DNA of 64,000 nucleotides from Marinobacter salarius. Lineage in GTDB: Bacteria > Pseudomonadota > Gammaproteobacteria > Pseudomonadales > Oleiphilaceae. The stretch's first letter is position 1. Each line of letters opens with the position of its first letter. Positions 1 to 64,000 of this stretch are shown piece after piece. The stretch spans positions 4,278,001-4,342,000 of the forward strand of contig CP007152.1 in NCBI GenBank assembly GCA_000831005.1, given 5' to 3'. The notes under the pieces were generated by a model. It saw only the letters and a list, made by a program, of their open reading frames with translations, made no database searches and was not told the origin of the DNA. The translations under genes and the position numbers were made by a program.

Positions 1-2
1 CG

Positions 3-1585
3 GTTGTTCACGGAGATCGGTTCGACGACCATCGGGATCAGCTGGTGAGCTGGTCGGGTTACGAACAGGAAATTGACCAGTACGGGCTGGAAGTAGAGCT
101 TCCCATGGAACCGAAGGCGCTGGTCGGCCATCTCAAGGAACAATTAACCCAAGTGAGTCGCTCGGTGGACGCCGCCTTTCCGGACAATACACACGCCACA
201 ATCGAAGACGGTCGCATTGTCATCAAGCGGAATCAGAGGCAGGGGCTGCCGACGAACTGGCAGGCCCTTGATGACGACATCACACGTCGGCTTGGCACCC
301 GCAGCATCGTCGACGTTCTGGTGGATGCGGAGCGTTGGCTTGGGCTGCACCGGGAATTCGGGCCACTGTCAGGCTATGAGGGGCGCGTTGAAGACCCCCG
401 GTTACGCTTCATCGCGACGCTTTTCTGCTACGGCTGCAATCTGGGGCCCTCCCAGACCGCCGACTCTATCAAACAGCTGAACCGCCGCCAGATAGCCTGG
501 CTCAACCTTAACCACGTGACCGAAGACAGGCTGGACCGCGCTATCGTCAAGGTCATCAACGCGTACAAGAAATACGAATTGCCCGGATACTGGGGGACAG
601 GGCGGCGAGCCGCCGCCGATGGCACCAAATGGAATCTTTACGAGCAAAACCTGCTCAGCGAGTACCACATCCGCTATGGCGGCTACGGCGGCATCGGTTA
701 CTACCACGTCTCGGACACCTACATCGCGCTGTTCAGTCATTTCATCCCCTGTGGCGTTCACGAGGCGGTATACATCCTCGACGGGCTACTTGAGAACCGG
801 AGCGATATCCAGCCGGATACCTTGCACGGTGATACGCAGGCGCAAAGCTATCCCGTTTTTGGGCTGTCCTATCTACTAGGGATCAAGCTGATGCCGCGTA
901 TCCGGAACCTCAAGGATCTGAACTTTTACCGGCCTGACCGGCGATTCCGCTACGCGCATATCGAAGAACTGTTCAACGGCCATATCGACTGGGCACGGAT
1001 TGAGCGGCATCTGCCGGATATGTTGCGAGTGGCCGTGTCCATCAAGTTGGGTAAAATCACGGCATCAACCATACTGAGACGGTTGGGAACCTACAGTCGC
1101 AAGAACAAACTGTATTTCGCCTTCCGGGAGCTGGGCAAGGTCGTGCGCACCGGCTTCCTGCTCAATTACATCGACGATGTGGAGCTGCGCCAGACCATTC
1201 ACGCCGCAACCAACAAGAACGAGCAGTTTAACGGGTTTGCAAAATGGAGCTTCTTTGGTGGCTCGGGCATCATTGCCGCCAACCTCCGGCATGAGCAGCA
1301 AAAAGTGGTGAAGTACAACCACCTGGTGGCGAATATGCTCATTCTGCACAACGTCGAAGCCTCAGTCGGGTATTGCGCGACATGGCCGCAGAAGGAATTG
1401 CCATCACAGAGGATGTTTTGAAAGCGTTATCGCCGTACCGAACTCGCCATATCAATCGTTTCGGGGACTACACACTGGATCTGAAGCGACCGGTGGGGCA
1501 GCAGCTATTTGATTTGAAACTGGCTGAACTTGCCTCTCAGGGAGCGTCCAAAGCTCGGACGAGTGTTGAGGATGAAGCTGAATAA
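3..1585 (+). CDS. tnpA: Tn3-family transposase TnpA, 3' part, apparent frameshift
   Basis: Cut-and-replicate DDE transposase of the Tn3 family; the frame is open to the left window edge, so only the C-terminal ~528 residues of a protein usually near 1000 are seen. The catalytic region is recognisable: Asp in RAAADGTKW, Asp in LHGDTQAQSYPVFG, and the Glu in NKNEQFNGFAKW. The frame breaks at about 1360; restoring one C (HNVEA-L-SRVLRDMAAEG) joins it to the downstream frame, which carries the family's standard ending LSPYRTRHINRFG. No 38-bp Tn3 inverted repeat could be recognised after the stop. The break is probably a consensus error, so the gene may be intact. Confidence 0.9.
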
Positions 1586-1712
1586 AAATCTACCCTAAAA
1601 TTAGGCAATTCAATGGGTTGGGGGTGTTTCTGGGGAATTTTTCACGTTTGTCTGCCAACCCTCGAATTTGGCCGGGGCTGCTGTTCCTACCTTATAAAGA
1701 GCTACGTACACC

Positions 1713-1740
1713 ATTTAACATAATATACATTATGCGCAGT
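1713..1740 (-). other. dif: dif-like XerC/XerD recombination site
   Basis: Read on the minus strand, the 28 bp are XerC arm ACTGCGCATAA, 6-bp centre TGTATA, XerD arm TTATGTTAAAT. From memory of the Escherichia coli dif sequence, only the first two bases differ. The inner palindrome CATAAT/ATTATG is directly visible. Such a site is either the chromosome-dimer resolution site at the replication terminus or the attachment site of a Xer-dependent mobile element. I found no second copy in the window. Confidence 0.88.
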
Positions 1741-1784
1741 ATAGTAGAGTAGAGTGTTAAGAAAGTAACATACACGTGGACGAC

Positions 1785-1843
1785 CACAGAAAGTGCTAAA
1801 GAATAGTCACAGAAAGCGCTAAATTTTCACAGCAACCGCTAAA
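1785..1843 (+). repeat. Three 16-bp direct repeats (CACAGAAAGYGCTAAA-like)
   Basis: Units at 1785-1800, 1808-1823 and 1828-1843 read CACAGAAAGTGCTAAA, CACAGAAAGCGCTAAA and CACAGCAACCGCTAAA. Spacing is 23 then 20 bp, about two helical turns. Multiple short terminal repeats like this are typical of IS21-family ends and of iteron-type binding sites. No transposase or replication gene lies next to them, so the identity is open. Confidence 0.6.
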
Positions 1844-2202
1844 TTCGTCGCCTACCACTGTATCTTAATGAATCAGAACGATTTTGAGGTTTTCCTTTTA
1901 ACAAGGCTTTTTATTCCGCTTCAGCTCGAAATTCTAGCTAGCCACCCGTTACATCTGATCGGCCATAGGTCTGAACCAGAACTACGCCTGTCTCGAAACT
2001 ACCTTGATTGCCAAAAGCATCAGTTGAAAACTGATGAGACGTTCCGCCTCTCTGCTCGCGAACCCTCAGGCGCTGAATTCAAGGGTGCGATAGCCTTCCC
2101 TCAAAATGAAAATGGGACGGAGTGAACTGTTTACCTGGAAGGTGAAAATCTCATTGGCGACGCACTGGGTAAAAGACCTATTAACTGGTGAACCTTACTT
2201 CG

Positions 2203-3645
2203 TTAAAATTCCTCGAATCTTTTATTCCCGGTGGTTTGTGTTCGTTCAACATCGAATCTCTGCTCTGTAAAGCTTGCGGCTTTGATCTGATGGACCGAAA
2301 GTTCTTTCATCTTCACGCGTAAAGTTGGCTCGCGTGTTTCGACTCGATCCGTTGGAAATCCGTGGTGGACGGGAAATAGACCGAACGAGTGTATTGAATT
2401 CGGGGTGTCATCTTTCGATTGTTCTGGCAGCTCTTCAAAAACATGGAACTCTGTTATCCACTGATCATCTTCAAAACTCCTGGACTGGCAGTAAATGTCT
2501 GTGCCTTTGGGCAGTTTTCTTTTCTCTACAAGCGATGATTTGTGGAAAAGAACGATATTGCGCCCTTCGCTGGGGCTTTGTACCGAGGGAAAAATTATTC
2601 CATCTACGTTCGTTTTCCCGTTCATGCTCAAAAAGTCTGCTACTGCTTGTGTCGTTAGGTAGTCAGTGTTCTCGTCCTGTGGCATTACAGGTCGTGCGAT
2701 TACGTCAGTCAAAGCGCGCAAAAACTCAAATCTCGCCAGCTTATTCGAATAACCTGGCTCGAAAAGGCTTCCCTCTGGATATTCAAGTTGTTGAAGAAGA
2801 GGCAGGTTTAATAGATTTAGCGGTCGTATCAATTCAAAGGCGGCTATTGCAACCCAGCTCCCCACTGGCGGACGTACTTCAGCGAGGCAAACTTTCGGTG
2901 AATCAGAGCCATAGAATGCAGATATACCTTGTGCATTCATTCGACCCGCAGAAGCATATTTGGATGGGGGTGGCCCCAGATCTTCGTCAGGCGTACCCAA
3001 AGCTCGTGCAAGTTCATCGATATCATAGAAATTACGAGCCCGGAAAAGCTCTGGAATACTTGTATTAGGACCAGCGTGAGTTAGGACAGGCTCACCTTCT
3101 TTTGAAACCAAGGTGTCGATATCGGCAAAGATCTCTTCGAGTATGCTCCTCGCTTCCTGATTGAAAAACCTACTTTGTTCTTTCAATATGGTCTGAAAAT
3201 CTCGCCATTTTGAACTCCAAGAATAAGTGTCAGTGGGCGTTTCAATATATTCGGACCCCCGTGAGTAAGGTGCCGGATCAGGAATCTCATAATATTCCAT
3301 CTCCGAAGTCGCCATTTCCTCGCACAACTCACGGACGTCCTCAATCAGGGCGTCATCGGATATTTCGGCTGTAGACCCTATGACCCAGGCAACCTCGCTG
3401 CCTATTTCTTGATTGAATGGTGATGAATCCCACGAGACTTGACGAAAGTGTTCCTCTACAACCAAAAAAATCGCTTCTGCAACCGCTTGCAGTGTCCATG
3501 CAGGTGCAAATTTTCCGCAATAACTACACGAATGCGAGGGGCATATTTGGATTTGGGAACTCAGGCACGGCTCATCGATACAGTGGAAACAGACCCACTT
3601 TTCATCGTCGTCGGTAAGCTCATCATCTTCGGGAGTCATCTGCAT
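2203..3645 (-). CDS. RES-domain protein with N-terminal zinc-ribbon/HEPN-type region
   Basis: 480 aa. The N-terminus has a Cys-rich zinc-ribbon-like segment (Cys 19, 22, 27, 35, 40, 43), followed by an acidic helical region resembling the HEPN/RES N-terminal domain family. A RES domain spans about residues 200-390 (RARNFYD..., SKYASAGRMNAQGISAFYGSD, CLAEVRP). RES domains degrade NAD+ in toxin-antitoxin systems such as MbcT. This protein is much longer than the ~150-230 aa toxins and has no adjacent Xre-type antitoxin. Its start is 24 nt after the HerA-fragment stop, so the two were probably co-transcribed. A defence or abortive-infection effector is inferred. A second possible start lies at 3639. 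Confidence 0.82.
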   Translation of the reverse strand: MQMTPEDDELTDDDEKWVCFHCIDEPCLSSQIQICPSHSCSYCGKFAPAWTLQAVAEAIFLVVEEHFRQVSWDSSPFNQEIGSEVAWVIGSTAEISDDALIEDVRELCEEMATSEMEYYEIPDPAPYSRGSEYIETPTDTYSWSSKWRDFQTILKEQSRFFNQEARSILEEIFADIDTLVSKEGEPVLTHAGPNTSIPELFRARNFYDIDELARALGTPDEDLGPPPSKYASAGRMNAQGISAFYGSDSPKVCLAEVRPPVGSWVAIAAFELIRPLNLLNLPLLQQLEYPEGSLFEPGYSNKLARFEFLRALTDVIARPVMPQDENTDYLTTQAVADFLSMNGKTNVDGIIFPSVQSPSEGRNIVLFHKSSLVEKRKLPKGTDIYCQSRSFEDDQWITEFHVFEELPEQSKDDTPNSIHSFGLFPVHHGFPTDRVETREPTLRVKMKELSVHQIKAASFTEQRFDVERTQTTGNKRFEEF

Positions 3646-3669
3646 TATCCGTTCTCGGAAATATTCGAC

Positions 3670-4278
3670 TTAAGATTGTTGCTTCGCCCTACTCTGTCGG
3701 CGCATATTCTCGACGGCGATCGAAAAATCCGGATTCGTCTTGTCCTCTTGCCAGCGGGACCAAAAATCGATGGTCGCACTCAAAGGCTTTTCTTTGGGTG
3801 GCTCAATCTTGATACGACTGGGTAAAAGAACGGAGTCTCCTACAACCATCGCTTCACCGACATCCATAATCGGGAGTGCTTCCAAAAGACTTTCGAGACT
3901 CTCTGGCAGCAGCTTACGTACAGTAGCTTGATCATCAGCGTTGGTAAGCCTTAGTGATATTATGTTGTTGCATTGGCTGAGGATCGTTGCACTAACGTCC
4001 GACGGTCGTTGACTGATTATCATGAGTGCAACTCCGTATTTGCGCCCTTCTTTGGCAATTTTTTCAAACGCTTCGACAGCTCTGCGTTCGACAGGATTGC
4101 CCTCTTTTCTTGGGAGATAAAGATGTGCTTCATCGCAGACAAACGCTACAGGTCGCCTATCGACCGCGTCGCGATCGGTTTCGATCAGACCAAGAAGGTC
4201 TGTGTAGTGTTTGAGGGCCTCATCCATATCAAGTACACGGATCTGGACGTGGCCGGGACGCATTACACCTTTTTTCAT
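3670..4278 (-). CDS. Chimeric ORF: catechol 2,3-dioxygenase N-terminus fused to HerA-type ATPase C-terminus
   Basis: About 202 aa from the ATG at 4278. Residues 1-38 ([12 protein letters not shown]...[10 protein letters not shown]) are the conserved start of catechol 2,3-dioxygenase. From about residue 39 the protein is the C-terminal half of a HerA/DUF87 hexameric ATPase: Walker [14 protein letters not shown], sensor-like [25 protein letters not shown], and the C-terminal [18 protein letters not shown]. Walker A is absent, so ATPase activity is not expected. The join is in frame and keeps the dmp ribosome-binding site (GAGGT). It marks the breakpoint between the phenol operon and an older herA-RES gene pair. 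It is the last cistron of the dmp operon and could be translated. Confidence 0.85.
4165..4278 (-). pseudogene. dmpB: 5' stub of catechol 2,3-dioxygenase gene
   Basis: Only about 38 codons of the extradiol dioxygenase gene remain, cut after LIETDRD and joined to the HerA fragment. Family proteins have ~307 residues, and the whole iron-binding domain is missing. It sits 29 nt after dmpQ, exactly where dmpB/xylE stands in Pseudomonas dmp and phh operons. The rest of the meta-cleavage pathway is absent from this window. Confidence 0.9.
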
Positions 4279-4307
4279 GACTGTTACCTCAACGTTTTTG
4301 TTGTTTA

Positions 4308-4616
4308 CTAGCTCGCAACGTCCGCCGCCGGTTGCGGCGGACACTCAATGATCAGATCAGTCAGTGGGTAGATCCGGCAGGCCAGAACTTCCCCTTTTTC
4401 AACGGCTTCAGGCGGGGCGTGCCGCTTGCTCATCTTGCCGCACTCGAAATGCCCTTCCAGAACCTGGATCTTACAAAATCCGCAACCACCACCCCGACAA
4501 CCCACGGGGACACACTTCAGGCCCCTCTGCTCCATGGCCTTGAGCACACTCTGGCCCTCCTGGCAGGTAAAGTGACCTCCCGTTGTGCGGTTGAACACTT
4601 GGAAACCCATGCCCAT
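4308..4616 (-). CDS. dmpQ: DmpQ/XylT-type [2Fe-2S] ferredoxin
   Basis: 102 aa plant-type ferredoxin. Cluster cysteines are in [18 protein letters not shown], and the fourth in LACRIYP. In the dmp and xyl pathways this protein re-reduces the active-site iron of catechol 2,3-dioxygenase after suicide inactivation. Its client gene is truncated just downstream, so it is probably left without a local partner. The start at 4616 has a strong GGAGGTGAACC ribosome site; a second Met two codons later is also possible. Confidence 0.9.
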
Positions 4617-4629
4617 GGTTCACCTCCGA

Positions 4630-5691
4630 CTATATCTTCTTGAACAGGGCCGAACGCTGGGTGTCTTCAGCTCCGTCCGCCGCTGTCAGGAATTTCTCCA
4701 TGAAGATGTCACGCTCGAACAGCCGCCCCTGCATCAATGCCGTGATAGCCGCATCGATCATTGGAGGAGGGCCGCACAGGTAAGCCTTGTTGCCGGCAAA
4801 GCGGCCATCGAAATGGGCGTTGGCCGCCTCATGAACATAGCCTCGGAAGCCCTTCCAGTCAGGGTCTTCGTCGGCTTGGCTAAGCGCCGGTACGTAGGTG
4901 AAATTGTCGTGGTCGCGATCCAGAGCCTCGAACAGCTCCCGGTTGTAAAGCTCTGCCAGGTTTCGGGCTCCCTGGAACAGAACGATCTTGCGTTCATCGT
5001 TCTGCTCAAGCAGATCAAGGATCATCGACTGGGGGCTGGACAATCCGGATCCGCCGGCAATGAAAATCAGATCCCCTGCCTGTGAGCCGCGCACGAAGAA
5101 CTGGCCATAGGGGCCTGAAAGGTTCAGCGTATCACCCGTTTTCAGTTGTTCGTGGATGTAGGTGGTGGCAGCACCGCCCTCAACGAGGCGCACATGCAGC
5201 TCCACTTCGTCTGCTTTGCTGGGCGGGTTGGCCAGGGAGAAGGCCCTCGCGCCTTCAACACCCGGCAGCTCGATATTGATGTACTGGCCGGCCTGGAATG
5301 TCATCGGCCGGTCCAGTTTCAGGTGGATGCCCTTGATGGTCGGAGAGAGTTCGACGATATCGGTCACGATGGCGGCATAGTCCTCAACCGGGTAGCCCTC
5401 AAAATCCGGATCCACATCGATGTCCGCCTCAATGGTGACGTCGCTCTCAACCGTGGCGCAGCAGGCCAGAACCTTGCCCTCGTCACGTTCGATATCCATC
5501 AGCGCAAAGGGCGAGGCGTCTCCGATCTCGACATCACCTTCAAGCACCTGAACCTTACAGGTAGCACAGGTGCCGTGGCCGCAGGCAAAGGGCAGCCAGA
5601 CACCCTGGCGCAGGGCGGCAGCGAGGATAGTCTGGCCATCCTCTACCTCAATCTGCTCGCCGATCGGCTCGATAGTAACGGTGTGACTCAT
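4630..5691 (-). CDS. dmpP: Phenol hydroxylase reductase component P5 (FAD, [2Fe-2S])
   Basis: 353 aa. An N-terminal ferredoxin domain (CGHGTCATCKVQVLEG and later LACCATVESD) is followed by an FAD-binding domain (motif RAFSLANPPS) and an NADH-binding domain (FIAGGSGLSSPQSMI, YLCGPPPMIDA). It passes electrons from NADH to the diiron oxygenase. Length matches the ~353 aa of DmpP. It lies 10 nt downstream of dmpO in the operon. Confidence 0.96.
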   Translation of the reverse strand: MSHTVTIEPIGEQIEVEDGQTILAAALRQGVWLPFACGHGTCATCKVQVLEGDVEIGDASPFALMDIERDEGKVLACCATVESDVTIEADIDVDPDFEGYPVEDYAAIVTDIVELSPTIKGIHLKLDRPMTFQAGQYINIELPGVEGARAFSLANPPSKADEVELHVRLVEGGAATTYIHEQLKTGDTLNLSGPYGQFFVRGSQAGDLIFIAGGSGLSSPQSMILDLLEQNDERKIVLFQGARNLAELYNRELFEALDRDHDNFTYVPALSQADEDPDWKGFRGYVHEAANAHFDGRFAGNKAYLCGPPPMIDAAITALMQGRLFERDIFMEKFLTAADGAEDTQRSALFKKI

Positions 5692-5701
5692 AGTGCTACC
5701 C

Positions 5702-6061
5702 TCAGTAACCGGCGTTCGCCATGCCCTTCAGGCCCGGTGTGGTCACCGTCAGCATGCTCTTGTGATCAATACCCTGCTCTTTCAGGCTGGCGCCAGCCTT
5801 GGGTGTGAACGGTTCATCGTTCAGCAACCACTCGGCATTCAGGAAGTCCGCCTTGGCAGAGTCCGGGTGCGCGGCGGTAGCCGGCTTGAGAATCTCGTCC
5901 ACCAGGGCACGGAAGGTCATATCAGGCCGCACCAGCAGCGCGAAAGGCGCGCAGAACAGCAGGTGGTCGGGCCAGTAGACATACAGCAGCTGCATGCCGT
6001 GGAAGTTCTCGACCTTGTCTTTCGGTTCAAACTTGTAGTCGTAAAGTGCGTTTACACTCAT
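5702..6061 (-). CDS. dmpO: Phenol hydroxylase component P4
   Basis: 119 aa small subunit of the DmpLNO hydroxylase, beginning MSVNALYDYKFEPKDKVENFHG. I chose the ATG at 6061 over an in-frame GTG at 6070 because AAGGTGACC is correctly spaced before it. The leader also contains ACAACACAACAAGG, which resembles the A-rich leader motifs elsewhere in this cluster. The 3' end of dmpN lies 72 nt upstream. Confidence 0.94.
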   Translation of the reverse strand: MSVNALYDYKFEPKDKVENFHGMQLLYVYWPDHLLFCAPFALLVRPDMTFRALVDEILKPATAAHPDSAKADFLNAEWLLNDEPFTPKAGASLKEQGIDHKSMLTVTTPGLKGMANAGY

Positions 6062-6133
6062 GATGGTCACCTTGTTGTGTTGTGGGGGGTATTACCCGGA
6101 GCTGGTGGCCACCGGGCAACTCCCGAGTCAATA

Positions 6134-7668
6134 TCAGGCGGCGTCCTGGTCCTCGTCCGCAGGCTTCCGGCCTTTGATCGACAGCCAGTGTTTTTGGTCG
6201 GGCGATCCAACGTAGTCGAAATTGTCCTCGCCGATGTTGATGTGGTAATACTTCTGCACCACGGTCTCGAGATCCTCGCCTTCACAGTTGCCCTGGTAAA
6301 TCTGGTGCACCGGCAGCCAGGCCTGTACGTACTTCTCCGGCTCGTGCTTGAAGATGTCGCAGCAGCCGTCAGAGCAGAAGTGATAGCGTTCGCCCTCGTG
6401 TTCGATCTGCCGATGGCTGAGCATGGTTGGGTCATCTTTCTCGGTGAAAATGGTCGGGATCTGACACACTTGGCACAGCTGCGCAGGGTGTTGTTGTAGA
6501 AGCGACGGCCAGCGGCAGCCTCTTTCGCCAGGTACTCGTAACGCGGACGATAGTACTTGTCGAAAGTGTCCGGATACTTCTCAGACATCCAGTCCATCTC
6601 TTCCTTCTCCGGAATCCAGGTATGGAAGTTGGTGGCCTGGCAGTACTGGTAGAAGGTGGTCCAAAGCTGGTGGCTCAGGTGATGTTTGGCATCGTTCGCC
6701 ACGTCCTGGTACTTGGGCGGGCGAATGCCGTATCGCTCTAGGTCCTTGAACAGTGCACCGCCGTTCTGCTCGTAGTACACCTCCCAGGCCTCTGCCCAGC
6801 TCATTACCTTGTTTGGCAGCATGTAGTCCATCATCATGCTGACCAGGCTGAGCAGGCGAAATCCGCGCCAGAACCACTTGTCGATCCAGCGCTGAACGAT
6901 GGGCACGTTATCTTCGTGCTGCTCGAGGATGAACTTGATCACCTCAAGGCCCAGGGTCATATGACGCGCTTCGTCTGACTGGGCCGAGAAGCCGAAGGTC
7001 ACAGTCGCCATGTCGCCGTTGTACGCAGCGCCAGACATGAACGGTACGAACAAGAGATTGGTGAGCACATACTCGAACGAGAATGAGATGGCCGTCAGGA
7101 ACTCGAACGGTCCGGCGGAGCGGGCATCGTCAAAGAACGACTTCGGCACCGACAGGAACCACACCCGGTCGTGCATGTGCGCGCCATCGTGCAGACCGTT
7201 GAAGTGCTTGTTGTAGTGACTCATCGCGTGTTGCTGGGTCTGGGAATGACGCAGCTCGTCGATTGCCTGCATCTGGCAGGCAACGCGCGCCCCGGCGCCA
7301 CTAAACTGGCGACCGACCTTGGAATAACCCTGGAACGCCGCATGTTCAAGCGGAGATATACCACTGATGAACAGTTTCAGCGCGTTCACGTAACGGGCGT
7401 CTGAAATGTTCTGGTGGCCGTTGTTCTGGGCAAAAGCATCGAAAATGGCGTACAGCTTCTTCTCTTTTTCCGCCTGGTATTTCCAGTAGGCGTCCATGGT
7501 CAGGCGGAACGGGTCTTCCCACTGGGACCAGTCGGTAATCTTGATGCCCTCAAAATCTTCCTCCGGAAAAATATCTTTCTTGTCCTGGTAAGTGGGTTCC
7601 CAGGCCATATCCCGGGTCAGGTATTGATACTTGTCTTTAAGGTTAAGCTTCTTGTTTTTACTAACCAT
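6134..7668 (-). CDS. dmpN: Phenol hydroxylase large oxygenase subunit P3 (apparent frameshift)
   Basis: Diiron oxygenase alpha subunit; it hydroxylates phenol or cresol to catechols. Iron-ligand motifs are visible: Glu in the SGISPLEHAAFQG helix, DELRHSQ (ExxH) and SDEARHMTLG (ExxH). The frame breaks near 6482; restoring one C (NNTL-P-QLCQVCQIP) gives a ~511-aa protein close to the ~517 of DmpN. The C-terminal part (CQVCQIPTIF..., HFCSDGCCDIFKHEPEKYV) is intact in the second frame. Start MVSKNKKLNLKDKY has a GGGAG ribosome site. Most likely intact in the organism. Confidence 0.93.
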
Positions 7669-7682
7669 GATGTTTCTCCCGA

Positions 7683-7952
7683 TTACTTCCATTCAAGAAT
7701 GAAGTGATCATCGTCTTCATCGACGTTGCCGGCGATGCTGATGACATTTATGAGCATTTCCTGAACATCCCAGTCTCGCCCCAGCTTTTCTTCCATGGTT
7801 TCGCGGTTGATCACCAAGCGTTTTTCCGCCTGGATCCGGATCATTGCCGGCTGGTGCTGCATTTCGGCGTCGGGGTTGTCTTCCATAACAGCTTCCGCGA
7901 GGTAGCGGGAGTCGTCGTTGTCCTGGAATACAATAAATACAAGCTGGCTCAT
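7683..7952 (-). CDS. dmpM: Phenol hydroxylase effector protein P2
   Basis: 89 aa coupling protein without cofactor, of the MmoB/TmoD family, needed for efficient turnover by the DmpLNO hydroxylase. Recognised from MSQLVFIVFQDNDDSRYLAE and the C-terminal DVQEMLINVISIAG. Its start overlaps the dmpL stop by 4 nt (ATGA), indicating translational coupling. Confidence 0.95.
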   Translation of the reverse strand: MSQLVFIVFQDNDDSRYLAEAVMEDNPDAEMQHQPAMIRIQAEKRLVINRETMEEKLGRDWDVQEMLINVISIAGNVDEDDDHFILEWK

Positions 7953-8950
7953 GCTGAGACTCCCCGGCTCTGCAGTTCGAATTTCTTCAGGCGGGTAGAG
8001 AGTTCCGCCCGGGCTTCATTCAGCGCGTCGAGGCCAACGGAGGCTTCGGCCAGAGGTTTCAGGGCTTCGTAGGCCTGCGGCTCCCAGTGATCGATCCATT
8101 TTTGAAGCAATTCACGGTTAGTCTCACTTTCACCGGCCACGGCTTTCATCATGGCGTTGGTCCAGCGTAGGGATTCCTTGTACCAGTCACGCATGAACTC
8201 CGTGAGCATGGACACATCTTCAGCACCCTGGCTTTCGAACCACTGGTCCATCTTGTCGTAGACCAGCGGATACATCATTCCGTCGATAAGAATGTTCTGA
8301 ACCAGAGTCAGCTCATACCAATCATCGACCACAAGCGTGTCTTCCACCAGCTTACGCATGGGTTGCCACATTTCGTCATCCATCCAGTAGGCCTTGGACT
8401 CATCCAGAGCGGCACCAGTGCTGCCATCAATCATCAATGCAATACGGGACAGGTACTGACCAATGCCCAAGTGATCCATCCCGGTGTAGATGTGCATCTG
8501 AGAGACGGTCGTGGCGGTGGCATCACCGGCGATCTTGGCGTTGTTCATGTTGGCGCCAAGCTCGACATGACGCAGGGGCACCAGCAGCCGCAACAATTGC
8601 TTCTGGGTTTCTTCGGGAAGGCGAGTCAGCAGATTACGCTTTTCGCAGAAGCCAAAGCTGGTCTCGGCCGACTCCTGCATCTTGGCCCGGTTGCCGACAT
8701 AGGCGCCGTAGTAAAACTGGCGGGGATCGGAAACGACGCACCAGTCTTCCATGCGGATGGCGGTACGCGTGGGATCGTTCAGGGTGTGCTCGGAATCCCA
8801 CTGGGGCCGGTAATGGAAATTGGTCTTTGCTTCAATGTCGTAGCTGGCCTCCTGGTAACGGGTAGCCGGCTTATCACCGAAGCGACGGGCGATGTGGCCA
8901 TAAGTATGGCGGATGGGCTCCACCGAATTGGTCTTGATTTCAATACTCAT
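7949..8950 (-). CDS. dmpL: Phenol hydroxylase beta subunit P1
   Basis: 333 aa from MSIEIKTNSVEPIRHTYGH. It is the structural subunit pairing with DmpN in the (LNO)2 hydroxylase. The longer reading starting at 9034 is rejected because it overlaps dmpK and AAGGTTGAT lies just before 8950. A leader of about 50 nt with an ACAACAACAAAA motif separates it from dmpK. Family length is ~331 aa. Confidence 0.95.
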   Translation of the reverse strand: MSIEIKTNSVEPIRHTYGHIARRFGDKPATRYQEASYDIEAKTNFHYRPQWDSEHTLNDPTRTAIRMEDWCVVSDPRQFYYGAYVGNRAKMQESAETSFGFCEKRNLLTRLPEETQKQLLRLLVPLRHVELGANMNNAKIAGDATATTVSQMHIYTGMDHLGIGQYLSRIALMIDGSTGAALDESKAYWMDDEMWQPMRKLVEDTLVVDDWYELTLVQNILIDGMMYPLVYDKMDQWFESQGAEDVSMLTEFMRDWYKESLRWTNAMMKAVAGESETNRELLQKWIDHWEPQAYEALKPLAEASVGLDALNEARAELSTRLKKFELQSRGVSA

Positions 8951-8963
8951 ATCAACCTTACCG

Positions 8964-8977
8964 TTTTGTTGTTGTGA
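8964..8977 (-). promoter_or_regulatory. A-rich AACAACAA leader motif before dmpL
   Basis: Minus strand reads CACAACAACAAAAC just upstream of the dmpL ribosome site. It fits the AAnAAnAA 'CA motif' bound by Hfq/Crc in Pseudomonas catabolite repression. Role in this organism is inferred. Confidence 0.5.
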
Positions 8978-9000
8978 AACTGTATGCCGATGCGTCTTGC

Positions 9001-9261
9001 TCAGTAGCGCTTGCCATGCTCTCCGAACCGCCACTTGACCATGTCTTCGTCAATTTTGCGGATCATCTTGGAGTCCATGTGGACGACTTTGTTGTGTTTG
9101 CAGAAAATCTCGAAGGCTTCGTGAGGCAGCACGAGCTCAACGAAGAGCTCGGGGTAAGCAATGGCGAAGTCGAATTCCACGAACTTGTCGCCCGGCTCAC
9201 TGCGCACCCGGATGTATCGGGTCAGCTCGTCAAAGGATTTGGTTTCCCGTTGAGTTGTCAT
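9001..9261 (-). CDS. dmpK: Phenol hydroxylase assembly protein P0
   Basis: 86 aa, first gene of the operon. DmpK-type proteins assist iron insertion into the apo-hydroxylase and are not needed for catalysis. Recognised from DELTRYIRVRSEPGDKFVEFDFAIAYPELFVELV. A G-rich ribosome site precedes ATG 9261, about 40 nt from the predicted sigma-54 transcription start. Confidence 0.94.
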   Translation of the reverse strand: MTTQRETKSFDELTRYIRVRSEPGDKFVEFDFAIAYPELFVELVLPHEAFEIFCKHNKVVHMDSKMIRKIDEDMVKWRFGEHGKRY

Positions 9262-9311
9262 TTTGCCCCCTTTTATGTTTGTGATCGGCTTCTTGAAGTC
9301 TACTTAGGCAA

Positions 9312-9327
9312 AGCAACAGCTGTGCCA
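9312..9327 (-). promoter_or_regulatory. Sigma-54 -24/-12 promoter (Po) of the dmp operon
   Basis: Minus strand reads TGGCACAGCTGTTGCT, matching the sigma-54 consensus TGGCACG-N4-TTGCW with the GG and GC elements 10 nt apart. It resembles the Po promoter of Pseudomonas dmp. Transcription should start near 9299, giving a short leader before dmpK. Confidence 0.92.
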
Positions 9328-9479
9328 CTTCGAAAACGACGACCAGAAGAAGGGATATAGAACTCTGTTTTAAAGGTATTTTTTCGTGGAAAATTGACTG
9401 CAATAGGAACGAAATACAGCTTAAAAATAACGCCAAACCTCGAAGTGTTTTTTACCACATGATCAAAATAAAAACCGAT

Positions 9480-9542
9480 CTAACCAAATGCTCAAACCAC
9501 ATTTTTATCCACTGGCAACGGCCAATTTTACTATTTGGTTAA
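9480..9542. promoter_or_regulatory. Candidate DmpR upstream activating sites
   Basis: Two 16-mers related to the XylR/DmpR site TTGATCAATTGATCAA: TTGAGCATTTGGTTAG on the minus strand (9480-9495) and TTTACTATTTGGTTAA on the plus strand (9527-9542). They lie about 150-215 bp upstream of the dmp -24/-12 element, the usual distance. A nearly identical copy of the second occurs at 19598, before the regulator gene. Confidence 0.6.
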
Positions 9543-9824
9543 TTTTTTGCTTTGATTATAGGCACTGCTTTTTCACGAGTGTTGTTGCCAGGGGAAACCG
9601 GGGAGGGGTAGGCAAAGAGAAGTAATCGCCGCAACCAACGAAAGCCTAAAACAGGCGGTGGAACAGGGACGTTTCCACTTTGCTTTATGAAATAAGTACA
9701 TCTCTGATGAATTTTATTATTTCGTGAGATCACGTCTTCTGAAATGGGTTAATCGCCCCAGGCTCCTGTTAATGATCAACTACCTTTTACCTATAAATTA
9801 GATAGTTAAAAATATAAAAGTATG

Positions 9825-9842
9825 CCGGCACAGTTCCTGCTT
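9825..9842 (+). promoter_or_regulatory. Candidate sigma-54 promoter toward the chemoreceptor
   Basis: CCGGCACAGTTCCTGCTT keeps GG-N10-GC and the CAC of the -24 element. Two consensus T positions are C. It faces the short leader and the PAS chemoreceptor, and could share upstream sites with the divergent dmp promoter. Confidence 0.65.
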
Positions 9843-9864
9843 GGGTTACCCAAGTCGCTTATTC

Positions 9865-9876
9865 AAACAACAAACA
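9865..9876 (+). promoter_or_regulatory. AACAACAA leader motif
   Basis: AAACAACAAACA lies about 25 nt after the predicted sigma-54 start. The same motif stands before the porin gene (11981) and dmpR (19784). Candidate Hfq/Crc target. Confidence 0.5.
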
Positions 9877-9888
9877 CGGTCACCCGAC

Positions 9889-9984
9889 ATGAAGATTTCT
9901 CTTGCCTGCGCCTCGCGCACCGCTGAAACGCCGGACTGGATAGACAACACGCCACCGAAGAACAGGCAGCCCCCGAATCATTGA
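9889..9984 (+). CDS. Possible 31-aa leader peptide
   Basis: An open frame of 31 codons ([20 protein letters not shown]...) follows the sigma-54 promoter and AACAACAA motif and ends 26 nt before a strong terminator. There is no good ribosome site and I recognise no family. It may be a leader peptide, or simply part of a small non-coding transcript. Confidence 0.3.
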
Positions 9985-10009
9985 CCCGCGCATCGTCACG
10001 GATCTCTTT

Positions 10010-10037
10010 GGGCCCGCTTTTCGGGCCCCTTTTTCTT
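10010..10037 (+). terminator. Rho-independent terminator or attenuator before the chemoreceptor
   Basis: Perfect 7-bp stem GGGCCCG/CGGGCCC with a CTTTT loop, followed by CTTTTTCTT. It lies about 20 nt upstream of the chemoreceptor start, inside the likely transcript from 9850, so it either ends a ~185-nt RNA or attenuates the gene. Confidence 0.85.
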
Positions 10038-10057
10038 ATTCCAGGCAGGTTAGTGTT

Positions 10058-11596
10058 ATGCCAAAATATAAGCCCTTTCCAGATACCACACAGACCAGCG
10101 ACCAACTCCTGATACTGACCGGTCGCGAAGGGAACATTACTTACGCGAGTTCCGGTTTTTGTCAGCTTTGCGGTTTCACCGAAGCGCAGTTGAAGGATCA
10201 GTCCTTCAACAAACTGAAACATCCGAATATGCCCAAGGCGCCATTGAATGATTTATGGAAAACCCTAGGGCGAAACGAATCCTGGATGGGGATGATCCGC
10301 AATCAAACCGCCAACGGTCAGGATTTGTGGCTGGATGCGTTTGTCACTCCCATTACCGACAATACCGGGCAAGTGGTGGAATACCAGGCACTCTATAGAA
10401 TTCCCGATACCCTCACCATTAAACGCACCAATGAGGTGTATCAAGCGAGGAGCCGGAACAAGCAGCCCAGTCGGCTTCGCGTTCCGCAATTGCCTCCGGC
10501 CACAATACAAGCTCTGGCAGCCATGGTCGCGTTTCTACCGATGCTTTTAGCCGGGATTTTCCTGTCACCAGCGGCTGTCATAGTGTCGTTTATTACCGGC
10601 AGCGCTATTCTTTTTGCAGCGCTTTACTTTATTAACCGGCCTTTGGTGAAGCTTGCGGCCTACAGCCGAAAACTGGTTCACCACCCGATCAAACAGCTTG
10701 TTTATACCGGCAACCCGGGCCTGACGGGGCAGATCGAGCTGGCACTGCGTCTGGCCCAGATTCGTCTCGAGGTAATGATCGCCAGAGTCTCGGATAGTGG
10801 CCAGCAAACCGAACACTCCGTCATGCAAGCCAATACCTTGCTACAAAGGGGTACTCAGGCCTCCGAAGAACAACAGATCGCGTTATCCGCGGTTGCCGCA
10901 TCCGTGGAAGAATTCAGCGCCACCATCAAGGAAGTCTCAGAAAACACCCAACAAGCTGCCACGCTCAGCAATCAGAACCGTGAGGCCGGTGATGAAGCAA
11001 CCCGTTACGCCAATGCCGCACAACAAAGCATCGAAAAACTGGCACAGGAGCTGGAGCATTCCACCGAGGTCGTTCAGAGCCTGGATCAAAGCAGCCAGTC
11101 TATTGGCCGGATTCTCGATGTCATCATTGGCATTGCCGAACAGACCAACCTGCTGGCTCTTAACGCCGCCATAGAAGCGGCCAGAGCCGGGGAAAGCGGC
11201 CGGGGATTCGCCGTGGTGGCTGATGAAGTGCGTTCTCTGGCCAGGCGGACACAGAAATCCACAGACGAAATTCGGGAAATGATCACCACGCTTCAGGACG
11301 GTTCTCGTGCCGTGGTGCAGTCCATAGAAACCGGAAAGACACAATCGAATGAAAGCGTTGAACAGGTCTTGTCGAGTGTCGAGGCCTTACGCTCCGTGGT
11401 GGCCGGTTTGAACGATAACGATGGACTGAACCAGCAGATTGCCGCAGCCACAGAACAACAAAGCCAGACCGTGCAGCAAATCAGTGAAGAAATCAGCGAT
11501 ATTCACCGGCTTGCTACCGACACCTCGCAAACGCTCAGCGCCACGATGAGTGCCGGCGAGTCAGTCGCTATCACGCCACCCGCCAGAAATACCTGA
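10058..11596 (+). CDS. PAS-containing methyl-accepting chemoreceptor (Aer-like)
   Basis: 512 aa. An N-terminal PAS domain (residues ~15-130) is followed by two adjacent hydrophobic segments (~148-195) with no large periplasmic domain. A cytoplasmic signalling hairpin follows, with the conserved tip [21 protein letters not shown] and flanking [21 protein letters not shown]. This is the Aer architecture, sensing redox or metabolic state through the PAS domain. Its place between two aromatic operons behind a sigma-54 promoter suggests energy taxis tied to aromatic degradation (inference). The very C-terminus lacks a CheR-docking pentapeptide. Confidence 0.92.
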
Positions 11597-11952
11597 TCAA
11601 ACATTTGGCTCCGGGCAATCGGATCTGACATTAACCAGCTGTAACTGATTCCTACGCTATCGCTTTCCTTACTCTTGACACCAGCAGTCGAATGGTTTGA
11701 AGGCAAGCGACTGTTGTCGGCCCTGCTGATCATTTCAGGCCTCGCACTTTATTCGCACTGTTCCGGTTCCGGGGCTGCGATGCTTTCAACTTTAGTCTGG
11801 ACTACACAGTTTAAATCACGGATCCGAACATTTAATCATCTGGTGCAACTTAAAACCAAGTTAACCAATTCATAACATTCAGATCGTTACCAACCTTGGG
11901 GTTGAAAGCCTTTAAAAAGGTAACTTGATAATTAAAAGGTATTTTTTTGGTA

Positions 11953-11969
11953 TTGGAACACGCATTGCT
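11953..11969 (+). promoter_or_regulatory. Sigma-54 promoter of the porin-ADH-tmo operon
   Basis: TTGGAACACGCATTGCT keeps the -24 GG and -12 GC 10 nt apart, with a perfect TTGCT; the only change in TGGCAC is C to A. It lies about 50 nt before the porin start and about 105 nt after a candidate activator site. Confidence 0.8.
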
Positions 11970-11980
11970 TCAGATATCAT

Positions 11981-11993
11981 AACAACAACAAAC
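11981..11993 (+). promoter_or_regulatory. AACAACAACAA leader motif before the porin gene
   Basis: AACAACAACAAAC immediately precedes the ribosome site AGAGGTAAACC. It matches AAnAAnAA, the Hfq/Crc target described in Pseudomonas. Binding here could repress translation when preferred carbon sources are present (inference). Confidence 0.55.
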
Positions 11994-12004
11994 AGAGGTA
12001 AACC

Positions 12005-13393
12005 ATGAAATATCCAATTGTGACTGGATTGCTTGTTCTGCTTATGTTTTCCAACGGGGCTGGAGCAACTAACGTCTTCAACCTCGAAGGCTTTGGACCT
12101 GTGTCACGGGCGCTAGGTGGGGCCGGTGCAGCTCATGACATTGGCGCGGCTGGCATGATGTACAACCCAGCAACGCTTGGCTTAATGGAAGATGGGCCTG
12201 GGCTTTATATCGGGTTGGATCTTATCGGAACCGATATCGATACGGTCAACCAGGCGACAGGAGAGAAGGCCAAGTCCAACAAAAATAGTGAAAGCAACAA
12301 CCGAGGCCCAATTTATTACGCTCCGCAATTGGCGTACACCAACAATGTTGGCAACCTGACACTCGGAGTAGGCGCCTTCGCCCAAGGTGGCTTGGGTACG
12401 GAATTCGGTAAGACCAGCTTTCTGTCCAGGACCTCCACAAACAATGTGGATACAGGCCTTGACAACTCATCTCGTTTATTGAACCTGCGCATTCCCTTTG
12501 CAGCCGCCTACGAGGTGAATGATCGCCTGATCGTCGGAGGGTCTGTCGATGCTGTTTGGACTCAACTGAATCTGGAACTCTTACTGGACGTCAACCAGGT
12601 TGGTGCACTTGCCGGGGATGGTCGAGTGTCCGGCAGTTTAGTGCCGACCCTGCTGGCAATACCCAATCTGAGTGGCGCCCACTTCAGTCTTACCAAAAAC
12701 GACATCGTTGGTGGGGGGACCGAGGGCTGGGGTTTGGGTGGCAAATTAGGGTTCACCTATCAAATCACCGATACGACTCGGATTGGGATGGCCTACAATC
12801 TGGAAACACATGTTGAAGATCTTTCCGGCAGGGCCGTACTAACAGCCGTGGATAATAACAATAACCAGATTCCTTTAAGTGGAAAAATCAAGATTCGCGA
12901 TTTCCAGAACCCCGCTCAACTCTCGCTTGGCGTGAGTCATGAAATAAATGAACAGTTGACTGTTGTGGCTGATTATAACCGCGTTTTCTGGAAAGACGTG
13001 ATGAAGGATATTGATATTGGTTTTGTTCAGGATGGTACCGGCGATAATATCGACATCCTTTTGCCACAGAATTATAAAGATATCAATCTGTACAGTATCG
13101 GTGCGGAATACCAATATACCCAAGCCTGGATTTTTCGGGCAGGTTTTAGTCATTCCGATCAGGCGTTACGCAGCAATTTACTCTTTGCAGTTATTCCGGC
13201 TCAGTTACAGAACCATCTGACTGGCGGACTTGCCTATTCTTGGAGTGAAAACAGCACGTTTGATTTCGGACTATCATATGCCTTTGAGAAGTCGATGAAC
13301 AACGCATCATTACCCAATACAGACTCCGCCGTCCCAATCAAGTCATCCCATCGGCAGATCAATGCAGTATTCGGTTACAGCTATCGTTTCTAA
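12005..13393 (+). CDS. FadL/TodX-family outer-membrane hydrocarbon porin
   Basis: 462 aa beta-barrel with an N-terminal signal peptide (MKYPIVTGLLVLLMFSNGAGA). The mature N-terminus NLEGFGPVSRALGGAGAAHDIGAAGMMYNPATL is typical of FadL-type channels, whose hatch lets hydrophobic substrates diffuse through the outer membrane. The protein ends in an aromatic residue (YSYRF), as outer-membrane barrels do. TodX/TbuX homologues precede toluene oxygenase operons, so toluene uptake is the likely role. It is the first gene after the sigma-54 promoter. Confidence 0.93.
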   Translation: MKYPIVTGLLVLLMFSNGAGATNVFNLEGFGPVSRALGGAGAAHDIGAAGMMYNPATLGLMEDGPGLYIGLDLIGTDIDTVNQATGEKAKSNKNSESNNRGPIYYAPQLAYTNNVGNLTLGVGAFAQGGLGTEFGKTSFLSRTSTNNVDTGLDNSSRLLNLRIPFAAAYEVNDRLIVGGSVDAVWTQLNLELLLDVNQVGALAGDGRVSGSLVPTLLAIPNLSGAHFSLTKNDIVGGGTEGWGLGGKLGFTYQITDTTRIGMAYNLETHVEDLSGRAVLTAVDNNNNQIPLSGKIKIRDFQNPAQLSLGVSHEINEQLTVVADYNRVFWKDVMKDIDIGFVQDGTGDNIDILLPQNYKDINLYSIGAEYQYTQAWIFRAGFSHSDQALRSNLLFAVIPAQLQNHLTGGLAYSWSENSTFDFGLSYAFEKSMNNASLPNTDSAVPIKSSHRQINAVFGYSYRF

Positions 13394-13405
13394 AGGAGGT
13401 GATAA

Positions 13406-14467
13406 ATGAGAGCTTCTGTCTATTATGGCCCAGAAGATATTCGTACAACGGATATCAAAGATCCCAAGTTAAACGACGATCATGCTATGTTGGTTGAAGT
13501 CTTGGCCACATCTATCTGCGGGTCTGATTTACACGTGTATCGGGGAGCCCTTGACCCAATGATGGAAAAAGGGCGCTCTCAGACTGGCCATGAGCTAATC
13601 GGGCGAGTCAAAGAAATTGGTAAGGATGTAGGGCGCTTCAAACCCGGCGATCGAGTCTCCATGGCTTATTCTTGCTCCTGTGGTGAATGTTATATGTGTA
13701 ATGTTGGCCAAACCGCACACTGCGAGACGACGAAAAAGGCGGTATACGGGTTCGGAGTCCCTTTTGGTGATCTAAACGGTACGCACGCCGAGGCCTTGAT
13801 TCTTCCCCATGCCGACGCACACACTATTAAGGTGCCCGACGCAATTTCAGATTCGGCCGCTTTAACGCTGTCCTGCAACTTACCGTCTGCAATCATTGCC
13901 AACAAACTGGCCGATATCGCGCCCGGGGAAAATGTTGCGCTAATTGGGTGTGGGCCAACCGGACTAATGTGCCTTGATATTGCGTTACAAAAGTCGGTCG
14001 GCACGATTGTGGCAATGGATAAGGTAGCACACCGCTTGAGTGTGGCGGCAAAGAAAGGTGCAGTCCCGATCAATACTACCGATAGCGACTGGAAAGAAAA
14101 AGCACTCGCGGAAACGGGCGCGCGGGGTTTCGACAAAGTCATTGAGGTGGTTGGTTATCCTGAAACGTTACAGATGTCATTAGATATCGTTCGGCCCGGT
14201 GGCACGATTGCAGCCATTGGAGTTTTCTGCGACCAAGAGTTTAATTTGGTGTTAGCGGATGTATTCCTGCGCGATATTACACTGCACATGAATGGCTTCG
14301 CGAATGTACAGCCATTCATGTGGGAAGGGCTGCGCCTAATGGAACGCGGGGTACTTTCACCCGAGGAGTATTTCTCTCATGACTTCAAACTCGACGAGAT
14401 CGATAAAGCCTATTCAACGTTTCATACCAAAAATGATAATGCAATGAAAATGCTAATAAGGCCCTGA
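13406..14467 (+). CDS. Zinc-dependent alcohol dehydrogenase (MDR family)
   Basis: 353 aa. Catalytic zinc ligands are Cys38 (ICGSD) and His62-Glu63 (GHE). A structural zinc set is at Cys92, 95, 98 and 106. The Rossmann motif is IGCGPTGLMCLD. It lies 12 nt after the porin gene with an ideal AAAGGAGGTGAT ribosome site, so it is in the same operon. Known tmo, tbu and tou operons do not normally carry such a gene here. Oxidation of a benzyl-alcohol-type side product is possible, but the substrate cannot be read from sequence. Confidence 0.9.
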   Translation: MRASVYYGPEDIRTTDIKDPKLNDDHAMLVEVLATSICGSDLHVYRGALDPMMEKGRSQTGHELIGRVKEIGKDVGRFKPGDRVSMAYSCSCGECYMCNVGQTAHCETTKKAVYGFGVPFGDLNGTHAEALILPHADAHTIKVPDAISDSAALTLSCNLPSAIIANKLADIAPGENVALIGCGPTGLMCLDIALQKSVGTIVAMDKVAHRLSVAAKKGAVPINTTDSDWKEKALAETGARGFDKVIEVVGYPETLQMSLDIVRPGGTIAAIGVFCDQEFNLVLADVFLRDITLHMNGFANVQPFMWEGLRLMERGVLSPEEYFSHDFKLDEIDKAYSTFHTKNDNAMKMLIRP

Positions 14468-14486
14468 CCGTTTAATGTTTAGGAAT

Positions 14487-14565
14487 GGAGATGTGGACAG
14501 AAAAATTCTACATCTCCTGGGTGTTGGATCAATTGATCCTAAAAATAACTGGTGCTGTAGCACCA
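14487..14565 (+). other. Stem-loops and palindrome between the ADH gene and tmoA
   Basis: GGAGATGT (14487) pairs with ACATCTCC (14510-14517). A perfect palindrome GGATCAATTGATCC lies at 14526-14539, and TGGTGCT/AGCACCA at 14550-14565. None is followed by a T-run, so these look like mRNA processing or stability elements rather than terminators. The GGATCAATTGATCC core also resembles a XylR/DmpR site. Confidence 0.6.
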
Positions 14566-14594
14566 ATAAGATGAAATCCTAACAGGAGGCATTT

Positions 14595-16091
14595 ATGTCA
14601 CTGCTAAAACGTGAAGATTGGTACGATCTTACGCGCACCACCAACTGGACGCCTAAATATGTCACAGAAGATGAACTGTTTCCGGAAGAAATGAGCGGAG
14701 CACGTGGCATTCCTATGGAAGGTTGGGAAAAATACGATGAACCGTACAAGATAACTTATCCGGAATACGTCAGTATTCAGCGAGAAAAGGACTCCGGCGC
14801 CTATTCAATCAAAGCGGCACTAGAGCGTGATGGTTTCGTTGACCGAGCCGATCCAGGCTGGGTTAGCACCATGCAACTCCACTTTGGAGCAATCGCACTT
14901 GAAGAATACGCTGCAAGTACTGCTGAAGCCCGTATGGCACGATTCGCCAAAGCACCAGGAAACAGGAATATGGCGACTTTCGGAATGATGGATGAAAACC
15001 GCCATGGCCAAATCCAACTCTATTTTCCGTATGCTAATGTCAAACGAAGCAGGAAATGGGATTGGTCACACAAAGCCATTCATACTAACGAATGGGCTGC
15101 AATCGCTGCACGGCATTTCTTTGACGACATGATGATGACCCGCGATTCTGTGGCGGTCTCTATCATGCTGACCTTCGCATTTGAAACAGGCTTCACTAAT
15201 ATGCAGTTTCTCGGTTTGGCCGCTGACGCTGCTGAGGCCGGTGACCATACCTTTGCCAGCCTGATTTCAAGCATACAGACGGACGAATCACGTCACGCAC
15301 AACAAGGTGGACCGTCGCTCAAGATCCTGGTGGAGAATGGTAAAAAAGACGAAGCACAACAAATGGTCGATGCCGCAATCTGGCGATCATGGAAGCTTTT
15401 CTCGGTACTCACCGGCCCCATCATGGATTATTACACGCCGCTGGAATCGCGTAATCAGTCCTTCAAGGAGTTTATGCTTGAATGGATTGTGGCTCAATTT
15501 GAACGTCAATTGATTGACCTTGGGCTCGACAAACCATGGTATTGGGATCAGTTCATGCAAGACCTCGATGAAACACACCATGGCATGCACTTGGGCGTGT
15601 GGTATTGGCGCCCCACGGTCTGGTGGGATCCGGCAGCTGGTGTGTCTGCTGAAGAACGGGAATGGTTGGAAGAGAAATATCCCGGTTGGAATGATACTTG
15701 GGGGCAGTGTTGGGATGTCATTATCGATAATCTGGTGAATGGCAAACCGGAGTTGACTGCTCCGGAAACCCTACCTTTGGTCTGCAACATGTGCAATCTC
15801 CCGATTAACAATACTCCAGGTAATAAATGGAATGTAAAGGATTACCAGCTTGAATATGAGGGACGCCTTTACCACTTTGGCTCTGAGGCTGATCGCTGGT
15901 GTTTCCAGATCGATCCAGAACGGTATAAAAACCACATGACCCTTGTTGATCGATTCTTGAAAGGTGAAATTCAGCCCGCGAACTTAGCGGGTGCCCTGGC
16001 GTACATGAGCCTTGAACCGGGCGTGATGGGTGACGATGCTCATAATTATGAATGGGTCAAGGCGTACCAGAAAAAAACCAACGCGGCCTGA
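14595..16091 (+). CDS. tmoA: Toluene monooxygenase alpha (oxygenase) subunit
   Basis: 498 aa, the diiron subunit of a four-component toluene monooxygenase. Iron-ligand motifs are MMDENRHGQ (ExxH) and TDESRHAQQGGP (ExxH), with Glu in IALEEYAAS. The sequence is co-linear with TmoA (start REDWYDLTRTTNWTP..., ending with the SLEPGV region) and has the same ~500-aa length. It hydroxylates toluene to cresol; regiospecificity is not predictable here. Ribosome site AGGAGG precedes ATG. Confidence 0.97.
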   Translation: MSLLKREDWYDLTRTTNWTPKYVTEDELFPEEMSGARGIPMEGWEKYDEPYKITYPEYVSIQREKDSGAYSIKAALERDGFVDRADPGWVSTMQLHFGAIALEEYAASTAEARMARFAKAPGNRNMATFGMMDENRHGQIQLYFPYANVKRSRKWDWSHKAIHTNEWAAIAARHFFDDMMMTRDSVAVSIMLTFAFETGFTNMQFLGLAADAAEAGDHTFASLISSIQTDESRHAQQGGPSLKILVENGKKDEAQQMVDAAIWRSWKLFSVLTGPIMDYYTPLESRNQSFKEFMLEWIVAQFERQLIDLGLDKPWYWDQFMQDLDETHHGMHLGVWYWRPTVWWDPAAGVSAEEREWLEEKYPGWNDTWGQCWDVIIDNLVNGKPELTAPETLPLVCNMCNLPINNTPGNKWNVKDYQLEYEGRLYHFGSEADRWCFQIDPERYKNHMTLVDRFLKGEIQPANLAGALAYMSLEPGVMGDDAHNYEWVKAYQKKTNAA

Positions 16092-16109
16092 TTTAATTTA
16101 ACAAAAAAG

Positions 16110-16137
16110 GATAGGTGGCGCCCAGCCGCCACCTATC
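16110..16137 (+). other. Strong hairpin between tmoA and tmoB
   Basis: An 11-bp perfect stem GATAGGTGGCG/CGCCACCTATC with a 6-nt loop and no T-run. Probably a stability or processing element protecting the upstream tmoA message. Confidence 0.75.
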
Positions 16138-16166
16138 TGACAAAACAATTTAACAGGAGGTGGGAA

Positions 16167-16427
16167 ATGGCGATGTTCCCGATTATGTCTAATTTTGAGC
16201 GCGATTTTGTTATCCAGTTGGTGCCCGTTGACACAGAGGATACGATGGATCAGGTAGCAGAGAAGTGCGCTTACCACTCCATTAATCGCAGGGTACGTCC
16301 TCAACCCGGAAAGACGTTGCGGGTTCGCCGTCACGAGGATGGGATGATGTTTCCGCGAGACATGAAAGTATCGGATGCAGGGCTTCGGCCTACCGAAACA
16401 CTCGATATTCTTTTTTTGGACAACTGA
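16167..16427 (+). CDS. tmoB: Toluene monooxygenase gamma subunit
   Basis: 86 aa ubiquitin-like small subunit of the (TmoA-B-E)2 hydroxylase. It has the family features FPIMSNFERDFVIQLVPVD and LRPTETLDILFLDN. Ribosome site CAGGAGGTGG precedes ATG 16167, 29 nt after the hairpin. Confidence 0.96.
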   Translation: MAMFPIMSNFERDFVIQLVPVDTEDTMDQVAEKCAYHSINRRVRPQPGKTLRVRRHEDGMMFPRDMKVSDAGLRPTETLDILFLDN

Positions 16428-16442
16428 GGGGTCCCTCGCTTT

Positions 16443-16780
16443 ATGGCATTCGAAAAAATTTGCACATTGGATGATGTTTGGGAAGGTGAAATGGAGGTCT
16501 TCACTACGTCGACAGGCACTGACGTATTACTTATAGGCGTCGAGGGCGGCGATATGAGGCTTTTCAGGCCATGTGCCCGCATCAGGAAATCGAATTGGTT
16601 GAAGGTGAATTCGATGGCAAGGTGCTGACCTGCAAGGCACACCTTTGGCAGTTTGATTGCCATAATGGTGAAGGAATTAATCCTTCTGACTGCCGGATCG
16701 CTCAATACCCGGTCAAGATCGAGGGTGAAGAAGTGTTCGTGGATGTCGAAGGAGTTGAACCGTTCAAGTCCCACAGCTGA
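16443..16780 (+). CDS. tmoC: Toluene monooxygenase Rieske ferredoxin (apparent frameshift)
   Basis: Rieske [2Fe-2S] protein carrying electrons from TmoF to the hydroxylase. Cluster ligands are in AMCPHQE (C-x-H) and CKAHLW (C-x2-H). The frame breaks near 16555; restoring one G (GGDM-EAFQAMCPHQE) gives exactly 112 residues, the length of TmoC. Probably a consensus error. It follows tmoB by 15 nt. Confidence 0.94.
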
Positions 16781-16795
16781 AATGGACGTCAGCCC

Positions 16796-16846
16796 AGGCT
16801 AAGCTCTCCGAAAGAGGTGGGGAAACCTGAATGGAGAGCTAAGCCT
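16796..16846 (+). other. Long inverted repeat between tmoC and tmoD
   Basis: AGGCTAAGCTCTCC pairs with GGAGAGCTAAGCCT with one mismatch around a 23-nt loop that itself holds AGGT/ACCT. No T-run follows. Intercistronic stem-loop in a 187-nt gap. Confidence 0.7.
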
Positions 16847-16967
16847 TGGTTCTAATGATGATACGTGGGAAGTGGAAACTTTTACATAACGGTAACAAGT
16901 GACCACATTTTTTCGGTACAAGCAATGCACCAAAGGTTATTCAATCAAACAAATTAGAGAAAACAAA

Positions 16968-17300
16968 ATGACAACCAATACAGCTCAAACATTATCTGCA
17001 TCGGATAAAGCGCTTAACAATAATATGGTAGGGCCAGTCGTCAGGGCGGGAGATTTGGCGATTGCGATAGGAGATGCCGCGGAAATCGACAACCCCGGAA
17101 AAGAAATTAAAATCGAGGACAAAATTGCCTATGTACGTATCGGCGCAGAAGATGAATTAATTCTCAGAAAAGAAACCATTGAAGAATGCCTAGGCCGACC
17201 ATTTCGCATGCAGGAGTTAGAGATCAATCTAAGCTCTTTCTCTGGAATTATAGACATGGACTCCGACCGAGTCCGTTTCTACTTCAATAAGCACCTTTGA
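16968..17300 (+). CDS. tmoD: Toluene monooxygenase effector protein
   Basis: 110 aa coupling protein (MmoB/DmpM family), matching TmoD over [25 protein letters not shown] and [19 protein letters not shown] use ATG 16968 because homology begins just after it; an in-frame start at 16899 would add 23 unrelated residues. A loose AGAGA serves as ribosome site. Confidence 0.94.
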
Positions 17301-17330
17301 AGCGGCCACACTATAAAGGAGAACTGAACA

Positions 17331-18323
17331 ATGTCAGAACAACAACCTGAAGCATTAAAACCACTGAAAACCTGGTCGCACCTTGCTGGCAATCGGCGAC
17401 GTCCGAGTGAATATGAGGTTGTATCGACCAATCTTCACTACTTCACGGATAACCCGGAAAGGCCATGGGAGTTAGACTCAAACCTCCCAATGCAAACATG
17501 GTATAAAAAATATTGCTTTGATAGTCCACTCAAACACGATGACTGGAATGCTTTTCGCGATCCGGACCAGCTCGTCTACAGAACTTATAACCTACTTCAA
17601 GACGGGCAAGAGTCGTACGTTCAGGGATTATTTGATCAACTCAATGACCGCGGCCACGACCAGATGCTGACTCGTGAATGGGTAGAAACATTAGCCCGTG
17701 TTTATACACCAGCAAGGTATCTTTTTCACGCCTTACAAATGGGCTCAGTATATATCCATCAAATTGCACCGGCCAGTACCATCACAAACTGTGCAACTTA
17801 CGAGACAGCAGACCATTTGCGCTGGTTAACTCACACCGCATACCGTACCAGGGAGCTCGCAAATTGTTATCCTGATGTGGGTTTCGGGGAAACAGAACGA
17901 GATGTTTGGGAAAATGATCCTGCTTGGCAGGGCTTCCGGGAATTGATAGAGAAAGCCCTCACCGCCTGGGATTGGGGTGAAGCTTTTACGGTCATTAACC
18001 TCGTTACCAAACCGGCTGTAGAAGAAGCTCTATTGCAACAACTGGGTAGTCTTGCCCAATCCGAAGGCGATACTCTGCTCGGTCTCTTGACTCAGGCACA
18101 AAAACGCGACGCTGAGCGGCATCGGAGATGGTCTTCTGCATTAGTTAAAATGGCTCTGGAGAAAGAAGGCAACCGTGAAGTGTTGCAAAAATGGGTTGCC
18201 AAATGGGAACCATTAGCCGACAAAGCCATAGAGGCATATTGCAGCGCATTACCTGACGGTGAAAACGCCGTCGTCGAAGCGAAAAGCGCGTCGCGCTATG
18301 TTCGCCAAATGATGGGGCTGTAA
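17331..18323 (+). CDS. tmoE: Toluene monooxygenase beta subunit
   Basis: 330 aa, the catalytically inactive helical partner of TmoA in the hydroxylase dimer. Recognised from LKTWSHLAGNRRRPSEYEVVSTNLHY and DPDQLVYRTYNLLQDGQESYV. Paralogous to DmpL in the phenol hydroxylase cluster. AAGGAG ribosome site 7 nt before ATG. Confidence 0.96.
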   Translation: MSEQQPEALKPLKTWSHLAGNRRRPSEYEVVSTNLHYFTDNPERPWELDSNLPMQTWYKKYCFDSPLKHDDWNAFRDPDQLVYRTYNLLQDGQESYVQGLFDQLNDRGHDQMLTREWVETLARVYTPARYLFHALQMGSVYIHQIAPASTITNCATYETADHLRWLTHTAYRTRELANCYPDVGFGETERDVWENDPAWQGFRELIEKALTAWDWGEAFTVINLVTKPAVEEALLQQLGSLAQSEGDTLLGLLTQAQKRDAERHRRWSSALVKMALEKEGNREVLQKWVAKWEPLADKAIEAYCSALPDGENAVVEAKSASRYVRQMMGL

Positions 18324-18338
18324 TCTTTGTAAGCACTA

Positions 18339-18378
18339 AAGGAACCGGTGATGGTCGTCGCGCTATGACCGGTTCCTT
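18339..18378 (+). other. Hairpin between tmoE and tmoF
   Basis: 11-bp perfect stem AAGGAACCGGT/ACCGGTTCCTT with an 18-nt loop, without a T-run. It may set the ratio of reductase to hydroxylase by ending or processing part of the transcripts (inference). Confidence 0.7.
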
Positions 18379-18404
18379 CATGAGTAGACACAGGCATAAA
18401 CAAT

Positions 18405-19430
18405 ATGAGCAATAAGATAAAAATTGCGGATACAGATGTCGAATTTACCATCGCCGACAGGGATACGATTCTGAGGGCGGCTTTACGTGATGGAATACCA
18501 ATCTCCTACGAATGCAACTCCGGCGGGTGTGGGTCTTGTAAAATAGACGTTGTTGAAGGACAGGTTGAAACCCTATGGGGGGAAGCGCCCGGTCTAAGCC
18601 CAAGGGACAAAAGAAAAAGCAGAAAACTTGCCTGCCAGTGTCTCGCCAGTGGACCTGTCACCATCAAGGCTCAATTGACAGATAATAAACTACCCGAAAT
18701 ACGCCCCTCACGTCGTCAGGTTCAGTATGTAGGCCGACGTGATCTAACGTCCGACATGGCCGAATTTTCTTTTCAGGCCGAGGAGCCCGCGCTTTTTCTT
18801 CCGGGACAATATGCCATGCTGACTGTCCCGGGTATTGAAGGAGATAGGGCTTATTCCATGTCCAATGTTTCTAACGATTCCGGACGCTGGCAGTTTATTA
18901 TAAAGCGAATGCCAGGAGGTAAGGCATCCAACTGGCTTTTCGACGAACTGAAACCGGGGGGCATGATCGAGATTGACGGACCTTTCGGTCTCGCCTACCT
19001 TCATCCGGAAATTCAACGTGATGTGGTTTGCATTGCTGGCGGGTCGGGGCTCTCTCCGGTAATGTCCATTGTGCGAGCGATTACAGGGGATCCACGCTTC
19101 TCCGAACGCAAGGTCCACCTTTTTTATGGGGGCCGCACTCCACAAGACCTTTGCACGTCGGAATTGCTGTCAGAGATCGAACCTTTAAACACGAAAGCGA
19201 AAGTAATATGTAAGACGGCGGTTTCAGATCATCAGTCTGCAGAGAAGGAAAAATGGGAGGGCCCTTGTTGCTACATACATGAACTGGCCGAGCAGACACT
19301 GGGCGATCATATGATGGAATTTGAGTACTATTTCTGCGGCCCGCCGCCGCTGACGGAAGCGGTTCAACGCATGCTGATGATCGATCACAAAGTGCCGTTT
19401 GATCGGATTCATTTCGATCGTTTTTTCTGA
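18405..19430 (+). CDS. tmoF: Toluene monooxygenase NADH-ferredoxin oxidoreductase
   Basis: 341 aa. An N-terminal plant-type [2Fe-2S] domain (YECNSGGCGSCKIDVVEG, LACQCLASG) is followed by FAD-binding (RAYSMSN) and NAD-binding (CIAGGSGLSPVMSI, YFCGPPPLTEA) domains. It delivers electrons to TmoC. Last gene of the tmo set; no terminator seen before the regulator region. Confidence 0.95.
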   Translation: MSNKIKIADTDVEFTIADRDTILRAALRDGIPISYECNSGGCGSCKIDVVEGQVETLWGEAPGLSPRDKRKSRKLACQCLASGPVTIKAQLTDNKLPEIRPSRRQVQYVGRRDLTSDMAEFSFQAEEPALFLPGQYAMLTVPGIEGDRAYSMSNVSNDSGRWQFIIKRMPGGKASNWLFDELKPGGMIEIDGPFGLAYLHPEIQRDVVCIAGGSGLSPVMSIVRAITGDPRFSERKVHLFYGGRTPQDLCTSELLSEIEPLNTKAKVICKTAVSDHQSAEKEKWEGPCCYIHELAEQTLGDHMMEFEYYFCGPPPLTEAVQRMLMIDHKVPFDRIHFDRFF

Positions 19431-19805
19431 AGAAGAGGTACATTGGCCGCGGTAAGTTACATAGTCAGCCTTGCAAAATAAAAATCTGAACATCAACAGA
19501 AAACTTTAATTATCGGGTATTAACAAGTTTTATTTTGTTCTCCGGGGATGGTGGAACGGGGAAATTCGAAGAAAAAACTAACACAGCACAGAGCAATTTT
19601 ACTATTTGATTAATCTCAGAAGAGTATCTCAGCAAATACTCAGGTGTCCCCCGAACCATCAGTCCATGGATCAATTTTTTACCATTTGATTGATTTTTGA
19701 CTTCCAGTCAGGTGTTATATAAATCGGCAACATTTGTTGTCGGCACCCTGAGATTTCGCTCCGGGCGGCGCCCCACCCCACACAACAACAAACGGGGTTC
19801 TTGAC
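19431..19805. promoter_or_regulatory. dmpR upstream region with two activator-site-like motifs
   Basis: TTTACTATTTGATTAA at 19598-19613 and TTTACCATTTGATTGA at 19678-19693 match the DmpR-type site at 9527 and the one at 21596. TTGACT (19697) and TATAAA (19718) could be a weak sigma-70 promoter with 15-bp spacing. No proper GG-N10-GC pair was found downstream. An A-rich leader (19784) precedes the start. The sites suggest autoregulation or a remnant of an ancestral promoter. Confidence 0.5.
19784..19793 (+). promoter_or_regulatory. AACAACAA leader motif before dmpR
   Basis: AACAACAAAC lies directly before the GGGG ribosome site of the regulator gene. In Pseudomonas, regulator mRNAs for aromatic pathways are Hfq/Crc targets through this type of motif. 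Functional role here is inferred. Confidence 0.55.
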
Positions 19806-21508
19806 ATGGCAATCAGCTATAAGCCACAGCTGCAATACGTGGATTTTCAGGATCTTACGGAGCAGATCCAGTTCCAAAGCACGGAAGGCAAAATCTGGTT
19901 AGGCGAGAAACGCATGCTACTGATGCAGCTCTCCGCCCTGGCGGCATTTCGCCGGGAAATGGTCAACACCATCGGTATCGAGCGGGCAAAAGGTTTCTTT
20001 CTTCGCCTCGGTTATCAGTCCGGCCTTCGGGACGCTGAACTCGCCCGCAAGCTGCGCCCGCACTGCAGTGAGCTCGATATATTCCTGGCCGGACCACAAC
20101 TCCACTCCCTGACGGGTATGGTGAAAGTGGTTCCTATCGAGATCGATATCGATCAGGAAACAGGGGGCTTTTACGGTGAGCTGGACTGGATTGATTCGTT
20201 CGAGGTGGAGATCTGCCAAACCGAGCTCGGCCAGATGGACGAACCCGTCTGCTGGTCCCTGCTCGGGTATGCCTGCGCCTATACCTCCTCATTCATGGGC
20301 CGTCAGATCATCTTCAGAGAAGTCAGCTGTCGCGGCTGCGGCGATGAAAAGTGCCATATCGTCGGCAAACCAGCAGAAGAGTGGGACGACGCCGAAGAAT
20401 TCACCCAGTACTTCAAAGCAGACCCGATGATCGAAGAGCTCTACGACCTGCAGTCACAGGTGAGTTCGCTGCGCAGCAGTCTTGAGAAACAGCAGGGCCA
20501 GTATTACGGGATTGGCCAGTCCGCATCGTATAACAAGGTCTGCAGAATGATCGACAAGGCCGCTCTGGGCAAGGTCTCGGTGCTTCTTCTGGGTGAGACC
20601 GGTGTGGGCAAAGAGGTTATTGCCAGAAGCGTTCATTTACGCAGTGAGCGGGCGGAACAACCTTTTATTGCCGTGAATTGCGCGGCTATACCGCCCGATC
20701 TCATTGAAGCGGAATTGTTTGGCGTCGAGAAGGGAGCTACACTGGCGCAAACCAGTCCCGGCCGGGGCGGTTTGAACGCGCCCATGGCGGCACCATATTC
20801 CTGGACGAGGTAGTAGAGCTTACGCCCCGAGCCCAGGCAACCTTGCTGAGGGTCCTGCAGGAAGGCGAACTGGAACGGGTGGGTGACAATCGCACGCGCT
20901 CAGTCAACGTCCGTGTAATCGCCGCCACCAATGAGAGCCTTGCCGAGGCGGTTGAGAGCGGCAAGTTCCGGGCAGATCTTTACTACCGTCTGAATGTTTT
21001 CCCGGTAAAGATTCCACCCCTGCGGGAGCGCCTGGAAGACCTGCCATTATTGGCGGAACATTTCCTCAAGAAGTTTCACGCGGGATACAACAAGCGGACT
21101 CTCGGTCTTTCAGACAAGGCGCTCGCTCTGTGCATGAACTACCAGTGGCCGGGCAATATCCGCGAGCTTGAAAACGTGATTGAACGGGGCGTGATCCTGA
21201 CTGACAACAACGAATCCATTAGTCAGGACTCCCTCTTTGCTGTCTTTCCGACCAATTGCTCCCAAAAGGCCCATGAGTCCGTGGATGTTGAGGGACATCT
21301 GGTGCAGGAGTATGCCTCCTCCAGCGCCAGCGGCTGGGCGGATCAAATTCTTGAAAGTGCGATCAGCCTTGATGAAGTAGAAGAGACGCTCATGCGCAGA
21401 GCCATGGAGCAGGCCAATCAGAACGTATCCAGAGCAGCCCGCATTCTTGGACTGACACGCCCGGCTCTGGCCTACAGACTGAAGAAAAAAACGGGCATTT
21501 TTTTCTGA
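19806..21508 (+). CDS. dmpR: DmpR/TbuT-type sigma-54 activator (apparent frameshift)
   Basis: Aromatic-responsive NtrC-family activator. Order: XylR N-terminal sensing domain (~1-140), V4R region with the Cys motif CRGCGDEKC (~175-185), linker, AAA+ domain (Walker A GETGVGKE; TIFLDEV), and a Fis-type HTH at the C-terminus (NVSRAARILGLTRPALAYRLKK). Overall strongly DmpR-like. The frame breaks at ~20738; restoring one T gives GAYTGA, the sigma-54-contact loop (usually GAFTGA), and a 567-aa protein close to DmpR's ~563. It follows the tmo operon as tbuT follows tbu genes, and probably controls the three sigma-54 promoters here. Confidence 0.94.
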
Positions 21509-21964
21509 AGCCTGAAAACCAAAACGGCATTACAGCAACAGGGATGTTTCGCCTTCACCCTCCTGCCTCACGAAATAAGCAAACAGAGTCCAAGTTTGAT
21601 CATTTGATTAAAACTTAACTGTTGGCCTCATACATCCAGACTCTGACTGCACGAAAAACCTTTTAATCACCTAATTTCAGTAACTTGGATGAAGACACAA
21701 CCTAGAGACGCCAGCCGGTGAATACCACCGCAAGCTTTCATGGCTCTGGATATCTGCCCCGACAACTCCTTCATTGCACTGACCTTCAACAACCAGATCT
21801 GGCACGGCGATGCCCAGGCGAGCCACTGGACACCACATGCGTTGCCCAGCCAGGAACAAATGATGACCGCGGCCTGCCACCAATCGTTTTCATACGAATG
21901 CAAACCCTTAATGGGAATAGCCGTATCAGAGCACCGATACGGCTATTTGAAGCCAGTATCATCC
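21509..21964. other. Gene-poor stretch with an activator-like site and a hairpin
   Basis: TTGATCATTTGATTAA at 21596-21611 is the best match in the window to the XylR/DmpR site, yet no clear promoter or gene follows. TGGCACGGCGATGC at 21800 is sigma-54-like but one base short. A perfect 12-bp stem AATAGCCGTATC/GATACGGCTATT lies at 21916-21947. Small frames at 21740-22009 resemble no family I know. Confidence 0.5.
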
Positions 21965-22512
21965 TCAAGATGGAGGATCAATCAGCTGACCAATTGTGCC
22001 CATAGGTAAGTAGAGAGACTGTAGCTCTCCGAATTGCCTTCCCATTGGCAGGAAACCGTAACGCTTAAAAAAGCGGTCACTTTCCTGGGTAAGCGGATCC
22101 GTTACTACCGCTATTCCCATGCCACTGTACTGAACAATCCGGTATGCCTCTTCCAGAGCTTCAAGAAGAATCGTTTCACCGAGTCGGCGCTCTGAGCTGT
22201 GTAGCCTGCTATCAACACCTAACCACGCCAGCTTGATCACTGGAATGGGATAGGCAGGATACCGACTACGGGTCTCCTGATCTGGTAGCTCGTCACGCAC
22301 CACGGTGGCGCTGGTCAGGGTGAAATAACCCACAATCGGAGCCGGCAACACATTGGCGGCTCATCGTCCACCAACACCCAGGTACGATTAATTTTCTTGT
22401 CCATCTGATTGCGTGCTTCGCGCCAAAGGAACTCATTTACCCGTTCCAGTCCACAATCAAACGATTTCCTGTCATGGGACTTCTTATCTAATGGTTCCAA
22501 CCTCAAGGTCAC
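21965..22512 (-). CDS. GNAT acetyltransferase toxin, TacT-like (apparent frameshift)
   Basis: About 182 aa when repaired. It matches tRNA-acetylating GNAT toxins: N-terminal LDKKSHDRKSFDCGLERVNEFLWREARNQ, then VGYFTLTSATV, KLAWLGVD, the acetyl-CoA loop region RRLGETILLEAL, and FFKRYGF. The frame breaks at ~22350; adding one A (DEPP-NVLPAPIVGYF) restores it. It overlaps the antitoxin gene by 29 nt, starting at a GTG. Expected to block translation by acetylating aminoacyl-tRNA unless bound by the partner. Confidence 0.88.
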
Positions 22513-22786
22513 CGTTTTCTATCCTTTTGTTACGGCGACGTTTCGCGCTCAGCAAAGCCTCGTTCGGCGCTGGAGCTGCCTCGCAGGCTGCTACAAAAGC
22601 ATCAAACGACTGACTATTCAGCCGATACACTTCGGCTTCCTCGATCACGCGAGCCGACTTCTCTCGGATGGCTTGAATGACAAACTCCGACAGACTGTGA
22701 CTCCCGGTCAGAGCTGAAGCGCGCGCCGCCAATTCTTTGATCGCTGGATCAATTCTTAAATCCAGCCGCGCGCTTGTCTTTGACAT
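22484..22786 (-). CDS. DUF1778 (TacA-type) ribbon-helix-helix antitoxin
   Basis: 100 aa from MSKTSARLDLRIDPAIKELAARASALTGSHSLSEFVIQAI, the typical RHH DNA-binding start of DUF1778. The C-terminal tail would wrap the toxin. I chose ATG 22786 because GAGGG sits correctly before it. It precedes and overlaps the toxin gene, the standard order, and should autorepress the AT-rich promoter upstream. Confidence 0.92.
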   Translation of the reverse strand: MSKTSARLDLRIDPAIKELAARASALTGSHSLSEFVIQAIREKSARVIEEAEVYRLNSQSFDAFVAACEAAPAPNEALLSAKRRRNKRIENGDLEVGTIR

Positions 22787-23390
22787 GCGGTATCCCTCTT
22801 TCAACGGGCTGGCCAATCGACCAAACCCTCTGTTTTAGTGTTTTCCGTTTTTACTGTTTTACTGGCTGGCAACTTAAAATGTCATACCGTACGGAAAATC
22901 ACCGTACCTACACTATCGGCTAATCAAAACCGGATGTCAATTGGAAGCTCGACCAAGCTTCACTCAAACCTTATTGCTCAATGACGTTGCAAAAACAGTT
23001 GTTTTCGCAACACTCTGAAAAAGCCGGTGAAGTTGCCGGAAATTCACTATCAGATGTTGCGAAACCCTATTGCACAACATATGAAGCAAAAACCATGTGG
23101 CTAAAGGTGGAGCAGCCCCAGAGGCTATGCCCGAGTCAGTACAACTGACCAAAATCCAGAACTTCAGGTTGAGGGTCTTGGGTATAGAGCGTTAACAAAA
23201 ACGCTTCGCCACTGGGTTACTCCAGAACTTGTTTTGCCCATTTGAGCTTTCCGCTGAACGTCGCCAGTAATTTCGCTTGCCCCTTGGGCGTCAGTTCACT
23301 GAAAGCTCTCACAAACGCTTGCTTTTCACGAGCCGCATGGCTCGCTCCCGCGTGCTCAAGCGCAACTCATAATTTTGCGGCGAGCGTTTT
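22787..23390. other. Toxin-antitoxin promoter region and unrecognised remnant
   Basis: 22790-22960 is AT-rich and presumably holds the antitoxin promoter. Between 23225 and 23390 the minus strand has short stop-broken coding-like pieces (for example AFSELTPKGQAKLLATFSGKLKWAKQVLE) that I could not assign. They continue from the hsdM fragment but do not read as HsdM. Confidence 0.4.
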
Positions 23391-23692
23391 TTCATCAATG
23401 GACCGCCCCGTACAACTTGGCCGGGTCCTGAATCTTGTTTTGAGCCTTGGTGAAGATCTGCCCAAGCATTCCGGTCTGCCTGCCCAATTCACGCAATAGC
23501 TCAACATACAACACTTCGAGCTCAGCCCCCTTCTTACGGGTGAGCGACTGCCAGCTGTACTACTCCGGGACCGCCACATCGCGACTGTAGGGCGGCTTGC
23601 TGTACTTATCCGCCATTTTCAGGAAAATCAGGTAGGTAAGTGGCTCCAGGTAGTCCCCCTAGCCCACGCCATCGTCTCGGAGAGTTGTACAG
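23391..23692 (-). pseudogene. hsdM: hsdM fragment (type I restriction methylase N-terminus)
   Basis: One reading frame gives CTTLRDDGVG-stop-GDYLEPLTYLIFLKMADKYSKPPYSRDV...PE-stop-YSWQSLTRKKGAELEV... and then LLRELGRQTGMLGQIFTKAQNKIQDPAKL. These are the N-terminal helical domain segments of HsdM. Two TAG codons replace an expected Tyr and Gln, and the gene ends after about 100 codons. This is a true degraded fragment, unlike the single-base frame breaks elsewhere. Confidence 0.8.
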
Positions 23693-23701
23693 AAGCTCCC
23701 T

Positions 23702-24332
23702 AAAGCTGCCGGTCAAACCAAAACGAAAGTAGCCATCAGGGCTGTAGGTACTCAGGCCAGACCGGGCACTTTCGCTCGGGGAAATGCCAAACATGTCTTC
23801 GGTCCAGTCTTCACTGCTGTATGTCAGGCTTGGTCCGAAGGAAGCGGACCATTTCTCACTGAGTTGATCGCGCCATTGCGCCTTGAACGCCAATTGATAA
23901 CCATTTACGTCGCCGGTAAAGGGTGTCTGTGCGGTGGCGCTGTAGGACCAGGCATTATCAGCGCAGGCAATGCGTAGACCGGCAATGGCGCCGCCATCAA
24001 CCTTTTCCAGTAATTGAAGATCATTATCATTGTCACGCCCTGCTGTATAGCCAATGAAGGGTGAGACCCGCCAATTGCTTTGGCGAATAGCATTCCAGCC
24101 CAGCCCATCGCGAACGTTAAATTAAAATAGAAACGATCGCCATAGCTCAGCCTCAGTATCGGCAAGGCCCGGGTTTCGTAGTCATCACTGCCCAGGTAAT
24201 CAGGAGCATAGAGCGCACCGGCCCCGAGACTGGTTTCCCATTCTTCGCCTGCCACGCTTGGCGCTGCAACAGCCAGCAAATACAATGCAGCGATCAGTGG
24301 GCATGCGCTTCTGCGTTTTACAATATATTCAT
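23702..24332 (-). pseudogene. MipA/OmpV-family outer-membrane protein, 3'-truncated
   Basis: MipA/OmpV beta-barrel proteins act as scaffolds or porins in the outer membrane. Restoring one T near the start gives a clean signal peptide (MNIFVKRRSACPLIAALYLLA...PSVAG) behind a GGAGGAG ribosome site. One more T near 24120 (YFN-FNVRDGLGWNAIR) restores the next part. Conserved EWETSLGAGALYAPDYLGSDDYETRALPIL and SASFGPSLTYSSEDW are present. After GYFRFGLTGSF the sequence switches abruptly to hsdM, so the C-terminal strands are lost. Confidence 0.82.
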
Positions 24333-24394
24333 GCTCTCCTCCCCCGGTAGCCGCACCAGAGCGGCGCGGCTACCCGTGATATCAATTGGCGACA

Positions 24395-25484
24395 TCATTC
24401 TCCCGGCTTTACCGGATCCCGGTACCCCGCCATCATCTTCATCATCCAGCCAGGGTACTCCTCGGCAGGCGGCTGACTCCATCCAGGGCTGCCAGTTCAT
24501 CGTCGGACAAGCGGATTTGGGCCGCGCGGATATTGTCCCTGAGCTGCTCGGGCCGCTTGGCGCCAACGATGATGCTGGTCACAGGCTTCTGGTGTAGCAG
24601 CCATGACAGGGCAATCTGTGCCACATTGACCGGTTCGCCGTCGATCTGCTTGCCATCGGCAATCTCCCGCATAACCTTGATGACTTCGCTGCCCCGCTCG
24701 CGGTTGACGGGCGGAAAGTCAAACTTGGCGCGCCGGTTTTCTTCGGAAACGTCCGGCCCCTCGTATTTACCGGACAGGTAACCCCCGGCCAGTGGGCTCC
24801 ACACCATCAGACCGACGTTCTCAGATTCCAGCATCGGAATAATATCCCGCTCCAGGTCGCGACTACGAGGGTGTAGTAGGCTTGCATGGATATGATCGGG
24901 CACAGGTTGCGGGCCCGGATGATGCCGATGGCTTTCATCACTTGCCAGGCGGCCCAGTTGGACAGGCCCACGTAACGCACATGGCCTTGCTGCACCAGGG
25001 TGTTCAGTGCCTCCAGGGTTTCCTCGATCGGCGTGGCCGGGTCAAAACCGTGGATCTGGTACAGGTCAATATAATCCGTTTGCAGGCGCGCCAGGCTCGC
25101 CTTGCATTCGCTCATTATATGGCCGCGGGAAGCACCACGGGCATTGGGGCCAGCCCCCATAGGGCCAAGCACCTTGGTCGCCAGCACCACATCTTCGCGG
25201 CGAACGCCGAGATTCTTCAGGGACTGGCCGACGATGCGCTCACTGGCACCGAAACCATAGATGTTGGCGGTATCGATAAAGTTGATCCCCGCCTCCAGGG
25301 CGATCTTCACGAGTTCGTCGGCCTGTTCCTGCTGCAACTGGCCGATCAGGCCCCAGATGTCCTCATCGCCGCCGAAGGTCATGGTGCCCAGGCACAGTTC
25401 GGATACGAACAGCCCCGAGTTGCCCAGCGACTTATAGTCTGGACGATTGTCTCCATCGAACAGTGGTAAACTCTCAGTTGCCAT
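24395..25484 (-). CDS. Aldo/keto reductase (two apparent frameshifts)
   Basis: NADPH-dependent oxidoreductase of the AKR superfamily, about 363 aa after repair. Motifs: LGTMTFGG, the DTANIYGFGASE catalytic region (Asp, Tyr), and the C-terminal cofactor segment TSIIVGAKRPEQLRDN. Breaks at ~24870 (add G: YYTLV-GRDLERD) and ~24469 (add G: RLP-EEYPGWMMKMMAGY) each need one base. Start MATESLPLFDG at 25484 is preferred over 25499. It lies near a dienelactone-hydrolase-like gene on the same strand. Substrate unknown. Confidence 0.9.
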
Positions 25485-25568
25485 GTTGCACCTCATCATG
25501 CTTTTCGGTTGGTGTTCCAGAATTCACTGTAAATACTGCCGGTTTCGGTTTGTTTGCACTCGCTTGTG

Positions 25569-26374
25569 TTACTGGGTGAAGATGGCCTTGTAGAAACGCA
25601 TGGTGCCATCCCAGGAACGGCTGGCAGCCTCTTCGTCATAACCAACCGGCATACCAAACTTTTCGGCGATCTTGTCGGCGCTCGGGTTGGTGAATGAGTG
25701 CAGCACGCCGGGGAAGCTCACCAGTGTAAGGTCGACTTCGGCATCCTGCATCTCCTTGACCAGGCCCGCGACCTGATCCGAGGGGACCAGCTTGTCGGCA
25801 CCGCCGGTGTACACCTGGATCCTGGCTTTCACGGACCCGGGTTCAGCCGTGAGGGGGCTGCCGAGCGCGCCGTGGAAGCTGACAACGCCGTCCAGATCGA
25901 CGCCCATGCGCGCCATGTTGAGAACCACGCGCCGCCAAAACAGTAACCCTGTGCCGCAATTTGGGACGCATCAACACTTTCGTGGTTCTTCAGGATGTCC
26001 ATCGCCTTCATGAAGCGCGCCTTGACCTGACTCATGTCCCGGGTGGCTTCCTGCATGAACTTCTGGGCGGTATCGGGATGGTCGGCTTGTTTGCCAGAGC
26101 CATACATATCCAGCGCAAACGCCGTATAGCCGGCTGAAGCAAGCCGTTCTGCCTGATTCCGGGCAAATTCATTGTGCCCCCACCATTCATGGACCACCAG
26201 AACGCCCGGACGCTTTTGCCCGAATTCATCATCCCAGGCCATGTAGCCGGTGAAGGTCTCGTCGCCGACTTGATACTCGATGGTTCTGGTTTGCGTTTCT
26301 GCCAGTACCTGCGTACTTGCAACAGTGAGTGACAGCGTGGCTGCTGCCAGTGCTGTTTTCAGGGTGCTCATCAT
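25569..26374 (-). CDS. Secreted dienelactone-hydrolase-family protein (apparent frameshift)
   Basis: About 268 aa after repair, with a signal peptide (MMSTLKTALAAATLSLTVASTQVLA), hence periplasmic. Alpha/beta hydrolase with nucleophile Cys in AQGYCFGG, Asp in GGADKLVP and His in GVLHSFTNP, the Cys-Asp-His triad of DLH. The frame breaks right after GYCFGGA near 25932; adding one G (GGA-VVLNMARMG) repairs it. Family members with signal peptides are of unknown substrate; cytosolic DLH acts in chlorocatechol degradation. Confidence 0.9.
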
Positions 26375-26518
26375 CTGTTTGCTCCTTTTCGCTCGTTATG
26401 AGTCAATTTGCGTAGCGATTATGTACGGGTAGACATCGACCAAAGCTCACAGGAAATGTCGCCGGGTGAGCGAACACGAATTTAATCGCTCGCTCAAAGC
26501 GCGATTCCTGTCCCGTCG

Positions 26519-27085
26519 TTACTGGCAGCGGGCGCGCAGCAGTCGCGTTGCGGCATCAAACACGGCGAGGTCTTCTTCGGTGCGCGCGGCAAGGTGGGCC
26601 CCTTCCAGCATCGCCAGGGTCGCCTGCGCTTCATCGGCGGGACCCAGGATGGCCGAGACGGATCCATCCCTTTGTCCCAGTTCAAACGTTGCCGTAATCC
26701 ACTGCAGAACCATTGCGCGAACGGCGCCGACTCTGGCAATGACGGTGTCGGAGAGGCTTTCGCGGCAGGTCGAAAAGGCAACGCACAGACACACGGTCTG
26801 GCCATCATGCAACGCCCCGCGGTACAGGGCAATGAGTGCCTTGAGGCGCGCGCAGGCGCTGGCATGGGCGGCGTCTATCTCGGTCAGACCCTGCTGCAGA
26901 CTGGTCTGATAGCGCTCGATCAAGGCTTCGGAGAGCTTCGCCTTGGTGGGGAAATGATAATGGATCGAGGCCTTTCGAATGCCGATGGCCTCGGCGAGAT
27001 CCGCGTAGCTGAACCCGTCAAAGCCCCGTGACCGGACGGTGTGCTCGGCAAGATCCATCAGGGCTGTTCTGGTATCACGGTTCAT
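26519..27085 (-). CDS. TetR-family transcriptional regulator
   Basis: 188 aa. The N-terminal HTH (FDGFSYADLAEAIGIRKASIHYHFPTKAKL) is typical TetR. The C-terminal ligand-binding helices do not identify an effector. It is flanked by a hydrolase gene and a cupin gene on the same strand and probably represses neighbouring genes. Confidence 0.92.
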   Translation of the reverse strand: MNRDTRTALMDLAEHTVRSRGFDGFSYADLAEAIGIRKASIHYHFPTKAKLSEALIERYQTSLQQGLTEIDAAHASACARLKALIALYRGALHDGQTVCLCVAFSTCRESLSDTVIARVGAVRAMVLQWITATFELGQRDGSVSAILGPADEAQATLAMLEGAHLAARTEEDLAVFDAATRLLRARCQ

Positions 27086-27128
27086 GGTTATTCACCTGTC
27101 TGCCTTTTCAATCCCGCTATTGCCGGGC

Positions 27129-27797
27129 TTATACCCTCGGCGCCCCGGCAAATCGCAGGTGCCCCGTTTTCATCCAGATCTTGGCGCCGTCATCCCCGGC
27201 CGTCACGGACAACCTGTGTCCTTCAGGGAGGCGCAGCCAGTCATGCCTGGCCAGCACCTCGCCATCCCTGATAGCCGAACCTTCGACCACCAGCAGTTCG
27301 ATTCCGCCGGGCGCCTCAGAGGTCAGTGTCGCCCCCGCATCGAGCTGGCTGTAGGTCACGATCTCACGATCGTCCTCATGCAGCTTTGCGGTGGCAACGC
27401 CGCCCACTGGGGCGCCCAGCTCGGCCTCCATATTCTTGCTGAACTGGGTGCGGTCGGCCAGGTCGAACTGCCACAGTTTCACAAATATCGTGCAGCCCGT
27501 TTCAGAGCCCGGAATATGTGACGTGGTTGGGGGGTTGCGCACGTAGGTGCCAGCAGGGAAGTCACCGTGCTCGTCCTGGAACACGCCATCGAGTACGATG
27601 AATTCTTCTCCACCGGTATGGGTATGCGCCGAGAAATGACTGCCCGGCGCATAACGCACGATGGTCGTGGCGCGGGCAACTTCGTCCCCGATCCGGTCCA
27701 GCATGCGCCGCTCCACCCCTTTCATGGGCGAGGGCTGCCATTCAATCTGGTCGGAATGCATAACCACCGGTTTGGAGAAATCTGCATTGATCTCCAT
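27129..27797 (-). CDS. ChrR-like double-cupin protein
   Basis: 222 aa from [35 protein letters not shown]. The first cupin carries the metal-type motif [14 protein letters not shown]; a second cupin-like half follows. It resembles the C-terminal domain of ChrR anti-sigma factors but lacks their N-terminal zinc anti-sigma domain, so anti-sigma activity is not implied. The start at 27797 has an AGGGAGGAAT ribosome site. Confidence 0.85.
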
Positions 27798-27864
27798 GTT
27801 ATTCCTCCCTTTTGTGCCCTTCATGTTTTCAGCGCTTACATTAAATCCGAAGGTTTCGGATTAC

Positions 27865-28517
27865 CGCAGCCAACGGGCCGGTGACCGGGTCATGGCCAGC
27901 ATCACCCACTATCTGGAAACGCACCTGCGCCTGACGATAAACACGGCGAAGAGCGCCGTGGATCGCCCTTGGCGTCGGAGCTTCCTGGGTTACAGCGTGA
28001 GCTGGCACAAAAGGCAGGTACGATTGAGGATCGCCCCCAAGAGCCTGAGGGCTTATCTGGCCAAGCTGCGCCCTCTGCTTAGACGGTCACGGGGGCAGTC
28101 GTTGACAACGACTATTCGGAAGCTGAACCCGGTGCTGCGAGGTTGGGCGAATTATTACCGCCTGACCGACACAAAGCGCTCGGTAGAAGCTCTGGATGGT
28201 TGGATAAGGCGGCGACTCCGTCTGATTCTGTGGCAGCAATGGAAGCGGACCCGCACGCGGGCTCGCAACTTGATGCGGCTGGGTCTGACTGAACCGAGAG
28301 CCTGGCAGAGTGCAACGAATGGGCGTGGACCCTGGTGGAATAGCGGCGCTTCGCACATGAACGCCGCCTTACCTAAAAAGGGTATTCGACCGCCTGTCTC
28401 TGGTAAGCTTGCTGGATACGATGGCCCGGCTTCAGAGTCAGCCATGAACCGCCGTATACGGAACCGTATGTACGGTGGTGTGAGAGGACGGGGGAGGTGA
28501 CTCCCCCTCCTACTCGA
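27865..28517 (+). mobile_element. Group II intron, 3' fragment (RT thumb/maturase plus domains V-VI)
   Basis: The coding part begins inside the reverse transcriptase (RSQRAGDRVMASITHYLE, then AKSAVDRPWRRSFLGYSVSW) and runs through the maturase region (LNPVLRGWANYYRLTD) to a stop at 28500. RNA domain V is visible: ACCGCCGTA paired with TACGGTGGT around an ATACG-GAAC-CGTAT tip. A GGGGGAG/CTCCCCC stem and the 3' end CTACTCGAT follow. The 5' domains and most of the RT are missing, so it cannot move by itself. It lies between the cupin leader and the CYTH gene. Confidence 0.85.
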
Positions 28518-28554
28518 TTATGCTGAAATCAGAATTCACACGGCAGGAGGGCGG

Positions 28555-29412
28555 ATGGCTCAGGAACTGGAAATCAAACTCAGCGTGGCGCAGCCTGATC
28601 TGGATCGAGTCGTTGACTGGCTATTGGGGCAGCCAAACACTTATGAGTCCGGGACCCTGCAATTGGGGAACACCTACTACGACACGCCCGATGGGGATCT
28701 CAACCGCCAGAAGATTGCCCTGCGAATCCGGAAGTTGGGTGACAGGCACATCCAGACCCTGAAAACCCGCGGTGAGTTCGTTGATGGTGCTCATCGTCGC
28801 CAGGAGTGGGAGTGGCCGCTGATCGGTACCACGCTCAATATGGGACTCATCGCGGACACCCCTGTGGGGCAGAGCGTGAACCTTGCCAGACTGCAGCCTG
28901 TCTTTGAGACCAACTTTCAGCGTCGTGTGGTTATGATCGAGCAAGGGGAGAGCCTGGTTGAAGTAGCCATTGATTCCGGGGAAATCGTGGCAGATGGGCA
29001 GTCCCGCCCGCTCAGTGAAGTTGAATTTGAGCTTAAGGCCGGAGATGCCTCGTTGTTACTGGCGTGGGCGCGACGTCTGGCGGATGAAGTGCCGGTGTTT
29101 CTGAACCTTGTCAGCAAGGCGGAGCAGGGGTACTACCTTGCGGGGCTCTATCACCCGGTTTCGAAAGCAGAGCAAAATGCTGAGTTGTCCGTGAATGAAT
29201 TCCTCTTTCTCCTCAGCGTGTCATGGCTTACGGGGCAGTCCGCTCCCGTGAATGGAGACGATTTTCGAGCGATAGCTCGGATGGCCGGCGAGCGCGGCGT
29301 CGGGGAGCTTTACCAGCGTGTGTTCCGTTCGCTGGCTGAGGGAAACGCTATTGGCGATATGGCAAGCAGCAAGGAACTTGGCCAGTTGCAACTGGCCATA
29401 GCAGCGGCATAG
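28555..29412 (+). CDS. CYTH-domain protein (YgiF-like triphosphatase)
   Basis: 285 aa. The N-terminal ELEIKL is the ExExK signature of CYTH tunnel enzymes, which hydrolyse inorganic triphosphate; further charged strands include ALRIRKLGDRHIQTLKTRG. The C-terminal ~80 residues are helical and lack a full CHAD domain. AGGAGG ribosome site directly follows the intron end, so its native promoter may have been displaced by the intron. Confidence 0.9.
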   Translation: MAQELEIKLSVAQPDLDRVVDWLLGQPNTYESGTLQLGNTYYDTPDGDLNRQKIALRIRKLGDRHIQTLKTRGEFVDGAHRRQEWEWPLIGTTLNMGLIADTPVGQSVNLARLQPVFETNFQRRVVMIEQGESLVEVAIDSGEIVADGQSRPLSEVEFELKAGDASLLLAWARRLADEVPVFLNLVSKAEQGYYLAGLYHPVSKAEQNAELSVNEFLFLLSVSWLTGQSAPVNGDDFRAIARMAGERGVGELYQRVFRSLAEGNAIGDMASSKELGQLQLAIAAA

Positions 29413-29413
29413 T

Positions 29414-30591
29414 TTACGGCTGATCGGCCGCTTTGGAGACGTTGCTGTCCTCTTGAGTGGCCTGTTTTTGAAGGTTGTGCCATTTGTTAATGAAGTCGCG
29501 ATAATGGGACAGGGCTTCTTTCACCACTTCCACGTCCGGGGTCTCACTGGACTTCACAAGAACGATCAGGCCCTTGCCTTCAATTTCCTTATCGGTGGGC
29601 GGGTGGCAAACGACTTCGTTGTTGTCGTCAATATAGCGAGTGCGGTGCCGATGCCATGCCGAATCAGCGCGCTGACGATATCCGCCCAATTCAGGTCGTC
29701 CAGTTCAATTTCGTAGCGGTGGGGGTGGTCGTGTTGATAATTGAACAAGTCCTCAAGGACTTTCTCTGACCCCGGTGCGATGACCGAGCGCACCATGATC
29801 TCCGGATAGGTTCGAACCGGTCGGATAACGGTACGGACACCCGCAGAAGTAAAGCGATCCCGATTTTCATCCCGTACGCACTCCACCGTGACTTTCTGGC
29901 CAAGGTTGGACTCACTCAGCCTGTGGGCAATATCAAAGGTCAGGCTGTCGGAGGTCGGGTCGGATTCGTCAGCGGCTAATACAACAATATGTCGGGCTGA
30001 ACCAGCGTGCACCGCCTTGAGAGCTTCCGGGTCACTACCGGAGCCATGAAAGTGAACCAGGCCATTGTCCGCCAGTTCGGGCGGAAGCCCGTTGGGAAAC
30101 TGACTGGTCAATATGATGATGGGAACGGTTTCATAACCGGGCACGGCCCGCATTTGGGAGGCAAAGCGAGAAAAATACTGTTCTCCGCCCGTCTGCGGTG
30201 TGTTGACGATAACGATGTGGTCTTTCATGGCGTATATCCAGCGTCCGGTTAAGATACGTTCCCGGCGGTAGAACCGGTATTCAATATAATCACTGACGAT
30301 AAGCGTTAACAGCGTGATGGCGGCAATGAACATCAGCAAAACGGTGCTGAGTCGTCCGATGATGGTCTGCGGCGCAAAATCACCGTAGCCCACGGTAACC
30401 AGCGTTGTCATGGTCATCCACGCAGACTCGAACAGCGTGAGGTCCTCTGCCGCCCATATGATCACCACCTGAGTGACCAGCAGCCCGCCAAGAATGGTGA
30501 AAAGCCGCTTGATGCGTGACCGGATAATCCCGGACATAGGCAGGTGGGAAAGCTGATGTTCCGGGTTCAGCGGCCGGCGATTCCTCTGCAT
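29414..30591 (-). CDS. Two-TM potassium channel with TrkA-N domain (apparent frameshift)
   Basis: About 392 aa after repair. Two membrane helices flank a pore loop with selectivity filter TLVTVGYGD (residues ~65-75), followed by a cytoplasmic RCK/TrkA-N-like domain ([16 protein letters not shown]). The frame breaks at ~29640; adding one C ([13 protein letters not shown]) restores the C-terminus. It resembles MthK-type ligand-gated channels. Divergent from glnE. Confidence 0.9.
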
Positions 30592-30672
30592 CGGTGTCCT
30601 TACAACGGTTCTGTCGGGGGAGAGTTCGTTATACAGTACGGGAAATATAACAGAGACACAGGGGTTTGCATT

Positions 30673-33578
30673 ATGTCCGAGCCGTGGCGCTCCTTACCGA
30701 AGAGTCTGGCAGATGAGGTTGGCGGTGCCTGGTCTTCGGTATTTTCCGAGGGCATGCCCAGTTTTCTGGGCACTCAGGGTGGCGTATCCGATGAGGATGT
30801 GGCCCAGGCCGTCGCTCGCAGCCCTTTTGTCAGGCGCACCCTTGAGCGCCATCTGGAACAGGTAGCGGCACTATGTCACTCGCGCCCGCTGACTGAGCGC
30901 ACAACCGCGGATTACCTGCGCCAGCGCTGGCAGGAATTCCTGTCAGACGTGGTTGATGAAGGCAGTCTCCACGCGTCGTTGCGGCAATTCCGGACGGAAA
31001 TACAGTTCCGGATTATCTGGCGGGACCTGATGCGCTGGGCAGACCTTGCCGAAACCATGGCGGCCACAAGTGATTTCGCCGACACCTGTATCCAGGGTGC
31101 CCTGGACTGGTTGTACGAAGACACCTGCGAGCAATCAGGAACGCCGTGGGGAGTAAATCCGGCGACGGGAAAGGAAGGCCCGCAACCCTTGATTGTTCTG
31201 GGTATGGGGAAGTTGGGGGGGCACGAGCTTAACGTCTCTTCTGATATTGATCTCATCTTCGCGTTCCCGGGGAAGGGCGAAACCCGTGGCGGGCGCCGAT
31301 CCATTGATAACCAGCAGTTTTTTATCCGCCTGGGCCAGAGGCTGATCCAGGCGCTGGACCAGATCACCGCAGACGGCTTTGTGTTCCGCGTGGATATGCG
31401 CCTGCGCCCCTATGGCCAGAGTGGGGCCTTGGTGCTGAGTTTCGCTGCGCTGGAGACCTATTACCAGGACCAGGGGCGGGACTGGGAGCGCTATGCCATG
31501 GTAAAGGCGCGGGTTGTGGCCGGTGATCAGCAGGCGGGGCAAGTGCTGATGGATAGCCTGAAGCCCTTTGTCTATCGCAAGTATATCGACTTCAGTGCGT
31601 TTGAGTCCCTGCGTGCCATGAAGTCCATGATCAGCCGGGAAGTACGCCGTAAAGGCTGGAAAACAACATCAAGCTCGGCAATGGAGGCATCCGCGAGATT
31701 GAATTTGTGGTACAGGCGTTCCAGTTGATCCGGGGCGGCCGTGACAGGGAATTACAACAGCGGGAACTATTGGTAATCCTGAAGGAGCTGGAAGAACTGG
31801 AGCTGCTGCCGTCACCGGTGGTAAAGGAGCTGAAGGAGGCCTATGTCTTCCTTCGCAATCTTGAGCATGCCCTTCAGGGCATGGAAGACAAACAGACCCA
31901 ACTGCTGCCGGAAGACGATCTCTCGCAAGCCCGTGTAGCACTGATCATGGGGTTTGATGATTGGCCAGCCTGCGTTGCGGAACTGGAAAAACATCGCGAA
32001 CGGGTGGCCACGCATTTTGCAGATATCATCGCCATCGAAGATGAAGAACACGAGGTGGCGGCGCTTGATGAAGGCTGGCAGGAACTTTGGCTGGGTGAAA
32101 TGGACGAGGAGGCGGCGACCGCCTGGCTCGATGAACATGGTTTTGAGGACGCCGAAGGCAGCTATGCTGCCCTCAGCGACCTGCGCGAAACCCGCACATT
32201 GCAGACGCTGCAGACCCAAGGGCGACAGCGGTTAAACAAGTTCATACCGGTATTGTTGGAAGCGCTTACTCACGTGGAGGGGCCGTCCCAGACGCTGGTG
32301 CGGGTTCTTCAACTGGTTGAAGCGATTCTGCGCAGAACCGCCTACATGGTGTTGCTGTTGGAGAATCCGGGAGCCAGGACCCAGCTGGTCCGCCTGTGCA
32401 GTGAAAGCCCTTGGATCGCAAGCCAACTGGCGGAAACGCCCTTGCTGCTCGACGAGCTTTTGAACGCAGAGAGTCTGTACAGCCCGCCGGCAAAAACCGA
32501 ACTTCAGGATGACCTGCGCCAGCAGATGCTGCGGATTCCCTATGAGGATCTTGAGGAGCAGATGGAGACTCTGCGGCACTTCAAGAAAGCCCACATACTG
32601 CGAGTGGCCGCCTCGGAGATACGGGAAACCCTGCCATTGATGAAGGTCAGTGACTATCTGACGTGGATTGCCGAAGTGGTGCTGGACCATGTGGTGGACG
32701 TGGCGTTCGCTAACCTGGTCAGCCGCCATGGTTACCCCCGGCGCAAGGATGGCTCAGCCTGTGACACCGATTTTGCCGTCGTTGGCTATGGCAAGTTGGG
32801 GGGTATCGAGCTTGGCTACACCTCGGACCTCGACCTGGTCTTTATCCACGATGCCGATCCGGAGCAGTCAACGGATGGTGACAAGCCCATCGACAACGCC
32901 GTTTTCTACACCCGGCTCGGGCAGCGAATTGTGCACATTCTCAACACCCAGACGCCGTCCGGCCAGCTTTACGAAGTGGATATGCGCCTGCGACCCTCGG
33001 GCAGCTCGGGGTTGTTGGTCAGTACGCTGCCCGCCTTCGAGAAGTACCAGCGTAGCGATGCCTGGACCTGGGAACACCAAGCGCTGGCCCGCGCCCGTGG
33101 TGTGGCAGGCTGTCCGGAAACGTTGGAAGCCTTTGAAAAGCTACGTGCAGACATCCTGTGTCAGCAAAGGGATCGGGGAAAGCTGAGGGAAGAAGTGGTC
33201 GGCATGCGAGAGAAGATGCGCACCGCCCTGGGCACCCCGCAAATCGAAGGCAAGGTGCCTGAGGTTTTCCATATCAAACACGACTACGGCGGCATTATCG
33301 ATATCGAGTTCATGGTGCAGTACCTGATGCTGGCCTGGTGTTCCGAGCATCCGGAACTGACGCAGTGGTCCGATAATATTCGCCAGATGGAGGAACTGGG
33401 CCGGGCGGGGGTATTGCCGGTGGAAGACACTGAAAAACTCAGGGAAACGTTTATCACCCTGCGCTCCACCATACACCGGCGGGCACTGCAGAACCTGAAT
33501 AGCCAGGTGGCGGGTGATGCGTTTCCCGAAGAGCGTGATTACATCCAAAGTATGTGGAATCGGGTTATGTTGGGGTGA
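30673..33578 (+). CDS. glnE: Glutamine synthetase adenylyltransferase/deadenylase (apparent frameshift)
   Basis: Bifunctional enzyme that switches glutamine synthetase activity in response to PII. Both nucleotidyltransferase domains are present: [21 protein letters not shown] in the first half and [20 protein letters not shown] in the second. The frame breaks at ~31656; adding one C ([21 protein letters not shown]) gives ~968 aa, normal for GlnE. A core gene of nitrogen control, so the break is almost certainly a sequence error. Start [15 protein letters not shown] is chosen over the upstream in-frame start. Confidence 0.95.
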
Positions 33579-33687
33579 TTGAGAAGTGATGGAGGAGTGA
33601 TGGAAGAGTGATTGCGCCCCTTCGTAACCCCGAGTTTTCCTGCTAGAATGCCGGTTTCCCGAATAGAGTGCTTTAGGAGCAGAAACA

Positions 33688-34614
33688 ATGTCGATGGCTG
33701 ATCGCGATGGCCTGATCTGGCTGGATGGTGAAATGGTTCCCTGGCGGGAAGCCAAAACTCACGTGCTGACCCACACCCTGCACTATGGTCTGGGTTGTTT
33801 CGAGGGTGTCCGCGCCTACAGCACTGAAAAGGGTGCTGCGATTTTTCGGCTGGAAGATCACACCAATCGTCTTTTCCGCTCCGCGCATATCCTCAACATG
33901 ACCATGCCGTTCAGCAAGGACGAGTTGAATGCGGCACAGACCGCCGCCGTGCGGGAGAATAACCTGGACGAAGCCTACCTGCGCCCGATGGTATTTCTCG
34001 GCTCTGAAGGTATGGGGCTGCGTGCCGACAACCTCAAGGTTCATGTGATGGTCGCCGCCTGGAGCTGGCCGTCCTACATGTCACCGGAAGCAAAGGAATT
34101 GGGCATCAAGGTTCGCACTTCTTCCTACACGCGGCATCACGTCAACATCACCATGTGTAAGGCCAAGGCCAACGGTAACTACATCAACTCCATGCTGGCC
34201 CTGAATGAAGCCATTGCCAGTGGCTGCGAAGAAGCCCTGTTGCTGGACAACGAAGGCTACGTGGCTGAAGGTTCCGGCGAGAATATCTTCATTATGCGTG
34301 ATGGCGTGCTCCATACACCGGAACTGACGTCCTGCCTGGAAGGCATCACCCGCCAGACCATCCTGGATTTCGCGAAAGAGCTGAACATTCCGGTGAAAGA
34401 GCGTCGTATCACCCGGGATGAGGTCTATATTGCGGACGAAGCCTTCTTTACTGGCACCGCTGCAGAAGTGCTGCCGATCCGTGAGCTGGATGGCCGTTTG
34501 ATCGGCGCTGGCAAGCGCGGCCCGCTGACCGAGAAGTTGCAGGGTATGTATTTCGATGCTGTGAAGGGCAAGAGTCCTGCGCATTCACACTGGCTGACAG
34601 CGGTTAACGGCTAA
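33688..34614 (+). CDS. ilvE: Branched-chain amino acid aminotransferase
   Basis: 308 aa class IV PLP enzyme; last step of Val, Ile and Leu synthesis. Recognised from THTLHYGLGCFEGVRAY, the PLP lysine in MCKAKANGNYINSMLA, and the EGSGENIFIM and FFTGTAAEV motifs. AGGAG ribosome site. glnE-ilvE followed by LPS core genes is the conserved order in Pseudomonas and relatives. Confidence 0.97.
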   Translation: MSMADRDGLIWLDGEMVPWREAKTHVLTHTLHYGLGCFEGVRAYSTEKGAAIFRLEDHTNRLFRSAHILNMTMPFSKDELNAAQTAAVRENNLDEAYLRPMVFLGSEGMGLRADNLKVHVMVAAWSWPSYMSPEAKELGIKVRTSSYTRHHVNITMCKAKANGNYINSMLALNEAIASGCEEALLLDNEGYVAEGSGENIFIMRDGVLHTPELTSCLEGITRQTILDFAKELNIPVKERRITRDEVYIADEAFFTGTAAEVLPIRELDGRLIGAGKRGPLTEKLQGMYFDAVKGKSPAHSHWLTAVNG

Positions 34615-34651
34615 CGCCGTGGTCCACTAACAACACCTGCAGGAAGAGCAA

Positions 34652-35056
34652 ATGGCGGACGTTATCAAAGTGCCGGTCTCCTTCGGCGAAGTGCTGGACA
34701 AGATCACCATTCTGGAGATCAAGTCTGAACGCATAGCAGACGCGGAAAAGGTCAAAAATGTTCGGCTCGAGCTGGACGAACTGAGCGCCACCTGGAACGA
34801 GGCCGTTCAGGATCAGGCAGCCATCGCAGATCTGCGCAGGCAGCTTAAGGAAGTGAACGAGGCGCTCTGGGAAATCGAAGACGACATTCGTGATCAGGAA
34901 GCTGCTCAGGATTTCGGCGCAAAGTTTATTGAACTGGCTCGTGCCGTCTATGTCACCAACGACAAGCGCGCCGCCATCAAGAAGGACGTGAACCTGGCCC
35001 TGGGGTCACGATTTGTGGAAGAAAAGTCCTATCAGGATTACACCGCCCGCAAGTAA
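34652..35056 (+). CDS. DUF6165-family protein
   Basis: 134 aa, strongly charged and helical (IADLRRQLKEVNEALWEIEDDIRDQEAAQDF). The start MADVIKVPVSFGEVLDKITILEIKSERI is characteristic of this family of unknown function, commonly found beside LPS genes. It follows ilvE by 37 nt and is likely co-transcribed. Confidence 0.85.
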   Translation: MADVIKVPVSFGEVLDKITILEIKSERIADAEKVKNVRLELDELSATWNEAVQDQAAIADLRRQLKEVNEALWEIEDDIRDQEAAQDFGAKFIELARAVYVTNDKRAAIKKDVNLALGSRFVEEKSYQDYTARK

Positions 35057-35087
35057 AGCGGTGCTTTCATTCGCCTGGATTGTCATA

Positions 35088-35110
35088 CCCTCTCCCATCG
35101 CGGGAGAGGG
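35088..35110 (+). terminator. Hairpin after the glnE-ilvE unit
   Basis: 9-bp perfect stem CCCTCTCCC/GGGAGAGGG with a 5-nt loop, between convergent genes. No strong T-run on either side, so termination is plausible but not certain. Could also be a dispersed repeat. Confidence 0.5.
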
Positions 35111-35152
35111 TTAAAGAGAAGGCCCGAGAGAGCCGTAGACAGTGGCTCGGCA

Positions 35153-36214
35153 TCAGTGCTGGGCAACCCACTGATCCAGCATCTCCGTCACGTCCTCCAC
35201 CGTCACCAGTTCCATCGCCCCCTCGAATTCCGCCTTGGCGCCCCAGCGAGCCTGCTCAACGGTTTTTCCGGTAAACCGCTTCAACGCTTCCGGATATCGA
35301 TTCACGCACCATTGCAGCGAGTTGTAAGGGCCGGAACGATTGGGATTGCTGGCCGCGAAAATACCCAGCACATCGGTGCCCATTGAACTGGCAATGTGGG
35401 CCGGCCCGGTATCCGGTGCGACGACCAGATCGGCGCGTTCCAACAGAGCGGTGAGCTGTTTCAGTGTATCCTTGCCACAGATGTTGTGCGCTTGTTCCGC
35501 CATAGCGTTTTCGATGTCTGTGCAAAACTCCGCTTCAAAGGGGGCGGGACTGCCCACCAGAATCACCTTCATGCCGTGAGTGCGGATGGCGTGATCAGCC
35601 AGTTGGGCATAGCGCTCGGCAGGCCAGTTGCGAAGGGTGTGGCTGGCACAGGGGCTGATCACGAGGTTCCTGCGGTCCGTTGCGAGGTGCTGCCTGGCGA
35701 ACTCATGATCTTCGGAGGCCAATGGAATGACCCATTTTGGTGCGGCGGGTTCCAGGCCAAGTGGCTCCAGGAAGCTTGCCAGGCAATCCCGCACGTGTTG
35801 TTGTGCTGCGGGGGCAATCCGCCGGTTAATAAACAAACTGTGTAGGTCTTTGCTGCGCGCCTTGTCATAGCCAACCTTCACCTTGGCCGGAATCATCGCT
35901 GCTGCCAGATTGGCTCTGAAGGCTACCTGCATGTGGAGCAACGCATCAAACTTCCTGGCTTTAAGGGTGTTGCGCAAATCAGCGTACCCTTTGCTCCCGG
36001 CTTTTTTGTCGAAGATAACGAACTCGACGCCGGGTAGATCACCAATCAGCTTGGCTTCAATCTTGCCGATCACCCAGGTGATCTTCACGCCGGGTAGTTG
36101 CTCCTGAAGACTCAGGATCACCGGTATCACATGGGTCACGTCGCCAATGGCGGACAATCGTAATATGCAGATGGAGTTAATCAAGTTACGGTCCGTTTCA
36201 GGTTCAGAAAACAT
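35153..36214 (-). CDS. Heptosyltransferase-type glycosyltransferase (GT9)
   Basis: 353 aa, GT-B fold. The N-terminal ILRLSAIGDVTHVIPVILSLQEQLP and C-terminal nucleotide-sugar site ADLVVAPDTGPAHIASSMGTDVLGIF are hallmarks of WaaC/WaaF heptosyltransferases, which extend the LPS inner core at the cytoplasmic face of the inner membrane. I cannot decide between heptosyltransferase I and II. It is divergent from kdkA. Confidence 0.92.
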   Translation of the reverse strand: MFSEPETDRNLINSICILRLSAIGDVTHVIPVILSLQEQLPGVKITWVIGKIEAKLIGDLPGVEFVIFDKKAGSKGYADLRNTLKARKFDALLHMQVAFRANLAAAMIPAKVKVGYDKARSKDLHSLFINRRIAPAAQQHVRDCLASFLEPLGLEPAAPKWVIPLASEDHEFARQHLATDRRNLVISPCASHTLRNWPAERYAQLADHAIRTHGMKVILVGSPAPFEAEFCTDIENAMAEQAHNICGKDTLKQLTALLERADLVVAPDTGPAHIASSMGTDVLGIFAASNPNRSGPYNSLQWCVNRYPEALKRFTGKTVEQARWGAKAEFEGAMELVTVEDVTEMLDQWVAQH

Positions 36215-36336
36215 GTATGTAGAGCTTTGGCGTGATTCATTGATAAACTGCTGCGTATTCTAACCTACTCGCTGGTTATCGTCTCAGGGCGACCAGCGGT
36301 TCGTCTCTTTGGTTATTGGTTTGTATTAGGGTGAGC

Positions 36337-37053
36337 ATGGCTGAGTCTGAAATTTGCGTCCGGGACAACCACTCAGCCTGCCTTCTCCATCCGGATTATC
36401 TCGGCCAGGTGTCAGAGGCTTGGTTCAGTCCTGAATACTGGGGAAAACTGGCACGTCCAGTCAGTAGCGGAGGGCGTGGTGGCGCATGGTTTGTCGATGC
36501 CGACGGCCATCAGGTTGTGCTGCGGAAATACCTGCGTGGCGGATTGATGACAAGGCTCTCTAGGTCATCTTATGTGTTTCTGGGGGAACAGCATGTCCGA
36601 TCCTTTGCCGAGTTTCGCCTGCTCAACTGGTTGACAGAGTTGGAGCTGCCTGTACCCAAACCGGTGGCAGCATGGTATCGAAGAATGTCGCCGTTACATT
36701 ATCAAGCATCGATTATTATTGAGCGAATTGACAACACCGCGCCACTAGCTGACCTGATAGGATCGCTGGATGATAACGGATGGAGGAATCTCGGCGTGAA
36801 TTTGCGCCGGTTCCACGATGCTGGAGTAAAACACGCAGACCTGAATTGTTTTAACGTTCTGGTGCGAGGGGATGAGTTCTTTTTGATTGATTTTGATAAG
36901 GGGCGGATTGTCCAGTCACCGGCGTCTGCGGGTTGGAAATCTGCCAACCTTGAGCGCTTCGCCCGGTCTCTTCGGAAACTGGCTGGCGCGAAAACTCAGG
37001 AGCGCGTCTGGTATTTTTTAATGAATGGCTATAACGGGAGTCAAGAGGCTTGA
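36337..37053 (+). CDS. kdkA: 3-deoxy-D-manno-octulosonic acid kinase
   Basis: 238 aa from MAESEICVRDNHSACLL (the GTG-type upstream reading is rejected; AGGGTGA precedes this ATG). The kinase-like fold shows RGGAWFVDADGHQVVLRKY, catalytic HADLNCFNVLV and metal-binding LIDFDKGRI. It phosphorylates Kdo in the LPS inner core, giving single-Kdo lipid A as in Haemophilus and Vibrio. It overlaps the next gene by 4 nt. Confidence 0.93.
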   Translation: MAESEICVRDNHSACLLHPDYLGQVSEAWFSPEYWGKLARPVSSGGRGGAWFVDADGHQVVLRKYLRGGLMTRLSRSSYVFLGEQHVRSFAEFRLLNWLTELELPVPKPVAAWYRRMSPLHYQASIIIERIDNTAPLADLIGSLDDNGWRNLGVNLRRFHDAGVKHADLNCFNVLVRGDEFFLIDFDKGRIVQSPASAGWKSANLERFARSLRKLAGAKTQERVWYFLMNGYNGSQEA

Positions 37054-38167
37054 GTAATACGCAAAAAAACGGGCCGCTACCAGCTGTCCTTTGTCTGACT
37101 GACGCATGTGATCGCCCGGAAACCGAGCTATTCATTGGCCTTAAAAAAGCCGGGTATGATGTGGATGTAATGTGTAATCCGAAAGGGCAAAATTATCAGC
37201 GCCTTGTGGATGAGGGCATGGTCGCTCAACCGATGGCGCTGGAAGATCGCTTCGACAAGGTAGGCATCGCGGCTATCCGCGAGCAGTTGAAGAAGAAAGA
37301 TTACGAGGTCATACACGCGTACAATCCTCGGGCCCTGGCCTGTGGCCTGACTGCCTCGAAAGGCACGGACATAAGGATCGTGGCCTATCGAGGTGTGATC
37401 GGGAACATCAGTTTTTTGAACCCCGAATCCTGGATAACGTTTCTGCATCCCCGGGTCAGTAAAATTGTGTGCGTCGCCGATGCAATTAAAGATTACCTGT
37501 CGAGCCTGAAGTTTTTGTGGATGCGTATTCCAGATTCGAAGCTCCAGCGGATCTACAAGGGCCATGACCTCGGGTGGTACCAGGCTGAGCCAGCTGATCT
37601 GGGGGAGTTTGGTATACCCGAGGGCGCCTTTGTGGTTTGTTGTACTGGTCGTAACTCCCCTCGCAAGGCTACGACGTTCTTATTGACGCATTCTGCAAGT
37701 TGCCTGATGACATTGAAGCGCACCTGATTCTGGTGGGCGATATGGCTGAGAACAAGGATCTGCGAGCTCAGGCGGAGTCCACTAATCGTTCTGCTCGAAT
37801 TCACTTTACTGGTTTTCGCAGGGATGCGCCGGCCATTGCGGCAGCCAGCAATGTCTTTGTATTGCCCTCCACGGAGCGAGAGGGGCTGCCTCGGGCTGTG
37901 ATTGAAGCGATGGCCTATGGAGTTGCGCCGGTGGTGACAAGTGTTGGTGGCATGCCTGAACTTGTTGAGGATGGAGCCAGCGGGTTGGTGGTGGCTCCTG
38001 ATCACTCTCAGGCCCTCGCGAGTGCCCTTGAGCGCCTGTATCGAGATGGCAGCTTGTTGCGCCAGTTGGGGCTTGCAGCCCGAGAGCGGATAGCTGCTGA
38101 TTTTCATACCTCGCAAACTGTACAGCAGACCGGCGAGCTTTATAACGCTTTGACGGGCAGGTTCTGA
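37050..38167 (+). CDS. Glycosyltransferase family 4 (apparent frameshift)
   Basis: About 372 aa after repair; GT-B retaining glycosyltransferase. The C-terminal half holds the family motif FVLPSTEREGLPRAVIEAMAYGVAPVVTSVGGMPELV (E-x7-E type). The frame breaks at ~37667; adding one G (RNSPRK-GYDVLIDAFCKLP) joins the halves. Likely start is the TTG at 37050, overlapping the kdkA stop. LPS core assembly is inferred from context. Confidence 0.9.
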
Positions 38168-39238
38168 ATGCGTCGTTATCTTTTGTTTGTTAATCAGCCG
38201 TACTCGTATTCCATTCTGCGGCCTTTACAGGAAGAAATACGCAAACGGGGCGATGACGCCGCCTGGTTTGTAGCAGGCTGCTCTGCGGCGCCGCTGTTAC
38301 CGGATGAGCACCGCCTGACAACTGTGAAGGGCGTGATGGAATACGATGCCTGTGCGACTTTTGCCCCTGGTGACTGGGTGCCGTATTTCTTTCCCGGAAT
38401 CAAAGTTGAGGTATTTCACGGCCTCGCTCGAAACAAAAGGGGGCATAGCAGCGAGGACAAAAGTGATCACTACCGGATTCGTGGCTTTTTTGACCTCTAC
38501 TGTACTCACGCGAGCAAAGACACCAAAAAATTTGGCGAGTTGGCACAGCAGTATAAGTATTTTTCGGTTGCCAAAACCGGCTGGCCCAAGTTGGACCCCC
38601 TGTTCGATAACCGGCATACCGGTGAACGTCTACGGAATGAGGGCGAGCGGCCCGTCGTATTTTTTGCATCCACGTTCAGTCGTTCCGTGACTGCAGCTCC
38701 CCAGTTGTTGAGCACTATCGCAAATCTGTCTCAAAATGATCGCTGGCAGTTTATCGTCACATTGCACCCCAAAATGGATCCGGCAATTACCGATCAGTAC
38801 CGGGCGCTTGCAGGGCCAAACCTGCGTTTTGTCGAGAGCCATGAAGACTTGCTGCCGATACTGCCAGAGGCGGACGTGATGTTATGCGACACATCCTCCA
38901 TCATGTTCGAGTTTATGTTTCTGGACCGTCCGGTGGTGACGCTCAACACAAAAATGCCGGGTCCATATCTGATTGACGTCAACTCGCCTGATCGGGTTGA
39001 GCAAGCGCTGGAAACAGCATTGGGTCGGCCCCCTGAACTGATGTCTGCGGCAAGGGCCCTGTGCGATGAACTGCATGGTTTTCGTGACGGCAAGTCCAGT
39101 GCTCGCGTGATCGATGCGGTCGATGAGTTCCTTACCGGTGAGAAGGGAGAGCTCAGGGGAAAGCCGTTGAATATCCTTCGAAAAATCAAAGTGCGCCGGC
39201 GCCTCAAGCGTGAGCTGAGGAAGTCGGCCGAGTACTGA
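38168..39238 (+). CDS. CDP-glycerol glycerophosphotransferase-family protein
   Basis: 356 aa, begins directly after the preceding stop. The C-terminal region LLPILPEADVMLCDTSSIMFEFMFLDRPVVTLNT is typical of PF04464 transferases that add polyol phosphates from CDP-glycerol-like donors. The basic C-terminus (KIKVRRRLKRELRK) could contact membrane. In an LPS core cluster it probably adds a phospho-substituent to the oligosaccharide; donor unknown. Confidence 0.85.
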   Translation: MRRYLLFVNQPYSYSILRPLQEEIRKRGDDAAWFVAGCSAAPLLPDEHRLTTVKGVMEYDACATFAPGDWVPYFFPGIKVEVFHGLARNKRGHSSEDKSDHYRIRGFFDLYCTHASKDTKKFGELAQQYKYFSVAKTGWPKLDPLFDNRHTGERLRNEGERPVVFFASTFSRSVTAAPQLLSTIANLSQNDRWQFIVTLHPKMDPAITDQYRALAGPNLRFVESHEDLLPILPEADVMLCDTSSIMFEFMFLDRPVVTLNTKMPGPYLIDVNSPDRVEQALETALGRPPELMSAARALCDELHGFRDGKSSARVIDAVDEFLTGEKGELRGKPLNILRKIKVRRRLKRELRKSAEY

Positions 39239-39265
39239 TACCTGTACTTCAAAGGGATAGAATCT

Positions 39266-40021
39266 ATGCCGGATGGGATCTGCCCAGCCAAAGTCATCGT
39301 GCTCACGTTGGAACGGGCAAAAGCCCGGCAAGCCCGCATTAAGTCCCTTCTGGACAGTGCCGGAATTCCCTTTGAATTCTTTTGGGGGGTAGATGGCCAG
39401 CGCGATCCAAACCCCATTGAGCCGTTCTACGACGAGAAAAAAAGACTGAGGGTGAAAGGAGCTCCTTTAAGTCAGGGACAGCTTGGCTGTTTTGCCAGCC
39501 ATTACAGAATTTGGCAAAAGTGTCTTCAGGAAAATCAGAATCTGGTAATTCTGGAAGACGATGTCATATTTGACGAGGGATTGTTCAAGATCTTTTTGAA
39601 GAATATTCCTGAATTACCTCAAGAGGCGGGGTGCGTCAGGCTGTTTGAAAACAAAACACGAAATCACAAGGCATTTGAGTACGCTCAATTGAAAGGACTT
39701 CGATTGCTTCGCTATACCAAAGGGCCTATGAGCACCATGGGGTATTACCTGACCCCAGGCGCCGCAGAAAAGTTTATCGAATCGCTGAGGCCGGTTTTTC
39801 TGTCGGTTGATATCTATATGGACCGATACTGGTCAAATAAGGTGTTGTGTTGTGGCGTTGAGCCGGGCTTTGTCTATCACGATCATCAGTTTGAATCGAT
39901 GATCGGTTACACGGAAAAAACGCAGCGTAGAGCTATTGTTGTCACAATCCTCAGGGAGTTGTTTACTCTGGGTGAGCGGATTCAACGGTATGTTTACAAT
40001 AGAAAATTTTGGTTGAAATAG
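39266..40021 (+). CDS. Glycosyltransferase family 25 (LPS core)
   Basis: 251 aa. N-terminal VIVLTLERAKARQARIKSLLDSAGIPFEFFWGVDG and the metal-binding NLVILEDDVIF motif define GT25, the family of LgtB/LpsA galactosyltransferases. Acts on the growing core oligosaccharide at the inner membrane. Ribosome site AAAGGGATAG. Confidence 0.9.
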   Translation: MPDGICPAKVIVLTLERAKARQARIKSLLDSAGIPFEFFWGVDGQRDPNPIEPFYDEKKRLRVKGAPLSQGQLGCFASHYRIWQKCLQENQNLVILEDDVIFDEGLFKIFLKNIPELPQEAGCVRLFENKTRNHKAFEYAQLKGLRLLRYTKGPMSTMGYYLTPGAAEKFIESLRPVFLSVDIYMDRYWSNKVLCCGVEPGFVYHDHQFESMIGYTEKTQRRAIVVTILRELFTLGERIQRYVYNRKFWLK

Positions 40022-40057
40022 AAGGTAATATGGGGATTCGAATAGGGCTTTCGGGTG

Positions 40058-40744
40058 ATGAATGAAACAATACATGCCATTTGGTTGGGGAGTCGAATGC
40101 CACCATTGGCCCATGCCTGTATTGATGACTGGTCAAAGCAGGGCTACCACTACAGGCTTTGGACAGAGTCTGACCAGGCGATAAACGAATGGGTTGACTC
40201 CTGTGCCTTCGCAAAGGTGTGCTACCAGAAAAAGCTGTACGCATTCGTATCCGACTACCTAAGGTTGAAGGTCCTTCAGCGTGATGGTGGCCTATACCTT
40301 GATACCGACGTGACCATCCGAAAAGATCCGTTTCCGCTTTTTTCCGGCCTTCAGTTTTCCGTTGGTTATGAGAATCAGGATTTTCTTGGAACGGCGTCGA
40401 TATATGCCGAAAAGAATTCCAGAATTCTGGCAGCACTGATTGATTTTTATGAAAGTGCGATATGGGAATCGCCGTTGTACATTGGCCCCCAAATACTGAC
40501 CAGCTTACTGGTCGACAAGGGACTGCAAGAGCTTGAGCGTTGCAATCTCTATCCGGTTGAATACTTCTATGGCTATCAACAGGAACCAATGAACTTCGTC
40601 GCTCCAGACAACAGCTATTTAATCCACTGGTTTCAGCATAGTTGGGGGCGCGCTCCCGGACTTGTTTTTTTGAAATCGAAGCATCTTGGTTTTTGGGGGC
40701 GACTTTATACCTGGCAGAAATACTTTTTTCGCGGTCGATCCTGA
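40058..40744 (+). CDS. DXD-motif glycosyltransferase (GT32-like)
   Basis: 228 aa. Start region IHAIWLGSRMPPLAHACIDDW and the DXD motif YLRLKVLQRDGGLYLDTDVTI identify a capsular/LPS sugar transferase of the GT32 type. Last gene of the plus-strand LPS run. A GTG three bases earlier is an alternative start. Confidence 0.88.
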   Translation: MNETIHAIWLGSRMPPLAHACIDDWSKQGYHYRLWTESDQAINEWVDSCAFAKVCYQKKLYAFVSDYLRLKVLQRDGGLYLDTDVTIRKDPFPLFSGLQFSVGYENQDFLGTASIYAEKNSRILAALIDFYESAIWESPLYIGPQILTSLLVDKGLQELERCNLYPVEYFYGYQQEPMNFVAPDNSYLIHWFQHSWGRAPGLVFLKSKHLGFWGRLYTWQKYFFRGRS

Positions 40745-40786
40745 CTTAACCTTCGGGTCTCAGGTCGCTCTACTTTTTGATATTTC

Positions 40787-40804
40787 TTTGACATTTTCCT
40801 GACA
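40787..40804 (+). promoter_or_regulatory. Candidate response-regulator box before the LtaS-like gene
   Basis: TTTGACATTTTCCTGACA contains two TGACA half-sites 11 bp apart, the usual spacing for OmpR-family regulators. A closely related sequence lies at 47869-47886 before the operon encoding the response regulator. Confidence 0.5.
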
Positions 40805-40875
40805 CTGCTTCCACCCCGAATGCAATAACCTCCCGCTTAAAAATTCAGCCTTTTAAGTACGAGGATTGCATTCCA

Positions 40876-42870
40876 ATGCCCGTAGAACGTTCTGGTAGTG
40901 CCAAGCCCAAATGCCACTTTGTTACGAGGGCGGGTGCTTATTTTCCTTTGTTGGTTGTTTTTTGTTCTGTTCTGCTTGTCGGTAGTCTATCGCGCTGTTT
41001 GCTTGTTCTATGGCAGTTCGACCGAGTGTCCGAGTCAGGCGTGTTCCCAAGTATATTCTTACATGGGCTGAGAGTTGATTTGATTCTCGCGGGGATGGCT
41101 GTGGCGCCGATGCTGTTGGTTCTTCCCATTTTAGGGAACCGATTTAACTGGGCTCTGTGGAAAAAGCTGACGTTCTCCTGGGCAATTCTGGTCATCGCGC
41201 TGATCATTTTTATGGAGCTAGTCACTCCTGCCTTTATCAACCAGTACGATGTTCGGCCTAACCGGCTTTTTATCGAGTATTTAAAGTATCCCCGGGAAGT
41301 GTTTTCCATGCTGTGGACCGGCTACAAGTCCACGGTATTCCTCAGCCTCGGGCTTACCGTTGCTGGTGTGGCCGTTTTTTGGAGAACATTACGCTCGTGG
41401 TTGGGCGCACCCCGGCCTTCAAGCCATAGAAAAGCACTGTTGATCTGGCCGCTGGTGGTCGTAACGGTATTTATGTGTGTGCGTTCGACAACCGGCCATC
41501 GCCCAGCGAATCCGGCCATGTTTGCTCTAACGTCAGATCCGCTGGTCAACTCATTGATCATCAACTCTACGTGGTCTGTTGCATTTGCCATCTACAACTT
41601 AAAGCATGAAACCGAGAGCAATCAGGCCTACGGGTCAATAACAGACGAGGTGATGTTGGATGAGGTTAGAAGTGCGCCTTGGCTGGAAGGTTACGAGTTT
41701 TCGTCTGACAACTACCCTACATTGCATCATCAAACTCCCAGCTATCAAAGGACGTCGCCCATCAATCTGGTGATTGTCCTGGAAGAAAGCCTGGGCGCAA
41801 CATTTGTGGAATCCCTCGGGGGCAGGCCGGTTACGCCCAGATTGGAAGCATTGAAAAATGACGGGTGGTGGTTTGAGAGCCTTTATGCCACAGGAACGCG
41901 CTCTGTTCGCGGAATTGAGGCCGTCATCTCCGGGTTTCTACCCTCCGCATCGCGCAGTGTGGTGAAGCTGTCACTGTCGCAGTCGAACTTCTTTACGCTG
42001 GCCGGCCTTTTGGAACGCAAAGGCTATGACACCGGTTTTATTTACGGAGGTGAAGCGCATTTCGACAATATGCGGAGCTTTTTCTCAGGCAATGGCTTTC
42101 AGCATATTGTCGATCAGCTCGACTACGATAGCCCAACGTTCACAGGTAGCTGGGGAGTAAGCGACGAGGATCTGTTTCGGAAAGCGGATCAAGAACTGCG
42201 AAAACTGAACGCCGCCGGGCAGCCGTTTTTCAGATTGGTATTCTCCTCTTCCAATCACACCCCCTTCGAATTTCCAGATGGGCGGATCTCGCTTTATGAC
42301 AGCGAGAAGAACACCGTCAATAATGCGGTAAAGTACGCTGATCATGCCCTGGGCGAATTTATTGCGACGGCACGCCAGCAGGACTACTGGGAGAATACCG
42401 TCTTCTTGATTGTGGCAGATCATGATGCTCGTGTATGGGGTGACGAGCTGGTTCCTATCAAAAACTTCCACATCCCCGGATTAATTCTCGGTGGCAAGAT
42501 TGCGCCGCAGCGTATCAGAACCATGGTCAGTCAGATCGATTTGGCGCCGACATTGCTGTCATTGATGGGCATGGAAGCGGACCATCCGATGGTAGGGAGG
42601 GACATCACCAGGCACCCGGAAAAAGCCGGGCGCGCTATGATGCAGTTCAATGACAACTATGCGTGGATGGGAGGCGATCATCAGGTGTTGGTTCTCAGGC
42701 CGGATCAATCGCCCTTGAAGGGCATCTACGACCCCGGGTCGGGCAAAACGGAATACTCCGATGCCGAGCCGTCGCAGGCTGAATTTCAACGGGCTTTGGC
42801 ATTTGCCCAACTGCCACTATGGCTTTATCGTGAGCAAAAGTATGATACCCCTGACGTGAATAAACCATAG
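40876..42870 (+). CDS. LTA synthase-family sulfatase-fold phosphotransferase
   Basis: 664 aa. About five N-terminal membrane helices (residues ~20-215) precede a periplasmic alkaline-phosphatase-like domain. Expected catalytic features: INLVIVLEESLGATF, the nucleophile Thr region YATGTRSVRGIEAV, SSSNHTPFEFP, and metal ligands in VADHDARVW. In Gram-negatives such enzymes transfer phosphoglycerol or phosphoethanolamine to LPS or periplasmic glucans. It is convergent with the sensor kinase gene, and its promoter carries a candidate response-regulator box. Confidence 0.9.
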   Translation: MPVERSGSAKPKCHFVTRAGAYFPLLVVFCSVLLVGSLSRCLLVLWQFDRVSESGVFPSIFLHGLRVDLILAGMAVAPMLLVLPILGNRFNWALWKKLTFSWAILVIALIIFMELVTPAFINQYDVRPNRLFIEYLKYPREVFSMLWTGYKSTVFLSLGLTVAGVAVFWRTLRSWLGAPRPSSHRKALLIWPLVVVTVFMCVRSTTGHRPANPAMFALTSDPLVNSLIINSTWSVAFAIYNLKHETESNQAYGSITDEVMLDEVRSAPWLEGYEFSSDNYPTLHHQTPSYQRTSPINLVIVLEESLGATFVESLGGRPVTPRLEALKNDGWWFESLYATGTRSVRGIEAVISGFLPSASRSVVKLSLSQSNFFTLAGLLERKGYDTGFIYGGEAHFDNMRSFFSGNGFQHIVDQLDYDSPTFTGSWGVSDEDLFRKADQELRKLNAAGQPFFRLVFSSSNHTPFEFPDGRISLYDSEKNTVNNAVKYADHALGEFIATARQQDYWENTVFLIVADHDARVWGDELVPIKNFHIPGLILGGKIAPQRIRTMVSQIDLAPTLLSLMGMEADHPMVGRDITRHPEKAGRAMMQFNDNYAWMGGDHQVLVLRPDQSPLKGIYDPGSGKTEYSDAEPSQAEFQRALAFAQLPLWLYREQKYDTPDVNKP

Positions 42871-42888
42871 CGACGGCGTTGCAGGTAC

Positions 42889-44168
42889 TCAGTGGGGCAG
42901 ATCCTGCGTATCAATGACAATGACGGTGCCTTCGGAGTCTGTTTTTTCAACCTGGAGGCCCCAGTGAATGCGTTCGCAGGCCAGTTGCACAATCAATAGG
43001 CCAAAGCTGCTTTGATGGAGTTTTCTGGTCTCCGGCGCCACAACGGTTGATATTGCCTCCATTGCCGAGGTTGAAAGACCTTTGCCAAAGTCCTGAATGC
43101 GAATCCTGTGATCCGTTATAAAAATGTCGACGCTGCCGTTGGTGTGTCCGAGAGCATTCTGAACCAGATTGCGGATAATCATCCGTACCAGGGCGGGGTC
43201 TGAACGTAGGACAACGCGATCTTTCTGGGGGTGGAGTACTGTGCGGCCGTTAAATGCAGGGTTCAGATCCTTGAGGTCGACAAGCAGTTCACGGGTCGTT
43301 GCTACGATATCAATGTTGGTAGGGTTGTCCCTATCCTGTTCCCCGCGGGCAATTCTCAATAGCATTTCTGTGTCTTCCCGCATGGTGCGGTAGATCTGCG
43401 AATTCGTCCCAGGGTTTTCTGATCGGCTTCCGAGAGCGTTTTGCGCTGCTCCAGTACATCTAAAGCGCCCATAATGACCGCCAGGGGGGTTCGAAATTCG
43501 TGGCTGGCAAGCTTTACAAAGGACTTTTCCCGCTCAACCACGGTCTCCATTGCCGAAAGGAAGCGATTAAAGGCATCGGCGATCTGGTCGAATTCGCGAT
43601 CCCTGTAGTCGCGTGAGAGTCTTTGCATCGAAACCCCGGGCTCTGTTGACTGCACGTCGTGAGTCAGTGCCCGTAGCGGCTTTAGCAGATAAGATGAGGC
43701 AATACCTGAAACGAAAAGCCCCAAAAACATCAGCCCTGCAGCCAGAACGAGCAGCACGATCTGAATCACCGCTTCCCTGTTCTCCATAATCGTGATGTCC
43801 TCCGACACGTAGAGCCGTCCAGGAGGTTTGATGGTTGTTTCAACGTTCAGTATTTTCGTCCAGTCATCAAACTCGATTTCGTCTGAGTATCCGACGGGAC
43901 GGTCATGAAGGTGCTGGGGCAAAAGTGATTCTGGTGCGCCACTTGGTAGAAAGTACGCTTCAATGCGACCGGTTTTCCAGCTCTGAAAGCTCGACTCCGT
44001 AATTTGCTCTTTGAAGTACTCGGCATCAAGTTTCAGTTCCAGGCCCCGAATAGTGTCTTCCACATCGTTTACAAAGAGCTCGACGGCGACCATCGAAACT
44101 GTTGTCGTTATGACAACAATGCCAAACAGTGTGGCGGACAGGCGGCGGGACAGTGAATGCTGCTTCAT
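42889..44168 (-). CDS. Sensor histidine kinase (apparent frameshift)
   Basis: About 426 aa after repair. Two membrane segments (~10-30 and ~140-165) bound a ~110-residue periplasmic sensor. A HAMP-like linker, H-box LASHEFRTPLAVIMG (autophosphorylated His), N-box MIIRNLVQNALGHT and a short G-box IQDFGKGLS follow. The frame breaks at ~43394; adding one A (GRIRR-IYRTMREDTEMLLRIARG) restores it. It overlaps the regulator gene by 4 nt. Signal unknown; a PmrB-like role in envelope modification fits the neighbours. Confidence 0.92.
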
Positions 44169-44899
44169 TGTGGCATGGCCTTTGGGTCAGGCAGTATTAA
44201 ACGATAGCCGCGCCCATGAACGGTTTTTATCAGGCTATCGCCAAACGCCTTCTCCAGGGTCTTGCGTAATGCATAGATATGGGTACGCAGCGTGTTCCCT
44301 CCGGTTTCTGTATTTTCATCACCCCAGATTGATTCCGAAAGGACATCATGACTGAGAAAGCTGGGATAGGCGCGAATCAGTAGTTCAAAGAGCCTGGCGG
44401 GCGTACCGGTAAGTTCTGTCGATTTTCCCCGATAATGTACGCTGAGCGTGCCGGGATCAAACTGAAGCTCTCCGGCCTGAAGTCCCTTGAAAACCGGGGT
44501 GTAGCGCCGGTGAAGAGCGTCAATTCTGAGCTGTAGCTCTTTGAGTTCAAATGGTTTCACCAGGTAATCGTCAGCACCACAGTTAAACCCCTTCTCTTTA
44601 TCTGCGAGTGAGCTCAACGCGGTCATAAGGATGACCGGTTTCTGGCATTGTAGATCTTGCCGGATACGGCGACAGATCTCGAAACCGTCTACCCCGGGAA
44701 GCATCAGGTCCAGAACAATGACATCGTATGTCTGAGTTGCCAGCAGGTGCAGTGCGGTCAACCCGTCGGCGGCATAGTCCAGGGTGTAGCGGTCGTCGCC
44801 GAGAAACTCGAACAGGTTTTCCGCCAGGTCTTTCTGGTCTTCCACAATCAGGATGCCAAGTCGTCGGCTGTCGATTGAACTAAAGGATCTATTGGTCAT
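44165..44899 (-). CDS. OmpR-family response regulator
   Basis: 244 aa. Receiver domain with phosphoacceptor Asp in YDVIVLDLMLPGVDG and Lys in DDYLVKPFE, followed by a winged-helix DNA-binding domain (RTHIYALRKTLEKAFGDSLIKTVHGRGYRL). It overlaps the upstream ArnT-like gene by 11 nt, so regulator and envelope enzymes form one operon, which is likely autoregulated through the TGACA-type box. Confidence 0.95.
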   Translation of the reverse strand: MTNRSFSSIDSRRLGILIVEDQKDLAENLFEFLGDDRYTLDYAADGLTALHLLATQTYDVIVLDLMLPGVDGFEICRRIRQDLQCQKPVILMTALSSLADKEKGFNCGADDYLVKPFELKELQLRIDALHRRYTPVFKGLQAGELQFDPGTLSVHYRGKSTELTGTPARLFELLIRAYPSFLSHDVLSESIWGDENTETGGNTLRTHIYALRKTLEKAFGDSLIKTVHGRGYRLILPDPKAMPQ

Positions 44900-46361
44900 T
44901 CTTTGACAATTCCTGACGATGGATATTTGGATTAAACGACACTAATCGATATCGCCGGTTCAGTAATTCTGTGTTGGCCTCTCGAAGCCATGTGACCACT
45001 GATTCCTGGGAGCTTTGCTTCGGAATGGCAACGAAATAGGTCGCATAGTGAGGATTGGCTTTCGTTGCTGACAGTTCCTCCGATGTTATTTCTTGTGCAG
45101 CTCCTCTGGAATAATACCTTGCAGAGAACGGCAGATCATTGAGGTACAAGAGTGGACTGCTGTCGTGATCGGCCAGCTTTTCGTACTCCAGAACCAGCTG
45201 CTTTTCGGTTTTCAGCGTATAGACGCCTTGCGTTCCCAGCAAGACAAATACGGTCATCAACACTGGAACGGCTCCTGCCAATGGATAATAAAACTTACTG
45301 AAGCGGGCCAAATCCAGCCTGGTGAGCCAGTAAGCGATCAGTATGGCAGTAAACGGCAAGGAGGGGAGTGCGTAGGTCCAGAGTGTGTTGCCAGCAGGGG
45401 TAAAGAATAACAGCGGGCCCATGGTCGCCAGAAAAACGAAAAGCAGTCTTGGGTCGCGCAGTGCGCGCATCGAATCCTTGCCCTTCCCTCGAAACCAGGA
45501 CACCGCCAGACAGCTGATGGCGATAAGACCCCAGGGAAAACTGGCCCAGATCCAGAAAACCCAGATCATACCTTTGGGTTGCAGATGGGCAGTACCGTAA
45601 AGGTCCCCCGCCCATCCCGGGTCAAGAAACCGGCGAACATGTTCGCCAACAATAAAGTAGTCGATAAATCCAGGGGTTTTCCACTCGGCAAGCACATACC
45701 ACGGCAGAACAACCAGAGCTGTGAAGGTACACCCCCAGAGCCAGGGGAGCCGGCCAAGCTTTGCGGGCGCTGTTCGGGTCATAACCAGCCAGGTGCCAAT
45801 CGGAACGCCAATCAAAACCAAGGTGAGCGGGCCTTTAGCCAGCAGTCCAATGGCCACGCCTACGAAGAAAAGGAATCCCCAGGCAGTGGACTTCCCATTC
45901 AGGGTGAGACCAAGGCTGACGAGGGCAAGCGTGGTGCCAAGCGCCAGAAAGGCGTCGGTCATCACCGCTCCGGCACTGATGTAAGTCAGGGCCATGGAAG
46001 AGAAGACCAGAGCGGACCAACGAGCGACTGTTTTCCCCCAGAGCAGTAAAGCGAAGTGCCAGGTTAGATAGACGATACCGACGGTTGCGATCCAGGAGGG
46101 TAGCCTGATGACGAATTCGGAGAGCCCGAACAACTGGATTGACGCGGCCTGCGCCCAGAACGACAGTGGCGGTTTGCCCCAGAACGGTACGCCCGGTTCA
46201 AACCAGGGGGTGATCCAGTCACCGGTTTCTACCATCAGCCGGGCGATTTCAGCGTACCGTGGTTCTGTCGTGTCGGCGAATGGAAACAGGGCCATACCGA
46301 TGAAGCGACTTGCTAAAATGGCGGACAGGACAAGCAACCAGGGGCTAATTCGAGCTAGCAT
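44889..46361 (-). CDS. ArnT/PMT-family membrane glycosyltransferase
   Basis: 490 aa, about ten membrane helices. The first periplasmic loop carries FPFADTTEPRYAEIARLMVETGDWITPWFEPGVPFWGKPP, the Asp/Glu-containing catalytic loop of ArnT-like lipid-linked sugar transferases. ArnT adds L-Ara4N to lipid A and causes polymyxin resistance. Here it pairs with GtrB- and GtrA-like genes, so a different undecaprenyl- or dolichyl-type sugar donor is likely. Confidence 0.9.
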   Translation of the reverse strand: MLARISPWLLVLSAILASRFIGMALFPFADTTEPRYAEIARLMVETGDWITPWFEPGVPFWGKPPLSFWAQAASIQLFGLSEFVIRLPSWIATVGIVYLTWHFALLLWGKTVARWSALVFSSMALTYISAGAVMTDAFLALGTTLALVSLGLTLNGKSTAWGFLFFVGVAIGLLAKGPLTLVLIGVPIGTWLVMTRTAPAKLGRLPWLWGCTFTALVVLPWYVLAEWKTPGFIDYFIVGEHVRRFLDPGWAGDLYGTAHLQPKGMIWVFWIWASFPWGLIAISCLAVSWFRGKGKDSMRALRDPRLLFVFLATMGPLLFFTPAGNTLWTYALPSLPFTAILIAYWLTRLDLARFSKFYYPLAGAVPVLMTVFVLLGTQGVYTLKTEKQLVLEYEKLADHDSSPLLYLNDLPFSARYYSRGAAQEITSEELSATKANPHYATYFVAIPKQSSQESVVTWLREANTELLNRRYRLVSFNPNIHRQELSKNDQ

Positions 46362-47373
46362 GGCGATATGGCTCCGGATTCAGGGTGTTGGGTCGAGCTC
46401 CTGCCTGGACGCTCTCCATGACATCTTCTGTGAGGTAAATCGGGCGTTGCTTTGTCTCGACATAGGTTTTGCCGACATACTCGCCTACGATGCCAATACT
46501 AAGAAGCTGAATCCCTCCCAGAAACGTAATGATGGCCACCAGCGATGGATAGCCGTTGGTGACGTCACCCAGTAACGTAGCCTTGACGACGATCCAGAGC
46601 CCGAAAAGGGCACCCATTGATGCTGCAAGCAGGCCCACGCCAGTGGCCCAGCGCAGTGGTGATGTTGAAAACGAGGTCAGTCCTTCCAGCGCGAGCCCGA
46701 TCAACCCGGGATAGTCCCACTTGGTAACTCCCGCAGCTCGTGGCGCCCGGTCATAGGGAAGTACCGTGGTGGGCATGCCTATCCACGCAAAAAGCCCCTT
46801 CATATAGCGATTGCGTTCGCCCAGAGACATCAGCGCATCGACTGCCCTGCGGCTCATCAGTCGAAAATCTCCGGTATCGACGGGGATATTTGTCCTGCTT
46901 GTTCGATTGAGCAGCCGGTAAAACAGATGAGCGCTCAGGCGCTTGGGCAGAGATTCCCCGTGCCTGGACCGCCTCTGCATCAATACAACATCGGAACCGG
47001 ACTGCCACGCTTCGACCATGGTTGGAATAAGTTCTGGTGGGTCCTGAAGATCCGCATCAATCACCACGACAGCATCACCGGTCGCATGTTCCAGGCCGGC
47101 AGTGAGAGCCGCTTCTTTGCCAAAGTTACGGGTCAGTTTTACCAATCGAATACCACTGCGACGCGCCAGAAAACTGGAGATGTAGTTGGCGCTCCCGTCT
47201 TCGCTGCCGTCATCAACGAAAACCAGTTGGGTCGCTACCGTGAGGGAATCAAGAATAGGCAGCACCCGTTCCAGAAAAACGGGCAGCATTGCTCGTTCGT
47301 TGAAGACGGGTACGACGATGGAAAGAACTTGTTTACTGCTAATACGGGTAGGGAGAACACTATGTCTGCTCAT
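46345..47373 (-). CDS. GtrB/DPM1-like polyprenyl-phosphate glycosyltransferase
   Basis: 342 aa from MSRHSVLPTRISSKQVLSIVVPVFNE. GT2 domain with DxD-type VVVIDADLQDPPELIPTM and RNFGKEAALTAGLEHA, then two C-terminal membrane helices. It makes undecaprenyl-phosphate-sugar for periplasmic transfer. It overlaps gtrA upstream by 14 nt and the ArnT-like gene downstream by 17 nt. Confidence 0.93.
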   Translation of the reverse strand: MSRHSVLPTRISSKQVLSIVVPVFNERAMLPVFLERVLPILDSLTVATQLVFVDDGSEDGSANYISSFLARRSGIRLVKLTRNFGKEAALTAGLEHATGDAVVVIDADLQDPPELIPTMVEAWQSGSDVVLMQRRSRHGESLPKRLSAHLFYRLLNRTSRTNIPVDTGDFRLMSRRAVDALMSLGERNRYMKGLFAWIGMPTTVLPYDRAPRAAGVTKWDYPGLIGLALEGLTSFSTSPLRWATGVGLLAASMGALFGLWIVVKATLLGDVTNGYPSLVAIITFLGGIQLLSIGIVGEYVGKTYVETKQRPIYLTEDVMESVQAGARPNTLNPEPYRHASSN

Positions 47374-47761
47374 GGAAGACCAACCTCTGGTAAACAACAA
47401 AGTTCAATAGCGCCCCGAATGTCGTTGTGACGATCTGGGCAGCGGTGACTGGCAGGGACAGGCCCTGATGGAAGAAAGAAAACAGAATGAAATTCGTTAT
47501 CCAGGCAAGCAGACAGGACAACGCATAGCGTCCGACGGTCTTTGCATGGGTATCTGCATTCGGAAAGGCTAACTGACGTTGAAACAAATAATTGGCAACA
47601 GCGCCGCACAGGCTTCCAATAGCGGTTGCGTATAAAGGCGAGAGTCCAAGTAGTACAAGGCCAGCCATCGACGCCCAATGAATGGCGGTTGCGATGCCGC
47701 CTGCGGCTGCAAAGCCAAGCACCTGCTGGCGGATACCCGGGGATACCTGGGAGTTGACCAT
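47360..47761 (-). CDS. GtrA-family membrane protein (putative flippase)
   Basis: 133 aa with four predicted membrane helices (FAAAGGIATAIHWASMAGLVLLG; YATAIGSLCGAVANYLFQR; and two more). GtrA proteins are thought to flip polyprenyl-phosphate sugars made by GtrB. First gene of a five-gene operon gtrA-gtrB-arnT-like-RR-HK. Confidence 0.9.
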   Translation of the reverse strand: MVNSQVSPGIRQQVLGFAAAGGIATAIHWASMAGLVLLGLSPLYATAIGSLCGAVANYLFQRQLAFPNADTHAKTVGRYALSCLLAWITNFILFSFFHQGLSLPVTAAQIVTTTFGALLNFVVYQRLVFHEQT

Positions 47762-47868
47762 GTCTGATTCCAGTGCTGTTTCACAGGAAGCGCTCGCTGT
47801 AATGCGAGCACAGTTCAGGTTTAGGTCGGTATGGTAGTTGAAGGACTGTCAGAAAAGCTTTGTAGAAA

Positions 47869-47886
47869 CATCAAGAAAATGTCAAA
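47869..47886 (-). promoter_or_regulatory. Candidate response-regulator box before the gtrA operon
   Basis: Minus strand TTTGACATTTTCTTGATG matches 15 of 18 positions of the box at 40787. It lies about 110 nt before the gtrA start. Confidence 0.5.
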
Positions 47887-47922
47887 GGTGTTTAAGCAGG
47901 GGATCGTAGATTGATCCGAATT

Positions 47923-48849
47923 TTACGGAGGGCCTGTAAGGAGACGGTCATTTTTTTTGAATTGGAAGCTATAAATAATGCCGTAGAACACCGAAAAGAC
48001 ATATATGCCATTCCAGGAAAAGAAAAATGACTCAAAACAGTTCACGGTTATCCAGAATATGGCCGTCGTTGTTGCGAATATACGCCACGTATTGCCAGTG
48101 ACGCCTTTGGGGCTCTTTGAAACCGTGATCACGGGGAAAAAGATCAGAAAATAAATGAACACAGTTCCGACTATTCCAAAGCTGACCAAGCTTTCGATGT
48201 GGGAGTTGTGAAGGTGGCTGAAACTGGATTTCATGGCGTCTGAAAAATTATCTGATTCGGAGATAACCAACTCTCTGGCATTCTCGCCGCTGCCGAGTAG
48301 AGGCCGCATTTTGAACCACTGCCAGGCTTCTATCCACAGGTTAATCCGTATTCCGACACTGCCACTGTTAGGAATAGATTCTATGTCCAACGTTGCCGCA
48401 TTTTTTATGTTGTCAGTTTCAGCACCGATCCTTTTGGAGACGATTTGCGACGTTGACAGCGCCATCAGTACGAAAAACAATGCGATATAAGAAAGCACCA
48501 CAGCTTTAGTTGAGATACGTGACTGTGGCAAAAGTTTCAGGGTTAAAGGGGCTGCGAGAAAACACAAGAGCAAGGAGAGCCAAACCTGACGCGACTGGGT
48601 GATCACGGTAATCAGTAGGAAAAACAGGAAGAAAGCGATGGCAAGCGATGACTTCAGTAGTTTCAGGTGCTTTGACGCTGTCGTTCTGGCAAGGAGCAAA
48701 AAAATGGATGCAATTAAGCCAAATCCTGAAAATAACGAGGTGTGCTGAGCATTAACTACATTAAAATCAATACGGGAACCGGAGATTCCGGCGTATATTT
48801 CCCCGAAAAAATCGCTCGAGTTGCTGATAAAGATTCCCAGCGCACTCAA
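47923..48849 (-). CDS. O-antigen ligase-like protein, probably 5'-truncated
   Basis: 308 aa with about seven hydrophobic segments and a central periplasmic loop, of the Wzy_C/WaaL type (ITQSRQVWLSLLLCFLAAPL; HLHNSHIESLVSFGIVGTVFIYFLI, containing the conserved His). Family members have ~400 or more residues with 11-12 helices; roughly the N-terminal third is missing. The same frame stays open with hydrophobic, ligase-like sequence up to ~48890, where it meets the lipoprotein gene. This suggests a deletion joined the two genes. Confidence 0.75.
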   Translation of the reverse strand: MSALGIFISNSSDFFGEIYAGISGSRIDFNVVNAQHTSLFSGFGLIASIFLLLARTTASKHLKLLKSSLAIAFFLFFLLITVITQSRQVWLSLLLCFLAAPLTLKLLPQSRISTKAVVLSYIALFFVLMALSTSQIVSKRIGAETDNIKNAATLDIESIPNSGSVGIRINLWIEAWQWFKMRPLLGSGENARELVISESDNFSDAMKSSFSHLHNSHIESLVSFGIVGTVFIYFLIFFPVITVSKSPKGVTGNTWRIFATTTAIFWITVNCFESFFFSWNGIYVFSVFYGIIYSFQFKKNDRLLTGPP

Positions 48850-48860
48850 GCAATAAGCGA

Positions 48861-49226
48861 TCAGGATTCCAGCGAATTTAATAAAGCGCCTCGGAAAAAA
48901 TAATTCTGTCCCTTAACGAACTCCAATGGCCTGGCTTGCTGAAATATTCCGCCGAGAAGCCGCACTTCATGGGTACCTTCTTCGACTTCGAAGTAGAGCC
49001 ATTCACCGGTATTAATCCGCCCCAACACTTCGTCGTTGAGTACAAATTTAACGTCTGACATAGCTCCCATCATCCCGGTTTTCCATTGGTAAAAGTAGAT
49101 TCCGGCGGTGCCTTCGGTCGGCGTTGAATACGCACGCATATCTGGAGCAACCTTGGGCGTCGACGCACAACCAACCAAGGAAAGACTGGTGACCATCAGC
49201 AACAGAACTCTGTGCAGTAATTTCAT
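48861..49226 (-). CDS. DUF2846-like lipoprotein, probably 3'-truncated
   Basis: 121 aa. Lipoprotein signal peptide with lipobox SLVGC (Cys20). The following region (GIYFYQWKT..., VLNDEVLGRINTGEWLYFEVEEGTHEVRLLGG) is typical of DUF2846 lipoproteins. The family normally continues ~25-40 residues after the KGQNYFF strand. Here the frame runs into the ligase sequence and stops, so the C-terminus is replaced. Confidence 0.78.
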   Translation of the reverse strand: MKLLHRVLLLMVTSLSLVGCASTPKVAPDMRAYSTPTEGTAGIYFYQWKTGMMGAMSDVKFVLNDEVLGRINTGEWLYFEVEEGTHEVRLLGGIFQQARPLEFVKGQNYFFRGALLNSLES

Positions 49227-49538
49227 AATTAAATTCTTCTTAGTGAAGGCGATTACTTAGAGCGGGGGTGGGCCATAGAACTGCCTGCGCCGGCGATCCA
49301 CATCGGGAAGGAGAGTAAAGAGTTTGGCAAGTCAGGGCAAATCGGATCCAAGTACTGAAATTGGATCCAAGTACTGACTGGTTGGATAGAAATTTTTGGC
49401 CCCTGGCCACAGACACACAACGAGAAAACAATTGCGGCAGCAAGTTAAACCTGTCACGTTTAGCCGTCATCTAGATCGCAACCTACTGAATTATAAAGCA
49501 CAGGAGTTTTCATCATTTACAATCTCTGCAAGGCAGTC
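49227..49538. other. Intergenic region with a short tandem repeat
   Basis: No gene seen. It contains GGATCCAAGTACTGA twice (49344-49358 and 49363-49377, period 19 bp) within the region between divergent genes. The promoter of the downstream lipoprotein gene is presumably here but not recognisable. Confidence 0.5.
49344..49377 (+). repeat. Two-copy 19-bp tandem repeat
   Basis: Two copies of GGATCCAAGTACTGA separated by 4 bp. Could be a binding site pair or replication slippage. Confidence 0.6.
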
Positions 49539-51152
49539 ATGCAGTCTCTCTCGCTCGTTACCTTGGGCTCCCTCGCTGCGTGCGGTGGTGGCGGGGGAGA
49601 TGGTGGCGGAGAACCCGCCCCATCAGGTCCGGCGGTCAAAGCAACTGTCCCTGCGTCAGACCAGTCAGAGGTCTCGCTCCAGGCTCAGGTCGCTGCGCGA
49701 TTTGATACGGACGTACTCGGAACCAGTGTTTCCGAGTCGAGTTTTACCTTGCGTGATGCTGCTGGTCTAACGGTACCAAGCACCGTGACTTTTGACGGTG
49801 AAAACAATGTAGCGACCCTACAGCCCGGTCATGAACTGGATCTCCTCACCCGATACACCGCCACCGCGACTACAGCCATCACCGATCTGGCTGGTGACCC
49901 CATGGCCGCTGACCATGCATGGAATTTTACTACGCAGGATGGAATGTGGCGCGAGGCGGAACTAATCGAGACAGACAATACGGGTATCGCAAGTGCTGTT
50001 GAGATCGCTGCGGGCACTGACGGCAACGCTATCGCCGTCTGGTCTCAATCCATCGATGATCGTTGGCGGGTTGTCGCAAATAGGTTTGTCGCCGGCAGCG
50101 GCTGGGAAGCCGCACAGATTATCGATTCGGGTGTTGGTGGACGCTCACCTGATGTGGCGGTCGATCAAGATGGAAACATTATGGCCGTGTGGATTGACTA
50201 TTACGGGACGATAAAGCATGTCTGGGCCCGACGATACGTTTCTGACAGTGGCTGGCAGTCGGCACAAATGATTGAAACCAACGATTCAGCGTCAGCCGAT
50301 TATCCCAGAATTGCGTTGGATAGCACGGGTAACGGATTAGCGGTTTGGAACCAGGGCGGCGATATCTGGGCCAACCGGTTTACGACTGACGGTGGCTGGG
50401 CAGTGGCTCAGAAAAATAAAGACTTTATGTCACTCTCTGGTTTTAGGCCGCAAGTTGGTCTTGATCAAGCAGGTAATGCGTTGATTCTCTGGTCGCAGTC
50501 GAACGGCGGAAGCAATTACGACGTGGTGGCGACCCGTTACATTGCTGGTCTCGGTTGGGAAACTGCGAATTCAATAGAAAGTTCATCGGGGAACACTTCC
50601 AGCCCCCAACTTTCCGTCGATGCCTCGGGTAATGCCCTGGCTATATGGAAGCAGTACAACGGAACCGACTGGGATATTTACGCCAATCTCTACGTTGCCG
50701 GAACTGGCTGGCAGGAGGGGCTACTGGTGGCGTCAGATACTGGTAGCAGTTCACTTCCGAGAGTGTCTTTGAATGATGCGGGTGCCGGCATGGTTGTGTG
50801 GGCGCACCATGTTGGAAGTACCATCTATAACGTCGTTGCCAGAGCGTATAGTTTTGACGGTGGCTGGGCGACGGGCCAACTGATTCAATCAGGTAACGAT
50901 AAATCGAGCCTTCCGCAGGTTGCAGTTGATGATGCCGGCAATGCTATGGCTATCTGGAGCCAGTCATCGAAAATGCATTCAAATAGATACGTTGAAGGGC
51001 AGGGCTGGCAAACGGCACGCTTGATCAAAGGGGATGGCGGAAGCGCGACCTATTCTCAGCTTACTATCGGAGCCGGGGGCAAGGCGTTAGCAGCATGGGC
51101 TCAGAATGGAGAATCTGTTCGCGATGACATCTGGGCAAGCTGGTTCGAGTAG
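49539..51152 (+). CDS. Lipoprotein with Big_5/Ig-like domain and propeller-like repeats
   Basis: 537 aa. Lipobox LAAC (Cys15) followed by a Gly-rich linker. An Ig-like (Big_5) domain spans ~30-130, ending HAWNFTTQDG. About seven repeats of roughly 50-55 residues follow, each with a core like VAVDQDGNAMAVWSQ...IWANRYVAGSGWQTAQLIE, which suggests a beta-propeller. The short signal lacks a basic N-region; an upstream in-frame non-ATG start would add a Lys. Surface or periplasmic binding role is possible; ligand unknown. Confidence 0.82.
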   Translation: MQSLSLVTLGSLAACGGGGGDGGGEPAPSGPAVKATVPASDQSEVSLQAQVAARFDTDVLGTSVSESSFTLRDAAGLTVPSTVTFDGENNVATLQPGHELDLLTRYTATATTAITDLAGDPMAADHAWNFTTQDGMWREAELIETDNTGIASAVEIAAGTDGNAIAVWSQSIDDRWRVVANRFVAGSGWEAAQIIDSGVGGRSPDVAVDQDGNIMAVWIDYYGTIKHVWARRYVSDSGWQSAQMIETNDSASADYPRIALDSTGNGLAVWNQGGDIWANRFTTDGGWAVAQKNKDFMSLSGFRPQVGLDQAGNALILWSQSNGGSNYDVVATRYIAGLGWETANSIESSSGNTSSPQLSVDASGNALAIWKQYNGTDWDIYANLYVAGTGWQEGLLVASDTGSSSLPRVSLNDAGAGMVVWAHHVGSTIYNVVARAYSFDGGWATGQLIQSGNDKSSLPQVAVDDAGNAMAIWSQSSKMHSNRYVEGQGWQTARLIKGDGGSATYSQLTIGAGGKALAAWAQNGESVRDDIWASWFE

Positions 51153-51160
51153 GAGCGCCT

Positions 51161-51181
51161 CCCTGGCCCTGGGGGCCAGGG
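51161..51181 (+). terminator. Strong hairpin after the repeat lipoprotein gene
   Basis: 9-bp perfect stem CCCTGGCCC/GGGCCAGGG with a 3-nt loop, 8 nt after the stop codon. No T-run follows, so it may act as an mRNA 3'-end protector or a weak terminator. Confidence 0.6.
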
Positions 51182-51328
51182 CTGAATACTGCAAGCTAGG
51201 GGGCATGAAGTTTGCGTGACCTGCTCCCTGCTAGTTTGACTGGGCACTCCTTAGGTATGGTCGATTAAGCAGGCCAAAAAGCCAGTTAATTGCTAGGCTA
51301 CTAACAAAGTGCTGTGTAGGAGTGACAC

Positions 51329-51709
51329 ATGGATGAAACCGGAACGCAAGTCACAGAGACTCAGGCAATGCGTGAGTCGGTGCTGACAATGGCTGTAGAG
51401 GCTTGGCGATTTGGAAGGGTCTTCGATCGATTACTAGGACGTCTTGATGCCGGCGAGACCAAGCGCTACAGGAATCAATTTAACTGGTTCATGAGGAAAG
51501 TCGATGAGTCTTTAACTCAAGCCGGCCTTCGCATTGTGAATGTAGAGGGTCAGTCATTTGATCCTGGCATGGCCGCAACTCCGCTCAACATCGAAGAGTT
51601 CGACGCCTCTGATACGCTAGTAGTGGATCAAATGCTGGAGCCCATCATCATGGGTGATGAAGGAATTGTGAGAACGGGAACAGTGACGTTAAGGATCGCA
51701 GAACAATGA
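51329..51709 (+). CDS. GrpE-like small protein of the Hsp70 operon
   Basis: 126 aa. The N-terminal half is helical (MAVEAWRFGRVFDRLLGRLDAGETKRYRNQFNWFMRKVDESL). The C-terminal GMAATPLNIEEFDASDTLVVDQMLEPIIMGDEGIVRTGTVTLRIAE resembles the GrpE beta-domain, where GrpE has vVeel..Gy...grviRpa.V.v. It overlaps the Hsp70 gene by 4 nt (ATGA). A dedicated nucleotide-exchange factor for that Hsp70 is inferred; identity to GrpE is weak. Confidence 0.7.
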   Translation: MDETGTQVTETQAMRESVLTMAVEAWRFGRVFDRLLGRLDAGETKRYRNQFNWFMRKVDESLTQAGLRIVNVEGQSFDPGMAATPLNIEEFDASDTLVVDQMLEPIIMGDEGIVRTGTVTLRIAEQ

Positions 51710-54201
51710 AGCACTTTGTAGGAATTGACCTGGGTACCACCAACAGCGCGATATGTTCATACGATGGCACGGACACGCGAATCTGGAAAAGTCCGGAGCA
51801 GAACGACGTCACTCCCTCAGTCATCTATATTGATCGTCGCGGAAACAAGTACGTAGGCAAGAGGGCGTACGATTCCGCACCCCACAGCCCGAAGAATTCA
51901 GCAATGCTTTTCAAACGATTGATGGGGACAAGCACTCCCGTCGAACTACCGGCAGTCAATCTTACGAAAACTCCCGAGGAGTGTTCTGCGGAAGTCCTCA
52001 AAGCGCTTTATGGCTACTTGCCGGAAGAGGTCAGGAGCGATCCTGACACGGGAACAGTAATAACAGTCCCCGCCGCCTTCAACCAAATGCAAAGAGACGC
52101 GACCATGCAGGCTGCGAACATGGCTGGCATTGGTAATGTCGCTTTGATGCAAGAGCCTGTCGCGGCAGTAATGAGTGTTATGCGAGCCCGTAACGTTGAT
52201 GGGATGTTTCTCATATACGACTTGGGCGGTGGTACGTTGGATATTGCGGTAGCTGAGAGCATGGGCGGCCGAATCAACTTGCACGCCCATGGGGGTATCT
52301 CTATGTGCGGCGGGCGAGATTTTGATCGTATGTTGCTTGGTAACGTTGTAAAGCCCTGGTTGATGGAAAATTTTAACTTACCAGAGAACTTTTCGACTGA
52401 TTCGGAATTTGAGCCACTCATTAGGTTGGCGGCGTGGGCCGCAGAACGAGCCAAGATTGAGCTATCAGCGAGTGAGGAGGCAGTAATAAGTCTGACGGAA
52501 GTAGAAGCCAGAGCCCGTGATCTTGATGGTGAAGAGATTTACTTGGATATCCCGCTAACTCGGCAGACTATGGATGGGTTAATTGCCGATAGGCTTTCAG
52601 AAACTATCGACGCTGCGCGAGATACATTGGCAAAAGCCAGCTTGAGCCCCCACGATCTCGAGCGAATAGTATTTGTGGGTGGTCCCACCAACTATAAGCC
52701 ACTTCGAGATAAGGTTGCATTTGAACTCGGAATCCCTGCCAACACAGACGTTAACCCAATGACAGCTGTTGCAGAGGGAGCGAGTATTTTCGCTGAGTCG
52801 ATCGATTGGAGTACGCAGAGGAGAAGTCGAAAGGGGAACCGGGGAACGCTATCAAATACTGGCAGTCTAGATATTTCGTTCAACTACATTTCTCGAACAC
52901 CAGACGTCAATGCAAAACTTGCTGTAAAGATACCGGGCGAAATTCCAGAGGGCGCAGAATTCCAAATCGATAGCGCAGACACAGGCTGGACATCAGGGCG
53001 TGTTCCTCTGGCCAATGGCGCGACATTAACTTTGAGCCTATCAAAGTCAGGTGAGAACAAATTCACCGTTTCAGTGTTTGATGGGAGTGGTGGGAAAATT
53101 CCACTCTCTCAAGACTCGATTATTATCACACGAACCGCTGCCACAGTTGATGCGATCCCCGCTTCGCATTCAATTGCGATAGAGGTGTTGAACAAATTGG
53201 GAGGGCGTCCTGAACCCGATTATTTGGTTCGGGCAGGAGATCATCTTCCGGCCAAAGGAAAGCGGGTCTACAAAGCGGGTGAGTCTCTGAAGGCGGGAGC
53301 ATCAGGGTCGTTGAATTTCATCCTCTGGGAGGGTGAAATTGGGGATCCTATTCGTGACAATCGTCCCGTCGGTTCGTTAAAGATTTCTGGTAGTGATTTT
53401 GACGAAGGCGTCATTCCCGCTGGTGCTGATCTTGAGTGTGAGTATGAGATTCTCGACTCCGGGAACATTGTATTTAACGTATCAATCCCGGCGATTGGAG
53501 GTACTTTCCATTCAGACCGAAGCTTTTACTCCCCGCAAGAAGGCATGCATGACTATTCGGCGTCTGCCGACTCTATTGTCCAGGAAGGCGAAAGAACGCT
53601 CTCTCGCGTTGACGATTTTAGCTCAAAGATTGACGATCCTAGGCTAACGAAGGCTAGTGAAAAACTGCGTTCAGTGAATAATCTGGATGAAAACTCTGAC
53701 CCTGAGTCTACCAAGCAGGCGATGGAAAATATCCTGGACGCAAAGCGTCTGATTGCTGATGTTAAAAAATCACATCTTAAGGAAACGAGAGCCATTGAAC
53801 TCGAGAACGTTGTAGAGTTCTTCAACACTTATATTCGTGAGCATGCCCGTCCATCCGAAGCCTCTGCATTTGACGCTCTGGTCCATACGGCACGTACTGC
53901 AATTCAGGATAACGACACCAGCTTTGACCACCACCTTGATGAACTGAAAGGAAAGAACTTTGAGATTCTGTGGCGTCAGGATTGGTTCGTTGTGGATAAA
54001 TTCAAGTCTATGGCTCAGGCCCCTCAAGAATTTACAGATCAACAGAAATATACTCAGTTGGTGCAGGCTGGGGTAGAGGCAATGAAGAACGACGATATTC
54101 AGCGGCTTCGGACTGTCATCGCCGAGCTTGCCCAGATACAAGTCGGCATGGCTACAGGTGATGAACTATTTGATGTTGCAAACATTATTAAGGGCCACTG
54201 A
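51706..54201 (+). CDS. Divergent Hsp70-family chaperone
   Basis: 831 aa, longer than DnaK (~640). The nucleotide-binding domain is intact: GIDLGTTNSAICSYDG (phosphate 1), VPAAFNQMQRDATMQAANMAG, DLGGGTLDIAVAESM (phosphate 2) and VFVGGPTNYKPLRDKV (adenosine). The substrate domain diverges strongly from DnaK and a ~250-residue helical C-terminal extension follows. It overlaps the next gene by 1 nt (TGATG). It is not the housekeeping dnaK, as neither grpE proper nor dnaJ is adjacent. Gene order suggests a dedicated chaperone machine. Confidence 0.93.
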   Translation: MKHFVGIDLGTTNSAICSYDGTDTRIWKSPEQNDVTPSVIYIDRRGNKYVGKRAYDSAPHSPKNSAMLFKRLMGTSTPVELPAVNLTKTPEECSAEVLKALYGYLPEEVRSDPDTGTVITVPAAFNQMQRDATMQAANMAGIGNVALMQEPVAAVMSVMRARNVDGMFLIYDLGGGTLDIAVAESMGGRINLHAHGGISMCGGRDFDRMLLGNVVKPWLMENFNLPENFSTDSEFEPLIRLAAWAAERAKIELSASEEAVISLTEVEARARDLDGEEIYLDIPLTRQTMDGLIADRLSETIDAARDTLAKASLSPHDLERIVFVGGPTNYKPLRDKVAFELGIPANTDVNPMTAVAEGASIFAESIDWSTQRRSRKGNRGTLSNTGSLDISFNYISRTPDVNAKLAVKIPGEIPEGAEFQIDSADTGWTSGRVPLANGATLTLSLSKSGENKFTVSVFDGSGGKIPLSQDSIIITRTAATVDAIPASHSIAIEVLNKLGGRPEPDYLVRAGDHLPAKGKRVYKAGESLKAGASGSLNFILWEGEIGDPIRDNRPVGSLKISGSDFDEGVIPAGADLECEYEILDSGNIVFNVSIPAIGGTFHSDRSFYSPQEGMHDYSASADSIVQEGERTLSRVDDFSSKIDDPRLTKASEKLRSVNNLDENSDPESTKQAMENILDAKRLIADVKKSHLKETRAIELENVVEFFNTYIREHARPSEASAFDALVHTARTAIQDNDTSFDHHLDELKGKNFEILWRQDWFVVDKFKSMAQAPQEFTDQQKYTQLVQAGVEAMKNDDIQRLRTVIAELAQIQVGMATGDELFDVANIIKGH

Positions 54202-55691
54202 TGTCTACTGATCAGTGGCTTCCCAATGGCGCTGATTTGGGAACGGATTTTAAACTTCGTTCCTTACTGCAATCCGGCGACGGGTGGCAAATCTTTCGAA
54301 CGAAAGGACGCAGCCTTGTTCTAGTTGTAGAAGCTGCTCTTGTGGATTGGTGGTGTAGTTTGGCGCTGATTGAAAAAGATTTGTTCAGTGCGCTGAGCAT
54401 TGGCGGGAAAGATTTTTTTTATCTTTCCTCTGGGGCGGACGCTACTATCGAACCGGTGTCTGCTGGAGGGGGGCCACAGACAAAAGCAGACGCCCTCAGC
54501 TTCGTTGATGCATGGAAGGAAACCAGAAAGCGCCTTCCAGATGGATCGCTGCAAAACTCCTTGTTTATTGAACGATATTCTCGTCTGTTGCCTCTGACTT
54601 CTGAAGGTTCAGAGATTCCAGACGATGAGGTACTCGGTAGATGGCTTACCGGCGGTGTTAACGTGTCCGTATCTTCATTCCGACGCATCCACGCTCTTTG
54701 TGGATGGATGTCGGTAAGGGACTTAATTGACGTTGTTAGATCTGCCGGGTTCGAAGTACCGCCAGGTTCCGAACTTTTGGATAAGCCCGCGGCTCTCGGT
54801 TCGTCAAATGCGTGTTTACTGGGCAAGGATGAAAATAAGCGAAATGATGGTGGGATAGAAGATCCTCTCGTGCCCGAAATAAACGGCAATGCAGATATTC
54901 AGAGATCGTTCAATCTTCCCGGGCGCGAAGCACTCGAGGATTTTTTCAACGAGCACGTTGTGGACATCATTTTCAATCCTGAGCGCTACCGAACAATGGG
55001 AATTGATTTTCCCTCCGCCATTATTCTTCATGGGCCCCCAGGGTGCGGGAAAACCTTTGCCGTGGATCGTCTGGTTGAGTTCATTGGCTGGCCCAGCTAT
55101 GCGATAGATTCTAACAGTGTGGGGAGCCCTTACATTCACGAGACGAGCAAAAAGATATCTGAGGTATTCGACAAGGCTTTGGATAACGCTCCCTCGGTCG
55201 TTGTGATCGATGAGATGGAGGCATTTCTTACTGACCGACGCTCTGGAAGTAGCTCTGGTCTTCATCATGTCGAGGAAGTAGCTGAGTTTCTAAGGCGGAT
55301 TCCAGAGGCGATCAGTAACCGGGTGTTAGTTATTGGCATGACCAACATGATTGACATGATTGATCCGGCAATACTCAGGCGTGGGCGGTTTGATCACGTA
55401 ATTGAGGTCGGTATGCCTTCGGTCGACGAAATCAGGTCGTTATTAGGCTCGTTGCTTTCTGGCATCCCTCTGTCACGAGAACTTGCGGTTGAAAGCTTTG
55501 TGAAGGCGCTCGTCGGGAGGCCCCTTTCCGATGCAGCATTCTTTGTCCGAGAAGCCGCTCGGATAACCGCAAAAAATGGCAAGGCACAAATGGATGACGA
55601 AAGTCTGGAAGCGGCTTTCGCCAGCTTACCTCAGGAAAAAGGGTCGCGCTCGACGAGTATCGGTTTTGTTTGGGGGGAGGAAAAGGATTAA
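54201..55691 (+). CDS. AAA+ ATPase of the Hsp70 operon
   Basis: 496 aa. The N-terminal ~220 residues match nothing I recognise. The C-terminal half is an FtsH/Vps4-like AAA module: Walker A ILHGPPGCGKTFA (~275-287), Walker B VVVIDEMEAFL (~332-342), and the arginine-finger region IDPAILRRGRFDHVI (~385-400). It is likely a remodelling ATPase working with the Hsp70 encoded just upstream. No protease or membrane segment is seen. Confidence 0.92.
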   Translation: MSTDQWLPNGADLGTDFKLRSLLQSGDGWQIFRTKGRSLVLVVEAALVDWWCSLALIEKDLFSALSIGGKDFFYLSSGADATIEPVSAGGGPQTKADALSFVDAWKETRKRLPDGSLQNSLFIERYSRLLPLTSEGSEIPDDEVLGRWLTGGVNVSVSSFRRIHALCGWMSVRDLIDVVRSAGFEVPPGSELLDKPAALGSSNACLLGKDENKRNDGGIEDPLVPEINGNADIQRSFNLPGREALEDFFNEHVVDIIFNPERYRTMGIDFPSAIILHGPPGCGKTFAVDRLVEFIGWPSYAIDSNSVGSPYIHETSKKISEVFDKALDNAPSVVVIDEMEAFLTDRRSGSSSGLHHVEEVAEFLRRIPEAISNRVLVIGMTNMIDMIDPAILRRGRFDHVIEVGMPSVDEIRSLLGSLLSGIPLSRELAVESFVKALVGRPLSDAAFFVREAARITAKNGKAQMDDESLEAAFASLPQEKGSRSTSIGFVWGEEKD

Positions 55692-55693
55692 AT

Positions 55694-57339
55694 ATGGACT
55701 TATTTGATAATCCTTTTAAAGCGCTTGGCGCAACACCCAGAGATGACCGCCGCCGAATCATGGAGTTGGCGGATGAGGGCGCTTTATTGCTAGACCCCCA
55801 AGAATGTTCTGAGGCCCGCTCTATTCTTACGATGCCGAGAAAGCGCTTGGAAGCGGAGTTAGCCTGGCTGCCCGGGCTTGGACCCAAAAAAGCTTCAGAG
55901 GTACTGGCGGCCGTTGAGAGCAAACCCAACGATCTTTTCTCTTTGGAGGGTATTCTTCCGATCGCCCGTTGTAACGCAGTCGGTGCTGCGTTAGCTCGAT
56001 CCAATCTTACGGAACCTCGCGCTGTATCTGACTGGCTACTCGAGCTTGGTTGGGCGTTTGAAGATGTAGAGCCCGAATCACTTCGTCGCGTCATTAATGA
56101 AGAACGTGTCGTTTCGGGCTTCGCAGAAATCACTGATCTTTCTATTGTTGAATCAGGAATTGCGGAAAGAAGGCGCTACTACCGTCAGGTAATGAAAAGT
56201 GCTTTGGGCAAGATGGAGTCCCTTGATCTTGTGACAGCCATTACTTTGACAGTAGAGAAAGCAACTGAACTTGGCGAGGTTTCGGGGCCAAAACTGCTTG
56301 CTGATCTTGTCGAATCATTTGAGGTCGAAGCTCAAGAGTTTTTGGAGCGGGAAGGGGAAAATATCAATCTTCTGATAAGCCGAGTAGAGGAAGCTCTCGA
56401 CCTTGAACTGGCAGACGCTGACCTGGAGCCCATAATTGAGCGGCTCTGTCAGGTTACACGGAACTGGGATCTCGTTGCCCAGCCGATTCAGGTGGTTCAA
56501 AAAAGCCGTGGCCTGCCTCATGAGGCCAGTCAGGACATAGCTTATTCTGTGCGAGCCCTCGCCGTTACGCTGAATAATGATTTTGCAAAACTTGAATTGG
56601 CCAAAAAGCTTACTGAGATGCTTCGAGAGGTCTTCGCTGAGGTGGTCGATGTTGCAGATAGAGTTGCTGAGGATGCAGGAGCCCTCGATGATCTTGCGGA
56701 GCAACGGGAGAGACTGGTTGAAGATGCTGCGCGACAAGAGGAAGAGTGGCAAAGAGAAATCACCTATGAGGCCGAAGTTGGGCTCTGTTCAAAAATAAGC
56801 TCCGAATTTCACCAGAGGGTATCGAGTGGAAAGGAAGGCGCATTCCTCTTGATGATGTAACCGGGGTTCGCTGGGGAGGAATCAGTCGTTCAGTTAATGG
56901 CATCCCCTCAGGAACTACCTATACCATCATGATCTTTAGCAAATCTCAGAGTATGGACATTGAACTGAAAAATCAGGCTATTTACTCGAGCTTGGTCGAT
57001 CGTTTATGGCGGTCTGTAGGTGTTCGGCTCTTGACCGAATTTCTCGATAGTCTCCGAACTGGGCAGAAATTCCGGTTTGGTCCACTGGTAGTAAGTGACT
57101 TTGGCGTGGAATTAACCAGGCGGGGAATATTGTCGAAAGGGAGCGCTCAGTTTTGCAAATGGGACGAGCTTTTGACCGGGACCGCTGACGGAGCTTTCCA
57201 TATTGGCCATAAAGACGATGAAAAATTGGCGGCAGGCTTGTCGTATCTTGACGTCAATAACGTTCATATTCTTCAGGGAGCGATGAGCATCTTGTGGAAA
57301 AGCGGGGGCGAGCGACTTAGCAGTATCTTGAACTCATGA
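55694..57339 (+). CDS. Degenerate J-domain/PH-like protein (apparent frameshift)
   Basis: About 548 aa after repair. The N-terminus FDNPFKALGATPRDDRRRIMELADEGALLLD...EARSILTMPRKRLEAEL has the layout of a J-domain (first two helices and DPxKR-type end) but no HPD motif. A long helical middle follows. The C-terminus LFKNKLRISPEGIEWKGRRIPLDDVTGVRWGG looks like a PH-type domain. The frame breaks at ~56783; adding one G (EVG-ALFKNKLRI) joins both parts. It may be the Hsp70 partner or adaptor. The ATG lies 2 nt after the ATPase stop. Confidence 0.72.
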
Positions 57340-57358
57340 GTCAGAAGGTGAAGTAACG

Positions 57359-58378
57359 ATGGCTGCCGGCAGGAAGGGAAGCAGAGGTTTTTCAGGGTTA
57401 GTGGATCTTGTTTCTGATCTAAGTGATCTAAGGCCGCTTGATGAATTGCAGAAGCAAGAAATAACCGAAACGCCGCCTGACACGCAGATAAGTGAGCGGG
57501 AGCCGAAGAGTAATCAGAATCAGACCCCTGCTAGGACCTCATCTGAAAGCTCGGCTGGCATGGGTGGAGATACACAGTTTGTGCTTTGGACCTTGGCAAT
57601 CGTTTTTTTGGTGATTCTCTACGCGGGATCCCAGAGTTCTGACCAAGAGTCTTCGATTTACTCAGCTGATTCTGACGCCAGCACCAATTCAGGCTATGAG
57701 GGAGCAGGAAACAATAACGACATTGAATCTGACTTCTCGGACTTATCTTCTGACGATTTAAATTCTGACTCTACGGTAGAAACTCAATTGGCAGCTTCAA
57801 ATGGCTCCGAACCAAGTCGCTATGATGATGTATTGCTGCAATACATAAAGCCTTCGGTGGGTACCAATAACGTCCTTTCTATCGCTGAGATTCGTTGGTG
57901 TGTGAGGGGGGGCATGGAAATCGAAGCGATGCGGGGTGTATTCAGTTCAAACGACGGCGTAGACAAGTTCAATGCGATTGTTGATGACTACAACCGCCGT
58001 TGTGGAAGTTACAGGTATCGGGAGGGAAATCTGGGACTTGCGCAGCGTCAAGTTGAGGAGTGGAGGGTTGCAATAGAAAATGAAGCAAAGGACAAAGCAC
58101 GACAAATGGATCAGATTGCTTCTACGTCGACCACTGCTCCGTCATCGTCTCTCTCTGGAGATACCGGTCCCAGCAAAGCCATGGTTAAAGAAGTGCAGAT
58201 GTTGTTGAGAGTGCTTAGATTTGGTCCTGGCGTAGCGGATGGAATTATGGGGCCAAGAACTGAAGAAGCAGTAAGAGCGTTTCAGCGCTCAAAAGGAATG
58301 CACGCGACCGGTCAAATCAATTCGTTTTTATTACAAGATCTGAGACAAGAATATAGGAGGAAGTACCCCTCGCAATAA
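57359..58378 (+). CDS. Single-pass membrane protein with C-terminal peptidoglycan-binding domain
   Basis: 339 aa. A cytoplasmic N-terminus (~75 residues), one membrane helix (FVLWTLAIVFLVILYAG), a long Ser/Asp-rich linker, a middle domain with two cysteines (IRWCVRGG, YNRRCGSYRYREGN), and a PG_binding_1-like end (VKEVQMLLRVLRFGPGVADGIMGPRTEEAVRAFQRSKGM). This places the end of the chaperone operon at the cell envelope. GAAGGTG ribosome site; last gene of the five-gene operon. Confidence 0.85.
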   Translation: MAAGRKGSRGFSGLVDLVSDLSDLRPLDELQKQEITETPPDTQISEREPKSNQNQTPARTSSESSAGMGGDTQFVLWTLAIVFLVILYAGSQSSDQESSIYSADSDASTNSGYEGAGNNNDIESDFSDLSSDDLNSDSTVETQLAASNGSEPSRYDDVLLQYIKPSVGTNNVLSIAEIRWCVRGGMEIEAMRGVFSSNDGVDKFNAIVDDYNRRCGSYRYREGNLGLAQRQVEEWRVAIENEAKDKARQMDQIASTSTTAPSSSLSGDTGPSKAMVKEVQMLLRVLRFGPGVADGIMGPRTEEAVRAFQRSKGMHATGQINSFLLQDLRQEYRRKYPSQ

Positions 58379-58425
58379 GACCTACTTCCCTCTGGCTTAC
58401 CCGTTTTCAACTTATTAACGTTCAG

Positions 58426-58503
58426 GAGCCGGATTTTTCCAACTCTGGGTGGACCTAATACGGGGTCAGGGTCAATGAGCCGGGTTTCTCAACTCTGGGT
58501 GGA
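58426..58503 (+). repeat. Imperfect ~27-bp direct repeat
   Basis: GAGCCGGATTTTTCC-AACTCTGGGTGGA (58426-58453) and GAGCCGGGTTTCTC-AACTCTGGGTGGA (58477-58503), with CGGGGTCAGGGTC between them. Looks like duplicated end sequence of a small mobile or REP-like element at the border between the two accessory modules. Confidence 0.65.
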
Positions 58504-58591
58504 TTACCGAACTAACGACCATTAAGTGCCAGAATTTTTAGAGAAACCGAAAGCATTCTTTTTTCGGCGGAGGAGATAACAGGAGGAACTA

Positions 58592-59209
58592 TTGGACGTG
58601 GATATTTTCAACAAATTTAATAGAAAGGATATACAAGATCGTCAGATCGACACACTGATAGGTCTAAGCAAAGGAGTTTCAGCTGACGGCAATGTAAATC
58701 AAGCTGAAGCTGAGTTCTTGATGAGTTGGCTTGTTCAGAGTAGGCAATCCACCGATAACCCCATTATCATTAATTTGCTCCAAAGAGTCTCAGCAATGCT
58801 CGAGGACGGAGTTCTGGATCGCGAAGAATCCGTCGAGCTACTAGAGATCCTTCAGAAGATCTCGGGCGACACTTCTGAGATTGGTGAATTAGCCAAAACG
58901 TCTTCATTACCCGTTAATGACCCCTTGCCTGAGATCGAATTTAACGGAAGTTCTTTCCTTTTCACGGGAACATGCGCGTTTGGAACCAGGAAGCAATGCC
59001 ATGAAGCAACGGAGTCGCTCGGCGGGACCATTGCGAAGGGTGTTAATAAAAATCTGAACTACCTTGTTCTCGGCACTTATGTGACGGACAGTTGGGCCCA
59101 TGAAACTTTTGGTCGGAAAATTGAGAAAGCAATCGAGTATAGAGAGAAGGGCTTACCCGTTGTGATCCTTACTGAGGAGCATTGGCTTTGCTCTGGCGGG
59201 TTGGGCTGA
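58592..59209 (+). CDS. TerB-like plus BRCT-domain protein
   Basis: 205 aa. Residues ~15-95 form a TerB-like helical domain (DTLIGLSKGVSADGNVNQAEAEFLMSWL, AMLEDGVLDREESVELLEIL). Residues ~110-205 are a BRCT domain (SSFLFTGTCAFGTRKQCHEATESLGGTIAKGVNKNLNYLVLG, ending in the conserved Trp of EEHWL). BRCT domains bind DNA ends or partner proteins. The start is a TTG 5 nt after AGGAGG. It converges on the helicase operon, which also encodes TerB domains. Confidence 0.88.
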   Translation: MDVDIFNKFNRKDIQDRQIDTLIGLSKGVSADGNVNQAEAEFLMSWLVQSRQSTDNPIIINLLQRVSAMLEDGVLDREESVELLEILQKISGDTSEIGELAKTSSLPVNDPLPEIEFNGSSFLFTGTCAFGTRKQCHEATESLGGTIAKGVNKNLNYLVLGTYVTDSWAHETFGRKIEKAIEYREKGLPVVILTEEHWLCSGGLG

Positions 59210-59223
59210 GCATTCCTGCCCCA

Positions 59224-61419
59224 TTATTCGAGTGCGGTCAGTAGCCAATCTTCCGTGCCATCGACATCAAACATACGTCGCCCAAAACCCTCCGTAAGCA
59301 AATCCTCGGGTAATAGCTCATCAAATTTTTCTATATGTTTCTCCGGTACTGTTTCCGCAAGCTCCGAATCGGAGGGCAAACCGGAGTGGAGCACACTCCT
59401 CAGAGAGCTGATGACTGAATCGGAAGTGGTCTTTTGCACTTCAATTACTCCCGCGAAATGACTGGCACGGAACCCCTTCATCAGAAGAATAGCGGAGAGG
59501 GTGTTCACGATCTTATCTCCGCGCCACGGAAATATATAGGCGTGGCCCTCTTGCTCAATCACAGACCTTTTCCGAAGCTCAGCGCGCTCAAAAAACTCGA
59601 CGCCCTCCCGAAACAACTCCTTTGCCTCTGTGTCTGCATAATCGACCATCCCACTGGCAGTGCTGATTCGATAGTCACCAGATTTATAAATGGAGAGCAT
59701 TTCCTTTCTGACAAGGTCATGGATACCCAGGCCTTCACCGCCAAATTTAGGAGGTTTGCCCCCCTTTGTTTTTTCGACGTAGATAACTTTACTATCCGTA
59801 TCGACATCGATGACCTTCCAGCGTCTACCGGCAAAAATAATGTGTTGATTGGGGAGAATCATAGCGTCGACGGGCAGCTGACCGATTGTCTTTGCACCAT
59901 TTACCACCCGGAACTCATCAGGAGTCTTGAACACCGCATAGAAGGTGTATTGGTTTACGAGGCGCTCACCCTCAACACCAAGTACGAGTTCTCCGCTACC
60001 AAGCTGAGTAATACAATCCTTGCCGCCGAGATGGCGCAGAAGTGACATGAATTGTGAAGCAGAAATCTGTTGAAACGGGCCTTGGCGACATAGAAGGGCA
60101 AAAAGTTGATCTGCACGAATTCCTCCCCACTGCGCAACTGTCGCAAGAACCTGGTGAACGAGCGTCGAAAAGTGAAATTGAGTGGTATCCGCCGGCTCGA
60201 ACCATTTATCGGCAATAAGTAGCCGAATCATTGCCATCGACTGGACAAGTTCCATTCGCAACTTATCGTTGGGGCTTGATTCGGCCTTAAGTTCGTTTTC
60301 AGCAATCAGCATTCTCAGAATGGCGGGGCCGCCTCTTCTTCCTGAGCGGCCCATACGTTGACGCAAACTTGATACAGAGTGGGGAGCTGTCACTTGTATC
60401 ACCGAGTTCACCTTCCCAATATCGATCCCTAGCTCCAAGGTCATTGTGCAAATCGCAGTGGTGGGCAAGGTATCTTTCTGTAGGCGAGACTCGAGCCCTT
60501 CTCGAAGTTCTCTAGACAAAGACCCGTGATGCGGAAAGAACTCATTTGGAACTACAGCGCTTTCGGAGAAGTCGCTTAGTCGAGCTGCGATGGCTTCTGT
60601 TCGTTGTCGACTGTTCGCAAAAACCAAGTGAGAGCCGCCTCTGCAAAGAGTGTAAAGTTCCTCACAGATTCGGTATTCCGCAGGCGTCCGAGGATCGTTT
60701 GGCTTAAGGTCGATCGGATCACGATATCCCTTAACCTGCATTTTGAGCGTTGCCTGGCTCTGAGAATTAGTAATCGTGACACAGGACATAGTGCCATTCG
60801 GGCGCAAGGAAGCCGGAACAGATTCCAGGTTTCCGAGAGTCGCACTAAGGGCAACCCTTGGAATTGGATTTCCCATACGACCAAGCATGTGTTCCAAACG
60901 ATTGAGCAGGGATAAAAGCTGCTGGCCGCGCTCAGTGCCGATGAACGCGTGAAATTCGTCGATTACAATATATTGCGTGTGAGCGAAAGCCTGGCGACAC
61001 CATCCAGCATGCTTAATAAGCATTGCTTCCAAAGATTCGGGCGTGATCAAAAGGATGCCAGAAGGAGTCTTCCGAGCACGATTCTTCAAACCTTGCGGAG
61101 CGTCTCCATGCCAAGGGGTGACGGGCATTTCCATCATATCGCAAAGGATGTCCAAACGACGGTACTGATCGTTAATCAACGCTTTAAGTGGACTCAGGTA
61201 GAGGATGCCGAAGCCCTCTTCTTGATTCGCTACGGCTGTCATAGCGGGCAGGAAGAACGCCTCCGTTTTACCCGCTGCGGTTGTAGCGCTGATCAGGACA
61301 TCTGTATTTCCGGACAGAACTGGGTCAACGGCCTTTTTTTGGATCTCTCTCAGATCGGGCCAGCCTTGTTTGAAGATCCATTTCTGAATTCGTCTGTCCA
61401 GTTTCTGATATTCGTCCAT
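59224..61419 (-). CDS. Lhr-like superfamily 2 DExH helicase
   Basis: 731 aa. Motif I ATTAAGKTE (~45-53), motif II VIDEFHAF (DEFH, 154-157), motif III ALSATLGN, motif VI RMGRSGRRGGP, then an Lhr-type winged helix and beta region (VDAMILPNQHIIFAGRRWKVIDVD). Shorter than full-length Lhr (~1500 aa), close to Lhr-core size. The start overlaps the upstream ATPase stop by 1 nt. Probably unwinds or remodels DNA as part of a defence or repair module. Confidence 0.93.
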   Translation of the reverse strand: MDEYQKLDRRIQKWIFKQGWPDLREIQKKAVDPVLSGNTDVLISATTAAGKTEAFFLPAMTAVANQEEGFGILYLSPLKALINDQYRRLDILCDMMEMPVTPWHGDAPQGLKNRARKTPSGILLITPESLEAMLIKHAGWCRQAFAHTQYIVIDEFHAFIGTERGQQLLSLLNRLEHMLGRMGNPIPRVALSATLGNLESVPASLRPNGTMSCVTITNSQSQATLKMQVKGYRDPIDLKPNDPRTPAEYRICEELYTLCRGGSHLVFANSRQRTEAIAARLSDFSESAVVPNEFFPHHGSLSRELREGLESRLQKDTLPTTAICTMTLELGIDIGKVNSVIQVTAPHSVSSLRQRMGRSGRRGGPAILRMLIAENELKAESSPNDKLRMELVQSMAMIRLLIADKWFEPADTTQFHFSTLVHQVLATVAQWGGIRADQLFALLCRQGPFQQISASQFMSLLRHLGGKDCITQLGSGELVLGVEGERLVNQYTFYAVFKTPDEFRVVNGAKTIGQLPVDAMILPNQHIIFAGRRWKVIDVDTDSKVIYVEKTKGGKPPKFGGEGLGIHDLVRKEMLSIYKSGDYRISTASGMVDYADTEAKELFREGVEFFERAELRKRSVIEQEGHAYIFPWRGDKIVNTLSAILLMKGFRASHFAGVIEVQKTTSDSVISSLRSVLHSGLPSDSELAETVPEKHIEKFDELLPEDLLTEGFGRRMFDVDGTEDWLLTALE

Positions 61420-62761
61420 TAAATTTTGAATCCGGCAAGTCCATCATCATTTGACGGAGGATCCTGCGAATCCTGAGCCCCTTCATTCACATCGATCTCG
61501 GTATCCACATCGCTAGGCAGATCAGGCTCAAGCTCGATATTGGCTACCAGATCCGACCACTGTATCTGTGGGTTCTGGTCCACAATCGACAGCATGTCCA
61601 GGAACGCTTTTATGATGCTTCGTGGTGTCCTGAAGTAAGACTCGCCAATGTTCTGATGACAATGATTCAGAAATGATTCAAGGGCATCGTCCGGAACGAG
61701 ATATTGTTCCTGGTCCCCGCTGGCGAATACATGCCGCAGGTTTCGGAGAAGAATATATAACTCTTCCGGGGTCAGGCTTGCGAGATGCAGGGCAGGGGAT
61801 GAATAGTCTGTCACACCGGCTCGCTGAGCGAAGCTGTTTTCAGCTAGCTCGATTGAAGAGCTTCATAACTATAGAGTCCTTTTCGTGGATCCAAAAGGAA
61901 CTCGGGCGTGCCCCCGAGCAGAAAGCCGAGCCCCTCAACAGAGCCCTGCAAGCAATCATTAAGCATCCTGAGAATTTGCTCGTAGTTCGAAGTTCGAGCT
62001 TGGGTAGAATTTAATTTGTAGAGATTAACCATCTCATCGAGGTTCACCAAGAGCCCGCTATATCCAGCCTGCTGAACGAACAGGCCCATCAATTTAAGCG
62101 AGTCATAGAAACTGGAGTCATCAATGATTGTTCGGACGCCAAGATCACGGCGGGCATCCGTTTTGGTGGAGTACTCACCTCTCAACCATCGAATAGCATT
62201 TGTCTTTAAATCATCGTTACCCTGTTCATGGCCGTTCCAATACGCTTCGACAACAGACGCAAAATCATAACCACCAACCATTTCAGAAAGTTTCGCCAGC
62301 TTCTCATGAATTACGTCATTCACTGACTCATTCTTAGCGGATGCCTCTTTTCGAGCTTGCGTGACGAAGCGCTCGACAACGCTTGTCAGAGCGTTCCCAT
62401 CAGGCTTGTTTCGGGTCGACATGTTCCGCATGAGTTCCGAATATAAGTTGCGTGCCTGGCCCGATGACGCATGGATTCGCCGATCTGGTGACAGATCAGC
62501 GTTCACCGACACCATTTTCCGTTCCAAGGCGATGCTTCGCACAACACTTAGGAAAAAGGTCTTGCCTGAGCCGTACTCCCCAATGATTAAACGAAAAGCG
62601 GAACCGCCATCAGTAACTCGCTCAATATCGCGGTACAGAGCCTTTATTTCGTTTACTCGCCCGACTTGAATATGCTGGATTCCGACCTTTGGCGTTACCC
62701 CTGATTTGAGCGATTGGATAATCGAATCTCGTTCCTTGGGCCTGATACGTTTATCACTCAT
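61419..62761 (-). CDS. BREX-type ATP-binding protein, DUF2791 (apparent frameshift)
   Basis: About 447 aa after repair. Walker A LIIGEYGSGKTFFL (~60-73) and a Walker B-like LLVNLDEMVNLY; the C-terminal part has LASLTPEELYILLRNLRHVFA and YFRTPRSIIKAFLDML, typical of DUF2791/BREX-system ATP-binding proteins. The frame breaks at ~61852; adding one base (EALQS-x-LAENSFAQRAG) joins the parts. It lies between the TerB protein and helicase genes. No other BREX genes (pglX, pglZ, brxL) are seen. Confidence 0.9.
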
Positions 62762-62767
62762 GAGCAA

Positions 62768-64000
62768 TTATTCCTTAACGGTTTGTTCGATGTCTTCGGC
62801 CACATCAAGCATGACGTAAATGTCGCCATCGTCTTCCAGAACTGGTTCATCCAATACCTCAAACGACCAATCGTTGATCGTCTCAAGGGCTCCGTCCACC
62901 ATCAGCCCTAGCCCATTGCACATCGACTCAAGTTCTGTGCGGCTCCATTTCTCTTGGGTGATCAGTTTCTCAAACAGCTTTCGATGCGCTGGATCCAGTC
63001 CGTGATCATCATCCACAGGCAAATCCTCTTTTGCGGATTCCGGCTCAGTTACCGTTGATTCCTCCTCATCAGACTCTGTAAAAATGGAGCCGAGAATGCT
63101 CTGCACATCCTTTGTCTCTGATTCATGCAGCGCCAAAACACTCGCATTAAGCTCGAAGCCGACAGCTTTTGGAGAAGTGAAAGCGGCTGGGCTCTCCGGC
63201 GCTCTAGCGGTTGTTAAGCCATGAATATCACTGGAGACCAATGCCTTATCCAACCCAAGGCTAGTGTAGAGTTTTTCCATCTGCCTAATTTCATCCGGAC
63301 TGATTCTGCCGTCCGCCAGAGCGACACTGACCAGAATCTTACTAATACCGTGTTTCCCATCCTGACTAAGATTCTCAATCTGCTTCTTCAAACTGGCGGT
63401 GTTCTGCGGTGAACTCAGCCGCCAGGTGAGGTAAGCATGTAGGCTTGCTTTAGCCGGTTCCGTTAGCCCCGGACGGTTATTAATGAGATTCTCTAAAACA
63501 CTAACCTCGGCCTCATGCACGTGATCATCGATTTTCGCAACCATGGCACCGAGTCTAAGGGCCATGCCCACCTCATTAAATGTGTCACTGGGTTCTTCTA
63601 ACTGTTTATGGCCACCAGAAAACAAAACCACGTTACCAGTAGGTTGAGGCTTGGCATGATGAAAGCGTGGGTCTGGGGCTATGCCGAAACCCGTTCTGTC
63701 CAGAACACCTTGTAAAACCTCAACCTCCTTTTTGTTTACCTTCTCGGCTGGCGTGTCGGATAGCTGCGCCCAAAGCTCCTGGAAGGACACCAAACCTTTG
63801 TTGTCAGCTATGACCCTTTCTGACCAATCTGAGAATGATGATAGGAGATCGGAGTTGGATGAGTCTGATATCTCCTCAGGTAGTAGGAGCACGGCCTCAA
63901 TATCATCCCGAGAGTTTCCCTCCTTTCCCAAATAACGACTGTATGAGTCGAGCTTTTCGGAGGCCTGTTCCGCAACTTTTATAAGCTTATTCGCCACGGA
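62768..64000 (-). CDS. TerB/TerB-C domain protein, 5' end outside window
   Basis: At least 410 residues; the frame is open to the window edge. A TerB domain lies around FNEVGMALRLGAMVAKIDDHVHEAEVSVLENLI...ILVSVALADGRISPDEIRQMEKLY. An acidic linker follows, then a TerB-C-like domain (DPAHRKLFEKLITQEKWSRTELESMCNGLGLMVDGALETINDW). TerB domains bind metal and act as hubs in Ter stress/defence systems. The ATPase gene begins 6 nt after its stop. Confidence 0.88.
   Translation of the reverse strand, partial: SVANKLIKVAEQASEKLDSYSRYLGKEGNSRDDIEAVLLLPEEISDSSNSDLLSSFSDWSERVIADNKGLVSFQELWAQLSDTPAEKVNKKEVEVLQGVLDRTGFGIAPDPRFHHAKPQPTGNVVLFSGGHKQLEEPSDTFNEVGMALRLGAMVAKIDDHVHEAEVSVLENLINNRPGLTEPAKASLHAYLTWRLSSPQNTASLKKQIENLSQDGKHGISKILVSVALADGRISPDEIRQMEKLYTSLGLDKALVSSDIHGLTTARAPESPAAFTSPKAVGFELNASVLALHESETKDVQSILGSIFTESDEEESTVTEPESAKEDLPVDDDHGLDPAHRKLFEKLITQEKWSRTELESMCNGLGLMVDGALETINDWSFEVLDEPVLEDDGDIYVMLDVAEDIEQTVKE

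What the first reader, a model, noticed from the sequence alone, without database searches (positions are those of the whole stretch)
51329..58378. Five-gene envelope-anchored Hsp70/AAA+ chaperone operon of unknown function
Seen: GrpE-like, Hsp70 (831 aa), AAA+ ATPase, a protein with a J-like start lacking HPD plus a PH-like end, and a single-pass membrane protein with a peptidoglycan-binding domain, joined by 4-, 1- and 2-nt junctions. Known: Hsp70 needs a J-protein and an exchange factor, and AAA+ unfoldases cooperate with it. Inferred: a self-contained disaggregase or sensor machine tethered to the envelope, possibly a stress or anti-phage system. I know no characterised system with this exact set.
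Basis: partly seen in the sequence, partly recalled or inferred. Interest (0 to 1): 0.85.

Follow-up and report, generated by a model that had tools for sequence, protein, structure and literature searches.

The report
Envelope-tethered Hsp70/AAA defence-island operon
A five-gene set found in distantly related bacteria encodes a private Hsp70 chaperone with its recharging partner, a ring-type unfolding ATPase and a cell-wall anchor; it often lies beside known anti-virus genes and looks like an uncharacterised envelope-based immune or stress machine.

Summary
The operon is real and conserved: 44 of 56 related loci with enough downstream sequence keep all five parts. It is rare (3 of 398 phylum genomes, own included) and lies on plasmids, in Tn7-like elements and beside known defence genes. 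The small protein folds like GrpE. The Hsp70 keeps its ATPase motifs but lacks the usual linker. The fourth protein has a PH-like end and no HPD (0 of 70); a J-domain is not shown. Its frame is broken near 56.8 kb in this assembly; an intact copy exists in G017. Further findings: an I-G-F tail on 62 of 66 AAA proteins; an N-terminal GF[AST]GL tag on anchors and other genes of these loci; repeated exchange of the J-like C-terminal module; a natural J-like/anchor fusion. Best reading: an envelope-tethered, Hsp70-fed unfoldase with a defence role. Shown: architecture, GrpE fold, conservation, defence-rich context. Inferred: contacts, clients, anti-phage function.

The parts
51329..51709 (+). GrpE-like nucleotide-exchange factor, 126 aa
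   Evidence: AF2 pLDDT 92.7; Foldseek ranks 1-12 all GrpE/GrpEL1, best E 1.1e-4, only that one below 1e-3; VIA top 7 all GrpE, Z 6.8-9.1, 100-121 residues; hhalign vs 30 canonical GrpE E 3.7e-6, prob 87%
51706..54201 (+). Hsp70, 831 aa
   Evidence: Pfam HSP70 2.1e-55; 74-row alignment
51718..52797 (+). Hsp70 nucleotide-binding domain (residues 5-364), ATP motifs kept
   Evidence: alignment to DnaK; conservation
52801..53145 (+). Conserved stretch in place of the interdomain linker, beta-rich by eye (approximate limits)
   Evidence: no family shared by members
53158..53535 (+). Possible diverged substrate-binding beta domain (approximate limits)
   Evidence: C-terminal profile vs yeast mitochondrial Hsp70 fragment E 0.012; hhalign vs DnaK SBD E 0.021, prob 2%, reversed control E 0.13: weak
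54201..55691 (+). AAA ATPase, Cdc48/VCP-like core, 496 aa
   Evidence: PF00004 4.2e-27; profile best hits VCP-like ATPases; Walker A/B and RRGRFD motifs invariant in 31
55659..55667 (+). I-G-F tripeptide near the AAA C-terminus
   Evidence: [ILV]G[FL] in the last 12 residues of 62 of 66 AAA
55694..57339 (+). J/PH-like scaffold gene; frame broken near 56.80 kb in this assembly
   Evidence: intact homologue L005:10119-11765
55694..55861 (+). N-terminal J-like helical region without HPD
   Evidence: AF2 helices 7-11, 19-32, 35-46, 48-56 of the L026 homologue; HPD 0 of 70
56803..57339 (+). C-terminal PH-like module (open in the shifted frame)
   Evidence: homologue residues 355-441 match ICAP1 Z 9.3, 81 residues, rmsd 2.2; merlin/radixin, SSRP1, Rtt106 Z 8.0-8.2
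57359..58378 (+). Single-pass membrane anchor with peptidoglycan-binding domain, 339 aa
   Evidence: PG_binding_1 2.4e-11 at residues 274-322
57386..57418 (+). N-terminal GFSGLVDLVSD tag
   Evidence: tag in 52 of 60 anchors and 20 other genes of the loci; 0 of 292 control genes
57575..57634 (+). Transmembrane segment (approximate, read from the sequence)
   Evidence: hydropathy scan gives one TM in 42 of 52 tagged anchors of other loci
57851..58066 (+). Conserved two-cysteine domain after the TM
   Evidence: C181, C215 invariant in 41 anchors
58178..58324 (+). PG_binding_1 domain
59224..61419 (-). Neighbouring Shango SngC helicase (context, not part of the operon)
   Evidence: PADLOC SngC 3.7e-269; SngB split 61419/61844 and TerB_C protein 62768-63997

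Best explanation
A mobile, envelope-tethered chaperone machine with a conflict (most likely anti-phage) role. The anchor and the J/PH-like scaffold form a transmembrane unit: the periplasmic part holds peptidoglycan and carries a variable tail, the cytosolic part carries an exchangeable C-terminal module. The scaffold recruits the private Hsp70; the GrpE-like protein recharges it; Hsp70 hands clients to the Cdc48-like AAA ring, which pulls on proteins at the inner membrane, probably those bearing the shared GF[AST]GL N-terminal tag or phage proteins bound to them. Shown: gene set, predicted folds of the GrpE-like and PH-like parts, intact ATPase motifs, membrane and cell-wall domains, co-divergence, tag, tail, defence-rich context. 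Inferred: every contact between the parts, client transfer, tag recognition, phage as trigger.
For: Five parts kept in 44 of 56 loci; GrpE fold; pairwise identities of GrpE, Hsp70, AAA, J N-part and anchor core rise and fall together (Spearman 0.73-0.90 between proteins) while the J C-module does not follow (0.23-0.39); J-like part + TM + anchor domains in one Aminobacter protein beside diverged GrpE-like and Hsp70 genes; tag. Context: Shango beside the window operon and a SngC homologue in L065, Zorya and BREX-2, next gene after tnsE in Tn7-like elements, rdrB of RADAR and a partial dptF in E. coli HeN100. PADLOC models hit at <=1e-15: 226, 93 and 170 in batches of 93, 89 and 77 neighbour proteins vs 18 in 93 control proteins. 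Rare: 3 of 58, 8 of 369 and 3 of 398 genomes, own genome counted each time.
Against: No phage data. No nuclease or toxin family in the five proteins (Pfam), so the effector step is unexplained. J-domain not shown. The control for the defence count is 16 regions at round coordinates of 4 genomes, mostly core genome, so island bias is not removed; only family tallies, not per-protein counts, were available, and the control also has weak hits (HEC-05, ShosA, BrxH, DpdF). Pairwise values are not independent, near-copies remain among the loci, and aligning unlike C-modules lowers their correlation by itself. Of 56 loci 7 lack AAA and 12 lack an anchor at the score used; 18 of the 20 further tagged genes resemble the anchor weakly, so they may be its paralogues. 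Of 92 loci 38 show no tagged gene, many of them cut short.
Confidence: 0.48

Rival explanations
1. A mobile envelope-stress or heat-tolerance machine (proteostasis, not defence) that repairs or extracts inner-membrane proteins and shares islands with defence genes only because both are accessory.
For: The parts are chaperone-like; Cdc48-type AAA proteins extract proteins (recalled); genes that look by eye like metal efflux lie upstream in L028, L029 and L048; presence on plasmids and a transposon.
Against: 0 of 854 neighbour genes in 90 loci match small-Hsp, ClpB, ClpA-type or FtsH seeds, usual parts of heat-tolerance loci (recalled) (seeds from relatives only). Strong PADLOC hits around it.
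Confidence: 0.27
2. A dedicated assembly chaperone for an envelope structure encoded in or near the operon (the tagged membrane proteins being its subunits).
For: Two tagged genes in 18 of 54 tagged loci; further recurrent downstream genes: a 214-aa protein in 16 loci and a second tagged protein in 11.
Against: 36 of 54 tagged loci have one tagged gene only; I recognised no secretion or appendage genes among the recurrent neighbours, by eye.
Confidence: 0.15
3. The AAA works with a protease such as ClpP through its I-G-F tail, so the machine degrades rather than remodels clients.
For: [ILV]G[FL] tail in 62 of 66 AAA; (L/I/V)-G-(F/L) is the ClpP-docking tripeptide of Clp ATPases (PMC8745299, passages read).
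Against: In Clp ATPases the motif sits on a protruding loop (PMC8745299); here it is terminal and the AAA is Cdc48-like. A tail can bind something else. L059 and L088 lack it, L035 has FGF, L073 is cut.
Confidence: 0.12

Closest known systems
DnaK-DnaJ-GrpE with ClpB (bichaperone)
   Same: Hsp70 with ATPase motifs, a GrpE-fold exchange factor, an AAA partner
   Different: No HPD, no usual linker, Cdc48-like AAA, fixed operon with a cell-wall anchor; the host has its own GrpE and J-proteins elsewhere
GAP1-N2 GTPase conflict systems with HSP70/GrpE/DnaJ (Kaur et al. 2020, PMC7159879, passages read)
   Same: HSP70 and GrpE in a predicted conflict system, DnaJ fusion, peptidoglycan-binding membrane parts in the same class
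   Different: No GTPase or FNIII found here; Cdc48-like AAA instead
CoCoNuT type III CnuD Hsp70-like proteins (PMC11090510, passages read)
   Same: Hsp70-like protein inside a predicted defence system
   Different: CnuD sits with McrBC homologues and is predicted there to hydrolyse ATP poorly at best; here no McrBC and intact ATPase motifs
IetAS (IetA ATPase)
   Same: AAA core hits PADLOC IetA 3.5e-24
   Different: NCBIfam IteA score 71 vs cut-off 510; no protease family in the five proteins
bNACHT25, which senses phage through host DnaJ (PMC12169576, abstract and passages read)
   Same: Chaperones as a possible route of infection sensing
   Different: Uses the host's DnaJ; NLR-related protein, not found here

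Membership tests
Canonical Hsp70 chaperone system (DnaK/DnaJ/GrpE) | Hsp70 nucleotide-binding domain with ATPase motifs | tested here: met
Canonical Hsp70 chaperone system (DnaK/DnaJ/GrpE) | GrpE-fold exchange factor | tested here: met
   (predicted structure)
Canonical Hsp70 chaperone system (DnaK/DnaJ/GrpE) | HPD motif in the J-protein | tested here: not met
   HPD in 0 of 70
Canonical Hsp70 chaperone system (DnaK/DnaJ/GrpE) | J-domain fold | tested here: inconclusive
   helix layout similar in the model, by eye; profile comparison weak; fold search dominated by other parts
Canonical Hsp70 chaperone system (DnaK/DnaJ/GrpE) | Hydrophobic interdomain linker directly before the SBD | tested here: not met
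   no linker motif after the NBD in the 74-row alignment; SBD only weakly supported
ClpB/Hsp104 disaggregase | Two AAA modules with ClpB-type D2 | tested here: not met
   one AAA domain, Cdc48/VCP-like; no ClpB D2 match
GAP1-N2 GTPase conflict system | GTPase component | tested here: not met
   no GTPase family in the five proteins
CoCoNuT | McrB-like GTPase with McrC homologue | tested here: not met
   none in the five proteins
IetAS | IetA above curated cut-off, with a protease partner | tested here: not met
   71.1 vs 510 bits; no protease family
Transmissible heat-tolerance locus | Neighbouring small Hsp, ClpB-like ATPase or FtsH (recalled) | tested here: not met
   0 of 854 neighbour genes; seeds from relatives, so very diverged copies could be missed
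Anti-phage defence system | Genomic association with known defence systems | tested here: met
   control limited
Anti-phage defence system | Protection against phage | not testable with these tools
   needs an experiment

The most novel reading that the evidence does not exclude
A membrane-sited immune unfoldase-protease: a cell-wall-anchored receptor with an exchangeable cytosolic module loads tagged or phage membrane proteins through a private Hsp70/GrpE pair into a Cdc48-like ring, which docks on ClpP with its C-terminal I-G-F tail and destroys them. It would be a bacterial counterpart of membrane extraction and degradation by Cdc48, used for defence, with a short N-terminal peptide as its address label.
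Probability: 0.12. Interest if true: 0.92.

Novelty: new variant of a known kind. Interest (0 to 1): 0.74.

Why it matters
Hsp70-containing conflict systems have been predicted (PMC7159879, PMC11090510), but I found no description of an Hsp70 with its own GrpE, a Cdc48-like ATPase and a cell-wall anchor in one conserved mobile operon. It gives a defined, portable set with which to test whether bacteria use Hsp70-driven protein remodelling at the envelope as immunity. The tag, the AAA tail and the exchangeable module make the mechanism directly testable, and one copy lies in an E. coli strain.

Tried and rejected
J-domain: profile comparison of the N-terminal region with 30 canonical J-domains gave prob 3%, 8% with a wider set and 27% for the Aminobacter protein alone; no Pfam DnaJ hit in 10 diverged members. 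'J-like' is kept only as a label. The fold search of the 548-aa model showed no J-protein among the rows listed, which is no evidence against one.

Hsp70 C-terminal half: no Pfam family shared by most members; one of 24 hits a cadherin-like sandwich (1.8e-6), but where in the protein is not shown.

Phages: the J/PH-like protein has no match in 50,697 phage records. Three IMG/VR contigs carry the operon; I did not check that they are viral.

Weak rows: of the 8 of 369 class genomes, G352 is a DNA ligase and G108 and G351 have only a diverged J-like + anchor pair, with no GrpE-like match elsewhere in those genomes at E <= 0.001 (an empty answer with no positive genome in that call).

Promoter and terminator scans were no better than shuffles.

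Literature: nine searches for the system and one on the IGF motif. Only open-licence PMC papers are held; a bioRxiv library was not searched. For DefensePredictor (PMC13092281) and Spacedust (PMC12510874) I searched the main text only for chaperone terms and found none; supplements were not read.

Rows dropped: of 95 mapped loci the duplicates L016, L086, L102 and the partial L021, L023, L024 before the operon count; near-copies such as L028/L029 remain. Neighbour proteins under 300 aa before the PADLOC count (259 of 357 that are 220 aa or longer); control 93 of 141 proteins. In one search the HPD test looked only where a strict motif matched (61 of 70); one search repeats it on all 70.
Full report
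OBSERVATION. The fourth gene, however, is not a single open frame in this sequence: the frame breaks near 56.80 kb. G017 has an intact 548-aa copy. glnE and sngB in the same window are also split, which points to assembly indels, though decay is not excluded.

CONSERVATION. A GrpE-like profile found 102 relatives in genome contigs, of which the best 80 were kept, and 3 IMG/VR contigs. With plasmid and whole-genome copies 95 loci were mapped; six were dropped (three duplicates, three partial), leaving 89, some of them near-copies. Of 56 with at least 8.5 kb downstream, 55 have the Hsp70, 54 the J/PH-like gene, 49 the AAA and 44 the anchor. Orders: GrpE-Hsp70-AAA-anchor-J (29), GrpE-Hsp70-AAA-J-anchor (14), the first with a second anchor (1), without anchor (5), without AAA and anchor (5), GrpE-Hsp70 only (1), GrpE only (1). 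So 44 keep all five. On an Hsp70 tree of 74 rows, the 61 with a known phylum fall in 11 groups; several are MAGs, so single odd placements may be binning errors. The set is accessory, own genome counted each time: 3 of 58 relatives; 8 of 369 class members, one of them a false match and two only a J-like + anchor pair; 3 of 398 phylum members. A nucleotide search of E. coli with the Hsp70 gene found 1 of 5426 genomes; more diverged copies could be missed.

PARTS. GrpE-like: AF2 model pLDDT 92.7. Foldseek ranks 1-12 are all GrpE or GrpEL1, the best at E 1.1e-4 and the others above 1e-3. The seven best VIA rows are GrpE, Z 6.8-9.1 over 100-121 residues, rmsd 4.3-5.3; the next, unrelated row has Z 6.5 over 42 residues. 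Profile comparison with 30 canonical GrpE gives E 3.7e-6, prob 87%. Pfam GrpE is the commonest hit, 43 of 81 members, but at E 0.0026 or worse. The host has its own GrpE elsewhere.

Hsp70: the NBD aligns to DnaK over residues 2-362, and the GIDLGTTNS, K70, EPVAA and DLGGGT motifs stand in the 74-row alignment (their roles are recalled from DnaK). No linker motif follows; instead there is a conserved stretch of about 115 residues, beta-rich by eye. The next stretch resembles the DnaK substrate domain only weakly (E 0.012; E 0.021, prob 2%).

AAA: one Cdc48/VCP-like domain with invariant Walker A, Walker B and RRGRFD motifs in 31, an N-domain without a known family, and an [ILV]G[FL] tail in 62 of 66. 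The tripeptide (L/I/V)-G-(F/L) is what Clp ATPases use to dock on ClpP (PMC8745299, passages read). That is a lead only.

J/PH-like: helical N-part, then a PH-superfold domain (best ICAP1, Z 9.3, 81 residues, rmsd 2.2) and a second beta domain. Purely helical rows score up to Z 11.2 on the middle part. HPD is absent in all 70 members tested. The C-terminal module falls in four BLAST groups (45, 11, 2 and 1 of 59; two members had too short an end); the second-smallest may be a diverged PH-like form. L029 and L031 share 94% of the N-part but belong to different groups. On the Hsp70 tree 57 rows need 11 changes of group, where three would be the least. Four of 11 members of the second group pass a TM scan at this end.

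Anchor: one TM, a two-cysteine domain (C181 and C215 invariant in 41), and a tail that varies from 0 to 494 residues among 36 and in content (PG_binding_1 in 18 of 41, PG_binding_2 in 7, EGF-like in 4, SLT in 1). An N-terminal peptide GF[AST]G[LIM] is present in 52 of 60 anchors and in 20 other genes of these loci; 18 of these resemble the anchor profile weakly, two not at all, and 17 have a predicted TM. Among them are a protein with its TM at the other end (L019:7196-7948) and, in Polaromonas where no anchor reached the score used, a divergent SH3-domain protein (L017:6054-7328). The tag is in 0 of 292 genes of 16 control regions and, of 67 window genes, only in the anchor. A plasmid protein of Aminobacter joins the J-like part, a TM and the anchor's cysteine and peptidoglycan domains in one chain next to diverged GrpE-like and Hsp70 genes. 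This supports a scaffold-anchor unit.

CO-DIVERGENCE. Pairwise identities of the core parts correlate between proteins (Spearman 0.73-0.90), those of the J C-module do not (0.23-0.39). The pairs are not independent, and forcing unlike modules into one alignment lowers the second range by itself; the BLAST groups and the tree are the better evidence of exchange.

CONTEXT. Downstream of the window operon, convergent, is a Shango-type set (SngC 3.7e-269; split SngB; TerB_C protein); L065 (Burkholderia sp.) also has a SngC homologue convergent to the operon. Other copies: Tn7-like elements right after tnsE, Zorya and BREX-2 in Polaromonas, rdrB of RADAR and a partial dptF in E. coli HeN100. PADLOC models at <=1e-15 hit in three neighbour batches: 226 (93 proteins), 93 (89) and 170 (77), against 18 in 93 control proteins. 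Only 25 families per batch are listed; of these 75, 32 have a best E of 1e-100 or less, against 0 of all 18 in the control. The control is limited (four genomes, round coordinates, mostly core genes), and one protein can hit many models.

MECHANISM. See Best explanation. The firm part is the architecture; contacts and function are inferred. The missing effector is the main weakness: either the unfoldase itself is the effector, or a protease such as ClpP is. A heat-tolerance locus is the main rival; its usual neighbours (recalled) were not found, 0 of 854 genes.

KNOWN. Closest printed analogues are Hsp70/GrpE-bearing GAP1-N2 systems (PMC7159879) and CoCoNuT CnuD (PMC11090510); the defining GTPase of neither is in the five proteins. 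No PADLOC 2023 model matches the GrpE-like, Hsp70, J/PH-like or anchor protein; the AAA hits IetA but scores far below NCBI's cut-off. Nine literature searches found no description, within an open-licence library.

Noticed in passing
window 59224-63997: Shango-type set (SngC, split SngB, TerB_C protein) convergent to the operon; a SngC homologue is also convergent to the operon in L065:8229-10496.
   Followed up: partly
window 58592-59209: 205-aa protein with a helical N-part and a BRCT domain (2.1e-5) between the operon and SngC; no homologue at E <= 1e-10 in the other mapped loci.
   Followed up: partly
window 30544-33578: glnE split into two overlapping frames, like sngB and the fourth operon gene: probably an indel-prone assembly.
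   Followed up: partly
window 28447-28518: Group II intron match (Rfam RF00029, E 2.3e-6).
   Followed up: no
window 58420-58510: Two similar short stretches (ccaactctgggtgga and near-copy) about 50 bases apart just after the operon, seen by eye; possibly a mobile-element end.
   Followed up: no
L104:12355-12999 and 15 other loci: A 214-aa protein without a family assigned here follows the operon in 14 loci and the J-like + anchor pair in L023 and L024.
   Followed up: partly
L189:7450-9975: Natural fusion of J-like region, TM and anchor domains on an Aminobacter plasmid.
   Followed up: yes
L070, L073, L075, L106 upstream: A shared upstream protein of about 313 aa, perhaps the WYL-type regulator that PADLOC tallies among neighbours.
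   Followed up: no
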